This document shows positions 1-54,326 of a stretch of 54,326 nt of DNA, piece after piece. Position 1 is the first letter of the stretch; each line of letters opens with the position of its first letter. The notes below the pieces were generated by a model. That model was not told where the DNA came from and did no database searches. It saw nothing but the letters and a program-made list of their open reading frames with translations. Origin of the DNA: Terrimicrobiaceae bacterium (GTDB lineage Bacteria > Verrucomicrobiota > Verrucomicrobiia > Chthoniobacterales > JAATET01); the NCBI GenBank assembly GCA_028713285.1, contig JAQTOP010000012.1, forward strand, positions 1 to 54,326, given 5' to 3'. Position numbers and translations under genes: made by a program.

Positions 1-4
1 AAAT

Positions 5-283
5 TTATTTCGTCACTTTGGCGGTGTGAGAACCGTGCTTCTTGAAGATTCGCGTGGGCGAAAATTCTCCAAGCTTGTGGCCGACCATGTTCTCGGTGAC
101 GAACACCGGGATGAAGGTCTTGCCGTTGTGAATGTTAAAAGTGTGGCCGACGAAGTCCGGCGTGATCGTGGACCGGCGAGCCCAGGTCTTGATCGGCTTC
201 TTGAGGTTGGCGTCGTTGAGCTTGTCGATTTTCTCGAGCAGCTTCCATTCGACGAAGGGGCCTTTTTTGAGTGAACGTCCCAT
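5..283 (-). CDS. rpsS: 30S ribosomal protein S19
   Basis: This 92-residue protein has the usual S19 length and matches the family throughout, opening [10 protein letters not shown] and carrying the [11 protein letters not shown] stretch near the C terminus. S19 binds 16S rRNA in the head of the small subunit together with S13. It is the last complete gene of the run inside the window, 6 bp after rplB, and its TAA stop lies 4 bp from the window edge. The next gene is expected to be rplV, outside the window. Confidence 0.98.
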
Positions 284-289
284 GGCGCG

Positions 290-1144
290 TTATTTCCTGG
301 TTTTCTTCCTGCTTGGGCGGCGCTCCACGATGAAGCGGTCCGAGCCCTTGTGTTTGCGGCGGGTTTTGAATCCTTTGGAGAGCTGGCCCCACGGGCTCTG
401 CGGATGCTGCCGCCCGCCGCCGCCCTTGCTCTTGCCTTCGCCGCCGCCCATCGGGTGATCGACCGGATTCATCGCCATCCCGCGCACGTGCGGACGCTTG
501 CCGAGCCAGCGGGAGCGTCCCGCCTTGCCGCTTGAAATCTTGATGTGGTCGGTGTTTCCGACCTGGCCGACCGTCGCGTAGCAGGCCTCGTTGATCTTGC
601 GAATCTCGCCCGAAGCGAGCTTCACGAACACGTAACCGCCCTCGCGACTGTTCAGAATGGCCTGGGAACCGGCCGTGCGGACCATCTGGCCGCCGCGGCC
701 GGGAACGAATTCGATGTTGTGAACGCCGATTCCGAGCGGGATCGACTTGAGCGGAAGGGCGTTGCCGACCTTTGCATCGACGGACTCGCCGGCAGACACC
801 TTGTCGCCGACGCTCAGTCCGACAGGGGCGAGAATATATGTCTTCTCGCCGTCCGGGTATTGCAAAAGGGCGAGGCGGGCTGTGCGATTCGGATCGTATT
901 CGATCGCGATCACCTCGGCGGCGACGTCGCGCTTCGTGCGCTTGAAGTCGATCACACGGTAGCGGCGCTTGTGGCCTCCGCCGCGATGGCGCGAGGTCAT
1001 GCGCCCGTTGTTATTGCGGCCGCCGCTCTTCTTGATCGGCTCGAGCAGGCTTTTCTCCGGCTTGCTCTTCGTGATCTCCGCGAAATCGGGGAGCGTCTTG
1101 AAGCGGGCGGACGGGGTAAGAGGTCGGAAGGTTTTGAGTCCCAT
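290..1144 (-). CDS. rplB: 50S ribosomal protein L2
   Basis: This is a 284-residue L2, a core 23S rRNA-binding protein close to the peptidyl transferase centre. I chose the ATG that gives [14 protein letters not shown] because it matches the family N terminus; the frame is open further upstream, but that part overlaps rplW and is not L2-like. The conserved region [18 protein letters not shown], with the functionally important histidine, is intact near the C terminus. The gene sits 14 bp after rplW in the ribosomal operon. Confidence 0.97.
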
Positions 1145-1158
1145 GGCTTGTGCGTGGT

Positions 1159-1443
1159 TTACACCAGGTCGAGCTTCTCGCCCGCCTTGAGCGTGACGAT
1201 GGCTTTTTTCCAATGCGGGGTGCGGCCGAAATCGGCCTTGCGCTCGCGCTTTTTCTTGCCCGCGTAGTTCGCGGTGTTCACATCGACCACCGCCTTCTTG
1301 AACAGGCGCTCAACGGCGAGCTTGATCTCGAGCTTGCTGGCGCTCGGAGCGACGCGGAAGGTGTATTTGCCGAGCTTCTCGGAAAGCAGCGTGGCCTTTT
1401 CCGTGAGGATGACGGTGTGGATTTTGTCGAAAACGGTGCTCAT
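1159..1443 (-). CDS. rplW: 50S ribosomal protein L23
   Basis: This 94-residue L23 starts at [16 protein letters not shown]. The frame is open upstream into rplD, but that extension is serine/arginine-rich shadow sequence. L23 binds 23S rRNA at the exit tunnel and is the docking site for trigger factor and SRP. The start lies 1 bp after the rplD stop, so translational coupling is likely. Confidence 0.96.
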
Positions 1444-1444
1444 T

Positions 1445-2059
1445 TCAGGAGAGCCTTTCGGCGAGTTTGGCCACCGCGTCACGGGTGACGATGATCTTGT
1501 CGAACGCGAGGAGCTGCTCGGTATTGACGTCCGTGGCGGTCGCGAGAAACGACGTGCGGACGTTCCGCGCGGCCATGAAGGTATTCTCGTCGAACTGGCT
1601 GCCAACGATCAGTGTCTTGCGCGCGTCCCTGGCGGCGTCGCTGACGAGGCTGATGAACTGCCTGGTCTTCGGCTCCTTGACGGCGAATCCATCGACGACG
1701 AGCACGTCGCCGGCGAGGATGCGGGCGCTCAGCGCCTTCCGAAAGGCAAGCTTTTTGACCTGCTTAGGTACGTTCTTCGAATAATCGCGGGGCTTCGGGC
1801 CGTGGGCCACGCCGCCGCCGACCCATACGGGCGACGCGAACGAGCCGGCCCGGGCGCGGCCGGTGCCTTTTTGACGCCAGGGCTTGCGACCGGAGAGGTT
1901 CACATCGGCCTTGGTCTTCGTATTGGCGGTGCCGCTGCGGCGGGCCGCCTGGAGCGCGACCACGACATCATGAACGGCCTGATTGCCTTTCTTCTCGTCG
2001 GTGATCAGTTCGATGCGGGCCTCCTGGGCCTCTGCTGCGGTAAAAACGGTGGCGCTCAT
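1445..2059 (-). CDS. rplD: 50S ribosomal protein L4
   Basis: This 204-residue L4 contains the conserved KPWRQKGTGRARAGS loop that extends into the peptide exit tunnel. It lies 3 bp after rplC and 1 bp before rplW. In enterobacteria L4 also represses its own operon; I see no direct evidence here for or against that role. Confidence 0.97.
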   Translation of the reverse strand: MSATVFTAAEAQEARIELITDEKKGNQAVHDVVVALQAARRSGTANTKTKADVNLSGRKPWRQKGTGRARAGSFASPVWVGGGVAHGPKPRDYSKNVPKQVKKLAFRKALSARILAGDVLVVDGFAVKEPKTRQFISLVSDAARDARKTLIVGSQFDENTFMAARNVRTSFLATATDVNTEQLLAFDKIIVTRDAVAKLAERLS

Positions 2060-2062
2060 GGC

Positions 2063-2704
2063 TTACTTTTTCGCAACTTTCTTCTTGGAGGGGCGCACGG
2101 TGACGTAGCTGCCGTTCGCTCCGGGGATCGCGCCGCTCACGAGGATGACGTTCTCCGTCTCGCGCACCTGGACGATGCGGAGATTCTGGACGGTCTTGCG
2201 CTCGTCGCCCATGTGGCCGGGCATGCCCATGTTTTTCCACACGCGGCCCGGGGTCGAGCGATTGCCGATGGCGCCGTTCCGGCGGTGCATCATCGAACCG
2301 TGGGTCATGGGCTGGCCCTGGAAATTGTGCCGCTTCATCACGCCCTGGAAGCCCTTGCCCTTCGACTGGCCGATGACATCGACAAACTGGCCGACTTCAA
2401 AAATGGCGACGGGCACGTCCACGCTCTCCGGCGCGGCCTCGCCGTCCTTCAGGCGGAACTCGCGAACGAATCGCTTCGCGCCGCTCTCCGACTTCTTGAA
2501 GTGGCCGAGCTGCGCCTTGCTCACGCGCTGCGGCTTCTGATCGTCGAACCCAACCTGCACGGCGGCATAGCCGTCGCTCTCGGCAGTCTTGACCTGCAGG
2601 ATGCGATTGCCGCCCGTGGCGATGACGGTGACGGGCGTCGCAACGCCCTTGTCGTCATAGACGCGGGTCATTCCGAGTTTCTTTCCAAGCAATCCAATAC
2701 TCAT
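2063..2704 (-). CDS. rplC: 50S ribosomal protein L3
   Basis: This 213-residue L3 starts MSIGLLGKKLGMTRVY, a diagnostic family start. The internal MTHGSMMHRRNGAIG and GRVWKNMGMPGHMG segments match the long loop that reaches the peptidyl transferase centre. It follows rpsJ by 6 bp. Confidence 0.98.
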   Translation of the reverse strand: MSIGLLGKKLGMTRVYDDKGVATPVTVIATGGNRILQVKTAESDGYAAVQVGFDDQKPQRVSKAQLGHFKKSESGAKRFVREFRLKDGEAAPESVDVPVAIFEVGQFVDVIGQSKGKGFQGVMKRHNFQGQPMTHGSMMHRRNGAIGNRSTPGRVWKNMGMPGHMGDERKTVQNLRIVQVRETENVILVSGAIPGANGSYVTVRPSKKKVAKK

Positions 2705-2710
2705 GGCACG

Positions 2711-3022
2711 TCAGATTTTGATGGTGATGTCCACGCCGGCCGGGAGGTTGAGCTTGCGCAACTCGTCCACGGTCTTCGCGGTCGGCTCGACGATGTCGAG
2801 CAGGCGCTTGTGCGTGCGGATCTCGAATGCGTCCATGGACTTTTTGTCCACGTGCGGCGAGCGGTTCACGGTGAATTTCTCAATGCGGGTCGGCAGCGGG
2901 ATGGGGCCCGTGACCTTGGAGCCGGTGCGCTTCGCCGTCTCGACGATCTCCGCCGCGGATGCGTCGAGGATGCGATAGTCAAACGCCTTGAGGCGGATGC
3001 GGATTTTCTGGCCGTTCGTCAT
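2711..3022 (-). CDS. rpsJ: 30S ribosomal protein S10
   Basis: This 103-residue S10 carries the typical [14 protein letters not shown] start and the [20 protein letters not shown] core. S10 sits in the head of the small subunit and also acts in NusB/NusE antitermination. It follows fusA by 12 bp. In many bacteria a tuf gene lies between fusA and rpsJ; here there is none. Confidence 0.98.
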
Positions 3023-3034
3023 GATGGCAATCGA

Positions 3035-5212
3035 TTAGTTTTTCTGTTCAACGACCGCGTTGAGGACCTGTTGAGGGACTTGCTCGAAGTGCGAGGGCTC
3101 CATCGAGTAGGAGGAGCGGCCCTTCGAGAGGGAGCGGATGGCGGTGGCGTAGCCGAACATTTCGGCCAGCGGCACCTCGGCGTTGACGGTGGTGAGGTTG
3201 CCCTTGGTCTCGAGACCCGAGATCTTGGCGCGGCGGCGGTTCAGGTCGCCCATGATGTCGCCCTGGAACTCGTCCGGCGTAATGTTTTCGACCTTCATGA
3301 TCGGCTCGAGGAGAATCGGCTTCGCATTCTTGAGGCCGTCCTTGAGCGCGAAGATGGCGGCCATCTTGAAGGCCATTTCGTTCGAGTCCACGTCGTGGAA
3401 GCTGCCGTCCACGATCTGGACGGCGATGTCGATGACCGGATAGCCGCCGATGATGCCATTGAGCGTGGCTTCGTTGAGGCCCTTGATGACTGCGGGAATG
3501 AATTCTTTCGGAATCGAGCCGCCCACGGTTTTGTTCTCGATGGTGACGCCCTTGCCGCGTTCGTTCGGACCGAGCTTGATGACAACGTGCCCGTATTGGC
3601 CGCGGCCACCGGATTGTTTGACGAGCTTGCCCTCGCCGTCGGCCTCCTGAAGGATGGTTTCCTTGTAGGCGATCTGCGGTTTGCCGGAATTCGCCTCGAC
3701 CTTGAACTCGCGCAGCATGCGGTCGCGGATGATTTCGAGGTGCAGCTCGCCCATGCCGGCGATGATCGTCTGGCCGGTGTCTTCGTTCGTAAAGACGCGG
3801 AAGGTCGGATCCTCCTCGGCCAGCCGCTGGAGGGCGATGCCCATCTTTTCCTGGTCCACCTTGGTCTTTGGCTCGACGGCCATCGAGATCACGGGGTCGG
3901 GAAACGAGGGCGGCTCGAGCAGAATCGGAAAATCCTCGTCGCAGAGCGTGTCGCCGGTCGTGATGTTCTTGATGCCGACGATGGCGGCGATGTCGCCCGA
4001 GTAACAGGTGTCGATGTCCTCGCGCTTGTCGGCCTGAATCTGAATAAGGCGGCTGATGCGCTCGCGCTTGTTCGTGCGGGGGTTGTAAACGGTGTCGCCC
4101 TTCGAGAGCTTGCCGGAATAAACGCGGAAAAAGACGAGCTTGCCGACGAACGGATCGCTCCACAGCTTGAAAGCGAGCGAACAGAATTTGCCGTTGTCGT
4201 CCGCCGAGGCCTGCATTTCCTCGCCGGAGTCGGGGCTCTGGCCCTTCGCCGGCGGAATCTCGATGGGGCTCGGGAGATAATCCACGACGGCATCGACGAG
4301 GAACTGCACGCCCTTGTTCTTGAAGGCGGAGCCGCCCGCGACCGGAACGAAGCGGTTCGCGATGGTCTGGCGGCGGATGGCGGCCTTGAGTTGCTCCTTG
4401 CTGATCGGCTGCTCCTCGAGGAAGAGCGTGCCAATCTCGTCGTCGAGATCGCACATTTGATCGACGATGTCCTGATACGCCTTCTCGGCGATGGGCTTCA
4501 ACTCAGCGGGAATTTCCTCAATGGAATAAACCGAGCCGTGCGCGTCGCTGTCCGAATACAGGACGGCTTTTTGATTCAGGACGTCGATCTGGCCCTTGAG
4601 CGTATCTTCCCTGCCCCACGGAATGAGGATCGGCCAGACGTTTGCGCCCAGCTTCGTGCGCATGCTTTCAACGGCGGCATCGAAGTCGGCGCCCACGCGG
4701 TCCATTTTGTTGACGAAGGCAATGCGCGGCACGCCGTATTTGGTCGCCTGGCGCCACACGGTCTCGGACTGCGGCTGCACGCCGGCGACGCCGCAAAACA
4801 CGGCAATCGCGCCGTCCAGCACACGGAGCGAACGTTCGACTTCGGCCGTGAAATCGACGTGGCCGGGGGTGTCGATGATATTGACGCGCTGCTTGATGCC
4901 CTCGAAGGCCTTGTAAATGCCCGCGACTGGCTCCTTTTTCTGCAACCACGAGCAGGTCGTGGCAGCGGAGGTGATCGTGATGCCGCGCTCGCGCTCCTGT
5001 TCCATCCAGTCGGTGACGGTCGTGCCTTCATGCACCTCGCCGATCTTGTGGATCATGCCGGTGTAGAAAAGAATGCGCTCGGTGAGCGTCGTCTTGCCCG
5101 CGTCGATGTGGGCGCAGATCCCAATGTTGCGCGTGCGATCGAGCGGGAACGCGCGATTGGGCGAGTTCGGGTTTGCCGGAGCGGCGGGTTTTTCCTGGAG
5201 CGTGGCGGACAT
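3035..5212 (-). CDS. fusA: Elongation factor G
   Basis: This 725-residue EF-G is the GTPase that drives translocation of the ribosome. The P-loop region reads [16 protein letters not shown] near residue 33, followed by the switch segment [10 protein letters not shown], the DTPGHVDF motif and [10 protein letters not shown]. The C-terminal half has the domain IV and V signatures GRGQYGHV and [13 protein letters not shown]. It is about 25 residues longer than typical EF-G, partly from an N-terminal Ala/Pro-rich tail. The gene sits between rpsG and rpsJ. Confidence 0.98.
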
Positions 5213-5235
5213 GAAAAAAGATCGAAAAGACTGGA

Positions 5236-5715
5236 TTATTTGCCCCAGCGGAAGTGGGCGAACGCGCGGTTGGCCTGCGCCATCTTGTGCATGTCGTCGC
5301 GTTTCTTGATGCCGTTGCCCTGGCCGGCCGCGGCGTCGCGGAGCTCGTAGGCGAGCGCGTCCTTCATGGCCACGCCCTTGCGTTTGTTGGCGAAAGTGAC
5401 GAGCCAGCGCATCGCGAGGGCGACCTGGCGATCCTGAGGGACTTCCATCGGCACCTGGTAGGTCGCTCCGCCGACGCGGCGGGACTTGACCTCGAGGCGC
5501 GGGCGGACGTTTTCGATGGCCTTGTTGAGCGTCTCGAGCGGATCGACCGTGTCGCTGCCTTCGCGCGATTTGTCGATGGCGCCATAGACGATCTTTTCCG
5601 CAACCGACTTCTTGCCGGCCAGCATGACCGCGCTGATGAGGCGCGCCACGAGCGGGCTCGCGTAGCGACTGTCGCGTTTGACTTCCTTATGAATAACTCT
5701 GCGTCTGCGGGACAT
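5236..5715 (-). CDS. rpsG: 30S ribosomal protein S7
   Basis: This 159-residue S7 starts [18 protein letters not shown] and has the conserved [16 protein letters not shown] and YQVPMEV segments. S7 nucleates assembly of the small-subunit head and binds near the E site. It lies 18 bp after rpsL and 23 bp before fusA, the standard str order. Confidence 0.98.
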
Positions 5716-5733
5716 GGCGTGGTATAAAACGGT

Positions 5734-6156
5734 TTACTTTTTCTTGCCCTTGGCGCCCTTCGTGCCTTTGGCGTCTTCCTGGCCGGGCTTCGGACGCTTC
5801 GCGCCGTATTTCGAGCGGCTGCGGCGGCGGCCATCCACCCCCAGGCTGTCGAGCGACCCGCGGACGATGTGGTAACGGACGCCGGGAAGATCCTTCACGC
5901 GACCGCCGCGCACGAGCACGATCGAGTGCTCCTGCAAATTATGCCCCTCGCCGGGAATGTAGGCGATGACTTCCTGGCCGTTCGTGAGGCGCACCTTGGC
6001 GACCTTGCGGAGCGCGGAGTTCGGCTTCTTCGGCGTGCGGGTCATGACCTGCACGCATACGCCGCGGCGCTGCGGACAATTCACCAGCGCGGGCGACTTC
6101 GATTTGACAGTCACCTTGCGGCGTCCCTTGCGGACCAGTTGATTGATTGTGGGCAT
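5734..6156 (-). CDS. rpsL: 30S ribosomal protein S12
   Basis: The start [12 protein letters not shown] is the family N terminus; the frame is open 18 codons further upstream but that part is not S12-like. The decoding-centre segments [15 protein letters not shown] and [18 protein letters not shown] are intact. The lysine in TPKKPNS is the usual site of streptomycin-resistance changes and is wild type. At 140 residues it is about 15 longer than the usual S12, because of a Lys/Gly-rich C-terminal tail ([10 protein letters not shown]). It is the first gene of the ribosomal run. Confidence 0.97.
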
Positions 6157-6193
6157 TGGATGATTTCCGAAAATTCTTCCGCTTAAAAAATCC

Positions 6194-6237
6194 GGGGACA
6201 AAAAAACCACACGGCGATGTGGTTGTCACGTGTCCCC
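6194..6237 (-). promoter_or_regulatory. Nested hairpin with U-tract upstream of rpsL (attenuator or terminator)
   Basis: Outer arms GGGGACA (6194-6200) and TGTCCCC (6231-6237) enclose a perfect 7-bp inner stem, AACCACA (6205-6211) and TGTGGTT (6218-6224), with a 6-nt loop. Read on the minus strand the inner stem runs straight into seven T residues, the form of an intrinsic terminator. It ends about 45 bp before the rpsL start and about 90 bp after the araC-like stop. It may terminate the upstream gene or attenuate the ribosomal operon; the outer stem would compete with the U-tract. Confidence 0.6.
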
Positions 6238-6257
6238 GTCGTTGTGCGGGAACGGTG

Positions 6258-6285
6258 AGATTACTGGAATGACGCGCGTGCGCAA
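6258..6285 (-). promoter_or_regulatory. Candidate promoter of the str/S10 operon
   Basis: On the minus strand TTGCGC (6280-6285) and TAATCT (6258-6263) are 16 bp apart. Transcription would start near 6250, just before the nested hairpin at 6194-6237, making that hairpin part of the leader. The -35 match is weak, so this is tentative. Confidence 0.3.
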
Positions 6286-6326
6286 CAAGAAAGTTACAAA
6301 TTTTGAAACACCCGCCGGGCCAGATT

Positions 6327-7250
6327 TCAAGCGGTTCGCGGGGTGATCGACGCTTCCCGCGGACGGCGGCCATACAGGCAGGGACAGCATCCGAAGGCCT
6401 CGGCGAACGCCTTGCTGAAATGGCTCAGGCTCGAATAGCCGACCGTCATCGCCGCCTCGGTGACATTCGCCTCGCCGCTCCGCAGCAGCTCCGCGGCTCG
6501 ATCCAGCCGCGCCCGGCGCAGGAAAGCGGTGAGCGTCAATCCCGTTTCCTGACGAAAAATCCGGCTCAAGTAAAAGGGACTGCAGCCCACGCGGCGACCG
6601 AGGTCGGAAAGCGACGGAGGGTTCTCGATGTCCGCAAGCAAAATCTCACGCGCCCTGGCGGCGCGCTCGCGACCGACCCGTTTCGTCCGCTCGCAAAAAG
6701 GCTCCTCCGCCTCGTTCACGATCAACGCATGCGACACCATCTCCAGCGCCTTCGCATGATGCCAGCAAGCCCAATCGGAGAAAGCGTGGGGCGGCCGCAA
6801 CACATCCGCCGCAAGCCGGGAGACGTGCGCCGGCATCGCGACCGTTTCACTCGCAGCCGAGCCGCTTCCCGGCCCTTCGAGAAATCGGCGAACCGGCTCG
6901 CGCAGAGTCTTCATCGAATCCGCAAGCCAGCGCGAGACCCACGGACGCCGCATTTCCAGCGCCACGAATCGGTGGCGCTCTCCGCTCATCCGCTCGAATT
7001 GAAGGCGCCGCTTCGGCGCGCAGACCACCACCATGGCGCCTGGCGCCAGCAAAGCCGCCACGCCATCATGGAACCTTCCGTTGCCGGAAAGATTCAGGCA
7101 CAGGACGAGCGAGTGCGCGTCGAACCAGTGCCTCTCCGCGGGTTCCTCTCGGGCGTCCCAGCGCGTGATTCGAAATCCCTCGGCGCGAACGTCTCCAAAG
7201 CTCGCCCGGTGCGGTTCACTGGTCGGCGGCGATTTCTCCATGTGCTTCAT
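6327..7250 (-). CDS. AraC-family transcriptional regulator
   Basis: This 307-residue protein has an AraC-type double helix-turn-helix in its last 100 residues (SLSDLGRRVGCSPFYLSRIF and the signature region around VGYSSLSHFSKAF). The N-terminal part is a cupin-like sensor with no recognisable ligand motif. It lies at the 3' end of the heme-uptake cluster on the same strand, so it may regulate iron or heme acquisition as siderophore-responsive AraC proteins do; that is inference. An alternative start at 7241 (MEKSPP) would shorten it by three residues. Confidence 0.85.
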   Translation of the reverse strand: MKHMEKSPPTSEPHRASFGDVRAEGFRITRWDAREEPAERHWFDAHSLVLCLNLSGNGRFHDGVAALLAPGAMVVVCAPKRRLQFERMSGERHRFVALEMRRPWVSRWLADSMKTLREPVRRFLEGPGSGSAASETVAMPAHVSRLAADVLRPPHAFSDWACWHHAKALEMVSHALIVNEAEEPFCERTKRVGRERAARAREILLADIENPPSLSDLGRRVGCSPFYLSRIFRQETGLTLTAFLRRARLDRAAELLRSGEANVTEAAMTVGYSSLSHFSKAFAEAFGCCPCLYGRRPREASITPRTA

Positions 7251-7271
7251 GCTTCTGCGAGTTGAATTACA

Positions 7272-7286
7272 TGAGACTGAGTCTCA
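7272..7286. promoter_or_regulatory. 7-1-7 inverted repeat resembling a Fur box
   Basis: TGAGACT-G-AGTCTCA is a perfect 7-1-7 dyad 21 bp upstream of the AraC-family start. Fur operators have the same 7-1-7 geometry and often read TGAGAATnATTCTCA, so this differs at one position per arm. Its position beside heme-uptake genes fits iron control. It could equally be the operator of the AraC protein. Confidence 0.45.
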
Positions 7287-7337
7287 GTCACAAGAAGTTT
7301 GTTTTGAGATTCAATCAGGATCAACCGCGCGTGCGTT

Positions 7338-8105
7338 TCACCCGGCGCTGAACAGCACGTCCCGGCCGGCCTCGATCCGGCGCACGCGCAGTCCGTAGGC
7401 GATGCCCAGCCAGTCCGGAGTGAGGATGGCGTTCGCGTCGCCGGAGCCCAGCACCCGTCCATAATGCATCAGCACGACCTTGTCCGCATAGCGCATGCAG
7501 AGGTTCAGGTCGTGCAGCACGACGACCGCGCAGCCGCCCGAATCGGCGAAGCGGCGCAACACCCGCAGCACGTCGTGCTGGTGCCGCAGGTCGAGGCTCG
7601 ATGTCGGTTCGTCGAGCAGAAGACAGCGGCCCCCGCCATCGAGTCCTACCTGCGCGAGCGCCCGGGCGAGATGGACCCGCTGGCGCTCCCCGCCGGACAG
7701 CGTGGTGTAGTCCCTCGACGCGGCCCTCGCCAGATCGACCGCATCGAGCGCGGCGGCGGCGGCGGATTCATCCACGCCCGGCGCGCCGCGTTCGAGATGC
7801 GGCGCGCGGCCCTGCAGGACGACCTCGGCCACGGTGAAAGGAAAATTCAGCGCGCTCGATTGCGGCACCACGGCGCGCCGCCGCGCCAGCTCGACGGGCC
7901 GCCAATCCGCCAGCGGACGGCCGAAGTATCTCACGCTCCCGCGGTCGGGCCGGCAATCGCCGCAGAGCACGCGCAGCAGCGTGGATTTGCCGGCGCCATT
8001 TGCGCCGAGGATGGCCGTAATCCCGCCCGCGGCCGCGCGGAAATTCACGTCGCTTACGATGGGACGCCCCATCCGCTCGACCACGATGCCGCGCGCGTCG
8101 ATCAC
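7338..8105 (-). CDS. hmuV: Heme/iron ABC transporter ATP-binding protein
   Basis: This 255-residue ATPase has Walker A GANGAGKST (about residues 34-42), the signature LSGGERQR, and Walker B CLLLDEPTSSLD. I start it at the GTG (VIDARGIVVE) that overlaps the hmuU stop by GTGA; the frame is open much further upstream, but that is shadow of hmuU. It would energise import through HmuU. It is the last transporter gene of the cluster, about 90 bp before the regulator. Confidence 0.9.
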   Translation of the reverse strand: MIDARGIVVERMGRPIVSDVNFRAAAGGITAILGANGAGKSTLLRVLCGDCRPDRGSVRYFGRPLADWRPVELARRRAVVPQSSALNFPFTVAEVVLQGRAPHLERGAPGVDESAAAAALDAVDLARAASRDYTTLSGGERQRVHLARALAQVGLDGGGRCLLLDEPTSSLDLRHQHDVLRVLRRFADSGGCAVVVLHDLNLCMRYADKVVLMHYGRVLGSGDANAILTPDWLGIAYGLRVRRIEAGRDVLFSAG

Positions 8106-9211
8106 GGCTGCCAGGCGACCTTTACCCGCAGCAGGAGCCAAAGAAAAAACGGCGCTCCGAGCAACGCGGTGAGAATCCCGATTGGCAGCTCCGCCGGCGC
8201 GACAATGCATCGCGCGAACAAATCCGCCGCCACGAGCAGGGCCGCTCCCAGCAGCGCCGAGGCCGGCAGGAGAAAGCGGTGGTCGGGCCCCGCCGCCAGC
8301 CGGATCGCGTGCGGGACGATCAGCCCGACGAATCCGATCACGCCGGCGAATGCGACGGAGAGCCCGACCATGACCGCGGCCAGCGCCATCACGATCCACT
8401 TCGTCCGCCAGACGTCGAAGCCGAGATGACCCGCCTCCTCCTCGCCGAGCAGCAGGGCATTGAGCGCCCTCGCCGCGAAAGGCAGCAGCGCGAGGCCGAG
8501 CAGCACGCCCGGCGCGACAAGCGCGACTTTCGGCCAACTGGCAGCGCCAAGGCTGCCGAGCAGCCAGAACGTGAGATCGCGCACCTGCTGGTCCGTCGCG
8601 AGAAACGTGAGAAAGCCCGTCGCCGCGCTTGCAAGGGCGTTGATCGCCACGCCCGCCAGCAGCATGGTCGCCATCACGGGACGGCCTTCGTGCAACGACA
8701 CCCGGTAAATCGCGAGGACGGCCGCGAGGCTGCCGGCGAACGCCGCGACCGGGAGAAGAAATGGCGCCGCCCATCCCGGCAGCGCGGGCGTCAGGCGATG
8801 ACCGAGCACGATGATGCCGACCGCGCCCAGGGCGCCGGCGGCGGAAACGCCGATCAGCCCGGGATCGGCCAGCGGATTGCGAAAGAGGCCCTGGAATGCC
8901 GCGCCGGCCGTCGCCAGCGCCGCGCCAATGCACGCGGCGAGCACCACGCGCGGCAGGCGGATCCGCTCGATCACCAGCCGCTCCGCCGCGCCGATCGGCT
9001 CGGCGGGAAATCCGAGCCGCCCCATCGCCCAGGCGCCGAGATCCCGCGGAGGAATGCGCATGGGCCCGATCATCATCGCGGCGAGCCCCGCGCCGGCCAG
9101 CAGCGCCACCAGGCCGGCGAATTGCCAGCGGCGCCGGACGCGGGCTCGACGCAATTGGACGCGCAGATCCGGCGGCCCGGCGGGCGGCGCGGCGATTGCA
9201 GCGAGAGCCAT
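8102..9211 (-). CDS. hmuU: Heme/iron ABC transporter permease (FecCD family)
   Basis: This 369-residue polytopic membrane protein of the BtuC/FecCD family has about ten hydrophobic segments. Family landmarks include GAAFQGLFRNPLADPGLIGVS, the ATAGAA-type helix and IGFVGLIVPHAIRLAAGPDHR. It forms the inner-membrane channel. It starts directly before the hmuT stop (9211/9212) and overlaps hmuV by 4 bp, so the three are translationally coupled. Confidence 0.93.
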   Translation of the reverse strand: MALAAIAAPPAGPPDLRVQLRRARVRRRWQFAGLVALLAGAGLAAMMIGPMRIPPRDLGAWAMGRLGFPAEPIGAAERLVIERIRLPRVVLAACIGAALATAGAAFQGLFRNPLADPGLIGVSAAGALGAVGIIVLGHRLTPALPGWAAPFLLPVAAFAGSLAAVLAIYRVSLHEGRPVMATMLLAGVAINALASAATGFLTFLATDQQVRDLTFWLLGSLGAASWPKVALVAPGVLLGLALLPFAARALNALLLGEEEAGHLGFDVWRTKWIVMALAAVMVGLSVAFAGVIGFVGLIVPHAIRLAAGPDHRFLLPASALLGAALLVAADLFARCIVAPAELPIGILTALLGAPFFLWLLLRVKVAWQP

Positions 9212-10030
9212 CTAGCGGCGCGCGGCGATGGCCAGCTCCCGGGCGGCCCGCGCGGCGCGCGGCCCGAGGCCGAGAAGATACATGTCGTCAAAAACCAGCA
9301 CCCGATCGGCCTTGACCGCCGGCGTAAGGCTGAGAGCCGGATTCTGTTTGAGGCGATCCAGCCCGCCGCTCGCCTGCACGGTCCTGGTGCCGGTGACGAG
9401 CACGGCGGGCGCGAGGTCGAGGAGCATCTCCGCGGAAACGGGTTTGTAGCCCTCCGTGCCGGCAAAAACGTTGCGAAGCCCGGCCGCGGCGAGCATCGCA
9501 TCGGCGGCGGTGCCGCTGCCGGCGGCGGACAGGGCTCCGTCGCCGCGCGCCATCACGAAGACCGCGGCGAGTGGCCGGCCGGCGTGCGAAGCGGCCTCGA
9601 CCGTCCTGCAGTCGGCATCGAAGGCGCCCGCCAGTTTTTCGCCTGCGGATTTCGCATCGAGCGCCCCGGCGACGGCGCGGATTTTTGCCGTAATGCCGGC
9701 GAGCGTGTGATCCTTCGGCAACGTGACAACGGGGACGCCGGCGCGCTCGAGCTGCCGAAGGACTTCCGGCGGCCCCGCATCCCCGCTGGCGAGGATGAGA
9801 TCGGGCTTCATGGCGAGAATCCCCTCGGCGGAGAGCGCCCGCACGTAACCGACCCTGGGCAGTTTTTGAGCCTCGGCGGGATACACGCTCGTCAGATCGA
9901 CGGCGACGATGGCGCCGCCCCGCCCGAGGGCGAAGGCGATCTCGGTGAGGTCGCCGCCGAGGCTGACCACACGCTGCGGCGCAGCCAGGGCCGAGCCCGC
10001 GCAGAGCAGGGAAAGCAGCAGAGAGCGCAT
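9212..10030 (-). CDS. hmuT: Heme-binding periplasmic protein
   Basis: This 272-residue solute-binding protein begins with a Sec signal peptide (MRSLLLSLLCAGSALA) and lacks a convincing lipobox. RVVSLGGDLTEIAFALG is typical of the HmuT/PhuT group, and a Tyr in the YKPVS segment resembles known heme ligands. The ATG overlaps the hmuS stop (ATGA). The true frame is open far upstream, but that part is shadow of hmuS. Confidence 0.9.
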   Translation of the reverse strand: MRSLLLSLLCAGSALAAPQRVVSLGGDLTEIAFALGRGGAIVAVDLTSVYPAEAQKLPRVGYVRALSAEGILAMKPDLILASGDAGPPEVLRQLERAGVPVVTLPKDHTLAGITAKIRAVAGALDAKSAGEKLAGAFDADCRTVEAASHAGRPLAAVFVMARGDGALSAAGSGTAADAMLAAAGLRNVFAGTEGYKPVSAEMLLDLAPAVLVTGTRTVQASGGLDRLKQNPALSLTPAVKADRVLVFDDMYLLGLGPRAARAARELAIAARR

Positions 10031-11058
10031 CACTTCAGGCTCTCCGCGAGGTCGCGCCAGCGGGTGTCCTCGAGCTCGCCGGGCTTCCGTTTGCCGAAGA
10101 ACAGCGCGAGATTTTCTCCGGCGGAGTCGTAGAGTTCGATTGACGTGACGATCCCGTCCTTCGTCGGCTTGCGCACGAGCCATGCGCCGGCCACGCCGCT
10201 CTCGCGCAGATGGAGATTGAAGTCGGGGTCGAGCACGTTGATCCAATCGCCATAGGGCGCGATCTTTTCGACCTCGCCGGTGTGGATCTGGATGCAGCCG
10301 CGGTTGCCGACGAATATCATGATCGGCAGCTTCGCGGCGGAGGCCCGGCGCAGGACTTCGCCGGCGACGGCGACCGGCATCGGGACGGCGAACTCCCCGC
10401 CGGCGAGCCGGAGCGCCTGGACGCGGCCGACCTGAAATTTCTTGAGCAGGCCGAAGAAGTGGTGCGTATCCTCGAGGGCCCGCCAGCCGGCGCGCAGCCC
10501 CTCGACGTCGATCCCGGCATCGGGGAGATCGACGGTCGCGGGCTCGGCGGGAAGGGCGGCGAACCCCGTCTCGGGCGCGGCGAATTCGGCGATCAACCGC
10601 TCGAACGCCGCGCGGTCGCCATCCTCCTGGAGGAAGACCTTGTGGAGCGCGAGGCCTTCCGCGCCGAAGATTTGCACGCTGTCGTGCGCGCCGGTCTCCG
10701 CATCCGCCCGCACGGCGAAGGCGGCCGCCCATTGCCGGGGAAAAAAGCGCAGGTCGATATCGTGCCCGACGACCTGGCCCATGGCTCCGCCGCCAAAGAA
10801 GCCGATGTCGCGGAAATGCCCCTTGCGTTCGTGGACGGCGTGCTCGTTGCGGGTGAGGCACATCACGCGGCCAAGCGTCTTGAAGGCATCGAAGAGCTCC
10901 GGCCACTCGGGGCGCAAACGGGTGACCGTTCCCCCGGTGACGAGCAGCTCGGCTTCGCTCGCTCCAAGTTTTCGCGCGGCGTCGCGGATGCGGAGTTTCG
11001 GGTCGGCCCGGCGCAGTTCGGCCCAGGCGGTTTTCAGATCGGGTGCGGTGACGTTCAT
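10030..11058 (-). CDS. hmuS: Heme-degrading/hemin transport protein HmuS
   Basis: This 342-residue cytoplasmic protein of the HemS/ChuS/HmuS family has two HemS-type repeats, for example VMCLTRNEHAVHERKG in the first half and IQIHTGEVEKIAPYGDW in the second. The family binds imported heme and releases iron or passes heme on. The start MNVTAPDLKTAWAEL was chosen because it begins the conserved domain; an upstream in-frame ATG would add 22 non-homologous residues. It is upstream of hmuT with an ATGA overlap. Confidence 0.9.
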   Translation of the reverse strand: MNVTAPDLKTAWAELRRADPKLRIRDAARKLGASEAELLVTGGTVTRLRPEWPELFDAFKTLGRVMCLTRNEHAVHERKGHFRDIGFFGGGAMGQVVGHDIDLRFFPRQWAAAFAVRADAETGAHDSVQIFGAEGLALHKVFLQEDGDRAAFERLIAEFAAPETGFAALPAEPATVDLPDAGIDVEGLRAGWRALEDTHHFFGLLKKFQVGRVQALRLAGGEFAVPMPVAVAGEVLRRASAAKLPIMIFVGNRGCIQIHTGEVEKIAPYGDWINVLDPDFNLHLRESGVAGAWLVRKPTKDGIVTSIELYDSAGENLALFFGKRKPGELEDTRWRDLAESLK

Positions 11059-11066
11059 GGTGATGT

Positions 11067-11873
11067 TTATCTGCGTTTCAGGACGAAATTCGGATTGTCC
11101 TCGTCGGCGGCCTGGTTGGACCAATGGCGCATGTCCTTGATCCCGTCTTCATCGAGGAGATCGACATGCCCGTCGAGCATGGCCGCGACGGCCCGCTTCC
11201 CATAGCGCAGATCGACGAACCCGAAGGCCGAGGCCGGCGCCTTCGGATCCCAGCCGCCCGACCAGCGCGTGACGGCGAAGTTCGGAGATTTTATCTGATA
11301 AAAGCCGACCTCGTTCTCGCCCCGGCGGGCGGAAGCGAAGACGATGAGCTTCGACGGACGCGAGGCCTGGCCGAGGCGGGTGACGCAAAAGGCGCCATAT
11401 CGCGACGCCGCCCTTGGGCTCGGCACGAGATCGCTCGCCGAGCCGTAGTCGCCCCCCACGAACGTGACGTTCATGCCGAGATTCGGGCTCACGCTTGCGG
11501 CGTAGTGAAAGTCCACCTTGTCCTTCAAGGAGCCCTCGTTTCCGTTGAATAAAATCGCATGCATGTCGTAGTCGAGATACGGCGCGAGCCGCCAAGGGTA
11601 GCGCGCATTCGCGGGGAAGCCGATCGACTGCCCCGAGGCGTCGCTGGCCGCCGCGTCCGCCCCCGCGGCATAGCCGGGCAGGAGCGCCCCGTCGTGGTCG
11701 TCGGCGGCGGCGAGATAGGCGGCGATGAGCTTGCGCGCGGCGGAGATTTCCTTCCCCTTGCGCGCCTCCTGGATGCAGCCCGACATCGCCGGCACCGAGA
11801 TCGCCGTGACCGCGCTGATCACGAGCACGACGGCGACGATTTCGATGAGGGAAAAACCTCCGCTCTCACGCAT
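11067..11873 (-). CDS. Type II pseudopilin-like protein
   Basis: This 268-residue protein has a prepilin peptidase site and hydrophobic helix at the N terminus (GFSLIEIVAVVLVISAV), the class III/type IV pilin-like signature common in PulG-like proteins of Verrucomicrobiota and Planctomycetota. The C-terminal part, with the LDGHV segment, resembles the proteins of that group that carry an H-X9-DG-like tail. It ends 8 bp before the hmuS start and overlaps the PEP-CTERM gene by 8 bp, so it belongs to the heme cluster. A role in surface display or secretion is inference. Confidence 0.8.
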   Translation of the reverse strand: MRESGGFSLIEIVAVVLVISAVTAISVPAMSGCIQEARKGKEISAARKLIAAYLAAADDHDGALLPGYAAGADAAASDASGQSIGFPANARYPWRLAPYLDYDMHAILFNGNEGSLKDKVDFHYAASVSPNLGMNVTFVGGDYGSASDLVPSPRAASRYGAFCVTRLGQASRPSKLIVFASARRGENEVGFYQIKSPNFAVTRWSGGWDPKAPASAFGFVDLRYGKRAVAAMLDGHVDLLDEDGIKDMRHWSNQAADEDNPNFVLKRR

Positions 11874-12822
11874 GGCGCCTCCGCCTCCGGGTAATGAACA
11901 TCGCACCCGCTCCGGCGAACGCCAGCAGAGCGGCCGTCTCCGGCTCGGGCACCGCCGCCACGTCGCCGCTCAATTGCGCGGCGAGGAGGAAATCGGGATC
12001 GCCGGGATCGTTCAGCAGATTTTCCTTGGTATAAAACGAGGGGAAGCCGCTCGATGCCTCCTGGCTCGTGGGTTGCAACGAGCTGACCATGAACTCGAGG
12101 TAGCCGGCGTTGAGAGAAGCCTGGAGCCATGCGACGACGAAGGGATTCGTGAGATCGACGTGGAACGTCATCAGCGAATCCCCGGGCACGAGGCTGCCGG
12201 GAGCGAGGCCGGCGATCTGCCCGACGGCCAGCGGCGCGGCCTCGAACGCGCCAGCCACGTTATTCGACACGTCGATGAGCGAGCCGCCGGCATTGAACTG
12301 CGCCGCATAGGCGTTGCGCACTCCCTCGGTCATCGGATTTCCCGGCGAGAAGGGCGAGACATCGGGATTCTCAGGGTGAAACGTGGCCTCGGTGTAGCCG
12401 TTGCGATAGCCGACCGCGAACAGCTCGACCGGGCGCCCGGGATCGGAATCCGCCACGTAGTTCGGCGCCCCGACATTGAGATACGTCTGGAACGAGTCGT
12501 AGGTCGGATCGTAGCGAAAGGAATTATCGACGTTCACGGTGAGCGAAAGCTGCAGCGAGGCGATCGAATAGTTCGCCGCAGCCAGGCCGGGCGCGGCGAT
12601 GCCCGTGGTGTCGAACCGCACGAGGAACTGCCCGTCGCGGTCGTCGAAGCCGGCCTCGCCCACCGCGCCGAAGACCGAGGCGGCGGACCGGGAGCCGGGC
12701 GAGGCATTGAAGGGATACATCCAGCGGTCCGCGGTTGGCTGATCGATACTGAATGCGTCCGCCCGCGCCGCCGGGAGCGAGGCAGCGAGAGCGAGAGCGC
12801 AAAGTGTCGCAAAACGGGACAT
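11866..12822 (-). CDS. PEP-CTERM sorting-domain surface protein
   Basis: This 318-residue secreted protein has a signal peptide (MSRFATLCALALAASLPAARA) and a PEP-CTERM tail: the VPEPE motif, a hydrophobic helix and a basic end (RRRRRHA). Such tails are recognised by exosortase and remove the protein to the cell surface or matrix. The middle resembles a beta-rich extracellular domain with no motif I can name. It has its own promoter-like motif 39 bp upstream and is followed directly by the pseudopilin and heme-uptake genes. Confidence 0.88.
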   Translation of the reverse strand: MSRFATLCALALAASLPAARADAFSIDQPTADRWMYPFNASPGSRSAASVFGAVGEAGFDDRDGQFLVRFDTTGIAAPGLAAANYSIASLQLSLTVNVDNSFRYDPTYDSFQTYLNVGAPNYVADSDPGRPVELFAVGYRNGYTEATFHPENPDVSPFSPGNPMTEGVRNAYAAQFNAGGSLIDVSNNVAGAFEAAPLAVGQIAGLAPGSLVPGDSLMTFHVDLTNPFVVAWLQASLNAGYLEFMVSSLQPTSQEASSGFPSFYTKENLLNDPGDPDFLLAAQLSGDVAAVPEPETAALLAFAGAGAMFITRRRRRHA

Positions 12823-12854
12823 CGTCGAAGAAGGAGTGTGGTTGATCGGGGACC

Positions 12855-12887
12855 GGCCCGCTAACGCTCGGTTGCGATTTCCTGACG
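12855..12887 (-). promoter_or_regulatory. Promoter-like motif shared by the two PEP-CTERM genes (copy 1)
   Basis: On the minus strand the sequence reads CGTCA, 15 bp, then GCGTTAGCGGGCC. The same two blocks with the same 15-bp spacing occur at 13648-13680. The GTTAG block lies about 39 bp before the start of the downstream PEP-CTERM gene. The layout suggests a promoter for an ECF-type sigma factor; that is inference. Confidence 0.55.
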
Positions 12888-12928
12888 GCGATTTGCCGCG
12901 GCGCCCGCAGGTGAAGCTCACGGGAAAA

Positions 12929-13618
12929 TCAAGCGATCCGGCTGCGGCGCATCCCTCGCACGACGATGAGGCCCGTCAGCAATGCGCCCACGCCGAGCGC
13001 GTATTCATGCGGCTCCGGCACCGGAGTAACGTCGAGCGTGATCGCGTCGAGCGCGACGTGATAGCCGCCGGCGGGATTTGAAAAATTGATGCCGAACGTC
13101 TGGCCGCTCCCGATGGCCAGGCCGCTCCACGTCCACTGCAGCACATTGTAGCCGGCGCCGGCGAGGCCGCCCGGATCCACGCCGGCGGCCGTCACGACGG
13201 GCGTGGCGCCCGCCCCATTCAAGGTCGTCGTGAAGAAGTCGGTGAGCGCGCCCGCCGCCGGCGTCGAGAGCTTGATCTGCAGGACGACGGTGTGGATATC
13301 GACCGACGCCGTCCCGGAGAGCGTCCAGTCGCTCGCTTTGTTGAAAGTGTAGAACAGGTCATTCGCGACGGCGCCGGCCTGCGGACCATACGGCGGTCCG
13401 GCTGTCACCGATTGAGCCAGCGAGACGCCGAGATCGCCGAGCGCGGGCGAATAGCCGATGAACGTCGCAGCGGCGAACAAGTCCCACGCGGCGAACTCGA
13501 CTTCGCTCGATTCGCGATCTCCGAGCACCGAGGGATCGATGCCGAGGTAGGACGCGTGGGAAAGACCCGCCGGGACGAACAGGACGGCGGCGAGGACGGT
13601 CAATGCAGGATGCTTCAT
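12929..13618 (-). CDS. PEP-CTERM sorting-domain surface protein
   Basis: This 229-residue secreted protein has a signal peptide (MKHPALTVLAAVLFVPAGLSHA) and a PEP-CTERM tail (VPEPHEYALGVGALLTGL, then a basic RGMRRSR end). The body is rich in Gly, Ala and Thr with beta-strand character and carries no catalytic motif I recognise. The shared promoter-like motif lies 36 bp upstream. It is the first gene of the run leading to the heme-uptake genes. Confidence 0.88.
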   Translation of the reverse strand: MKHPALTVLAAVLFVPAGLSHASYLGIDPSVLGDRESSEVEFAAWDLFAAATFIGYSPALGDLGVSLAQSVTAGPPYGPQAGAVANDLFYTFNKASDWTLSGTASVDIHTVVLQIKLSTPAAGALTDFFTTTLNGAGATPVVTAAGVDPGGLAGAGYNVLQWTWSGLAIGSGQTFGINFSNPAGGYHVALDAITLDVTPVPEPHEYALGVGALLTGLIVVRGMRRSRIA

Positions 13619-13647
13619 ACGGGCAGTGGTTTAAGGACTTCCAGCCG

Positions 13648-13680
13648 GGCCCGCTAACGCGCGTTTGCCAAAACTTGACG
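13648..13680 (-). promoter_or_regulatory. Promoter-like motif shared by the two PEP-CTERM genes (copy 2)
   Basis: Minus-strand CGTCA (13676-13680), 15 bp, and GCGTTAGCGGGCC (13648-13660) match copy 1 in both sequence and spacing, while the 15 bp between them differ. The distance to the start codon is also nearly the same (36 bp versus 39 bp). Confidence 0.55.
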
Positions 13681-13761
13681 CCGGTTTGCAAAATGCGCCG
13701 ATTTCCGCGCTCCCGCGGTGGAGACACGGGTAAAATCCGGACGCCGGCTCGCGAGCCGCGA

Positions 13762-15153
13762 TTAGTTCGACTTCGCGACGACCGACTCGACCTCGCCGTC
13801 GCTCAGGCGCGTGAGGATCGCCTCGCCCGGCTCGAGTCCGCGGATCGAGCGCACGACGACGCCCCGCGAGTCGAACGTTATCGAGTAGCCGCGCGCCAGC
13901 GTCGCCAGGGGGCTGAGCGTTTGCAGCAGAGCCGCCGCGCCGCCCAATCGCTCGCGCTGCCGGGTCAGGCGGCGGCCCGTGGATTCCGCGAGGTCCGCGC
14001 GAACGCGCGACAGCCGATCGCGCAGCGAGGCCAGCCGAGGGACCGGGCTCTGCGCGGCGACGGCGACCGCCGCCCGCCGCAGGCTGTCGCGATGGCTCTT
14101 GAGCGACGACTCCACGGAGCGGCGCATCGCCGCGTCGAGCGCGTCGAGCTGCTGCCGGCGCTCGCGCACGGTGCGCGCCGGTTCGCGAAACAGCGCGGAT
14201 CGCTCGTGCGCCGCGAGCCGCGAGCGTCGAAACCGAATGGCCCCGGCGCATTCGCGCAACATGCGCGCGACGCGCTCCCGCACGCCGCGCAGGACTTCGG
14301 CGGCGTCGGGCACGATGAGTTCCGCCGCCGCGCTCGGCGTCGGGGCGCGAAGGTCCGCCGCGAAATCCGCCAGCGTGAAGTCGATCTCGTGCCCGACCGC
14401 GCTGACGACCGGAACGCGCGAGGCGGCGATGGCCCGCGCCACGGCCTCCTCGTTGAATTCCCACAAATCCTCGAGGCTGCCGCCGCCGCGCGTGACGACG
14501 ACCACGTCCACCGCCGGCAGCCCGTTTTCCGGCGCGGCGGACAGATCCGCGATCGCGGCCGCGATTTCCGCCGCCGCGCCGCGCCCCTGCACGCGCACCG
14601 GATGGATGAGCACTTCGACGCCCGGCGCGCGGCGATGCAGCACCTTGAGAAAATCGCGGATCGCCGCGCCGGTGGGCGACGTCACCACGCCGATCCTCGC
14701 GGGGAAACGCGGCAGCGGGCGTTTGCGGTCCGCGTCGAAGAGCCCTTCCGCCGCGAGCCTGGCCTTAAGCGCCTCGAAGCGGGCTCGCAGCGCGCCGAGC
14801 CCCTCCTCCTGCGCGAGCTGAACGACGAGCTGGTATTGGCCGCGCGCCTCATAGACCGTGAGTTCGCCGAAGACCTGCACCTGCATGCCGTCGGTCAGCC
14901 GCAGCCCGCGCAGGCTCCGCGCCGCGCCGGCGAACAGCACGCAGGCGAGCTGGGAGCCCTCGTCCTTGAGCGTGAAATACTGGTGGCCCGAGGCCTGCCG
15001 GCGGTGATTGGAAATCTCGCCGCGCACCCAGACCTCGCCAATCCCCTTCTCGAGCGCCGCGCGGACGGCGCGCGTGACTTCGGAGACGCTCAATACGCGC
15101 GGCGCCGATTCGGGCGGGTCCGGTCGTTCGCCGAAGGTGAGGTCAAGTTGCAT
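13762..15153 (-). CDS. xseA: Exodeoxyribonuclease VII large subunit
   Basis: This 463-residue protein has an N-terminal OB fold (WVRGEISNHRRQASGHQYFTLKD) and the catalytic XseA domain with PARIGVVTSPTGAAIRDF, VVTRGGGSLEDLW and AVGHEIDFTLADF, followed by a long coiled-coil C terminus. The enzyme degrades single-stranded DNA from both ends with XseB, which is not in the window. I start at MQLDLTFGERPDPPE, which overlaps the pssA end by 11 bp; longer upstream frames are not homologous. Confidence 0.95.
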   Translation of the reverse strand: MQLDLTFGERPDPPESAPRVLSVSEVTRAVRAALEKGIGEVWVRGEISNHRRQASGHQYFTLKDEGSQLACVLFAGAARSLRGLRLTDGMQVQVFGELTVYEARGQYQLVVQLAQEEGLGALRARFEALKARLAAEGLFDADRKRPLPRFPARIGVVTSPTGAAIRDFLKVLHRRAPGVEVLIHPVRVQGRGAAAEIAAAIADLSAAPENGLPAVDVVVVTRGGGSLEDLWEFNEEAVARAIAASRVPVVSAVGHEIDFTLADFAADLRAPTPSAAAELIVPDAAEVLRGVRERVARMLRECAGAIRFRRSRLAAHERSALFREPARTVRERRQQLDALDAAMRRSVESSLKSHRDSLRRAAVAVAAQSPVPRLASLRDRLSRVRADLAESTGRRLTRQRERLGGAAALLQTLSPLATLARGYSITFDSRGVVVRSIRGLEPGEAILTRLSDGEVESVVAKSN

Positions 15154-15973
15154 CGCGTGGCGCCGGCTTCTCTGGCTCGGCGGGTTCTTCGTCATCATCC
15201 TCGATCTCGCGGCGAAGCGCCTTCGAGACGAAGGGACGGACGAAACCATAAATGAGGAACAGAACGAAGAGCACCGCCGGCATCCATTGGTAATTCAACG
15301 CGCTGAAAACCAGCACGGCGATCAGCCCGATAAACGCCGGCAGCGAGCGCTGCGTGCGCCAGTTCACGGCCTTGAAGCTCGGGTAGCGCACGCGGCTGAA
15401 CATGAGGATCGAGAGAAACAGCATCAAGGCAGGCAGCCCGAATTTCCAAATGCCAATCGTCCGCTGGCCCTCGTCGATCCAGAGCATGAAGAGCGTGAGC
15501 GAGGCGATCACGCCGGCCGCGGCGGGAATGGGAAATCCCTCGAAATCCTTCGACGAAATCTGGTGGTCGGGGTCGGCGGCCAGGCAATTGAACCGCGCGA
15601 GCCGCAGCGCGCCGCAGAGCAGGTAAATGAACGCGATCACCCAGCCCGTCTTGTGGAAGTCGTGCAGCACGATGTCATAGACGAGCAGCGCGGGCGCCAC
15701 GCCGAACGAGACGACGTCCGCGAGCGAGTCGAACTCGCGCCCGAACGGACTCTCGTGGCCGCCCAGCCGCGCGAGCCGGCCGTCGAGCAGGTCGAAGACG
15801 CATGCCCCGAGAATGAACGCGATGGCCTCCTTGTATTTGTCGCCCGCCAGCGCCTCGCCGGCGCTGTTCACCGAGCCCTCGATGATGCGCAGGACCGCCG
15901 CAAAGCCGCAGAAGAGGTTCCCCGCCGTCATGAGATTCGGCAGCAGGTAGATTTTGGGATTCTGGCCGGCCAT
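15143..15973 (-). CDS. pssA: CDP-diacylglycerol--serine O-phosphatidyltransferase
   Basis: This 276-residue membrane enzyme has the CDP-alcohol phosphotransferase motif DG(x)2AR(x)8G(x)3D(x)3D (around residues 64-86) and about seven hydrophobic segments. It makes phosphatidylserine from CDP-diacylglycerol and serine. The C terminus is an acidic tail. It follows psd by 36 bp, so both steps of phosphatidylethanolamine synthesis lie together. Confidence 0.92.
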   Translation of the reverse strand: MAGQNPKIYLLPNLMTAGNLFCGFAAVLRIIEGSVNSAGEALAGDKYKEAIAFILGACVFDLLDGRLARLGGHESPFGREFDSLADVVSFGVAPALLVYDIVLHDFHKTGWVIAFIYLLCGALRLARFNCLAADPDHQISSKDFEGFPIPAAAGVIASLTLFMLWIDEGQRTIGIWKFGLPALMLFLSILMFSRVRYPSFKAVNWRTQRSLPAFIGLIAVLVFSALNYQWMPAVLFVLFLIYGFVRPFVSKALRREIEDDDEEPAEPEKPAPRDAT

Positions 15974-16009
15974 GGTGGAAAATGCGGCTGTCAGGCGCTC
16001 ACGATGACA

Positions 16010-16774
16010 TCAGGCAGGACCGGGTTCGCGACGGCCGATTGCATCGCCCCGCGGTTCGGTTGAAACGTCGAATTGCACGAGGGGCGTGACGCCGCCGCGG
16101 ACGGATTCGCCGACGCGCACGAGAATCTTCGAGCCCTCGGGCACCCAGAGTTCCGTGCGCGAGCCGAAGCGAATCATTCCGAACTTTTCGCCCTGCGCGA
16201 GTTCGTCGCCGACCGCCGACCACGGCACGATCCGCCGGGCAATCGCGCCGGTGATCTGCCGGACGAGGACGGTCACTTGCGGGCTCTCGATGATCCAGAG
16301 GCGGCTGGCATTCCTGCGCGCGCATTCGGGATCGCGCGCGTCGAGGTAAATGCCCTGCCTGCCCTCGCTGTGCGTCACGCGGCCCGCGATGGGCGACCGA
16401 TTCACATGCACGTCGAACACCGAAAGAAAGATCGATACACAAACCATGCGCCCCATGCCCGCCTCGCCCTCGGCGCGATCCGCGATGGCGACAATCCGGC
16501 CGTCCGCGGGCGCCACGGCGATGCCGGGATCGTTCGGCGCAATCCGCTCCGGATCGCGAAAGAAATACAGCACGAACAGAATCGCGCCCCCGCAAATCAC
16601 GGCGAACGGGGGGACGATGAACGCGCAGGCGATCAGCAGCACAACGAGAAACACGAGGATTCCCGTCGCTTCGTCGATGGCGCGGCGCGGCTTCACGCGG
16701 AGCAACGTAACAAGTCGAAGGACGAGGGCTAGCCCGTTTTCCGACAGCTTGCCAGAGCTCCGCGGGTGCTCCAT
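16010..16774 (-). CDS. psd: Phosphatidylserine decarboxylase
   Basis: This protein of about 254 residues has two N-terminal membrane helices, the family segment PADGRIVAIADR, the SVFDVHVNRSPIAG motif and the FGSRTEL self-cleavage site, where the Ser becomes the pyruvoyl cofactor. It matches the short, archaeal-type PSD class. Start choice is uncertain: ATG 16774 avoids overlap with the divergent rhodanese-like gene, while ATG 16786 would add four residues. It makes phosphatidylethanolamine from the PssA product. Confidence 0.9.
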   Translation of the reverse strand: MEHPRSSGKLSENGLALVLRLVTLLRVKPRRAIDEATGILVFLVVLLIACAFIVPPFAVICGGAILFVLYFFRDPERIAPNDPGIAVAPADGRIVAIADRAEGEAGMGRMVCVSIFLSVFDVHVNRSPIAGRVTHSEGRQGIYLDARDPECARRNASRLWIIESPQVTVLVRQITGAIARRIVPWSAVGDELAQGEKFGMIRFGSRTELWVPEGSKILVRVGESVRGGVTPLVQFDVSTEPRGDAIGRREPGPA

Positions 16775-16784
16775 ATTGCGACGC

Positions 16785-17324
16785 ATGACCGCCACGCTTT
16801 CGCCCGACGTCACGATGCAGGAGCTGCTCCAGGCCCTGCCGGGCGCCCAGCGCGCGCTGTTTCGGCTGCACCACATCGGCGGATGCGCGAGCTGCGGCTT
16901 TCGTCCCGACGAGACGCTGGCCGAGGTGTGCGCGCGCAATGACGCGCTCGATCCCGTCGCCGTCCTCGCCCAGATCGAACTCGCATGCGCCGAGGACGCA
17001 AGAATGCTCATGGAACCGAGGGATGCAGCGGTGGCAGTCCATGATGGCGGCGCGCGCCTGCTTGACATTCGCACCCGCGAGGAATTCGACGCCGTGCATC
17101 TCCCGCAATCGCAGCATTTCACGCAGGACCTGCTACAGGCCATCATGGCCGGCTGGCCCAAAGACGACCTCCTCATTCTCATCGACCACCAGGGCGCGCG
17201 CAGCCTCGACGCCGCCGCCTATTTCGCCGGCCACGGCTTCACGAACGTCCGCGGCCTGCGCGGCGGGATCGACGCATGGAGCCTGGAAGTGGATCCCACC
17301 CTTCCGCGATACACCGTCGAATGA
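16785..17324 (+). CDS. CxxC domain fused to a rhodanese-like domain lacking the catalytic Cys
   Basis: This 179-residue protein has a short N-terminal domain with C34xxC37 (GGCASCGF), similar in style to DUF1858-type redox domains, then a rhodanese fold (LLDIRTREEFDAVHLPQ). The active-site loop reads LIDHQGARS, where the usual cysteine is aspartate (residue 134), so sulfurtransferase activity is unlikely. It overlaps the IscU-like gene by 4 bp and precedes SufT, so a scaffold or redox role in Fe-S assembly is plausible. Confidence 0.8.
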   Translation: MTATLSPDVTMQELLQALPGAQRALFRLHHIGGCASCGFRPDETLAEVCARNDALDPVAVLAQIELACAEDARMLMEPRDAAVAVHDGGARLLDIRTREEFDAVHLPQSQHFTQDLLQAIMAGWPKDDLLILIDHQGARSLDAAAYFAGHGFTNVRGLRGGIDAWSLEVDPTLPRYTVE

Positions 17325-17791
17325 GTGACGACCTCGAGACGAAAATTCGGGCAGCCGTCCACGATCCGCAGAACCTCGGAGAGATGGCCGACGCTGACGC
17401 CATCGGCACGGTCGGCAGCGTCGATTGCGGCGACATGCTGCGCATGTGGGTGAAGTTCAAGGAAGAGAATGGGCGGCGGGTCATCGACCGGGCGACGTTC
17501 CAGACCTTCGGCTGCCAAACGGCCATCGCGGTGGCCAGCATGGCGACGGATCTCATTCGCGGAAAGACCGCCGACGAAGCGCTGTCCCTCTCCGGCGAGG
17601 ACCTCTCGGCGCCCCTGGGCCCGCTCCCGCCGATGAAGATCCACTGCGCCCAGCTCGTCGAGGGGGCGTTGAAGGACGCACTCACCCCAACTCCAAAATC
17701 GGAAATCGAAAATCCCAAATCGCCCGCACCGACCTTGTTCGACCAACTCAACGCACCGAAGACCGTCAAAATCAAATTGCATACGGACTAA
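17321..17791 (+). CDS. IscU/NifU-like Fe-S scaffold protein
   Basis: This 156-residue protein keeps all three scaffold cysteines in the expected contexts: VDCGD (C36, with D38), TFGCQTAIA (C65) and KIHCAQ (C109). The family assembles iron-sulfur clusters and passes them to client proteins. A linker-like, proline-rich C terminus follows the core. The start ATG overlaps the stop of the rhodanese-like gene (ATGA). The IscU name is by family; I cannot separate it from the SufU branch by eye. Confidence 0.88.
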   Translation: MSDDLETKIRAAVHDPQNLGEMADADAIGTVGSVDCGDMLRMWVKFKEENGRRVIDRATFQTFGCQTAIAVASMATDLIRGKTADEALSLSGEDLSAPLGPLPPMKIHCAQLVEGALKDALTPTPKSEIENPKSPAPTLFDQLNAPKTVKIKLHTD

Positions 17792-17849
17792 TCTGGAAAG
17801 GGAGAAAGGGGGTGCCTCCCATTCTTCCCCTTTTCACCCTTTCCAGATT
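17790..17849 (+). terminator. 13-bp inverted repeat between the IscU-like gene and sufT
   Basis: AATCTGGAAAGGG (17790-17802) is exactly repeated in inverted form at 17837-17849, with a further G-rich/C-rich pairing inside the loop. The left arm begins within the stop codon of the IscU-like gene. There is no strong T-run, so it may be an RNA-stability element between the two genes rather than a terminator. Confidence 0.45.
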
Positions 17850-17883
17850 CAAAAACCAGTCTTCTCCAGCTTCATATAAACCC

Positions 17884-18426
17884 ATGGACTCCCGCGAACT
17901 CACCCTTACCCGCGACTGCGACGCCATCCAGATTCCCAGCGGCAACCCAATCACGCTGCCCATCGGCACGAGCGTGATCATCACGCAATCGCTCGGCGGC
18001 ACCTGCACCGTCGCCACCCAGGCCGGCCTCGCCCGCATTGACGAAAAGGACATCGACGCCCTCGGCATCGACCCCGCCGCCCTGCAGCAGCAGGAAAAGA
18101 AAGCCGTCGATGGCTCGCTCGAAGAGGCCGTCTGGAATCAGCTCAAAACCGTCTTCGACCCGGAAATCCCGGTCAACGTCGTCGATCTCGGCCTCATCTA
18201 CGACTGCCTCATCGACAAGAGCGACGCCGGCCAGACGAACGTGCGTGTGAAAATGACGCTTACCGCACCCGGCTGCGGCATGGGCCCAACGATCGCCGCC
18301 GACGCCCGCCAGAAGGTTCTCGTCCTTGACGGTGTGGACGAGGCCGAAGTCGATCTCGTGTGGGATCCGCCATGGAATCAATCCATGATCTCCGAGGCCG
18401 GCCGGATGAAACTCGGCCTCATCTAG
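17884..18426 (+). CDS. sufT: Fe-S assembly protein SufT
   Basis: This 180-residue protein has a short N-terminal region followed by a MIP18/PaaD-like (DUF59) domain: [17 protein letters not shown] and [17 protein letters not shown], with the conserved Cys. SufT-type proteins help mature Fe-S proteins downstream of the SUF scaffold. It is the third gene of the run. The start at 17884 follows the inverted repeat and opens with [18 protein letters not shown], which matches the SufT N terminus. Confidence 0.88.
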
Positions 18427-18450
18427 CGCCTGCGGGCCGGCGCGGGTCAC

Positions 18451-18474
18451 GAAATCGTCGCGATTTCTTTATTT
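18451..18474 (+). terminator. Terminator-like hairpin after sufT
   Basis: GAAATCG-TCG-CGATTTC is a perfect 7-bp stem with a 3-nt loop, followed by TTTATTT. It lies about 25 bp after the sufT stop and before the glgP start. Confidence 0.65.
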
Positions 18475-18544
18475 GCAGCCCTGCGCAGGCATGGTGCGCA
18501 TCCTGCTACCCATTTTTTCCGCGCCCGCAACCCCGCACGTTTTC

Positions 18545-21004
18545 ATGTCTTCCGAATTCCACTCCGCGCTCGACAAATCCGCCCCGGGACTCAAAGCCCT
18601 CATCAAGAATCAGCTGACGTTCACCTTCGCTCGCGACACGACCAGCGCGACGAATCGCGACTGGTGGCTCTCCGCCTCGAAGGCGGCCGCCAGCGTCGTC
18701 ATCGAGCGCATGATCGCCACGATGGCCCGCTACTACGAGACGAATGCCAAGCGCGTCTATTATCTCTCGCTCGAGTTCCTCATGGGACGGCTATTCTCGA
18801 ATACGCTGCACAGCGCCGGAATCTTCGACGAGATGGAGCAGGCGATCCGCGATCTCGGGCTCGATCCCGACACGCTCCGCGACGAGGAATACGACATGGG
18901 CCTCGGCAATGGCGGCCTGGGGCGCCTCGCCGCTTGTTTTCTGGACTCGCTGGCCACACTCGACCTTCCGGCCATCGGCTACGGCATCCATTACCAATAC
19001 GGTCTTTTCAAGCAGGAGTTCGTCAACGGCCACCAGGTCGAGCTCCCCGACGCGTGGATGACCTATGGCACTCCATGGGAAATCGTGCGCCCCGAGCATA
19101 CGATGGAGGTCGAAATCTACGGCCAGGTCGAGAACGTCTTCGACGACCTGGGCAACTACGTTCCGCGCTGGACCGGCACAAGGAAAATCCTCGGCGTCCC
19201 CTACGACATTCCGGTGCCGGGCTTCGGCACGACCACCGTAAATTACCTGCGCCTGTGGGAGTCGCGCGCCGCGGCCGACTTCGATTTCGCGGCCTTCAAC
19301 CGCGGCGGCTACGACGAGGCCGTCGCCCAGAAGAACCAGAGCGAGACGATTTCCAAGGTCCTCTATCCGAACGACAACACCGAGGGCGGCAAGGAACTCC
19401 GCCTCATCCAGCAGTATTTCTTCGTCTCCTGCTCGCTCAAGGACATCATCCGCCGCTTCCTCCAGCTCAACACCGACTGGGACAGCCTCCCCGACAAGGT
19501 CGCCATCCAGCTCAACGACACCCACCCCTCCATCGCCGTCGCGGAGCTTCAGCGGCTGTTGCACGATATGCACGGTTTGTCGTGGGACACCGCATGGTCG
19601 ATCGTCACCCGCACCTTCGGTTACACGAACCACACGCTCCTGCCCGAGGCGCTTGAAAAATGGAGCGTCGGCCTCTTTCAAAAGGTCATCCCGCGGCATC
19701 TCCAGATCATCTTCGAGATCAACAAGCATTTCCTCGAGCAGGTCGAGGCCCGCTGGCCGGGCGACGTCGCGAAAAAGCGCGCGCTCTCGATCATCGAGGA
19801 GGGCCGCGTCCAAATGGTGCGCATGGCTCACCTCGCGGTCGTCGGCAGCCATTCGGTGAACGGCGTCGCCGCCCTGCACACGCAGCTCCTCAAGAGCGAT
19901 CTCTTCCCGGAATTCGACGCACTCTACCCCGGCAAGTTCAACAACAAGACCAATGGCATCACGCCCCGCCGCTGGCTGCTCTCCTGCAACCCCGGCCTCA
20001 GCGACCTCATCACCTCGAAGATCGGCCACGGCTGGGAGCGCGACCTCGACCAGTTGCGCGGCCTCGAGCCCTTTGCGGACGACCCGCAGTTCCAGCACGA
20101 CTTCATGGCCGTCAAGCGCGCCAACAAGGTTCATCTCGCGGCGATCATCCGGGAGCAATGCGGCATCACGGTCAACCCCGACGCGCTCTTCGACGTGCAG
20201 ATCAAGCGCCTGCACGAATACAAGCGCCAGCATCTCAATCTCCTCCACATCCTCGCGCTCTATCGCCGCCTGTTGCAGCACCCCGACATCGAGATCACGC
20301 CACGCGTCTTCGTCTTCGCCGCAAAGGCCGCTCCCGGCTACGACATGGCAAAGTGCATCATTCGGGCGATCAACGCCGTCGGCGCCACCATCAACTCCGA
20401 CGCACGGATCAAGGATCGTCTCAAGGTCGTCTTCCTTCCGAACTACCGCGTCTCGCTCGCGCAGCGCATCGTCCCCGCAGCCGATCTCTCCGAGCAAATC
20501 TCCACCGCCGGCAAGGAGGCCTCCGGCACCGGAAACATGAAGCTCTCCCTCAACGGCGCCCTCACCATCGGCACCCTCGACGGCGCGAACGTCGAAATCC
20601 TCGAAGAGGTCGGCAAGGAAAACATCTTCATCTTCGGCCTCACCGTCGAGGAAGTCGCCGCCCTCGTGAAGAAGGGATACCGTCCGCGGGAAATCTACGA
20701 GGCGAACGAGGAACTCCGCGCCGTCGTGGACTGGGTCGGCTCGAATTTTTTCACTCCCGACGAGCCGCCCGGCGTCCTGAGCCTGCTCCACGACAATCTG
20801 GTGCAGAGCGATCCCTTCCTCGTTCTCGCGGACTTCGAGTCCTACTCCGAATGCCAGAAGCGGGTGGATGCCGCCTTCCGCGACAAAAAACGCTGGGCAA
20901 GAATGGCGATTCTAAACACCGCCCGCATGGGCAAATTCTCGAGCGACCGCACCATCGCCGAATACGCCCGCGACATCTGGAAGGTCGAGCCCGTCCGAAT
21001 CTAA
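18545..21004 (+). CDS. glgP: Glycogen phosphorylase
   Basis: This 819-residue enzyme is of normal length and has the family landmarks [12 protein letters not shown] near the N terminus, [19 protein letters not shown], and the PLP-lysine region [20 protein letters not shown]. It releases glucose 1-phosphate from glycogen. I chose the ATG giving [11 protein letters not shown]; earlier in-frame starts add 24 residues overlapping the leader. A second, unrelated-type glucan phosphorylase lies about 2.7 kb downstream. Confidence 0.96.
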
Positions 21005-21030
21005 GCGACGCGGCGCTCCGGCCAATCAAC

Positions 21031-21055
21031 AGGCGGGCGGGCGGCTGGCCCGCCT
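21031..21055 (+). terminator. GC-rich hairpin after glgP
   Basis: AGGCGGGC (21031-21038) and GCCCGCCT (21048-21055) form a perfect 8-bp stem 27 bp after the glgP stop. There is no T-run, so it may act as an RNA-stabilising hairpin. Confidence 0.4.
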
Positions 21056-21154
21056 TATGCATCGGAGGTGCGGGCAGCGGCGCCCTGCGTTTCGAACCCG
21101 TCCACCAGGATCTTTCAGTTTGCCTCGATCCGGCGCGTTGTTCCAATCAACGGT

Positions 21155-21628
21155 TCATTGGCCTGCCCGCTTCTTCAGAACGTTCTCCACGTGCGATTTG
21201 TATTTCTGGAAGTTCTTCAACCGGCACTCGGCCACGAACCGGCTGCATTCCTTGATGTAGGCTTTGCGGCTCTTCCAGCAGGGATGCGAGGCGGGCGGCA
21301 GATATTCGGCCTTCAAGCCATTGCAGCCCGCGCAGCATACCGCCATGTTGTGCTCGTTGTCGCACTTCACGCCATTCGCCTCCAGCAGCGAGCGCGGGAC
21401 GAGGTGTTCCTCGGTGGATTCGGCCAGCGCGTCCGTGCTGGCGGCCAGATCGCGCGAGCAATAGACGCACTTCCCGTCGCTCCGCTCGAAGACGTCCACC
21501 CAGCCGAAATGGGAGCTCCGCTTGTTTCCGCCCAGCCACCACGCGGGCCCCTTGAGTTCGGCATGAAAGGCTTTCCGGATGGGATCGCTCTTGAGGCGCA
21601 GGAATTGCGAGGAGTTGGAATCACTCAT
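21155..21628 (-). CDS. HNH endonuclease domain protein
   Basis: This 157-residue protein has a zinc-bound HNH core: CVYC, then EEHLVPRSLLE (the first His), then NMAVCCAGCNGLK with the second CxxC pair. HNH proteins of this size are found as restriction, phage or DNA-repair nucleases. It stands alone on the minus strand between glgP and a HAD phosphatase, with no partner gene visible. Confidence 0.82.
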   Translation of the reverse strand: MSDSNSSQFLRLKSDPIRKAFHAELKGPAWWLGGNKRSSHFGWVDVFERSDGKCVYCSRDLAASTDALAESTEEHLVPRSLLEANGVKCDNEHNMAVCCAGCNGLKAEYLPPASHPCWKSRKAYIKECSRFVAECRLKNFQKYKSHVENVLKKRAGQ

Positions 21629-21742
21629 GGCTCAAGCGCAAATGGCCGGGGCTTCCGCGGCCCGCGGCGTCCGTGAGAGCTTTCTTATTCATGCCGGCGG
21701 AAAAAACGCTTCGAACTGGACAAAAGCCCCGCCGCTTTCCTC

Positions 21743-22438
21743 TCACGCCACGGTCAACAGATCCGCCGGAAAATCGAACAGGCAATGCGGGCGCTGCGCC
21801 TCGAGCGAACGCCGCGAGTTGTAGCCCCACGTGACCGCCGCGCACCGGATGCCCGCCCGCCGGCACGCCTCGATGTCGCGCGTCTCGTCGCCGATGAAGA
21901 GCACCTCGTCCGCATCGAAGTGTTCCCGCTTCATCGCCTGCCGGATCACCCGCGCCTTGCCCATCAGTCGCGACGAACTGCGCACGAAATCGAAAAAATC
22001 CAGGTCGTGATTTTTCAAAAACAATCCGACGTTTTCCTCGGAGTTCGACGTGATGATGCCGAGCCGCCTGCCCTGCGCGTGCAGCGCGCGCAGCGCCTCG
22101 GGCACGCCCGGAATCGGCTGGATCTCGTGGATGCGCGCCCGCAGGCGTCCCACGCCCTTGTGCGCGATCATGGGCAGGCGGCGGCTCGATATGCCCAGGT
22201 GCCGCATGAGCTGCCGCGTCGTCATGTCCCGCGCCTTCGGCAAATCCTCCGCGGATAGCGGCTGGTATCCAAACTCCGCAGCCATCGAGTTCAGAATCTC
22301 GAGCCCGTGCGAAAAGGTATCCGCAATCGTGCCGTCAAAATCGAACACCAGCACCCGGACGGGCCCATCGGTCGGAATGGCAACCGCCGATTTCGGGCGG
22401 CGCCGGAGGCCAACGAATCGGGCGAGGTGATTCTTCAC
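21743..22438 (-). CDS. HAD-family hydrolase (phosphoglycolate phosphatase-like)
   Basis: This 231-residue protein has the HAD motifs I (VLVFDFDGTIADT), II (IITSNS), III (Lys in the RLMGKARVI region) and IV (EVLFIGDETRDIEA). The cap is of the helical class I type found in phosphoglycolate phosphatases. The exact substrate cannot be told. The gene lies 54 bp downstream of the aldo/keto reductase on the same strand. Confidence 0.85.
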   Translation of the reverse strand: MKNHLARFVGLRRRPKSAVAIPTDGPVRVLVFDFDGTIADTFSHGLEILNSMAAEFGYQPLSAEDLPKARDMTTRQLMRHLGISSRRLPMIAHKGVGRLRARIHEIQPIPGVPEALRALHAQGRRLGIITSNSEENVGLFLKNHDLDFFDFVRSSSRLMGKARVIRQAMKREHFDADEVLFIGDETRDIEACRRAGIRCAAVTWGYNSRRSLEAQRPHCLFDFPADLLTVA

Positions 22439-22492
22439 GAATGGAAAACTAAAAGCGGGAAGTCAGAAGGCGCGCCGATCCCGACATTCCGC

Positions 22493-23521
22493 TCACGCGC
22501 TCGCGAGCTCCATCGTGCCCTTGTATCTGCCTTCCTCGGCTTCGAGATCGAAGTTGCGGGCGACAAGCGCGGCGACGCGATCGAGTTCCTCGCCGGAAAG
22601 CGGCGGGACGTCCGAAGCCCGGGCAAATTCCTCGAGCTGCGCGGCGTTGTAGATATTCGGCAGGGTCGAGGCCACGCGCTCGTCGGCGAGCAGCCAGAGC
22701 AGGGCCGCCTGGCCCAGCGTGCGCGCGCCATCGCGCTCGAGGAAGCGGAGCTGCTCGACTTTTTTCACGCCGTTGATCAGCCACGAGCGCGGCCGGTGAC
22801 TCCGGTGGTCGTTCGGAGGAAAGACCGTGTCCTCGGTGTATTTGCCTTCCAGCATGCCGGAGGAATGCGGCACGCGAATGAGAAACATCGTTTCCGCTCC
22901 GCAATCGCGGGCCGCTTGCTGGATCGCCGCGCCGGGGTGCGGCTCGAGCAGGTTGTAGATGTGCTGCACGACGGCGGGATTCCGCCGGCGGATCGCCTGC
23001 ACGCCCTCGCCGAGCCAGCCGATGGCGGGTCCGAGCGCGATGCCCGTGACCTTCACCTTCCCCTCGGCGCGCAATTCCTCGAGCACTGACCACAGCGCAT
23101 CGTCCTCGGTCTGCTCCATGCGGACGTTGTGAAGCTGCAAAATGTCAATGCGGTCCGTCTTCAACCGCCGAAGCGCGGCGTCCGTCGCCCGCCGAATCGC
23201 CTCGGGCCGGAAATCCTGCGGAATCTCGCGCTGCCCCCGCCGCTCGCCGGCGTGGTTCACAAAATCGTAGCCGACCTTCGTCGCGATCACGATCTCGTCG
23301 CGCCGGCCGCCGAACGCCCGCGCGATCAACTCCTCGCTGCGCCCGTTGCCGTAGGTATCCGCCGCGTCGAATAGCGTGACTCCCAGCTCGAGCGCCCGGC
23401 GCATCAGCGCCACGGCCTCGTCGTCCGCGTAGGTCCCCCACCAGCCTGTCGATAGCGTCCAGAGGCCGAACCCGACCTCGCTCACCCTCACCCCGGTGCC
23501 GCGAAATGTGCGATATTTCAT
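22493..23521 (-). CDS. Aldo/keto reductase
   Basis: This 342-residue TIM-barrel oxidoreductase has the catalytic tetrad in place: Asp and Tyr in FDAADTYGNG, Lys in IATKVGYD, and His in DILQLHN. The family uses NADPH to reduce carbonyls. The start MKYRTFRGTGVRVSEVGFG is the typical N terminus; upstream frame adds non-homologous residues. It is divergent from the DUF3417-type phosphorylase, with 145 bp between starts. Confidence 0.92.
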   Translation of the reverse strand: MKYRTFRGTGVRVSEVGFGLWTLSTGWWGTYADDEAVALMRRALELGVTLFDAADTYGNGRSEELIARAFGGRRDEIVIATKVGYDFVNHAGERRGQREIPQDFRPEAIRRATDAALRRLKTDRIDILQLHNVRMEQTEDDALWSVLEELRAEGKVKVTGIALGPAIGWLGEGVQAIRRRNPAVVQHIYNLLEPHPGAAIQQAARDCGAETMFLIRVPHSSGMLEGKYTEDTVFPPNDHRSHRPRSWLINGVKKVEQLRFLERDGARTLGQAALLWLLADERVASTLPNIYNAAQLEEFARASDVPPLSGEELDRVAALVARNFDLEAEEGRYKGTMELASA

Positions 23522-23666
23522 TGGACTCCCACCCCTACACGCGAACGCCCGATGGGGAAAGGTGATTCCGGAACCCGCATCCGCGATGTCCAAAGCTTCC
23601 CGATTCCGGGCTTGTCACATCGCGCCTTCCCGCTGCACGGTCGCGCGGAATTCTTGAACACACGCG

Positions 23667-26249
23667 ATGATGGAAACAATTGTCACCTACAACGTCGTCC
23701 CCCGCCTGCCCGCGCCGCTCGAACCGATGCGGGAACTCGTTTACAACCTTTGGTGGACGTGGGAGCCCGCGGCCCGGCGCCTCTTCCGCCATCTCGATGT
23801 CCCGCTCTGGGATCGAACGAATCACAACCCGCTGCGCATGCTCCAGCTTTGCAAGCAGGCGCGACTCGTCGAGCTGGCCGACGACGAAACCTTCCTGCGC
23901 GAATTGCAGGGCGTCCACGAGCGGTTCACCGCCTACATGACCCGCCCCGACACCTACGGCAAACGGCGCGCCGCCACCACGCCGTTGCAGCAGCCCGTCG
24001 CCTACTTCTCGGCGGAATACGGGTTTCACGAATCCATCCCGAATTACTCCGGCGGCCTCGGCATCCTCTCGGGCGACCATTGCAAATCCGCCTCCGATCT
24101 GGATCTCAATTTCGTCGCCGTCGGCCTGCTCTATCGCGACGGTTATTTCAAGCAGCAGATCAACAAGGACGGCTGGCAGGAGGCCGTGCGCCTCGACCAG
24201 AATTTCCATCACCTCCCGATCCGCGAGGTCAAGATCGACGGCCAGTCGCTCAAGGTCGCGGTGAGCTTTCCCGGACGGCAGGTCGTGGCGAAGGTCTGGC
24301 ACATCCAGGTCGGCCGCATTCCGCTCTACCTGCTCGACACCGCCATTTCCGAGAATGCGCCCGAGGATCAAATCGTCACGAGCCAGCTCTACGGCGGCGA
24401 CCACGACTTCCGCGTGCGGCAGGAAATCGTCCTCGGCATGGGCGGCTATCGCGCCCTTGAAGCGATGGGCATCCATCCCGCTGTATTCCACATGAACGAG
24501 GGCCACTCCGCCTTTCTCATCCTCGAGCGCGTCCGAAAACTCATCCAGGACGACACCCTCGACTTCAACTCCGCCCTCCAGGTCGTCGCCGCCTCCAGCA
24601 TCTTCACCACGCATACGCCCGTCCCGGCCGGCAACGACGCGTTCACCGCGGAGTTGATGAAAAAATATTTCTCCGATTACCCGGCCGGCGTGGGCATTGC
24701 GTTCGACCGCTTCTTTAGCCTCGGCCAGGCCACCGTCGAGCCGGAGAATACGTTCAGCATGACGATTCTCGCCCTGCGCGCGAGCCGCTTCGCGAATGGC
24801 GTCTCCCGGCTCCACGGCGAAGTCAGCCGGGGCCTGTGGAAGAACGTCTGGAAGGACGTGCCGGAAAAGGAAATCCCGATCACAAGCATCACGAACGGCG
24901 TGCACATCAAGACCTGGGCCGCCGGCGAGTTCCACGAGCTTTACGCAAAATACCTCGGCCCCGATTGGGAGGACCAGCTCACGAACCCCGACTATTGGCG
25001 CGGCGTCATCGACATCCCCGACGAAGTGCTCTGGGAGCTGCATCAGTTGCTCAAGCGGCGCACGATCGACTTCGTCCGCGAGCGCATCCGCCGCCAGCGC
25101 GCGCGCAATGCCGAGCCGCCGGAGGAAATCCGCCACGCGAACCGCCTGCTCAATTCCGAAGTCCTCACCATCGGCTTCGCGCGCCGCTTCGCCACCTACA
25201 AGCGCGGCACCCTCCTCTTCCGCGATCCCGAGCGGCTGCTGAAGCTCGTCACCGACGCGCAGCGGCCCGTGCAGTTCATCTTCGCGGGAAAGGCGCACCC
25301 GGCCGACGAGGGCGGCAAGAAAATCATCCAGGAGGTCTATCAATACTCGCGCGACCCGCAGTTCCAGGGCCGCATCGTATTCGTCGAGGACTACGATACG
25401 AACGTCGGCCGCCGACTCTACCACGGCGTCGATCTGTGGCTGAACAATCCGCTCCGCCCCCTCGAGGCCAGCGGCACCAGCGGAATGAAACTCCCGCCCA
25501 ATGGCGGCCTGAATTTCTCCGTCCTCGACGGCTGGTGGCTCGAAAGCTGGAACGGCAAGAATGGCTGGGCCATCGGCAGCGACATCACCGAGGGCACCCA
25601 GGCCCGGCAGGATGAAGTGGACATCCAGAGCATCTTCAGCGTCCTCGAGAACCAGATCATCCCGCTCTACTACGCCAAGCCGGACGGACGTCTTCCCCTC
25701 GCGTGGATTCAGCTCATGCGCGAATCCATCCGCACCGTCGTGCCCGTTTTCAACACGCACCGCATGGTCAGCGAATACAACGAGCGCCTCTACGAACCGG
25801 CCGCCATCGCCGGCGCGGCCCTCGCCGCCGACCATTGCAAAAAGGCCCGGGCGCTCAGCAAATGGAAGGATGAAATCCGCAGGCAATGGCCGCGGATTCA
25901 CGTCCTCGATTACGGCATCTCCTACCATTACGCCGACGATCACGATGCGCGGGAGGTCTTCTACGTCGGCGAGCGGCTCAAGGTCACGGCGACGGTCCAC
26001 CTCGGCGAAGTCGCACCCGAGAATGTCCGGGTGCAGGCCTACTACGGCCCGGAACTCGAAGGCAAAATCACCGACGCGAGCGTCGCCGATCTCGCCGACG
26101 TCCAGCCCCTCGGGAATGGCGACTTCGCCTGCGCAGGAGATATCCCCGCGAGCGACAGCGGTGTTTACGGGTTGAACATCCGCATCATCCCGACTCACGA
26201 GAACCTCACGCAGGCTCACGAACTGCGGCTCATCACCTGGGCGCGATGA
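23667..26249 (+). CDS. Alpha-glucan phosphorylase (DUF3417 type)
   Basis: This 860-residue enzyme has an N-terminal DUF3417 region (VYNLWWTWEPAARRLFRHLD) and the phosphorylase catalytic core with the PLP-lysine region LEASGTSGMKLPPNGGLNFS. This branch differs from classical GlgP and often handles maltodextrins or intermediate glucans. MMET at 23667 could also start at the second ATG (23670). It runs opposite to the aldo/keto reductase. Confidence 0.93.
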   Translation: MMETIVTYNVVPRLPAPLEPMRELVYNLWWTWEPAARRLFRHLDVPLWDRTNHNPLRMLQLCKQARLVELADDETFLRELQGVHERFTAYMTRPDTYGKRRAATTPLQQPVAYFSAEYGFHESIPNYSGGLGILSGDHCKSASDLDLNFVAVGLLYRDGYFKQQINKDGWQEAVRLDQNFHHLPIREVKIDGQSLKVAVSFPGRQVVAKVWHIQVGRIPLYLLDTAISENAPEDQIVTSQLYGGDHDFRVRQEIVLGMGGYRALEAMGIHPAVFHMNEGHSAFLILERVRKLIQDDTLDFNSALQVVAASSIFTTHTPVPAGNDAFTAELMKKYFSDYPAGVGIAFDRFFSLGQATVEPENTFSMTILALRASRFANGVSRLHGEVSRGLWKNVWKDVPEKEIPITSITNGVHIKTWAAGEFHELYAKYLGPDWEDQLTNPDYWRGVIDIPDEVLWELHQLLKRRTIDFVRERIRRQRARNAEPPEEIRHANRLLNSEVLTIGFARRFATYKRGTLLFRDPERLLKLVTDAQRPVQFIFAGKAHPADEGGKKIIQEVYQYSRDPQFQGRIVFVEDYDTNVGRRLYHGVDLWLNNPLRPLEASGTSGMKLPPNGGLNFSVLDGWWLESWNGKNGWAIGSDITEGTQARQDEVDIQSIFSVLENQIIPLYYAKPDGRLPLAWIQLMRESIRTVVPVFNTHRMVSEYNERLYEPAAIAGAALAADHCKKARALSKWKDEIRRQWPRIHVLDYGISYHYADDHDAREVFYVGERLKVTATVHLGEVAPENVRVQAYYGPELEGKITDASVADLADVQPLGNGDFACAGDIPASDSGVYGLNIRIIPTHENLTQAHELRLITWAR

Positions 26250-26347
26250 TCGCGATCGTCGGCATCGCCGGGCCCGTCTGCGCGCATGCTCTCCGCGAGG
26301 CCGGAGAACGGGCTGCACAAGCGCCGCTCCCGGTGTAAGGTCCGCGC

Positions 26348-27268
26348 ATGCTCGCCCTCTCGACCTGCTGGAATTCCCATCGCCACACCAACGGCGAAGA
26401 CATGCTCCGCGAGATCGTCGATCTCGGCTTCCAGCACGTCGAACTCAGCCACGGCCTCAATGTCTCGAAGATGGATGGCATCCTGAAATTCGCCGGGCGC
26501 GGGGAGGTCCGGTTCACCAGCCTCCACAACTTCTGCCCCCAGCCGGTCGAGGTGATGAGCGACTCCCCCGATTGCTTCGAGTTCACCTCGGGCCGCCCCG
26601 AGATTCGCCAGCGCGCGGTGAAGATGACGCTGCACACGCTCGAGTACGCCGAGCGCCTCGGCGCAAAGCGGCTCGTGCTCCATTGCGGCTGCGTGAGCCC
26701 GATGCGCGGTTTCACAAAGCGCCTCATCACTGCGATCATGGAAGGCAAATTCGCGTCGAAGTCCTACGGCGAGCAAAAGCTGGGCGGCGTGCGGCAGCGC
26801 GAAGAGGTTTCCGACGCATACATCGAGGCCCTCGCCGAAACGCTCAAACCCGTCATCGAAGCGGCAACCGAAAAAGGCATCCGCCTCGGCATCGAGAATC
26901 GCGACTCCTACGAGCAGCTCCCCTCCGAGCGGGAATTCCCGGCGCTGCTCGACCGCCTCGGCCCGGCGTGCGGCTACTGGCACGATTTCGGCCATGCCCA
27001 GCGCAAGGAAAACATGGGCTTCCTCGAGCACCGCGCCTGGCTCGCGAAGATCGGTCCGCGCGCCATCGGCTGCCACCTGCATGACGCTCGGTGGCCCGTC
27101 GAGGACCATTGCGTGCCCTTCACCGGCGACATCGACTACGCCTCCCTCGTTCCGCTGCTTCCGAAAGACATCCCATTCATCATCGAGCTGCATCCGAAAT
27201 CCGAAGCCGCTCAAATCGTCGCCGCCGCCGACCGCTGGCGGAAAGAATTCGGAGACGGCATCTCATGA
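26348..27268 (+). CDS. TIM-barrel sugar-phosphate isomerase/epimerase-like protein
   Basis: This 306-residue protein resembles the xylose isomerase-like (AP endonuclease 2) fold: EIVDLGFQHVELSHGLN, LVLHCGCV, LGIENRDSYEQLPS and HLHDARWPVEDH, with likely metal-binding His, Glu and Asp. The substrate is unknown. It starts 98 bp after the phosphorylase and overlaps the next gene by 4 bp. Confidence 0.8.
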   Translation: MLALSTCWNSHRHTNGEDMLREIVDLGFQHVELSHGLNVSKMDGILKFAGRGEVRFTSLHNFCPQPVEVMSDSPDCFEFTSGRPEIRQRAVKMTLHTLEYAERLGAKRLVLHCGCVSPMRGFTKRLITAIMEGKFASKSYGEQKLGGVRQREEVSDAYIEALAETLKPVIEAATEKGIRLGIENRDSYEQLPSEREFPALLDRLGPACGYWHDFGHAQRKENMGFLEHRAWLAKIGPRAIGCHLHDARWPVEDHCVPFTGDIDYASLVPLLPKDIPFIIELHPKSEAAQIVAAADRWRKEFGDGIS

Positions 27269-28284
27269 AACGCTTCCTCACAACCGCCGCGCAAATCGCG
27301 GTCACCGCCGCCTTGCTCTGGTGGATTTTTCACGATCCCGAGAAACGCGCGCGCATGGCCTCGGCGCTGCACACAGCGGATCTCCGGTGGTTCCTGCCCG
27401 GTCTCGCCGCCTTCGGCATCGTGCTCCTCCTGCAAACCCAGCGCTGGCAGATTCTCCTGCGGGCCGTCGGCATTCGCCTGGCCTGGTGGCGCGCGTGGCG
27501 ACTCGTCATGATCGGCATGTTCTTCAATCTCTTCCTCCTCGGCGCGACCGGCGGCGACGTGGTGAAAATCTTCTACGCCATGCGCGAAGCCGGCAGCGAA
27601 AAGGCCGCCGCGTTCCTCAGCATCGTGCTCGACCGCGTGATCGGCCTGCTCGCCCTCGCCCTCGTCTCCGTCGGCGTTGTCGCCTGGCAATTTCAACCGC
27701 TCATGAGCACGCCCGTCGCGCAGGGTCTGCTCGCCACCATCGCGCTCATCCTCGGCGGCTCCGTCGGCGTCATCATCGCCGCCGTGATCGTCGCCACCCT
27801 GCGACTCGAAGACCGCCTGCCCGCGCGCATGCCCATGCGCCGCGGCATCCTGGACCTCGCCATCGCCACGCGCCATTACGCGAAATGCCCCGGCGCGCTG
27901 CTCGGAGCCTTCGGCCTCGCGCTCGTCGTGCATCTTCTCGTCTTCTCGACCTTCTACTTCAGCGCCCGCGCCTTCACGAGCGCGCTCGGCCTCGCGGAAA
28001 TCTATTCCGTGATGCCCATCGTGAACACGATCACCTCGCTGCCGATCAGCCTGCAAGGCGTCGGCTGGCGCGAAACGCTCTTCGAGAATCTCTTCGGCGC
28101 GCTCTATCATGTGCCCGCCGCCGTCGCCGTCCTCGTCTCCATGGGCGGCTATCTCGTCACGGTCGCATGGAGCCTCGCCGGCGGCCTCGTCTATCTGCTC
28201 TACCGCCCGTCCGATGGCCGCGCCGCGAACCTCCGCGAAATGTCCGCTGCGACGGAGGAAGTCGCCGAGCATCCCGGGCCATGA
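27265..28284 (+). CDS. Flippase-like integral membrane protein (LPG synthase TM domain family)
   Basis: This 339-residue protein has about eight hydrophobic helices and the conserved segments RWQILLRAVG, NLFLLGATGGDVVKIFYAMRE and SLPISLQGVGWRETLF, which match the UPF0104/AglD/MprF flippase-domain family. The family moves lipids or lipid-linked molecules across membranes. It overlaps its neighbours by ATGA on both sides. Confidence 0.85.
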   Translation: MKRFLTTAAQIAVTAALLWWIFHDPEKRARMASALHTADLRWFLPGLAAFGIVLLLQTQRWQILLRAVGIRLAWWRAWRLVMIGMFFNLFLLGATGGDVVKIFYAMREAGSEKAAAFLSIVLDRVIGLLALALVSVGVVAWQFQPLMSTPVAQGLLATIALILGGSVGVIIAAVIVATLRLEDRLPARMPMRRGILDLAIATRHYAKCPGALLGAFGLALVVHLLVFSTFYFSARAFTSALGLAEIYSVMPIVNTITSLPISLQGVGWRETLFENLFGALYHVPAAVAVLVSMGGYLVTVAWSLAGGLVYLLYRPSDGRAANLREMSAATEEVAEHPGP

Positions 28285-28973
28285 ACCGCCGCGACCGCCC
28301 AAGAGTGATCGCAAATTTCGCGATGACCGCCGATGGCAAGGTTTCCACGCGCGCTCACACTCCCGCCGCCTTCACCTCGCCGCGCGACAAGCGCCGCCTG
28401 CTCGAGATTCGCGCGCTGGGCGACGCCATCCTCGTTGGACGCAACACGGTCGCGACCGACACGATGAGCATGCGGATTCGCGATCGCGCGCTCCGCGCCA
28501 GCCGCCGCGCGAAGGGCCTGCCTGCCGAGCCGCTCCGCGTGATCGTGAGCGCCCGCGGCAATCTCGATCCCGCGTGGAAAGTTTTTCGATCTCCCGGCGC
28601 GCGCCGCATCGTCTTCAGCACGCGTCAAATGCCCGGAGCCACGCGCCGCGCGATCCTGCCGCTCTGCGAACTGCATCTTTTCGACGCGGCGTCCCTCCCC
28701 ATCGCGGAGGTTCTCTCGATCCTGCGCCGCGATCACGACGTGCGCACGCTGGTCTGCGAAGGCGGCCCGACATTGTTCCGTTCGCTCGTCGAGATCGGCG
28801 CGCTCGACACGCTTCACCTCACCGTCGCTCCATTGATTTTCGGCGGACGCGACGCGCCCACGCTCACCGGAACCCATCCCGATTTTCTCGCATCCATCCG
28901 GCACTTCCGGCTCGAATCCCTGCGCACGCACGGCGGCGAATGCTACCTTCGCTACCGCGCCATCCGCCAATGA
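28281..28973 (+). CDS. RibD C-terminal-domain reductase
   Basis: This 230-residue protein has a dihydrofolate-reductase-like fold of the RibD-C class: VIANFAMTADGKVST at the N terminus, DAILVGRNTVATDT and LVCEGGPTLFRSLVE. RibD-C proteins reduce the ribosylamino-pyrimidine in riboflavin synthesis, but stand-alone members can have other reductase roles. No RibD deaminase domain is present. It is coupled to the genes on both sides. Confidence 0.85.
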   Translation: MNRRDRPRVIANFAMTADGKVSTRAHTPAAFTSPRDKRRLLEIRALGDAILVGRNTVATDTMSMRIRDRALRASRRAKGLPAEPLRVIVSARGNLDPAWKVFRSPGARRIVFSTRQMPGATRRAILPLCELHLFDAASLPIAEVLSILRRDHDVRTLVCEGGPTLFRSLVEIGALDTLHLTVAPLIFGGRDAPTLTGTHPDFLASIRHFRLESLRTHGGECYLRYRAIRQ

Positions 28974-29413
28974 ACACCGAAAGCACCATCGTCATCCAGG
29001 CGCCGAAGCGGACGATCTTCGACTCCGCCGCCGACCTCTCGCGCTGGCCCGCCCTGCTTCCGCACTACCGCTACATCCGCTACATCGAACGCGGCGACGA
29101 CCGCCACATCGTCAAAATGGCCGCCCATCGCGACGGCATCCCGATCTCCTGGGTGTCCGAGCAGGTCATCGACCGCGACCGGCTGGAAATTCGCTTCACC
29201 CATCTCCACGCCTTCACGAAAGGCATGGGCGTCGTCTGGTCGTTCGACGACACGCCCGACGGCACGCTCGTCCGCATCGTCCACGTCCTGCACTTTCGCA
29301 TCCGCGCGCTCGCTCCCATCGCCGATCGAATCATCGGCGGCTTTTTCATCGACGACATCGCCCGCAAGACGCTCCGGGGATTCAAGGCCCACCTCGAAAC
29401 CCGCGCCAAATGA
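28970..29413 (+). CDS. SRPBCC (polyketide cyclase/START-like) protein
   Basis: This 147-residue protein opens with the START-like pattern TIVIQAPKRTIFDSAADLSRWPALLPHYR and ends with a long helix, matching the SRPBCC fold that encloses hydrophobic ligands. It overlaps the ketoacyl synthase start by 4 bp. Members next to ketosynthases often shape or bind polyketide or acyl products; the specific role is unknown. Confidence 0.82.
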   Translation: MNTESTIVIQAPKRTIFDSAADLSRWPALLPHYRYIRYIERGDDRHIVKMAAHRDGIPISWVSEQVIDRDRLEIRFTHLHAFTKGMGVVWSFDDTPDGTLVRIVHVLHFRIRALAPIADRIIGGFFIDDIARKTLRGFKAHLETRAK

Positions 29414-30651
29414 GCGACCCTCGCCGCCGCGCCGTGATCACCGGACTCGGGCCCATCACGTGCATCGGCACGGGCCGCAAGGCGTTGTGGGCCGGCCTGC
29501 TCGCCGAGAAGAGCGGCATCGGCCCGCTCACCTATTTCGACACCGCCCAGCTCCATGCCCGCTGCGCAGGCGAGATTCACGACTTCGACCCGAAAAAATG
29601 GTTTCCCCCGCAACGCCTCAAGCGGCTCGACCGCTACGCGCAATTCGCCGTCGCCGCCGCGCATCTAGCGCTCCAGGACGCCGGGCTCACCTACTCGCCG
29701 GACTCGCCCACCACGCGCATCGGCGTGAGCTACGGCACGGCGCTCGGCGGCGTGGCGAATGCCGAGTCGGAATACGCTCCCTTCCTTGCCGGCGGCCCGA
29801 AGGCCGTCAAACACACGCTCGCGCTCCAGGTCTTCGGCGGCTCCGCGCACTCGAACATCGCCATCGAATTCGGCCTGCAGGGCATCGGCACGACAAATTC
29901 CAACAGTTGCGCCAGCGGACCGATCGCGGTCGGCGAAGCGATGCGCTACATCCGCGACGGCATGGCCGACGTCGTCATCGCCGGAGCGGCCGAGTCCCCT
30001 CTCAGCCCGCTCACCTACAGCGCATTCGACCTCATCAGGACCATGAGCCGACGCGAACCCCCGACGGCCTGCTGTCCCTTCGACGTGCGGCGCGATGGCT
30101 TCGTGATGGGCGAAGGCGCCGCCGCGCTCATCGTCGAGGAATACGAACACGCAAAAAGGCGCGGCGCGCGCATCTACGCCGAGGTGCTTGGATACAGCCT
30201 CAGCAACGATGCGCACCACATGACCTCGCCGCACCCGACCGGCGACCCCGCGATCCGCACGATGCGCGAGACCCTCGCAGACGCGCGATTGAACCCCGCC
30301 GACATCGACTACATCAATGCCCACGCCAGCTCGACCAGGGTGAACGACTCGAGCGAGTCCCGCTGCATCCACGCCGCGCTCGGCCATCACGCGCGGCGCG
30401 TCCCCGTGAGCGGAACGAAGGCCTACACCGCCCACCCCCTCGGAGCGACCGGCGCCATCGAACTCGCCATCTGCTGCCTCGCGATGGAGCACGGCTGGAT
30501 CCCGCCCACGCTGCATTCCGAGAACCAGGATCCGGAATGCGACCTCGACATCGTTCCGAACCATGGCCGGGAAATGAAGCTGCGCCGCGTGCTGAGCAAT
30601 TCCTTCGGCTTCGGCGGCATCAACGCCTGCATCGCCATCGGCGCCGTATGA
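29410..30651 (+). CDS. Beta-ketoacyl-ACP synthase (KAS II-like)
   Basis: This 413-residue condensing enzyme has the Cys-His-His triad: C167 in NSNSCASGP, H305 in NAHASSTRVND and H342 in KAYTAHPLGATG. The first His motif reads HASSTR instead of the common HGTGT, which places it apart from housekeeping FabF. It probably extends a specialised acyl chain, with the SRPBCC protein and flippase-like protein nearby as partners; that is inference. Confidence 0.88.
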   Translation: MSDPRRRAVITGLGPITCIGTGRKALWAGLLAEKSGIGPLTYFDTAQLHARCAGEIHDFDPKKWFPPQRLKRLDRYAQFAVAAAHLALQDAGLTYSPDSPTTRIGVSYGTALGGVANAESEYAPFLAGGPKAVKHTLALQVFGGSAHSNIAIEFGLQGIGTTNSNSCASGPIAVGEAMRYIRDGMADVVIAGAAESPLSPLTYSAFDLIRTMSRREPPTACCPFDVRRDGFVMGEGAAALIVEEYEHAKRRGARIYAEVLGYSLSNDAHHMTSPHPTGDPAIRTMRETLADARLNPADIDYINAHASSTRVNDSSESRCIHAALGHHARRVPVSGTKAYTAHPLGATGAIELAICCLAMEHGWIPPTLHSENQDPECDLDIVPNHGREMKLRRVLSNSFGFGGINACIAIGAV

Positions 30652-30661
30652 GACCTGGTGC

Positions 30662-31441
30662 ATGACCGCGACGGAAATCTCCCTTCTTTCCGCCGCCGCC
30701 CTCCTCGCGGGCGCAATGAATGCCGTGGCGGGCGGCGGCACCGTGCTCACCTTTCCCGCGCTCCTCGCCTTCGGCATGCCGACAATCCAGGCCAACGCCA
30801 CGAGCACCCTCGCCCTCCTGCTCGGGATTCTCGGCAGCGTTTTCGGCTACCGCCGCCAGATGCCCGCCATCGTGCCGCTCGTCACCCGCTTTGGCATTCT
30901 CAGCGGGATCGGCGGCCTGCTCGGCGCGCTGCTCCTCACGCGCACGCGCGAAGCGACCTTCGCCGCCTTCGTCCCGTTCCTGCTGCTCTTCGCCACGATT
31001 CTCTTTCTCGCCCACAACGCGCTGCGCCGCTTCATCCGCCTCGAGCCGCTCGCACAGGCCGCCGATCTTCTGCACCGCCGCGGCATCCTCACGGCCTATG
31101 CGTTCCAATTTCTCGTCGCGCTCTACGGCGGTTACTTCGGCGCGGGAATCGGCATTCTCATGCTCGCGTCGCTCGGCATTCTCGGCATGCACGACATCCA
31201 CGAAATGAACGCGCTGAAGACCGTCCTCGGCGCGCTCATCAATCTCGTCGCCGCGATCTACTTCGTCTTCGCCGGCCTCATCGTCTGGCCCGAAGCGCTC
31301 GTCATGGCCGCGGCCTCGACCGTCGGCTACTTCACCGCCTCGCATTACGCCCAGCGGATCCCGCAGGCCGCTGTTCGCAAGATCGCCGCCGCCATCGGCC
31401 TCTGCATTTCCGCGTGGCTGCTTTGGAAACAATTCGGATGA
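30662..31441 (+). CDS. TauE/SafE-family membrane transporter
   Basis: This 259-residue protein has about eight hydrophobic segments, GGGTVLTFPALLAFG near the N terminus and ALYGGYFGAGIGILMLASLG in the second half, the two repeats of the TSUP (TauE/SafE) family. Members export sulfite, sulfonates or other organic anions. The substrate cannot be told. Its stop overlaps an ATG of the next gene's frame. Confidence 0.88.
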   Translation: MTATEISLLSAAALLAGAMNAVAGGGTVLTFPALLAFGMPTIQANATSTLALLLGILGSVFGYRRQMPAIVPLVTRFGILSGIGGLLGALLLTRTREATFAAFVPFLLLFATILFLAHNALRRFIRLEPLAQAADLLHRRGILTAYAFQFLVALYGGYFGAGIGILMLASLGILGMHDIHEMNALKTVLGALINLVAAIYFVFAGLIVWPEALVMAAASTVGYFTASHYAQRIPQAAVRKIAAAIGLCISAWLLWKQFG

Positions 31442-31497
31442 AAATCCCCGCCCAAATGGCGATTGCGATTCACTCGACTCGCAGCACGTTGTTGCCC

Positions 31498-32274
31498 ATG
31501 CGTTTCTTTTGGATTCCCGCCGCCCTCCTCGCGGTGGCGTTTCCGATTCGCCCTTCGCAAGCCGCAATCGCCGAGCCGCGCCTCACCATCGAGCAGCTCA
31601 CCTCCATTTTCGAGAACGACACGCCGGTGCTGCAGACCACGTATTGCCAGAATATCCACGACCGCCGCGGCTACACCTTCGGCATCGCGGGATTTTGCAG
31701 CGGCACCTACGACGGCACTCTTTTCATTCGGGAATACGAACGCCTCCATCCCGGCAACTCCCTCACCCGCTACCTTCCCGCCCTCGAGGCCATCGACGCC
31801 GGCACGCACGACGCCGAGGGCCGCAACCCCAGCGTCGCCGGCCTCCGCGGATTTCCCGCCGCCTTCCGCGCCTGCGGCGGCGACCCCGCATTCATTCAGG
31901 CCCAGCAAAACCTCATCGATCTGCTCTACTGGCGCCCTTCCCAGCGCATCGCCCGACGCATCGGCGCGAAGCTGCCGATTACCCGCGGCCAGTTCTACGA
32001 CGCCTGCATCAATCTCGGCGAAGACGGCCTCGTCGATCTCGTGCGACGGACGAATCACGCCCTCGGCGATACCCCAGGCAGAGGCATTCCTGAGCGCGAA
32101 TGGCTGGCAAAATTCCTCGACCTCCGCCTCACCGACAAGCTCCAGGGAGACCACGTCGAACGCAACTCCGCCGACCGCGTGCGCGTCTATCAGCGCCTTC
32201 TCGCGCAGGACAACGTGCGCCTGACCAGGCCCATCCGCCTCACCTGCTACGGCGACCATTTCGTCCTGCGCTGA
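31498..32274 (+). CDS. GH46-like chitosanase, secreted
   Basis: This 258-residue protein has a signal peptide (MRFFWIPAALLAVAFPIRPSQA) and a GH46 chitosanase core: the catalytic Glu in TSIFENDTP and the catalytic Asp in NIHDRRGYTFG, followed by IAGFCSGTYDGTLF. It would cut glucosamine polymers outside the cytoplasm. I use the ATG directly before the signal peptide; an ATG at 31438 overlapping the previous stop would add 20 residues. Confidence 0.82.
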   Translation: MRFFWIPAALLAVAFPIRPSQAAIAEPRLTIEQLTSIFENDTPVLQTTYCQNIHDRRGYTFGIAGFCSGTYDGTLFIREYERLHPGNSLTRYLPALEAIDAGTHDAEGRNPSVAGLRGFPAAFRACGGDPAFIQAQQNLIDLLYWRPSQRIARRIGAKLPITRGQFYDACINLGEDGLVDLVRRTNHALGDTPGRGIPEREWLAKFLDLRLTDKLQGDHVERNSADRVRVYQRLLAQDNVRLTRPIRLTCYGDHFVLR

Positions 32275-32327
32275 AAACGTTTTCACTCGCGCTGCTGTGG
32301 TGGCTTCCCGAATTCCCCGCCGCGCGC

Positions 32328-32355
32328 TTGCAATCCCCGCGCGAAGCCCTATCCT
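32328..32355 (+). promoter_or_regulatory. Candidate tRNA-Phe promoter
   Basis: TTGCAA (32328-32333) and TATCCT (32350-32355) are 16 bp apart, and transcription would begin about 10 bp before the mature tRNA end. Confidence 0.5.
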
Positions 32356-32371
32356 TCCGACTCCCTTCAAC

Positions 32372-32447
32372 GGCTGGGTAGCTCAGTTGGCAGAGCAGAG
32401 GACTGAAAATCCTCGTGTCGGGGGTTCGATTCCCTCCCCAGCCACCA
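32372..32447 (+). tRNA. tRNA-Phe (anticodon GAA)
   Basis: The 76-nt gene has a perfect 7-bp acceptor stem (GGCTGGG with CCCAGCC), a T-loop GTTCGAT, an anticodon stem GAGGA/TCCTC with loop CTGAAAA (anticodon GAA), and an encoded CCA end. Its 3' 49 nt, from inside the anticodon stem, are the left att repeat, so the present 3' half was supplied by the integrated element. Confidence 0.97.
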
Positions 32448-32449
32448 CT
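32399..32449 (+). repeat. attL core (51-bp direct repeat)
   Basis: Positions 32399-32449 are identical to 46349-46399; the first mismatches are at 32398 (G versus C) and 32450 (C versus T). The repeat covers the anticodon loop to the CCA end of tRNA-Phe plus two bases. Confidence 0.93.
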
Positions 32450-32457
32450 CTTTATCA

Positions 32458-32495
32458 CCCGCAGAGCCGCTTAAATAAAGCCTCTGCGGGTTTTT
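32458..32495 (+). terminator. tRNA-Phe terminator carried by the element
   Basis: CCCGCAGAG (32458-32466) and CTCTGCGGG (32482-32490) pair perfectly and are followed by TTTTT. The stem and the loop segment GCAGAGCCGCTTAAA are related to the terminator beyond attR. Confidence 0.85.
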
Positions 32496-32503
32496 CTTTG
32501 AAA

Positions 32504-32536
32504 TAGTGCGATTTCCTTTCGCACACTATCGCACTA
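32504..32536. promoter_or_regulatory. TAGTGCGAT inverted repeat with an extra half-site
   Basis: TAGTGCGAT (32504-32512) and ATCGCACTA (32528-32536) are perfect inverted copies; TCGCACACTA inside the spacer is a near third copy. The location, between attL and rep, suits an integrase, excisionase or Rep binding site. Confidence 0.45.
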
Positions 32537-32557
32537 GCTGGGATCGGTCTCAAATTG

Positions 32558-32574
32558 TCCGCCCGTTGTCCGCC
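32558..32574 (+). promoter_or_regulatory. Candidate integrase arm-type sites, left end
   Basis: TCCGCC occurs at 32558 and 32569, 11 bp apart (one helical turn) and in the same orientation. A pair with the same spacing and orientation lies beside attR at 46306 and 46317. Confidence 0.5.
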
Positions 32575-32665
32575 CACAGAGGCCCCCTTGAAATCCCCTT
32601 TCCATCGAAGGATATTCCTTCCATGCACGCCAAGCGCGATGGGAGGGAGGTGAACGGCTCCCCAT

Positions 32666-32701
32666 AAAAAAACTGCCCAGCGGGGAAAACCCACCGGGCA
32701 G
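32666..32701 (-). terminator. Minus-strand terminator in the rep leader (possible antisense RNA end)
   Basis: CTGCCC (32673-32678) and GGGCAG (32696-32701) pair, and on the minus strand the stem is followed by seven T. No minus-strand gene ends here; the nearest one upstream on that strand is 8 kb away. A short antisense RNA against the rep leader is the simplest reading. Confidence 0.5.
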
Positions 32702-32816
32702 CGGAAAATTGACCAACGCGAGTCAACGTCCTCGACAAACGGAATCTCGCCCAGTCCCGACCAGCTTTCAACTGGTTCTTTCCGTTGCTCAACGCTGCCC
32801 AGCTTCGAGCCGCGCC

Positions 32817-34166
32817 ATGCCAACGAACACACGGCGAGAAATCGAATTCACCATCGGCGGGATCGGCCCGAACATCGTCATGCCCAATCCGTGGGGATGG
32901 CCCCAGATTCAGCAGCTCCTCGGCGAGGTTTTCCTCTCGTCTGATAATAGGCACACAAGTGTCTCAAACATCGGGTGGCAGGAGATGGCCTTGCAGCTCT
33001 ACGGGTTCCTGCCGCAGGCAAAAACCGAACTGAGGCGTATCCAGGCCAATGGGAAACGATATTTCCGGGATGCCGCAGCAGGACGACCCGAAGCAAGGGA
33101 GATACTGCGACCGTATCGGCAACAGCTCCGCGCCCTCGTATGGGCCGCCCGGATGAAGCTTGGAACCATCCACTGCCGGCCGAACCAACAAGACTGGCAC
33201 CAACGGGCATACGGATTCTTCCTGGCCCTTCAAAACAACCTGAGCCACCTCCGCCGCGTCCATTTCCTGACCATCACCTTCCCCGACCCAATCAGCTACG
33301 ATCTCGTCCGAGATAGCCTGCGAGGAGTGACGCGCAATCTCTTGTTCCGTGCGGGAATGGAATCCGTGGATGTCATTGCATTCCACCCGAGAGAAGGCAG
33401 TCCCGGGCGATTGCATGTCCACATGCTGGTCTGGAGCAAGGAACCGAGAACACCCCAAGCAGAAACGGCCGCAATGCGGGGAGTTTTGGCGGGATTGAGA
33501 GCGGGCAGATACGGCGTTGGCCGGGTGGAATTGGAGAGACTTACCAGCAGGCAGAGCTTCATGCGAACAGCCGCCTACATGGCCTTGAATTACGACCGCA
33601 CCCTCAAACTCTCGAAAGGTGACCACAACCCGATTCCGCAAAGGGCAAGACTCCTCAGAGTCCCGCAGGAAGTCCACCCAGGGGTCCGTTGGACCAAGAC
33701 AGGAAAATTCTCGTTCGTGACCACGGCGAGAACCGCATGGCGGGCCGCAATTGGCCGCTACGCTGCCGCCGTCGGCCATTCCGCTGTGGGAAACTGGCAG
33801 TGGACATGGAGAGAGCGGCGGCGGATCCGCGAATATCTTGAGCCGGAACGATGGCGACCGCCATCAGTTACCGGTTTGGACGGATATACCTATCAAGTCA
33901 TCCCGTATGGCGAGGATGCCGTTGGCAACGAGACATACCTCCTGTCCAACGAAGAGCGCGGCGGTTTCGTTCTGACCGAATACGGACTGGAGGTCGTTGG
34001 GGAATTCGAGGTCCTGTGCGGGACTCTCCCCAAAAACGACAGGCTCGATCTTACAACCGGAGAACACGCTTGCTGGTTCGAGGTCTGGGGACTGCCTTTT
34101 ACATCATGGAGAACCCGCGGGAATTCTCAAAGCCGTCACCGATCACGGCCAAGACTGCGGGCATAG
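32817..34166 (+). CDS. HUH-type rolling-circle replication initiator-like protein
   Basis: This 449-residue protein shows the three Rep motifs in order: motif I FLTITF (residues 150-155), motif II HVH (H200, H202, in RLHVHMLVW) and a motif III-like segment with Y254 and Y259 (AAYMALNYDR). HUH proteins nick one strand and stay linked through tyrosine to start rolling-circle replication. The N- and C-terminal thirds show no motif I know. The start MPTNTRREIEF was taken as the first ATG of this coding stretch. It is the first gene after attL and may let the excised circle replicate. Confidence 0.65.
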   Translation: MPTNTRREIEFTIGGIGPNIVMPNPWGWPQIQQLLGEVFLSSDNRHTSVSNIGWQEMALQLYGFLPQAKTELRRIQANGKRYFRDAAAGRPEAREILRPYRQQLRALVWAARMKLGTIHCRPNQQDWHQRAYGFFLALQNNLSHLRRVHFLTITFPDPISYDLVRDSLRGVTRNLLFRAGMESVDVIAFHPREGSPGRLHVHMLVWSKEPRTPQAETAAMRGVLAGLRAGRYGVGRVELERLTSRQSFMRTAAYMALNYDRTLKLSKGDHNPIPQRARLLRVPQEVHPGVRWTKTGKFSFVTTARTAWRAAIGRYAAAVGHSAVGNWQWTWRERRRIREYLEPERWRPPSVTGLDGYTYQVIPYGEDAVGNETYLLSNEERGGFVLTEYGLEVVGEFEVLCGTLPKNDRLDLTTGEHACWFEVWGLPFTSWRTRGNSQSRHRSRPRLRA

Positions 34167-34241
34167 ACAGGCGGCGGGGGTGATCGCGCTTGGCTGGTCA
34201 ACGCTATTTTTTTCTGATACGAACCCAAGGCGCACTTGGCA

Positions 34242-36635
34242 ATGTCTTCCATCTCAACATTCACCCCCGGAGCGAAAAAGCACCTCACGGAAACCGACAT
34301 CCGGTCAAAATTCATTACGCCTGCATTGAGCGGAACCGGCGGGGCAGGGTGGAACCTGATGACTCAGATTCAGGAAGAGAAATATTTCACCAAGGGACGC
34401 GTCATCGTCCGCGGCAAAACCGTTCAACGGGGCGAAGCAAAAAAGGCGGACTACATTCTTTACTACAAGCCCAACCTCCCCATTGCCGTCATCGAGGCAA
34501 AGGACAACAATCATTCCGTCGGGGCCGGCATGCAGCAGGCGCTTGAATACGCAGAAATCCTCGACGTTCCTTTCGCCTACAGCACCAACGGTGATGCCTT
34601 CCTGGAGCATGACCGCACCGCCGTCGGCGGCACCGTGACGCGGGAAATTCCGCTCGATCAATTCCCCAGCCCGGAAGCGCTCTGGACCCGTTACTGCGCC
34701 GCAAAAAACCTCACACCACCCCAAGCCGCCGTCGCGACTCAGGACTATTACGACGACGGTTCCAGAAAGTCGCCGCGTTACTATCAACTCGTTGCCGTCA
34801 ACCGCGCTGTGGAAGCAATCGCCCGTGGCGAAAACCGCATCCTTCTCGTGATGGCGACCGGCACCGGCAAGACCTACACCGCCTTCCAAATCATCTGGCG
34901 ACTGTGGAAGGCCGGCACCAAAAAGCGCATCCTCTTCCTCGTGGACCGCAACATCCTCGCGGACCAGACCAAAACGAACGACTTCAAGCCCTTCGGTCAG
35001 GCGATGACGAAGATCACCAACCGAACGGTGGACAAGGCGTTTGAAATTTACCTCTGCCTCTATCAAGCCGTCACCGGCACCGCAGAGGACCAGAATATTT
35101 ACAAGCAATTCTCGCCCGATTTTTTCGACCTCATCGTCGTGGACGAGTGTCACCGCGGCAGCGCCGCAGACGATGCCGCGTGGCGGCAGGTGCTGGAGTA
35201 TTTCACCACGGCCACCCAGATCGGACTTACCGCCACCCCCAAGGAGACGAAGGAAGTTTCCAACAGCGAATACTTCGGCGAACCCATCTACACCTACTCG
35301 CTCCGGCAGGGCATCGCCGACGGCTTTCTCGCTCCCTACAAGGTGGTGCGCATCGGCCTCGACAAGGACCTCGACGGCTGGAGACCGGAAGACGGACAGA
35401 TCGACAAACACGGCCAGCTCATCGAGGACCGGGAATACAACGACAGCGACTACGACAAGAATCTCATTCTCGAAAAGCGCACCGAGACCGTCGCAGCCAA
35501 AGTCACCGAATTCCTCCGCGCCACCAACCGTTTCGCCAAAACCATCGTCTTCTGCGAAAACATCGACCACGCCGAGCGCATGCGTCAGGCGATGGTCAAC
35601 GCCAACCCCGACCTCGCCGCCGCAAATAGCAAATACGTCATGCGTATCACCGGCGACAACGAGGAGGGAAAGGCACAGCTCGACAACTTCATCGACCCCG
35701 AGGCGACCTACCCCGTCGTCGCCTGCACGTCCCGACTGATGAGCACGGGTGTCGATGCACAGACCTGCCATCTCATCGTCTTGGATAAACGGATCGGCTC
35801 CATGACCGAGTTCAAGCAGATCATCGGACGTGGCACCCGCATCAACGAGGACTACAACAAATTCTTCTTCACCATCATGGACTTCCGGCGGGCCACCGCC
35901 TTGTTTGCCGATCCGTCCTTCGATGGTGATCCAGTGCAGATTTACGAACCCGGCCCCGATGACCCGCCGATTCCCCCGGACGACAACGGGACAACTCCCA
36001 CCGTGGCCGAGGACCCGCCGGATTATGGCGATGGGAGCATCATCGACACCGGGACCGGAACCACACCCGCCACGAAATATTACGTTCACGACGTGCCCGT
36101 CAGCGTCGCGATGGAACGCGTTCAATATCTCGACGAGAACGGCAAACTCATCACGGAATCACTCACGGACTACTCCCGAAAGGCCGTCCTCAAAAACTAC
36201 GCTTCTCTCGATGCCTTCCTCGCATCATGGAAAGCCGCCGACCGCAAACAGGCTATCTTGGAGGAATTGGCCAGCCAGGGCGTTTTCCTGGATGAACTCG
36301 CCGAGCAAGTGGGGCAAGGTTTCGATCCCTTCGATCTCGTTTGCCATATTGCTTTCGACCGTCCGCCGCTCACTCGCCGTGAACGCGCCGATGGTGTGAG
36401 GAAGCGGGACATCTTTGGCAAATACGAGACGAAGGCCCGCACCGTCCTTGAGGCTTTGCTCGACAAATACGCCGACGCCGGCATCGCCAGCGTGGAATCC
36501 CTCGAAATCCTCAAGGTGGACCCACTCCGCGCCTTCGGCACCCCCGTTGAAATCATCAATCTTTTCGGAGGAAAGCCCGGCTACCTCGCCGCCCTCCACG
36601 AACTCGAAACTGCCCTCTACCAAGAAGCTGCCTGA
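34242..36635 (+). CDS. hsdR: Type I restriction endonuclease subunit R
   Basis: This 797-residue subunit has an N-terminal nuclease domain (D70 and E85-A-K87 in IAVIEAKDNN), then a helicase motor with Walker A MATGTGKT (about 204-211) and the DECH box (301-304). The C-terminal helicase domain has TSRLMSTGVDAQTC and QIIGRGTRINED. It translocates DNA and cuts unmodified targets with HsdM and HsdS. It lies 3 bp before hsdM. The ATG follows an in-frame TTG two codons earlier. Confidence 0.95.
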   Translation: MSSISTFTPGAKKHLTETDIRSKFITPALSGTGGAGWNLMTQIQEEKYFTKGRVIVRGKTVQRGEAKKADYILYYKPNLPIAVIEAKDNNHSVGAGMQQALEYAEILDVPFAYSTNGDAFLEHDRTAVGGTVTREIPLDQFPSPEALWTRYCAAKNLTPPQAAVATQDYYDDGSRKSPRYYQLVAVNRAVEAIARGENRILLVMATGTGKTYTAFQIIWRLWKAGTKKRILFLVDRNILADQTKTNDFKPFGQAMTKITNRTVDKAFEIYLCLYQAVTGTAEDQNIYKQFSPDFFDLIVVDECHRGSAADDAAWRQVLEYFTTATQIGLTATPKETKEVSNSEYFGEPIYTYSLRQGIADGFLAPYKVVRIGLDKDLDGWRPEDGQIDKHGQLIEDREYNDSDYDKNLILEKRTETVAAKVTEFLRATNRFAKTIVFCENIDHAERMRQAMVNANPDLAAANSKYVMRITGDNEEGKAQLDNFIDPEATYPVVACTSRLMSTGVDAQTCHLIVLDKRIGSMTEFKQIIGRGTRINEDYNKFFFTIMDFRRATALFADPSFDGDPVQIYEPGPDDPPIPPDDNGTTPTVAEDPPDYGDGSIIDTGTGTTPATKYYVHDVPVSVAMERVQYLDENGKLITESLTDYSRKAVLKNYASLDAFLASWKAADRKQAILEELASQGVFLDELAEQVGQGFDPFDLVCHIAFDRPPLTRRERADGVRKRDIFGKYETKARTVLEALLDKYADAGIASVESLEILKVDPLRAFGTPVEIINLFGGKPGYLAALHELETALYQEAA

Positions 36636-36638
36636 CCC

Positions 36639-38111
36639 ATGCCCAACGTCTCCAATCTCGTCAAAACCATTCAGGACATCATGCGCAAGGACGCCGGGAC
36701 CTACGGCGACGCCCAGCGCCTGGAGCAGCTGGGCTGGATGCTCTTCCTGAAAATCTTCGACGACCGCGAGACACAGCTTGAGCTTTTTCAGGACGACTAC
36801 CGCTCACCCCTCCCGGAGAATCTTCGTTGGCGATCATGGGCCGCCAATGCCGAGGGCATCACCGGCGAACCCCTTCTCAAGTTCGTTGATAACACCCTGC
36901 TTCCCACCCTTGAGACTCTCCCCGGCACGGACCGGATAAATGGCCTCGTTCGCATGGCCTTCGCGGATGCCAACAATTACATGAAGAACGGCACGTTGAT
37001 GCGCCAGGTCATCAACAAGATCAACGGCATCGACTTCAACGCCTCCGACGACCGCCATCTTTTCGGGGACATCTACGAAAAGCTCCTCAAAGACCTCCAG
37101 TCCGCCGGCAACGCGGGCGAATTCTACACCCCCCGCGCCGTTACCCAGTTCATTGTCGATCAGGTCAATCCTCGCCTCGGCGAAACCCTCCTCGACCCCG
37201 CCTGTGGCACCGGCGGCTTCCTCACAAGCGCCATCGAGCATCTGCGCAAGCAGGCGAAGACCGAGGCCGACGAGCGGATGATTCAGGAGTGTTTCGCTGG
37301 TATCGAAAAAAAGCACCTGCCGCACATCCTCTGCATGACGAACCTCATGCTCCATGGGATCGATGTGCCGGCCAATGTCCGCCACGACAACACGCTTGCG
37401 CGCCCCCTCCGCGATTGGAGCCCGAAAGAGCGTGTCGATGTCATCGTCACCAATCCCCCCTTCGGCGGCATGGAGGAAGACGGTATCGAGTCGAATTACC
37501 CTGGCGAGTTCCGCACTCGCGAAACCGCCGACCTCTTCCTCGTGCTGCTCATGAAGATCCTCAAGCCCGGTGGCCGGGCCGGACTCGTGTTACCGGACGG
37601 CACCCTTTTCGGTGAAGGCGTCAAAACGCGTATCAAGGAAGCCCTCCTGAACGAGTGCAATCTTCACACCATCGTCCGCCTACCCAACGGCGTCTTCAAT
37701 CCCTATACCGGCATCCGCACCAATCTCCTCTTCTTCACCAAAGGCGCGCCCACCACCGCCGTCTGGTATTACGAGCACCCGTATCCCGCCGGCGCCAAGA
37801 GCTACAACAAGGGCAAACCCATCCGCATCGAGGAATTCGACGACGAGAAAGCTTGGTGGGGCAGCGAGGCCGATGGCTTCGCCGCCCGCGTGGAAAACGA
37901 ACGCGCCTGGCGCGTGTCCATCGAGCAAATCAAGGCCGGCAATTTCAACCTCGACCTCAAGAACCCACACAGCTCTGACACCGGCCCCGGCGACGTTGAC
38001 CACCTCCTGCCCGAATACGAGAAACTCCTCGGCCGGATCGCCGACACCCGCGCCGCGCTGAAACAGGAACTACACCGCGCCCTCACCGCCGCCGCCGGGA
38101 TTGCTGAATGA
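36639..38111 (+). CDS. hsdM: Type I DNA methyltransferase subunit M
   Basis: This 490-residue adenine methyltransferase has an N-terminal HsdM helical domain, the SAM motif DPACGTGGF (186-194) and the catalytic NPPFGG (272-277). With HsdS it methylates the recognition site and protects the host. It overlaps hsdS by ATGA, so the two are co-translated. Length and motifs are complete. Confidence 0.96.
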   Translation: MPNVSNLVKTIQDIMRKDAGTYGDAQRLEQLGWMLFLKIFDDRETQLELFQDDYRSPLPENLRWRSWAANAEGITGEPLLKFVDNTLLPTLETLPGTDRINGLVRMAFADANNYMKNGTLMRQVINKINGIDFNASDDRHLFGDIYEKLLKDLQSAGNAGEFYTPRAVTQFIVDQVNPRLGETLLDPACGTGGFLTSAIEHLRKQAKTEADERMIQECFAGIEKKHLPHILCMTNLMLHGIDVPANVRHDNTLARPLRDWSPKERVDVIVTNPPFGGMEEDGIESNYPGEFRTRETADLFLVLLMKILKPGGRAGLVLPDGTLFGEGVKTRIKEALLNECNLHTIVRLPNGVFNPYTGIRTNLLFFTKGAPTTAVWYYEHPYPAGAKSYNKGKPIRIEEFDDEKAWWGSEADGFAARVENERAWRVSIEQIKAGNFNLDLKNPHSSDTGPGDVDHLLPEYEKLLGRIADTRAALKQELHRALTAAAGIAE

Positions 38112-39673
38112 CGCTGGAGACCTTTTTTCAAAAGTTCGACCTCTTTGCCGACGCGCCTGACGCATTGGCGAAGATGCGGGGACTGGTGCTGGAGTTGGCC
38201 GTGCGGGGCAGCTTGGTTCCGCACTCGGCAGTTGAACCCGCCGTGCCGTATGCCTCGGTGGAGGCCGCCACGCCCATCAACGCCTCCGACGTTCCGGAGA
38301 ACTGGCGAGTGGTTCTTTTGTCCGATGCGATCAAGAACCGCAGCGGAAACAGCAAGCTCATCAAAGGGAAGCTCCATGACGAGCCAGCGGCAGGTCGTTT
38401 CCAAGGATTCAGCGCCTCTGGCGCAGACGTTTGGTGCGACGACTTCGAGCACGAAGGCGAGGCGATCATCATTTCTGCGGTCGGTGCTCGTTGCGGAAAA
38501 GCGTTCAAGGCGTCTGGCAAATGGAGCGCGATCGCCAACACCAATATCACTCGCCCTGTGCCATCCCTGTTCGACTTCGATTTCGCCTACTTGGTTCTGA
38601 ACAACGAGCACTTCTGGGTTCGCGGAGGTTCGGCTCAGCCGTTCGTGAAGTTCCCTCCTTCACTTGACCGCTATTTCGCCTTCCCACCCCTCGCCGAGCA
38701 AAAGCGGATCGTGGCGAAGGTGGATGAGTTGATGGCGTTGTGTGACGATCTGGAGTCGGAGCAGCGAGAGAGGGAGACGCAACACGAGGGACTGGCCCGC
38801 GCCTCGCTGTCCCGCTTCAGCGACGCGCCCACCCTGGCCAATCTCGAGTTCCTTTTCCACAAATCCTACGACATCTCCCCCGGCGACCTCCGCAAATTCA
38901 TCCTCACCCTCGCCGTCCAAGGCAAACTCGTCCCCCAAGACCCCAACGACGAGGGCGTGCGCAGCGGTGCGGAGTTCAGAAAAGCCGTTGGTGAACTCGC
39001 GGATTTCCTCGGATTGCGCTCACCAAAAGAGGCGGTTGATGAAGTAGAACCGCCATTCGACGCACCCGCCCATTGGAGTTGGATGCCACTGGCGGACATC
39101 GGGGCTGCTCAAACTGGAACAACACCGAGCAAGGCTGACCCCTCCGCGTTCAACGGAGAAATCCCATTTATCAAGCCAGCGGACATTCTGCCAAACTCCG
39201 TCGACTACTCAAACGAGAGCCTGACACGAATCGGAGCCGAAAACGGAAGTCGCCTCGCACCTGCCGGGAGTCTTTTGATGGTCTGCATTGGAACAATCGG
39301 GAAGTGCAACCTAATCGACCGTGAGTGCGCCTTTAATCAACAGATCAATTCACTCTCTCCCGTTCAGTGGATTGAACCGCGGTATCTCCTGACCGCTGCG
39401 CGAGCTCGGTATTTCCACGACGCGGCGTGGGCGAAATCCAGCAGCACAACCATAGCGATTCTCAACAAAGGGAAATGGCTTTCTATTCCGATTCCAGTCC
39501 CACCCCTCGCCGAACAACGCCGGATCGTGGCGAAAGTGGACGAACTGATGGCCTTGGTGGACGCATTGGAAACCCAGCTCGCCACCGCCCGCACAGCCGC
39601 CACCGACTTGCTTACCGCCGCAGTGGCCGAATTGACCAATGGAAAGGAACACGATGCCCTCGTTGAAGTTTGA
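38108..39673 (+). CDS. hsdS: Type I specificity subunit S
   Basis: This 521-residue subunit has two target-recognition domains, each followed by a near-identical conserved helix: PPLAEQKRIVAKVDELMAL near residue 195 and PPLAEQRRIVAKVDELMAL near residue 465. The two variable halves set the bipartite target. The C terminus overlaps the SIR2 gene by 20 bp, tying that gene to this operon. Confidence 0.95.
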   Translation: MTLETFFQKFDLFADAPDALAKMRGLVLELAVRGSLVPHSAVEPAVPYASVEAATPINASDVPENWRVVLLSDAIKNRSGNSKLIKGKLHDEPAAGRFQGFSASGADVWCDDFEHEGEAIIISAVGARCGKAFKASGKWSAIANTNITRPVPSLFDFDFAYLVLNNEHFWVRGGSAQPFVKFPPSLDRYFAFPPLAEQKRIVAKVDELMALCDDLESEQRERETQHEGLARASLSRFSDAPTLANLEFLFHKSYDISPGDLRKFILTLAVQGKLVPQDPNDEGVRSGAEFRKAVGELADFLGLRSPKEAVDEVEPPFDAPAHWSWMPLADIGAAQTGTTPSKADPSAFNGEIPFIKPADILPNSVDYSNESLTRIGAENGSRLAPAGSLLMVCIGTIGKCNLIDRECAFNQQINSLSPVQWIEPRYLLTAARARYFHDAAWAKSSSTTIAILNKGKWLSIPIPVPPLAEQRRIVAKVDELMALVDALETQLATARTAATDLLTAAVAELTNGKEHDALVEV

Positions 39674-40760
39674 TCCCGAGGCGACGGTCGAGGAGATCGC
39701 GGGCATTGGACGCAATGCCCGGTTCGATTCCGTCATCGACGACAAGAACGATGATTCCATCCAAGTCATCTGCAAGCGCGGTGGCGATGAGATCCCCTTG
39801 GCCAATTCCGCCCGTGCATTTTATTTCGGAGACCGGGTTCTTTACGATCAGGAGGCCCGCCGTTTCGATCTCGGGGAAAAACAGCAAATCCTCAACACCT
39901 CTCAATTCCAGAGGAACGAGCGACGATTCGACGAACTCAGGCGGGCCTGCCAACGAGGCTTCGTGATTCCATTCGTTGGCGCAGGCATGTCCAAAGCTGC
40001 GGGCTGCCCGGAGTGGAAAGAGTATCTTCTGAACCTGTGCCCGGAAGCAGAATTCGATGCGGATACCATGCGGCAACGCCTCGAAGACCACGGGGACTAC
40101 GAAGGCGTGATGCACGACCTCGTTACCAAATTGGGGCAAGCGCGCTTCAATTTGGACTTCGAGCGGGATTTCACGCCACCGGGCGATTTGACGGGAGCCG
40201 TCCTGCGACTCCCTGATCTTTTCGACAGTTGTGCGATCACCACCAACTTCGACCGCGTTCTGGAAATGGCGTATGAGAAATGCGGCAAGACGTTTCTCGA
40301 AAAGACGACCGGCCGAGGCCCGACGGGAACCATCAACTCCTTCTATCGCGCCATCCCCGCAGGCGACCGGCACCTGCTCAAACTCCACGGAAATCTGAAC
40401 AACGCCGATGAGCGCGTGCTCAATCGTTCGGAATACAACGCCGCCTATGGCAGCGACGGAAACATCCACTTTGAATCCCCAGTGCCCAAGCTCCTACGTC
40501 GTCTCTACACGAGCTTCAGCTTTCTCTTTCTTGGCTGTAGCCTTTCCTACGACCGCACCATCCAGACCTTCGCCAAAATCGCCCAGGACGTAGGTGCCGA
40601 CTCCCTGCCGCACCACTACGCCATTTTGGCGTGCCCCTCCGACCCAGCCCGGAAAGCGAGCCTCGAACAACGCCTGGCCGACGCCCACATTTCCGCCATC
40701 TGGTTCCCAGAGGGCGAGTTCGGCCTGATCGAGCAGATTCTCGAAATGCTTAGCATCTAA
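39654..40760 (+). CDS. SIR2-domain protein linked to type I R-M
   Basis: This 368-residue protein has a new N-terminal region of about 100 residues, then a SIR2 core: GAGMSK (109-114), TTNFD (196-200), KLHGNL (243-248) and FLGCSLSYD (292-300). SIR2 domains in defence systems bind and often degrade NAD+ to stop phage growth. A ribosome-binding site GGAAAGGA lies before ATG 39654 inside the hsdS end. An ATG at 39639 would add five residues. A role as a second, abortive line of defence is inference from position. Confidence 0.88.
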   Translation: MPSLKFDPEATVEEIAGIGRNARFDSVIDDKNDDSIQVICKRGGDEIPLANSARAFYFGDRVLYDQEARRFDLGEKQQILNTSQFQRNERRFDELRRACQRGFVIPFVGAGMSKAAGCPEWKEYLLNLCPEAEFDADTMRQRLEDHGDYEGVMHDLVTKLGQARFNLDFERDFTPPGDLTGAVLRLPDLFDSCAITTNFDRVLEMAYEKCGKTFLEKTTGRGPTGTINSFYRAIPAGDRHLLKLHGNLNNADERVLNRSEYNAAYGSDGNIHFESPVPKLLRRLYTSFSFLFLGCSLSYDRTIQTFAKIAQDVGADSLPHHYAILACPSDPARKASLEQRLADAHISAIWFPEGEFGLIEQILEMLSI

Positions 40761-40785
40761 CTCGAGCAGCCTCCGCCGACTACCA

Positions 40786-41520
40786 TCATGCAGCCGGGGC
40801 TGGGAACTCATCCCAGGTGCGTCCATCGAGCAGGCGGCCGGCCTTCACTTTGTTGTTCGTGCCCCACTGCTTGAAGTGGAAGGGGATGCCTTCCTCAACG
40901 CAGAGGTCCCGCAGAAACGCCGCCCAGCTGTGTTTCATCGGGCGATACCGTGCTCCTGATTCACCGCCGCAGATGACCCAGTGGATTCCATCCAGCGGGA
41001 CAGCCACATAGCCAATCAAAGGCTCGCAGGAAATAAACCGGACCGCGGCAGGAATCTCGCGCAGGATCGGCACCCGGAGCTTCGCCATGTCCTGATTCTC
41101 GACCGTGGTCCCGAGCCAGACATTCCTCCAGCCGTCACCCCAATCCGCCGGCAGCATGCCCGAGATATTCTCGGGACGCTTGGTCAACAATTGCCAGTCA
41201 AGGGCGGGGCACTCACGGATGAGATTCCACAGGTCATCCCTCCACGTCGCCGCAACCTCAGCGTCAAACACGTCAGCCATGCTGGCAACAAAAACTCGGG
41301 GACGGTTACCGGCTTTAATCGCCTTCGCGTTCCATTTTAGGGGTTTCGCCCAGTATTTCTCGCTGGTGCGATGACGGGGGATACCACTTCCCCAGAGCTT
41401 TTTTCCGGTGCGGAGTGAAGTCGTCTCTGCATAGCAGTTCTGACATCCCGCCGAGACTTTCGTGCAACCCATCCACGGGTTGAACGTGTTATCGGTCCAA
41501 CTAATTTCGGTGTTTTCCAT
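40786..41520 (-). CDS. DUF5131 (phage Gp37/Gp68-like) radical-SAM-type protein
   Basis: This 244-residue protein opens with MENTEISWTDNTFNPWMGC and has a cysteine cluster CTKVSAGCQNCYAE that could hold a 4Fe-4S cluster, the DUF5131 signature. Family members are often encoded with a three-Cys-motif partner (TcmP), which I do not see here. Its biochemical role is unknown. It is the last gene of the minus-strand cluster and converges with the SIR2 gene. Confidence 0.8.
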   Translation of the reverse strand: MENTEISWTDNTFNPWMGCTKVSAGCQNCYAETTSLRTGKKLWGSGIPRHRTSEKYWAKPLKWNAKAIKAGNRPRVFVASMADVFDAEVAATWRDDLWNLIRECPALDWQLLTKRPENISGMLPADWGDGWRNVWLGTTVENQDMAKLRVPILREIPAAVRFISCEPLIGYVAVPLDGIHWVICGGESGARYRPMKHSWAAFLRDLCVEEGIPFHFKQWGTNNKVKAGRLLDGRTWDEFPAPAA

Positions 41521-41710
41521 TTTCTTATCACTGCCCCGTTTTGGTTCGGGCCGAGGCCGCCCGTTTTGTTTGTTACTCACCCCTCGCGGCAGAGACTTTT
41601 CCGCTCTCGTTCCTCGATGCTCAAAGACTCTGCTCGCGCCCCCGTCGCGGCCGTCTGCAAATTCACTCCGGCATGGCATGCCTTCCTGAATCCCCAGACC
41701 GCCGCCAAAT

Positions 41711-42511
41711 TCATCCCAGCCACCGCGCCAGCGCGGCAGCCAGCGGAAGCAGGGCGATAGCCGCCAAGGCGACTATCTTCCAAAACTCGGCCCGGTTGTG
41801 CTGCCGCTCTGCATCCACCTTGGAATCGCCCTCGCGCTCGATGGCCTGGGCAACCGCTGTTCTAGTCCCGACCAACTCACGTTCGGTCCGGCTGAGATTG
41901 GCCTGAACGCTGGATAGCTCCTGACTTACCGCTTCGCGGAAGGCAGCCTTGGCCCGTTCCAATTCCGGTGCGTCGTAGAGACGCGACCGGTCGAGACATT
42001 GGAGCGCGAAAAAGCACTCCACGTCCCGGATTTCGCTCTGCGCGTGCCGGGCCGGAATTTCACCAACCAATCCCCAGAGAATGGCCTTCGCGATCATTCG
42101 CGGGTCGATGCCATCCTTGGGATAGACGAGCACGGTGCGGAACCGCTTGCCGTCGTAGGGATAGAGAAAAGCGAATACGCGACTTCCCTTCCCGGTGGCA
42201 CCGATCCGGCCTTCCCGGATCTTGGACCGCTCCAGGGATTCGTTACCGATGAAGACCCAGTTGGGGACATCAGTGGCGGGCGTGAGCCCCATTTTATCCC
42301 GGATGTATTGTGTAACCGCATCCGAGGCATCCTCGTTCGGCGGGAGAGGCGGAATGCGCATCTCATCAGGGACTTTATCGAGCTGGGGTTTCAGCTTTTT
42401 CAGCAATGCCTCGAAGCTCCGTTCCTCAGGCTCCATCTTGGGAGGTTCCTGCTTGGGAACGTTTTTCTTCGGCTTGTTGTCGTCGGGTTCGGGTGCGTCA
42501 ATAGCGATCAT
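41711..42511 (-). CDS. Hypothetical tail-anchored protein
   Basis: This 266-residue protein has a Pro/Lys/Glu-rich N terminus, a central domain of mixed type (GKGSRVFAFLYPYDGKRFRTVLVYPKDG), a helical, probably coiled-coil segment (residues 175-235) and one C-terminal membrane helix (FWKIVALAAIALLPLAAALA). I do not recognise the family. Its start overlaps the end of the relaxase-like gene by 4 bp, so it is co-translated with it and may anchor a complex at the membrane. Confidence 0.7.
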   Translation of the reverse strand: MIAIDAPEPDDNKPKKNVPKQEPPKMEPEERSFEALLKKLKPQLDKVPDEMRIPPLPPNEDASDAVTQYIRDKMGLTPATDVPNWVFIGNESLERSKIREGRIGATGKGSRVFAFLYPYDGKRFRTVLVYPKDGIDPRMIAKAILWGLVGEIPARHAQSEIRDVECFFALQCLDRSRLYDAPELERAKAAFREAVSQELSSVQANLSRTERELVGTRTAVAQAIEREGDSKVDAERQHNRAEFWKIVALAAIALLPLAAALARWLG

Positions 42512-43611
42512 AGGATTTTGTTGATCTCGTGGGTTGGGGTTGCGGGTTGGGATGGTGGCGCCGGCGCGATGGCTTCCAGCGCCACGGAAATCACCTGGAC
42601 GGCCTGGACTGCGGTGCGAACAAGGCGAAGCGTGGCCTGCACCTGTGGCGGGAAAAGCGGGGAGACCAGTCGGATCACGTCCCAGGCGATCCGCTGTGAT
42701 GAAGGAGTGTTCAACGCCGACTCACGCCGGGCCTTTGTCTTCCACTCGCGGTAGTGTTCCTTGGCTGCCTCGTATCGGAGGACGGCATCGTCCCCCATCG
42801 CGGCAACCATCTCGTCGAACTTGCCATCCAGGACGGCGTGAAGCCGGATGTCCAATGGCTGGACACCCTCACCGTGACGCTCGGCAAAACGCTCTAGATT
42901 CTGCGCAAGCCGGCCATCGCCTGGATCGCCCGCGCCAACTTCCACGATTCGAGCCTGGGCGACCGACCACGCGCCGACGGTGCGAAGGAACTTATCCCCG
43001 ACAAGCTGGTGGTCCCGGTTCGTTCGAGTCTGGATGACTCCAACGTGAATCTTGTTGGAATCGAGGTGGAGGTAGTTGCCTGGAATCTCCCGGCCCGTTG
43101 CAGCTTGGAACGCCTCCACGACAGCGACTCGTTGGGGATTGAGAAAGGCAAGCAATGTGGCTTTCCGATCCTCCGCGGACACACCTGCTTGTTCCCAACG
43201 ACGAAGCTCCCCATTGATGAACAGCATTTGCCACGGGGCATAATTCGTGACGACCTCACCAAGCGCCGGGCCCTTGTGCTGGCGCTGCACGGTGCAGAGC
43301 TTATCGCCCCGGCGCATCGTGCCGAGATACCAGCGGCGTTCCCAGTTTTCGGCCGCAAGGTGTTTCTCGAACCCAAGACCGGGAACCTGTTTTTCTCCAC
43401 CTCCAGAACCCGTGAAATAAATCCCGTTCGGCAACGTGAGATCACCCACCTGTAAGCGGAATTCTGCCGCGGGATTTCCCTCGGGGACCGATTCCGGAAC
43501 CCACTGGAAACCACGCTGCTGCCGGCGCTGATCAACATGGCGGGCATGCGTTCGGGAATCCGCGTTGGAATGCCGGATGCCTTCGGCATTGAGTGGACGG
43601 CGGAGGCTCAT
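42508..43611 (-). CDS. Relaxase-like protein, divergent
   Basis: This 367-residue protein contains HLDSNKIHVGVIQTR, where H182, D184 and H189 follow the H-x-D-x4-H pattern of MobV/Mob_Pre relaxases, although the usual final His is replaced by Gly (HVG). The remainder shows no motif I know; the C terminus has a hydrophobic region. AGGAG 4 bp before the ATG is a good ribosome-binding site. A nested palindrome directly upstream looks like an oriT. I call it relaxase-like with caution; a non-nicking DNA-binding role is possible. Confidence 0.45.
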   Translation of the reverse strand: MSLRRPLNAEGIRHSNADSRTHARHVDQRRQQRGFQWVPESVPEGNPAAEFRLQVGDLTLPNGIYFTGSGGGEKQVPGLGFEKHLAAENWERRWYLGTMRRGDKLCTVQRQHKGPALGEVVTNYAPWQMLFINGELRRWEQAGVSAEDRKATLLAFLNPQRVAVVEAFQAATGREIPGNYLHLDSNKIHVGVIQTRTNRDHQLVGDKFLRTVGAWSVAQARIVEVGAGDPGDGRLAQNLERFAERHGEGVQPLDIRLHAVLDGKFDEMVAAMGDDAVLRYEAAKEHYREWKTKARRESALNTPSSQRIAWDVIRLVSPLFPPQVQATLRLVRTAVQAVQVISVALEAIAPAPPSQPATPTHEINKIL

Positions 43612-43634
43612 TTCGCTCCTCCTCCCGAGTTATG

Positions 43635-43692
43635 TGCAGGGGGAGCGAGATATTTTGGAGCACAGACCGCTGTGCACCATTTTCCCCCTGCA
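43635..43692. other. Nested perfect inverted repeats, candidate oriT or operator
   Basis: Outer arms TGCAGGGGGA (43635-43644) and TCCCCCTGCA (43683-43692) are exact inverted copies; inside them GCACAG-ACCG-CTGTGC (43660-43675) forms a second hairpin. The structure sits 24 bp upstream of the relaxase-like gene, the common place of oriT in mobilizable elements. Confidence 0.55.
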
Positions 43693-43708
43693 ATCAGTTT
43701 CAGAGCTT

Positions 43709-43978
43709 TCATTCGTCCCCTCCTTCGGAAGGAAGCGGCGGTGGCTCGTCACCATCCAGCTTGCGGCGATACGCGCTCTTTAGGCTCTGCCAGTCAATGA
43801 TCGTCTCCGAACCCCGGCCACCCTCGCGAACGATGATGACCCAACGTTCCTTTGGAGTCTTGGCACGACGGGACCAATATAGCCAACGCTGAACCAGCTT
43901 GGGCATGGAAGTCAGGCGGAAGGCCTGCTTCTTCGTGACGGAGAGAGGTTCTAGTTCCGGTTCACGGTGGGTGGCCAC
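43709..43978 (-). CDS. Small excisionase-like DNA-binding protein
   Basis: This 89-residue protein starts at a GTG and has a MerR/Xis-like helix pattern (LSVTKKQAFRLTSMPKLVQRWLYW) followed by a beta-hairpin and IDWQSLKSAYRRKL. Proteins of this form bend DNA as excisionases or control transfer genes. It heads the minus-strand cluster leading to the relaxase-like gene. Confidence 0.55.
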   Translation of the reverse strand: MATHREPELEPLSVTKKQAFRLTSMPKLVQRWLYWSRRAKTPKERWVIIVREGGRGSETIIDWQSLKSAYRRKLDGDEPPPLPSEGGDE

Positions 43979-44276
43979 GGCGGGTGTGTGACCGCCACGG
44001 CACGACTGAGGGACGCGATCCGCTCAGACCCGTGAAACGAGAGAGACCGCTCGATCTCTCCAGAGGATTCCAACCTCGCGAGTGTAGCTACCGGAATACA
44101 CCGGCCCATGAGCCACCTCGATCTGACACTGACGACCGGCAGGCTCCACCTGGAGCCTCTTCCCGGGGATTTGTGCATCCCACGCGTTGTTACCGACCGT
44201 TGCATTTGCATTGAGTATTTCATTGACAATTTGGCACAGACTTTTTCCGTGTCAAATTTGGTTGCACGGAAACCGG
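43979..44276. other. Intergenic region with promoter-like repeats
   Basis: No convincing gene. Around 44222-44260 two related blocks, TGACAATTTGG and TGTCAAATTTGG, and a TTGACA box on each strand suggest promoters or an operator for the minus-strand cluster. Confidence 0.35.
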
Positions 44277-44672
44277 TTATGCCGACACCAGCACCGCAGG
44301 GTTTTTCCGAGCAATGGAAAGGAGCTTCAACGCGGCCCCCGAAGGCCGGCGAGTGCCATATTCCCAACTCATCACGCTGGACCGCCCGACGCCAAGGTAA
44401 GCGGCAAACACGGACTGGCTGACGTTGAGCTTCTCGCGGATGGCGGCAATATCCTTCGGTTGAATTGCGGACTGAGCGGAGACATGAAAGCTCCGCAGCG
44501 TGACCTTCTTTTTTCCGGTGAGCGCGTCGGCCAGCCCCTGCGCAGCCTCGACCAAGGCCGGGCCGCTGAACTCCATGTCATCAAGCGCGGCGAGAATTTC
44601 GGATTTGGTCCGCAGCTTTGCGGAGGGCGTTTTCTTCTTCGCCGGTGAGGGCTTTTTTCTGGCTCTTTCCAT
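44277..44672 (-). CDS. XRE-family antitoxin (HigA/NadS-like)
   Basis: This protein has a C-terminal helix-turn-helix (IAAIREKLNVSQSVFAAYLGVGRSSVMSWEYG) typical of type II antitoxins that bind the toxin and repress the operon. From 44672 it is 131 residues with a Lys-rich N terminus that overlaps the toxin gene by 92 bp; a start at 44576, 4 bp after the toxin stop, is also possible. It follows the toxin gene in the toxin-first order. Confidence 0.85.
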   Translation of the reverse strand: MERARKKPSPAKKKTPSAKLRTKSEILAALDDMEFSGPALVEAAQGLADALTGKKKVTLRSFHVSAQSAIQPKDIAAIREKLNVSQSVFAAYLGVGRSSVMSWEYGTRRPSGAALKLLSIARKNPAVLVSA

Positions 44673-44913
44673 AGATCATTACGAGGTAGATGGTTTCCTG
44701 TTCTGGCACGTAAAGGTAGATCACACGCGCTCCCCCGCTCTTGCCAATGCCTGCGCTCGGGAAGCCCATGCGGGCCTTGCGAAAGCCGCCAGTCCCGCGG
44801 AGTAGATCGCCTTGCTCCGGCTGAGCCTGCATGTCGGACTGGAACGCAGCGTAGTCACTATCTGGAAAGCGTTGGATGGCTTTGGTGAAATTGGGTTCTT
44901 CAACGAATTCCAT
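44581..44913 (-). CDS. RelE/HigB-type toxin
   Basis: This 110-residue protein has the RelE/HigB-like core GDLLRGTGGFRKARMGFPSAGIGKSGGARVIYLY and the ending region KKALTGEEENALR, matching toxins that cut ribosome-bound mRNA. ATG 44913 begins MEFVEEPNFTK; an upstream start would add nine residues. It precedes the antitoxin gene and follows the integrase. The pair probably stabilises the element. Confidence 0.85.
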   Translation of the reverse strand: MEFVEEPNFTKAIQRFPDSDYAAFQSDMQAQPEQGDLLRGTGGFRKARMGFPSAGIGKSGGARVIYLYVPEQETIYLVMIYGKSQKKALTGEEENALRKAADQIRNSRRA

Positions 44914-44927
44914 ACTACTGGGAAATA

Positions 44928-44942
44928 TATTGCGGTGCAATA
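44928..44942. promoter_or_regulatory. Palindromic operator of the toxin-antitoxin pair
   Basis: TATTGC (44928-44933) and GCAATA (44937-44942) are exact inverted copies 3 bp apart, 14 bp upstream of the toxin start, where an antitoxin would bind. Confidence 0.5.
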
Positions 44943-44946
44943 GGAT

Positions 44947-46278
44947 TCATGCCGCCGCGTCAAGTTGGATAATGTTCCCGGCGACCGCCGCAGGGGTGAG
45001 CGCCCAATACTCCTCGATGTCCGCCTCATCTTTGACGACCTCGCGGTAGTGGCGATACAACATGCGGGCGTTTTGGTGGCCCATTTGCTCGGCGGTAAGC
45101 GCGGCGTTCTGGTGTTTGGCAAGGTGGTAGGAACCGAAGGAGTGTCGAAGAACATCCTCGGGCCAGCCATCCTGCCAGCCCATCGCCCGGCAGAGCGCCC
45201 AACGCTTACGGCGAAAATTTACTGGCAGCAGCCGAGCCGATTCCTTGCGGCAGGCAAGCAACCATTCCCCCAAGTTGTCGGAAATGGTGATAATGCGGCG
45301 ATTACCGTCCTTGGTGATCTCGGCGGGAAGATCAATGTGCTTCCGCTTGAAATCCACCATGCCCCAGGTCATGAGGGCGGACTCCTCGGGACGCACCCCG
45401 GCGAAACAGCCGACCACCATCATCGGAACCATGTCCATCGGAGGAACCGTCATGGACACCGCTCCGAATTTTCCCCGCCAAAGTTCCTTCTCGTTCTCCT
45501 CCGCCTCGACCTTGAAACCGGTCGTGACGAGGTGAAGCAGCTTGCGAGCTTCTTCGATGAACAGGATGCGCACGGGTGCCTTCTTCGTGGTCGCCTCCTC
45601 CACGGTCATACCGAGGCACGGATTCGCCGCTAGGTGGTGTTGCTTGACCGCCCAGGAGAACAGCACGGAGAGATTGCGCAGCATGTTTCGCTCGCCAGCG
45701 GGCTGGAGGGAACAGTCGTTGAGAAATTTCCGAACGTCCGGCTGGCCGACGCCGTTGATGGCTTTTTTCTTTGGAGCGGGCAGCCATTTTTCAAAACGAT
45801 TCCAACGCTTCTTGAGGTCTGCAATGTAGGCCGGGCGTTTGCTCTTCGCCTTCTCCTTCAAGGCGCGCTCAATGGCTTCCCCCACCGAGACGGTTCCCGC
45901 AGGTGGGTTGGAGTGACGGACGGCGAACTCCACTGCTTTGGTGAGAGTCAGCCCGGCCTTCTCGCAGGCGCGAAAGGCCGCATGGGCCTCCGCGAGCTGC
46001 GCGGCGGAGAGCGTGAAAGCAGCCGCCCCAGCCGTCGCCTTCAAATCCACTATCGAACCAGGAGCGGCTTTATGCTTGGTGGTGCCGTCTCCAAAAATCC
46101 ATTCCCGGGCGGAATTTACATCGGGAAAGTCCTTCTTGAGCACGCTGCCACCGGTGAACCTCTCCCCAAGCCGAACACGAATAAATGTCCGTCCCCGACC
46201 CGACTCGGATTTTGACACCCCAACACCAGGAGGCAGATCGGCGATGAGAGCTTTCTTCTTGCGTTTTCCGAGGGGCAT
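44947..46278 (-). CDS. int: Tyrosine recombinase (integrase)
   Basis: This 443-residue integrase has an arm-binding and core-binding N terminus and a C-terminal catalytic domain: R296 in AGVRPEES, DVLRHSFGS (R378), MGH (H401) and Y411 in YRHYREVV. The first His of the HxxR box is Asp, a tolerated change. It ends the element at its attR side, 71 bp from the core repeat, and would catalyse integration into tRNA-Phe and excision with an excisionase. Confidence 0.93.
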   Translation of the reverse strand: MPLGKRKKKALIADLPPGVGVSKSESGRGRTFIRVRLGERFTGGSVLKKDFPDVNSAREWIFGDGTTKHKAAPGSIVDLKATAGAAAFTLSAAQLAEAHAAFRACEKAGLTLTKAVEFAVRHSNPPAGTVSVGEAIERALKEKAKSKRPAYIADLKKRWNRFEKWLPAPKKKAINGVGQPDVRKFLNDCSLQPAGERNMLRNLSVLFSWAVKQHHLAANPCLGMTVEEATTKKAPVRILFIEEARKLLHLVTTGFKVEAEENEKELWRGKFGAVSMTVPPMDMVPMMVVGCFAGVRPEESALMTWGMVDFKRKHIDLPAEITKDGNRRIITISDNLGEWLLACRKESARLLPVNFRRKRWALCRAMGWQDGWPEDVLRHSFGSYHLAKHQNAALTAEQMGHQNARMLYRHYREVVKDEADIEEYWALTPAAVAGNIIQLDAAA

Positions 46279-46305
46279 AAGCGATTCTGGTTATATAAAC
46301 AAGTA

Positions 46306-46322
46306 TCCGCCAACTGTCCGCC
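46306..46322 (+). promoter_or_regulatory. Candidate integrase arm-type sites, right end
   Basis: TCCGCC at 46306 and 46317, 11 bp apart and in the same orientation as the left pair, lies between the int start and attR. TATATAA at about 46291-46298 could be the int -10 region, so binding here would also repress int. Confidence 0.5.
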
Positions 46323-46348
46323 GAAATCAAGTTATAGTGTAAAACAGC

Positions 46349-46399
46349 AGGACTGAAAATCCTCGTGTCGGGGGTTCGATTCCCTCCCCAGCCACCACT
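46349..46399 (+). repeat. attR core (51-bp direct repeat)
   Basis: This is an exact copy of 32399-32449, ending in the displaced 3' part of tRNA-Phe including CCA. No tRNA 5' half precedes it. Confidence 0.93.
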
Positions 46400-46404
46400 T
46401 TGAA

Positions 46405-46446
46405 AAGCTCGCAGAGCCGCTTAAACACAAGCTCTGCGAGCTTTTT
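46405..46446 (+). terminator. Terminator beyond attR (displaced tRNA-Phe terminator)
   Basis: AAGCTCGCAGAG (46405-46416) and CTCTGCGAGCTT (46432-46443) form a perfect 12-bp stem followed by T-run to 46446. It is probably the terminator that once served tRNA-Phe. Confidence 0.85.
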
Positions 46447-46535
46447 GGTTTTTCGGAGCGTTCCAACAGGAAACACATGGAAACGACGGGAAGTGGTCTG
46501 AATTTATACGCCACTTCTACGCCGGAAAGCAGGGG

Positions 46536-47501
46536 TTACAGCCTCATTCGTATTCCAGCACGCTGTTGCTGTCGCTGCTGTTCGATTTCGAGGACTCGGA
46601 TGACAATTCGTAGGGTTCGCAGGAGCCCGACAAGGAGTTGACCTCCCCGGAAGTGATGGCCTTGAGCAATTCGTCCGATTGAAGCTCCTCGGGCAAGGAG
46701 ACCAACCAACTCTCCAGCCGTGTTCGAATATGCAGGCCGTGTCCGGGAACGATTTCGAGCAGGTCGATTTCCGTGATGGGCAATGCCCGATTTTCCAGAC
46801 ACAGCCATCCGGTGGGTTTGGCGTTTGGGTTTGGATTGATGCAACTGGCGTGTTCCTGCCAGATCGGGCTTCTCGACGACGGAGAGGGACTTCGGAATTT
46901 GTTTGCGGGACTTGCGATCATGGTTCTTGAGTTTGTTGAGTTGAGAGTTGATTTCCGCCAGACGGCGGGAGTCGGAGGAAATGAGTTTGTTGATTTCGTC
47001 CTTGCGGAGTCGGCAGCCGTTCCGGGTCATGGCGGCGGCTTTTGCGCCAAGGTGCTTGGTGGCGGGTCGGTCAATGCCCTGGGCTTGCAGCGAACGACAG
47101 TTGACTCCTTCCGATATTCCCGCTTTCCGCAGAGCACGATTACAGCGGGTTTCCCACATCTCGCGGATTCGCTCAACTTCGACGGGGCCGAGTTTCCGGT
47201 CGTCGAGATTGCGAATTTTCGCCTTGGAAAAATTGCCGTTGGCGTCCACGGCGCGGGTCGTCATGAAAATGTGGCCGTGGACATTGCGATGGTCGCCTTT
47301 CGTGTTCGGATGGTGCAGACTCACGCAAAGCCCCGTCCCGTAGGTGTCGCGCAATTGAAGGCCGAACCCGCGCACAAGGTCCCATTGCGCTTTCGTGCTC
47401 AACTCGTGCGGCACGGCCACGTCCATCGCCCGGCCCACGCTGACAGCCAATCGGCCAATCCTTCGGGAATTCCTCTGCAGGGCGAAGTTTCCGTCTCATG
47501 C
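46536..47501 (-). pseudogene. Broken MobA/MobL-type relaxase
   Basis: The coding stretch contains VAVPHELSTKAQWDLV and the histidine-rich nicking motif HHPNTKGDHRNVHGHIFMTT, but no start or N-terminal relaxase segment; the frame closes upstream at a TGA near 47502. Downstream of about 46900 the reading shifts: the natural C terminus, with LPEELQSDELLKAITSGEV and an acidic, serine-rich tail, lies in another frame ending at 46544. So it is truncated at the 5' end and frameshifted. It is a remnant of an older mobile element next to attR. Confidence 0.75.
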
Positions 47502-47741
47502 GGAAACAGATAGCGCGTTGAAATGGAGGGCTTACCCCGAATTCGGGGCAAAATTTCGGCCGTTCCTGCGATGGGAAATGTATCATCCGACCTACGCTAG
47601 AGCTGGGGTTCAGGCAGCCAGTTCCCAACCCGGAACAGTTTGAGATTACTCAGTCACAAAATCGTGCGGGCGCTCTCACGTCCGCATCGTCGCTCGGATT
47701 TCAAAAAAGATTGCTCGCGAGACGAACAATCTTTGAAAAAT

Positions 47742-48896
47742 TCAGATGGCCTCTTCAGCGTTCAGAATATCCATATACCGCTCGTAGGCGAACACATGGG
47801 CCTTTCCCCGGCTGGGCAATTCCCGCAGAATGCCAAGCTTCACAAGCTGCCTGGCCGACGCGTGTAAAGTCGGAATGGAAATCGGCAGGCTTTTGTGCGC
47901 CTCCCGGACAGAACTGACCGGATGCGCCTGAAAAAAGCGATGCACTTCGAGAGCGGAAGGGGCCGCGCGACCGATATCGCTGATTCGCTCCCGGTCCTCC
48001 TTGAAAAGCTCGAGAAGGCGAGTGGCCGTTTGAAAAGCCTGATTTCCCGTGACCGCCACTCCTTCAAAGAAAAATGCCAGCCACGCCTCCCAATCTCCCT
48101 TTTCCCGGATTTGATTGAGCAGGTCGTAGTAGAGGTCGCGATGGCGTTTGAAAAACAGGCTCAGGTAAAGGAGCGGTTGACGGAGCGTTCCATCCGCGCA
48201 GAGCAGCAAGGTGATGAGCAGTCGCCCGACGCGGCCATTTCCGTCCAGAAATGGATGGATGGTTTCAAATTGAGCGTGGGCCATGCCCGCTTTCAGCAAG
48301 GTGGTGATTGCCTCGTCGTGCAGAAATTTTTCCAGCCGGTCGAGACAAGGCATCACTTCTTCTGCCGGAGGCGGGACGAACCGGGCGTTGCCGGGACGCG
48401 TGCCGCCAATCCAATTCTGGCTCGTCCGAAATTCGCCCGGCTGCTTCCGGCTGCCGCGGCCTTTCGAAAGCAGGATTTCATGGAGCTCACGGATCAACCG
48501 CAGCGAGATCGGAAATCCCTCGCGGAGTCGATTCATTCCATGCTCCAGCGCCGCCACGTAGTTGGAAACTTCCTGCACGTCACTGATGGGAACTCCCGGC
48601 GCTTCATTGTTCTCGAACAAGAGGAGATCGGAAAGAGAGGATTGCGTGCCTTCGATTTGCGAAGAGAGGACGGCTTCCTTGCGCACATAGCTGTAGAGAA
48701 ACACACTGGTCTCGGGCAAGATGGTGGCGATGCCATCCAGACGCCCCAGGGCGGAACTGGCTGCCGCAAACTGCGCTTCCAGTTCGGAAGACCACGCCAG
48801 CGGCGGCACTGGCGGAAGCGGTTTCGGCACGAACGCGCGAGCCCTCTCGCCCACCGTGGAAATGGTGAGATATTGTCCTTGAATGCCCCGTTTCAT
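47742..48896 (-). CDS. Fic-family AMPylation-type protein with self-inhibition motif
   Basis: This 384-residue protein has the Fic motif HPFLDGNGRVGR (214-225) and, N-terminal to it, the inhibitory motif S78-S-Q-I-E82-G83, which marks class II Fic proteins that block their own ATP site. The C terminus (ALEVHRFFQAHPVSSVREA, then LHASARQLVKLGIL) is a winged helix-turn-helix, so DNA binding is likely. Upstream inverted repeats could be its operator. It probably AMPylates a target and represses its own gene. Confidence 0.92.
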   Translation of the reverse strand: MKRGIQGQYLTISTVGERARAFVPKPLPPVPPLAWSSELEAQFAAASSALGRLDGIATILPETSVFLYSYVRKEAVLSSQIEGTQSSLSDLLLFENNEAPGVPISDVQEVSNYVAALEHGMNRLREGFPISLRLIRELHEILLSKGRGSRKQPGEFRTSQNWIGGTRPGNARFVPPPAEEVMPCLDRLEKFLHDEAITTLLKAGMAHAQFETIHPFLDGNGRVGRLLITLLLCADGTLRQPLLYLSLFFKRHRDLYYDLLNQIREKGDWEAWLAFFFEGVAVTGNQAFQTATRLLELFKEDRERISDIGRAAPSALEVHRFFQAHPVSSVREAHKSLPISIPTLHASARQLVKLGILRELPSRGKAHVFAYERYMDILNAEEAI

Positions 48897-48915
48897 GGGG
48901 ACAAATCTACAGGAT

Positions 48916-48990
48916 CATCTTTAACAACGCCAGCCCTTCCGTTAAAGATGCTGGATTATTATTAACAGAACCCCTTTATCGTAAAAGATG
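48916..48990. promoter_or_regulatory. Fic operator: three copies of GTTAAAGATG
   Basis: CATCTTTAAC (48916-48925) and GTTAAAGATG (48941-48950) are exact inverted copies; GTAAAAGATG (48981-48990) is a third, one-mismatch copy 40 bp on. They lie just upstream of the Fic start, over a TAATAAT that could be its -10 box. Confidence 0.6.
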
Positions 48991-49048
48991 CAACGTCTTC
49001 ACGTCGGCTGGATTTCACTCAGACACGAACACCAACGCTAAAGCCGAA

Positions 49049-52012
49049 TTACGGCAAGTCGGAGGCGGTGACGACGACATCAAAGTCAACGGACAGCGTC
49101 TCGAAGTGGCGGCGGCCACAGCGGATTTTTTCGGCCTCGCTGTTGCGCAGTTTCTCGAAATTCTTGGTTCCCTTTGTTTCGCGCACGAGATAGAGCACGG
49201 TGTCGTCGTGTTTCAGGATGGCCCAGTCGGGATTGTATTTTCCAATCGGGGTTTCGATCTCGAACCATCCCGGCAGCTTGACGAAAAGTTTGATGTCTTC
49301 CCGCTTGTCGAGCTTTGCCGCGAACTCTCGCTCGATCTCCGAGTCGTAAACCACGGCATCATAGATCGACTTCTCCACTTCGAGCCGGTTGTTGAGATAA
49401 CCGACGATTTCCTCCTCCTCGAAAAGGCGCATGCTCCATTCTTCGTCACCGAGGCGCTCGTATTTAATTCCGTCGATCATGAGGCGGTGCAGCTCGCGGT
49501 TGAGGATGCCGGCAATTGCCTCCATGAACTTTTGCGGATTGTTGAAGAAATCCTGCATCCGCCCGCTTTCGGTGAGAATACGGACGAGCGTCGCGCGGGT
49601 CAGTTCCGTCTCGTTTTGGAGATAGGCCACGATGTCCGGTAACGGCCCGGAATAGGCGACGGTTTCATTACGTTCCCGGATGACGGTTCCCTCGATGCCG
49701 CCCCGCCCGAGTTCGGCCTGGGTTTCGGTGTAGCGCACTTTCGCAGGTTTGATGGCTTCCATCTCCTTGATCGCTTTCACCGAGCGCGCGACGAGTTCCT
49801 CCGTCGAGTATTCGACCGAAAACGTCGTCTTCGGTTTGATGCGACTCCAGAGTTCCTGAAATTCCGGGTCGAGCGTGACTTCCTTTTTGAAACGGAGCTT
49901 TTTACCTTCCTCGTCCGGCTTGACGTGCCGCTCCATCTGGTAGCTCTGCAACGTCTCGATGATGTCGGATTTCAATTCCGCCCGTTCGGCCGGCAATCCC
50001 AAATCGAAGCCCGGTGCCTGCGGGTTGAACTTTGGAAGAATTTTCCCGGCTTGATCCAGAAAGCCGCGTTCGATGAGTCCCTTCCAAATCGCCTCCGACT
50101 GCTCACGGCCAACCGGTTTCTCGATTTCGCCATCCATCGTAACGAGTTTGGAGAAGGCCAGTTTCGGCACCTTTCCGAAGGTGACACCGCAGTCCTCCTC
50201 GTATTCCGTCTGGAGCGAACGGGCAAAGTCGTCGTAGCTCTCATTCGCGACGACGAGAAGCTTGTTGATATTCTCGTCGAATACGCGCTCGCCGTTCTGA
50301 TTGACGGGAAGGCGAAGCCCTCGGCCGATCTCCTGACGTTTCTTCGTGGCAGACCGCGTTTCGTTCAGCGTGCAAATCTGGAAGACATTCGGATTGTCCC
50401 AGCCTTCGCGCAGCGCGGAGTGGCTGAAAATGAAGCGCAACGGCTCATCGAGAGAAAGAAGCTGCTCTTTCTTCTGCATGATGAGCGAATAAACGTCGTC
50501 ATCCGCCTGGGTGCTGCCGTTGGTATCTTTCAGCACGCCCTTCTTGTCCTGGGCAAAATACCCGTTGTGGAGCAGTTCTAGCGGTAGGGCTGCCGTGGGC
50601 AGGTTCCGATAGCGATCCTGCACGATGAGTTTTCGGAACGCTGCTTCAAATTCCTCGGCGAACTTGCCCGGCGTCGGCTTGCCGTCCTCGTCGTAGGCGC
50701 GGTAGTTGGCAACTTTATCGATGAAGAAAAGCGTAAGCACTTTCAGCCCCTTGCCCTGCACCTGAAGTTCCTTTTCAAGATGCTTGCGGACGGTGTTCTC
50801 GATCTGCACGCGCCATACATCGTCGCGCATGCCGCCGATTTCCTGGCCGAGATTCAAGGCGCGTCCGTTGGTAAAGGCGACATGCTCCGCGCCCGGAGTG
50901 GCATCGACATAATCCACCACCCAGTTGTCCTGATAGCAGGCTCGCTCATTCGACAGGAGGTGGAGGTCTTCCGCGCCCTTCACCTTGAACACCTTTTCCT
51001 TCACCCCTCCGCCGGTCTGAATGTGGATCGCCAGTTTGGCGAAAGGCTTTTTCCCGCCGGGAGCATAGCCAACATTCGTCACCTTCACGAAAGCCCCGTT
51101 CATGGCATCGCCCGCCGTCGCGCTGGCGACGACGATCTGCTTGACCAACCGGAGTTCGTAGGCGCGGATCGGGTCGAGATTATAAACGAGGTTGTAGGGG
51201 TTTTTGTGCGTTGCGGAGTAACGCAGCGTGCAGAGCGGATTCAGCGCCCGAATGGCATCCTGCGCCTTGTCGGTGCTGTCCACGCTTTGCGGCTCGTCGA
51301 TGATCACGATGGGACGCGTGGCCTGCACGAATTCAATCGGCTGGCGGCCCGAGAGCTTGTCGTTCTCCTTGTAGATGACGTTGCTGCGATTCTCCGTTTC
51401 GGTTCCGGTAAAGTTTTTGCGGAAGGCGTCGATGTTGATGACGAGCACCTGGATCGTGTTGCTCGTCGCAAACTGCCGCAGCTTGTTCACCTTCTTCGCG
51501 TCGTAAACGAAGTGCTCGAATTCGACGTTGTTGAAGAGCGCCCGGAGATGCTCGCGGGTAATTTCAAGATTCTTCAAGACGCCCTCGCGAATCGCGACGC
51601 TTGGCACCACGATGATGAACTTCTTGAACCCATACTTGCGGTTCAACTCGAAGATGGTCCGCAGATAGACATAGGTTTTGCCGGTTCCCGTTTCCATCTC
51701 GACGGAAAAATGGGGACACCATTGCCCGCCGCCCGTTCCCGACCACTGCCAGCCCAGAACGTCTTCGGAGAGTTCGAGGTCGTTCTGTTCCTGAACCTGC
51801 CGCAGGTTTTGCAGGAGGCGTTCCTTGCCGATCAGCAGTTGGTTGCCGACGCCAAGCTCCGTGCGCGCCTGGCCGGCGAACAACTCGGTGTCCATCGTCT
51901 GAAAAATCACCGAAAAATCCGGCTTTTCCAGCGGCTGCCCGTCGAACAACTCGACAACCGCATTCACCGCGTCGAGTTGATACTGCTGCTTGGGGTCGAA
52001 TTGGATTTTCAT
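49049..52012 (-). CDS. res: Type III restriction endonuclease subunit Res
   Basis: This 987-residue subunit has a helicase motor with Walker A METGTGKT (106-113), the DEPQ box (IIDEPQSVDS) and IGRGLRLPVNQNG, then a C-terminal PD-(D/E)xK nuclease (YNPDWAILK and VRETKGT). Type III Res needs Mod for target recognition and cutting. Its start overlaps the RhuM-like gene by 4 bp. Length is normal, so this half is intact even though mod is broken. Confidence 0.95.
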   Translation of the reverse strand: MKIQFDPKQQYQLDAVNAVVELFDGQPLEKPDFSVIFQTMDTELFAGQARTELGVGNQLLIGKERLLQNLRQVQEQNDLELSEDVLGWQWSGTGGGQWCPHFSVEMETGTGKTYVYLRTIFELNRKYGFKKFIIVVPSVAIREGVLKNLEITREHLRALFNNVEFEHFVYDAKKVNKLRQFATSNTIQVLVINIDAFRKNFTGTETENRSNVIYKENDKLSGRQPIEFVQATRPIVIIDEPQSVDSTDKAQDAIRALNPLCTLRYSATHKNPYNLVYNLDPIRAYELRLVKQIVVASATAGDAMNGAFVKVTNVGYAPGGKKPFAKLAIHIQTGGGVKEKVFKVKGAEDLHLLSNERACYQDNWVVDYVDATPGAEHVAFTNGRALNLGQEIGGMRDDVWRVQIENTVRKHLEKELQVQGKGLKVLTLFFIDKVANYRAYDEDGKPTPGKFAEEFEAAFRKLIVQDRYRNLPTAALPLELLHNGYFAQDKKGVLKDTNGSTQADDDVYSLIMQKKEQLLSLDEPLRFIFSHSALREGWDNPNVFQICTLNETRSATKKRQEIGRGLRLPVNQNGERVFDENINKLLVVANESYDDFARSLQTEYEEDCGVTFGKVPKLAFSKLVTMDGEIEKPVGREQSEAIWKGLIERGFLDQAGKILPKFNPQAPGFDLGLPAERAELKSDIIETLQSYQMERHVKPDEEGKKLRFKKEVTLDPEFQELWSRIKPKTTFSVEYSTEELVARSVKAIKEMEAIKPAKVRYTETQAELGRGGIEGTVIRERNETVAYSGPLPDIVAYLQNETELTRATLVRILTESGRMQDFFNNPQKFMEAIAGILNRELHRLMIDGIKYERLGDEEWSMRLFEEEEIVGYLNNRLEVEKSIYDAVVYDSEIEREFAAKLDKREDIKLFVKLPGWFEIETPIGKYNPDWAILKHDDTVLYLVRETKGTKNFEKLRNSEAEKIRCGRRHFETLSVDFDVVVTASDLP

Positions 52013-53049
52013 TCGTTCTTCCGCTTTTTCCCTTTCGCAGGCCCGAGCTTCTTCACTTTCTCCACCGCCTGCTCAAACGCCTGCTCCACCGGCGACGGCA
52101 TTGTGTCCGCGATTGCCCGGTATTTTTCATACTCTCCCGCCGCCTTCGCCAGTGCCGCCTCGTGCGACACTTTTCCGGGGTGCGTCAAAATCTCGCGCTC
52201 ACTCAGCCGCATAAAATCATCCAGTTTCACAATCCAGTCGCGCATCGTCATGGCCCGACGGTTGCGAGCCTGGAGTGTCGCAAAGTCCAGATACAGAGAG
52301 ACGATCAGGTTGAGGGATTCCAACTCCTCTTCCTTCAGATAATTCTTCGCCACACTCGCGTCCGCCTTTCGCGGACGGCTGCCCGGCCACGTCATCATGC
52401 CCATGTTCGGTTTGGCAGCATCCGCACGCTCCTTCACGATCTCCGCCGCCGTGTGCCCGTGCGCCGCCCAGTGCATCTTGTTTTGGATGGTCGCAAAGAA
52501 GTCCTGAGAGACTTCCTCCCGCGGGTCGTAGTCCACGCTCGTCGCGTAAATATCCAGCACCTTGCGCCAGAAGACCTTTTCCGAGGAGCGGATATCCCGA
52601 ATGCGCTCCAGCAGTTCCTCAAAGTAATTTCCACCGCCCGACTCTTTGAGCCGTTCATCGTCCATCGTGAAACCCTTCACCAGATATTCCCGCAGCCGTT
52701 GCGTCGCCCAGATGCGGAACTGCGTGCCCCGGTGCGACTTCACCCGGTAGCCCACCGAGATGACCACATCCAGATTGTAAAACTCGATCTCCCGGCTCAC
52801 CTCCCGGTTCCCCTCCTGCTGAACTGTTGCATATTTTGCAACAGTTCCCGCCATGCTCAATTCACCTTCCTCAAAGACATTTTTGATGTGCTTGGAGATG
52901 ACCGATTTATCGCGCTGAAACAGCTCCGCCATCTGGTTCAATGAAAGCCACGCCGTCTCCCCGCGAAAGCGGACTTCCACACGCGTCCGCTCATCCTGCG
53001 TCTGGTAAAGGATGATTTCGTCGTTGGGGTTCGGATCTGAGGCGCTCAT
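52009..53049 (-). CDS. RhuM-family protein
   Basis: This 346-residue protein shows the RhuM features: WLSLNQMAELFQRDKSVISKHIKNV near the N terminus, a DNA-binding-like region, and REIEFYNLDVVISVGYRVKS. RhuM genes are often found inside restriction loci, but their role is unsettled. It lies between res and the GxxExxY gene, with ATGA overlaps on both sides, so it is part of the same transcript. Confidence 0.85.
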   Translation of the reverse strand: MSASDPNPNDEIILYQTQDERTRVEVRFRGETAWLSLNQMAELFQRDKSVISKHIKNVFEEGELSMAGTVAKYATVQQEGNREVSREIEFYNLDVVISVGYRVKSHRGTQFRIWATQRLREYLVKGFTMDDERLKESGGGNYFEELLERIRDIRSSEKVFWRKVLDIYATSVDYDPREEVSQDFFATIQNKMHWAAHGHTAAEIVKERADAAKPNMGMMTWPGSRPRKADASVAKNYLKEEELESLNLIVSLYLDFATLQARNRRAMTMRDWIVKLDDFMRLSEREILTHPGKVSHEAALAKAAGEYEKYRAIADTMPSPVEQAFEQAVEKVKKLGPAKGKKRKNE

Positions 53050-53495
53050 TGAACCGCAAAGAACGCAAAGAGCGCAGAGAGGAAAGATGCGGTCGAGCCT
53101 CCTTGCTTTTTCTGCTCTCGCTGCTGGTTCCAGATGAATTTTTGGATTTGAAACTTGTAGCTGCCGAAATTGATCAGCACGCCATGCTCTAGACGGGCGG
53201 ACTTGAGATAGCCGAGGATTTGCGCCTCATGCTCAGGGGCCAGTATTTTGGCCGTCTTCAATTCCACAATCAGGCAATCCTCAACGAGAAGATCGGCAAA
53301 GTAATCGCCGATGAGCGTGCCGTCTTCGTCATAGACCTTGATCGGCTCCTGCTGCTTCACATTCAGTCCCGCTTTCCGCAACCGGTGAGCCAGCGCGTTC
53401 TCATACACTTTCTCCAAATGCCCGTGTGCATGAAAATCGTGGATGTCGTAAGCCGTCTGCCGGACTTGGTCGCACAATACTTTGATGTCTTTCAT
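53046..53495 (-). CDS. GxxExxY protein
   Basis: This 149-residue protein has the family motif GHLEKVYENAL and the PD-(D/E)xK-like core DYFADLLVEDCLIVELKTAK, suggesting a small nuclease fold. Its last residues (LSALFAFFAVQ) are coded by the left flanking repeat and are probably not native. The stop overlaps the RhuM-like start. Function in restriction loci is unknown. Confidence 0.85.
   Translation of the reverse strand: MKDIKVLCDQVRQTAYDIHDFHAHGHLEKVYENALAHRLRKAGLNVKQQEPIKVYDEDGTLIGDYFADLLVEDCLIVELKTAKILAPEHEAQILGYLKSARLEHGVLINFGSYKFQIQKFIWNQQREQKKQGGSTASFLSALFAFFAVQ
53052..53082 (+). repeat. Flanking repeat of the GxxExxY gene, left copy
   Basis: Reads AACCGCAAAGAACGCAAAG on the plus strand and continues with purine-rich sequence; it matches the inverted copy at 53501-53533 at about 25 of 31 positions. 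Confidence 0.65.
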
Positions 53496-53500
53496 CGGTT

Positions 53501-53533
53501 CCTTTCTTTGTGTTCTCTGCGTTCTCTGCGGTT
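53501..53533 (-). repeat. Flanking repeat of the GxxExxY gene, right copy
   Basis: The minus strand reads AACCGCAGAGAACGCAGAG and continues, inverted relative to the left copy. It ends at the mod stop codon. Confidence 0.65.
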
Positions 53534-54203
53534 AAACTGTCCGGAAACTGGTGACGCCCTTGGTTTTCATCGTTTGGACGGCGTTGGTTTTGAGCTGGTC
53601 GTTTCCGGCGAAACCTTCGTCGAGACAGACGACGCGCTCGGGTTTGCGGTAGGCCATCTCCTTGATGACTTCCTGGGTAAGAGTCTTTTCCAGGCAGATG
53701 AGCATCGCGCCCTCGGCGATGCTGAAGACGGTCTGGCCCGCTAGCGCCAGTGTCTCGATCGGCGTAGTGGGCGGGAAGCCGCTCTTGAGCAAGATTTCAA
53801 AAAGGATGTCCTCGGGTGTGCGGCCTTCGACGATGTGGCGGACATGCATTTCGAGCTGCTGAGTCAGCGCCGCTGGTTCTTTGGGAACTTCGGCATTCCA
53901 CGTTCTGAAGTTCGAACTTTGGAGTTTGAAGACTTTGAAGCCGCGATCTGGTTTTGCGCGTCCCTCCAACTCAAGCGTTCCCGCGTCCTCGTCGTTTAGC
54001 TTTTTGATGACGCGGCGCACTCGCTCTTTTCCAATGTCAGAAATGGTTTTGAACCCAGCGGCTATCGCTATCTTTCCAACCTTGTCCTTTGGGTCACAGG
54101 GTTCAGGAAGTTGGACGACGATAAAATGTAGATTGAAACCGTCTTCGGCGTTGAGTGTGAGGACTGATTCGGCAGTCGTTGCAGATCCGCCAAAGAAGTC
54201 TAA
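53532..54203 (-). pseudogene. mod: Type III methyltransferase subunit Mod, C-terminal part, cut by an IS
   Basis: The remaining C-terminal stretch keeps TLLDFFGGSATTAESVL, the SAM-binding motif of this beta-class methyltransferase, and then FIVVQLPEP and the C-terminal domain. The upstream part with DPPY and target recognition is beyond the IS. The open frame runs from the stop at 53532 to the target-site TAA at 54201-54203, where the IS begins. Mod is therefore not expressed as a whole protein from this copy. Confidence 0.85.
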
Positions 54204-54326
54204 GAGGGTGTGAAAAAAGTCGAGGGAGCGGAGTGAAAGGGCTGTACAAAGGCAAGGTGATGTGGTGCAACACTTGGGATGGAAGCCAAGAGAGCAGCAT
54301 ACGAGAGCGATATCAGCGACAAGGAA
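54204..54326 (+). mobile_element. IS5-like insertion sequence, left end
   Basis: The end reads GAGGGTGTGAAAAAAGTC next to TAA in mod. A GAG end and TNA target are, as far as I know, features of the IS1031 group of the IS5 family. The element runs off the window. Confidence 0.75.
54279..54326 (+). CDS. Transposase, IS5-like, N-terminal fragment
   Basis: The first 16 codons give MEAKRAAYESDISDKE, the common N-terminal start of IS5-family DDE transposases (YxSDxSDxE pattern). Only the start lies in the window. Confidence 0.7.
   Translation, partial: MEAKRAAYESDISDKE

Follow-up and report, generated by a model that had tools for sequence, protein, structure and literature searches.

A link between Sir2 and type I restriction-modification (R-M) systems was reported in 2012, in a study that named it as one of the associated toxins, considered that it might be a nuclease or might ADP-ribosylate its target, and proposed, by analogy with PrrC, that such toxins bring about suicide or dormancy after the failure of immunity (Makarova et al. 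2012, PMC3506569). Encoded within the hsd genes of the type Ic system PrrI, PrrC is a nuclease that acts on tRNA-Lys and bears an ABC ATPase domain; the PrrI R-M complex is reported to hold it (PMC3506569), and it is proposed to act as a second line when restriction is blocked. Whether the toxins of restriction operons are wired to the restriction enzyme or hitch-hike with it has been an open hypothesis since that time, with PrrC as the worked example. In a functional E. coli island, the site between hsdS and hsdR carries DarTG2, and this site has been described as a possible hotspot for the recombination of defence systems (PMC12255303). In the literature searched, outside of which most subscription papers lie, we found no experimental test of a compact SIR2 protein embedded in a type I R-M system.

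We analysed a stretch of 54,326 nucleotides from a Terrimicrobiaceae bacterium (hereafter, the window), in which a SIR2 gene is the last gene of a type I R-M operon. The operon is carried by a 13.95-kb island (32399-46399) inserted in a tRNA-Phe gene. The island is delimited as follows:

32372..32447, plus strand: tRNA-Phe(gaa), the integration site of the island (ARAGORN)
32399..32449, no strand: attL, an exact 51-bp direct repeat made of the 3' part of tRNA-Phe
44947..46278, minus strand: tyrosine integrase (PF00589)
46349..46399, no strand: attR, the second copy of the 51-bp repeat

In another genome of the same genus (G889), a single copy of the repeat joins the left and right flanks, which is the empty site. 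That the operon is island cargo fits its patchy distribution across phyla.

The genes and parts of genes that concern us here are:

34236..36635, plus strand: hsdR, type I restriction subunit of the EcoAI/FtnUII family (NF046051, 1184 bits; cut-off 550)
36639..38111, plus strand: hsdM, type I N6-adenine methyltransferase (PF02384, 241 bits; motifs NPPF and DPACGTGGF)
38108..39673, plus strand: hsdS, specificity subunit (PDLC03195, 593 bits)
39654..39673, plus strand: 20-bp overlap of the hsdS 3' end and the SIR2 5' end
39654..40760, plus strand: SIR2 effector gene, 368 aa (PF13289, SIR2_2, 82 bits)
39654..39878, plus strand: N-terminal extension of SIR2, residues 1-75, of no known family and poorly predicted
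39972..40757, plus strand: predicted SIR2 catalytic core, with GAGMS, TTNFD (Asn198), LHG (His245) and GCSL, numbered from 39654

The order hsdR-hsdM-hsdS-SIR2 is a single run of genes, all on the plus strand. Pfam, NCBIfam and PADLOC confirmed the HsdR, HsdM, HsdS and SIR2_2 assignments, and inspection of the motifs showed that the nuclease (PD-(D/E)xK) and helicase motifs of HsdR and the methyltransferase motifs of HsdM are intact. With an HsdR of this family bearing its motifs, and with hsdM and hsdS as further genes of the operon, the locus belongs with the EcoAI/FtnUII type I systems. The genes are tightly packed, hsdM and hsdS overlapping by 4 bp. A sequence-only reading of this DNA had placed the start of SIR2 inside hsdS, and this was borne out, at a conserved position. 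The longest SIR2 open reading frame (39639-40760) begins at an ATG that is possible and not conserved; no ATG is found at the equivalent position in the Stenotrophomonas (L002), Armatimonadota (L003) and G345 loci, and this start was rejected. The second ATG, at 39654 (MPSLKF...), is common to the relatives and is preceded, within hsdS, by GGAAAGGA; the same overlap layout is present in L002, L003 and L014. The start is therefore 39654, which makes the overlap 20 bp rather than 35 bp and the protein 368 residues long. The same reading described the two genes as fused by overlap. The genes do overlap, but their frames are separate, and a fused HsdS-SIR2 protein was rejected. Its view that SIR2 is expressed with HsdRMS is supported by the tight, overlapping and conserved gene order, which suggests that the four proteins are produced together.

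The SIR2 protein is of the ThsA/KomC/DSR2 type, with intact catalytic Asn and His residues. In the alignment, the four core motifs are kept in the relatives, and His245 aligns with His146 of KomC (H146). KomC, ThsA and DSR2 are also the nearest solved sequences. In the AlphaFold model (overall pLDDT 69), the core matches the same three proteins with Z scores of about 19-22 over 250-275 residues, reaching 22 with ThsA and KomC in the structure comparison. From what is known of this family we infer that the protein is an NADase; with the fold match and the catalytic Asn/His pair, it looks like an active enzyme. Its sequence evolves under purifying selection, with a dN/dS of about 0.08 in both the extension and the core (window against Stenotrophomonas: core, dN 0.103 and dS 1.28; extension, dN 0.125 and dS 1.49, which indicates that the extension is constrained).

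The described SIR2 defence systems ThsA, KomC, DSR2 and SIR2-HerA share with the window protein the SIR2 fold and the catalytic Asn/His, and differ from it in what accompanies them. ThsA of Thoeris has a C-terminal SLOG domain that binds cyclic ADPR, whereas the window protein has no SLOG and ends with the SIR2 core. DSR1 and DSR2 are proteins of about 1000 aa, of which the C-terminal sensor region of DSR2 makes up about 700; the window protein, at 368 aa, scores 15 bits against NF041818, for a cut-off of 1400. In SIR2-HerA (Nezha) the HerA ATPase gene is adjacent, and in Kongming (KomABC) komA and komB lie beside komC, whereas the window gene is flanked by hsdS and by a DUF5131 gene, the latter being the next gene and on the other strand. 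No sensor domain could be recognised with Pfam within the 368 residues.

The first 100 residues had been said to belong to no known family. An unmatched N-terminal part does exist, but it is about 75 residues long, the structural matches to SIR2 proteins beginning near residues 71-85. This part (residues 1-75) has no family in Pfam, NCBIfam or PADLOC, only insignificant sequence matches in the PDB, and no viral or plasmid relatives. AlphaFold predicts the extension with a pLDDT below 60, both alone and in context. When the extensions of the two type I lineages described below were compared with hhalign, the probability was 1%, and their homology was not established.

Relatives of SIR2 were picked by sequence alone and their surroundings were read only afterwards. 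This gave nine independent loci outside the window: L002, L003, L004, G345, G719, L025, and those of Photobacterium, Vibrio and Ketogulonicigenium, the last counted together with L026, whose SIR2 is 98% identical; L005 and L006, which are cut by contig ends, were left out. All nine loci with full-length relatives and readable upstream DNA have the gene at hsdS of a type I operon, directly 3' of it except on the Photobacterium plasmid, where one small gene intervenes. The hosts include Stenotrophomonas, Armatimonadota, Verrucomicrobia, Vibrio, Photobacterium, Ketogulonicigenium and others. The gene lying between on the Photobacterium plasmid (L011:6989-7789) encodes 266 aa with no Pfam match.

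The Stenotrophomonas and Armatimonadota loci have the same hsdR-hsdM-hsdS-SIR2 order with overlapping ends, and are 81-83% identical to the window in SIR2, 81% in HsdR and 84-87% in HsdM. Identity is thus similar in SIR2 and in HsdR/HsdM, which indicates that the set moved between phyla as a unit. In L004 the end of hsdS is followed by SIR2, and G719 has the order hsdR-M-S-SIR2-patatin. In another type I family, the order is hsdM-hsdS-SIR2-hsdR (plasmids of Photobacterium, Vibrio and Ketogulonicigenium, and two IMG/VR contigs), so that in the two lineages, R-M-S-SIR2 and M-S-SIR2-R, the position of SIR2 is the same. In comparison, only 4 of 29 general SIR2_2 loci of the window's phylum have hsdS within 1.5 kb (Fisher p = 4e-6), a control that rests on few Hsd queries and on short flanks and is limited to one phylum. 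In the search of about 1,150 genomes and of the plasmid, phage and viral collections, no SIR2 of this type turned up apart from hsdS. Searched with the window SIR2 itself, the phage and viral collections gave no relatives, and a profile search matched the two IMG/VR contigs. The arrangement is more than chance and recurs in other phyla: the lack of conserved linkage that would have refuted the sequence-only reading is not observed. None of the inspected core-only matches (G200, G808, Mesorhizobium, Hymenobacter) belongs to a type I operon; two of them (L015 from G200, and L038, a Hymenobacter plasmid) end a module of DUF262, PAPS-reductase-like and large-protein genes that looks like a separate defence operon.

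The locus therefore belongs to a kind of system known since 2012. As in Makarova et al. (2012), a type I R-M operon contains a gene of the Sir2 superfamily, and the idea of a toxin that acts after immunity has failed is common to both. To the general association the locus adds one compact subfamily, a conserved extension, a position at hsdS that is kept in two type I lineages, and an island. With PrrC it shares a conserved linkage to the hsd genes; it differs in its likely target, which is predicted to be NAD+ rather than tRNA-Lys. Like DarTG2, it immediately follows hsdS within a mobile type I operon. DarTG2 carries its own antitoxin; no RptR-like repressor gene was noted in the window.

Our preferred reading, to which we give a probability of roughly 0.45, is that of an R-M operon with a coupled SIR2 NADase that serves as a second-line effector and depends on the Hsd complex. 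HsdRMS would cut incoming unmodified DNA, and SIR2, the last and translationally coupled gene, would supply a compact NADase for abortive infection. The protein would most likely be held inactive by the Hsd complex or signalled through it, for instance by DNA-engaged, blocked or disassembled HsdMS, and would deplete NAD+ when restriction fails to clear the phage, a trigger that we regard as possible. This type of control is suggested by the obligate linkage, by the precedent of PrrC and by the want of a sensor: a SIR2 protein with nothing of its own beyond some 75 residues is most likely controlled via its partners. A more precise version, in which HsdMS silences SIR2 through the N-terminal extension and releases it upon encounter with an anti-restriction protein or persistent unmodified DNA, like a PrrC-type guard that would deplete NAD+ instead of attacking tRNA, appears rather unlikely to us.

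Nearly as likely as control by Hsd is that SIR2 acts independently, as a stand-alone anti-phage NADase lodged in the slot behind hsdS. It would sense the phage itself, through the N-terminal extension or by oligomerisation, with no need of HsdRMS, the operon supplying expression and mobility. Indeed, the position 3' of hsdS is a general cargo slot, so that position alone cannot prove functional coupling. Five genomes of the phylum with 83-85% identical HsdM (G179, G275, G066, G218, G012) lack this SIR2 and have other genes or none after hsdS, showing that the R-M system does not need SIR2. PIN and AAA_15/GmrSD genes are among the cargo of the phylum relatives; on plasmids, where HsdM is about 60-65% identical, hsdS is followed by DUF262, by an AAA ATPase with a nuclease-domain gene, by MqsA-type or SymE genes, or by nothing. 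The four control loci found at hsdS carry, directly behind it, one DSR2 (L068) and three SIR2-HerA pairs (L069-L071), that is, complete self-sensing systems; the hotspot mentioned above points the same way. What speaks against independent cargo is that DSR2 and SIR2-HerA are also known from places where hsdS is absent, whereas this SIR2 type is not, and that the large sensor regions present in DSR2, ThsA and Avs5 are missing from it. What distinguishes it is that it was found at hsdS only and that no sensor can be recognised in it. For the question of wiring versus hitch-hiking, the protein is a clean test case, being small, free of known sensor domains and invariably at hsdS in both of the type I families; the many close R-M operons without SIR2 are natural controls.

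The sirtuin fold, and the co-transcription with R-M genes suggested by the overlap, would also suit a regulator of the restriction enzyme, acting on it as a protein deacetylase or ADP-ribosyltransferase with no depletion of NAD+. We consider this improbable, since the sequence contains none of the CxxC zinc-binding pairs of canonical sirtuin deacetylases and the closest structures are those of defence NADases. Most improbable of all is that SIR2 is a functionless passenger left by the shuffling of islands: the G345 copy is decayed, having lost residues ~37-287, but the low dN/dS across phyla, the intact motifs and the conserved overlap argue against it.

In G345 the decay extends beyond SIR2. 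The hsdM gene is a truncated remnant, followed by hsdS and by the shortened SIR2 (L014:4519-4877), in which the catalytic part is gone; SIR2 and the R-M genes have decayed together. In related operons, further genes of interest are found beside SIR2 and the R-M genes: an Abi_2 (AbiD) gene (L025:7095-8051) and a CBASS-type patatin gene (L023:8287-9321), the two adjoining SIR2, which again would suit independent cargo, and an open reading frame with a weak TIR-like match (L026:9993-11258). Effectors thus accumulate at R-M loci of this sort. The DSR2 and SIR2-HerA (Nezha) loci L068-L071 show that SIR2 systems already described can likewise reside in type I operons of the phylum.

Other genes in and beside the island deserve mention. 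The DUF5131 gene (40786-41679, minus strand; Gp37/Gp68-like), convergent with SIR2, matches the PADLOC candidates PDC-M41B/PDC-M30B; it was rejected as a part of the R-M-SIR2 unit, since those other host genomes that were tested do not have it. A toxin-antitoxin pair, RelE with an MqsA-like HTH protein, is encoded at 44277-44940. Just inside attL, a 485-aa open reading frame (32709-34163, plus strand) has very weak similarity to REP_ORF2-G2P and MobP3 (replication/relaxase-like) and may be the replication gene of the island. Just outside attR, a MobA/MobL relaxase gene and a Fic gene (46536-48896, minus strand) are possibly the remains of another element.
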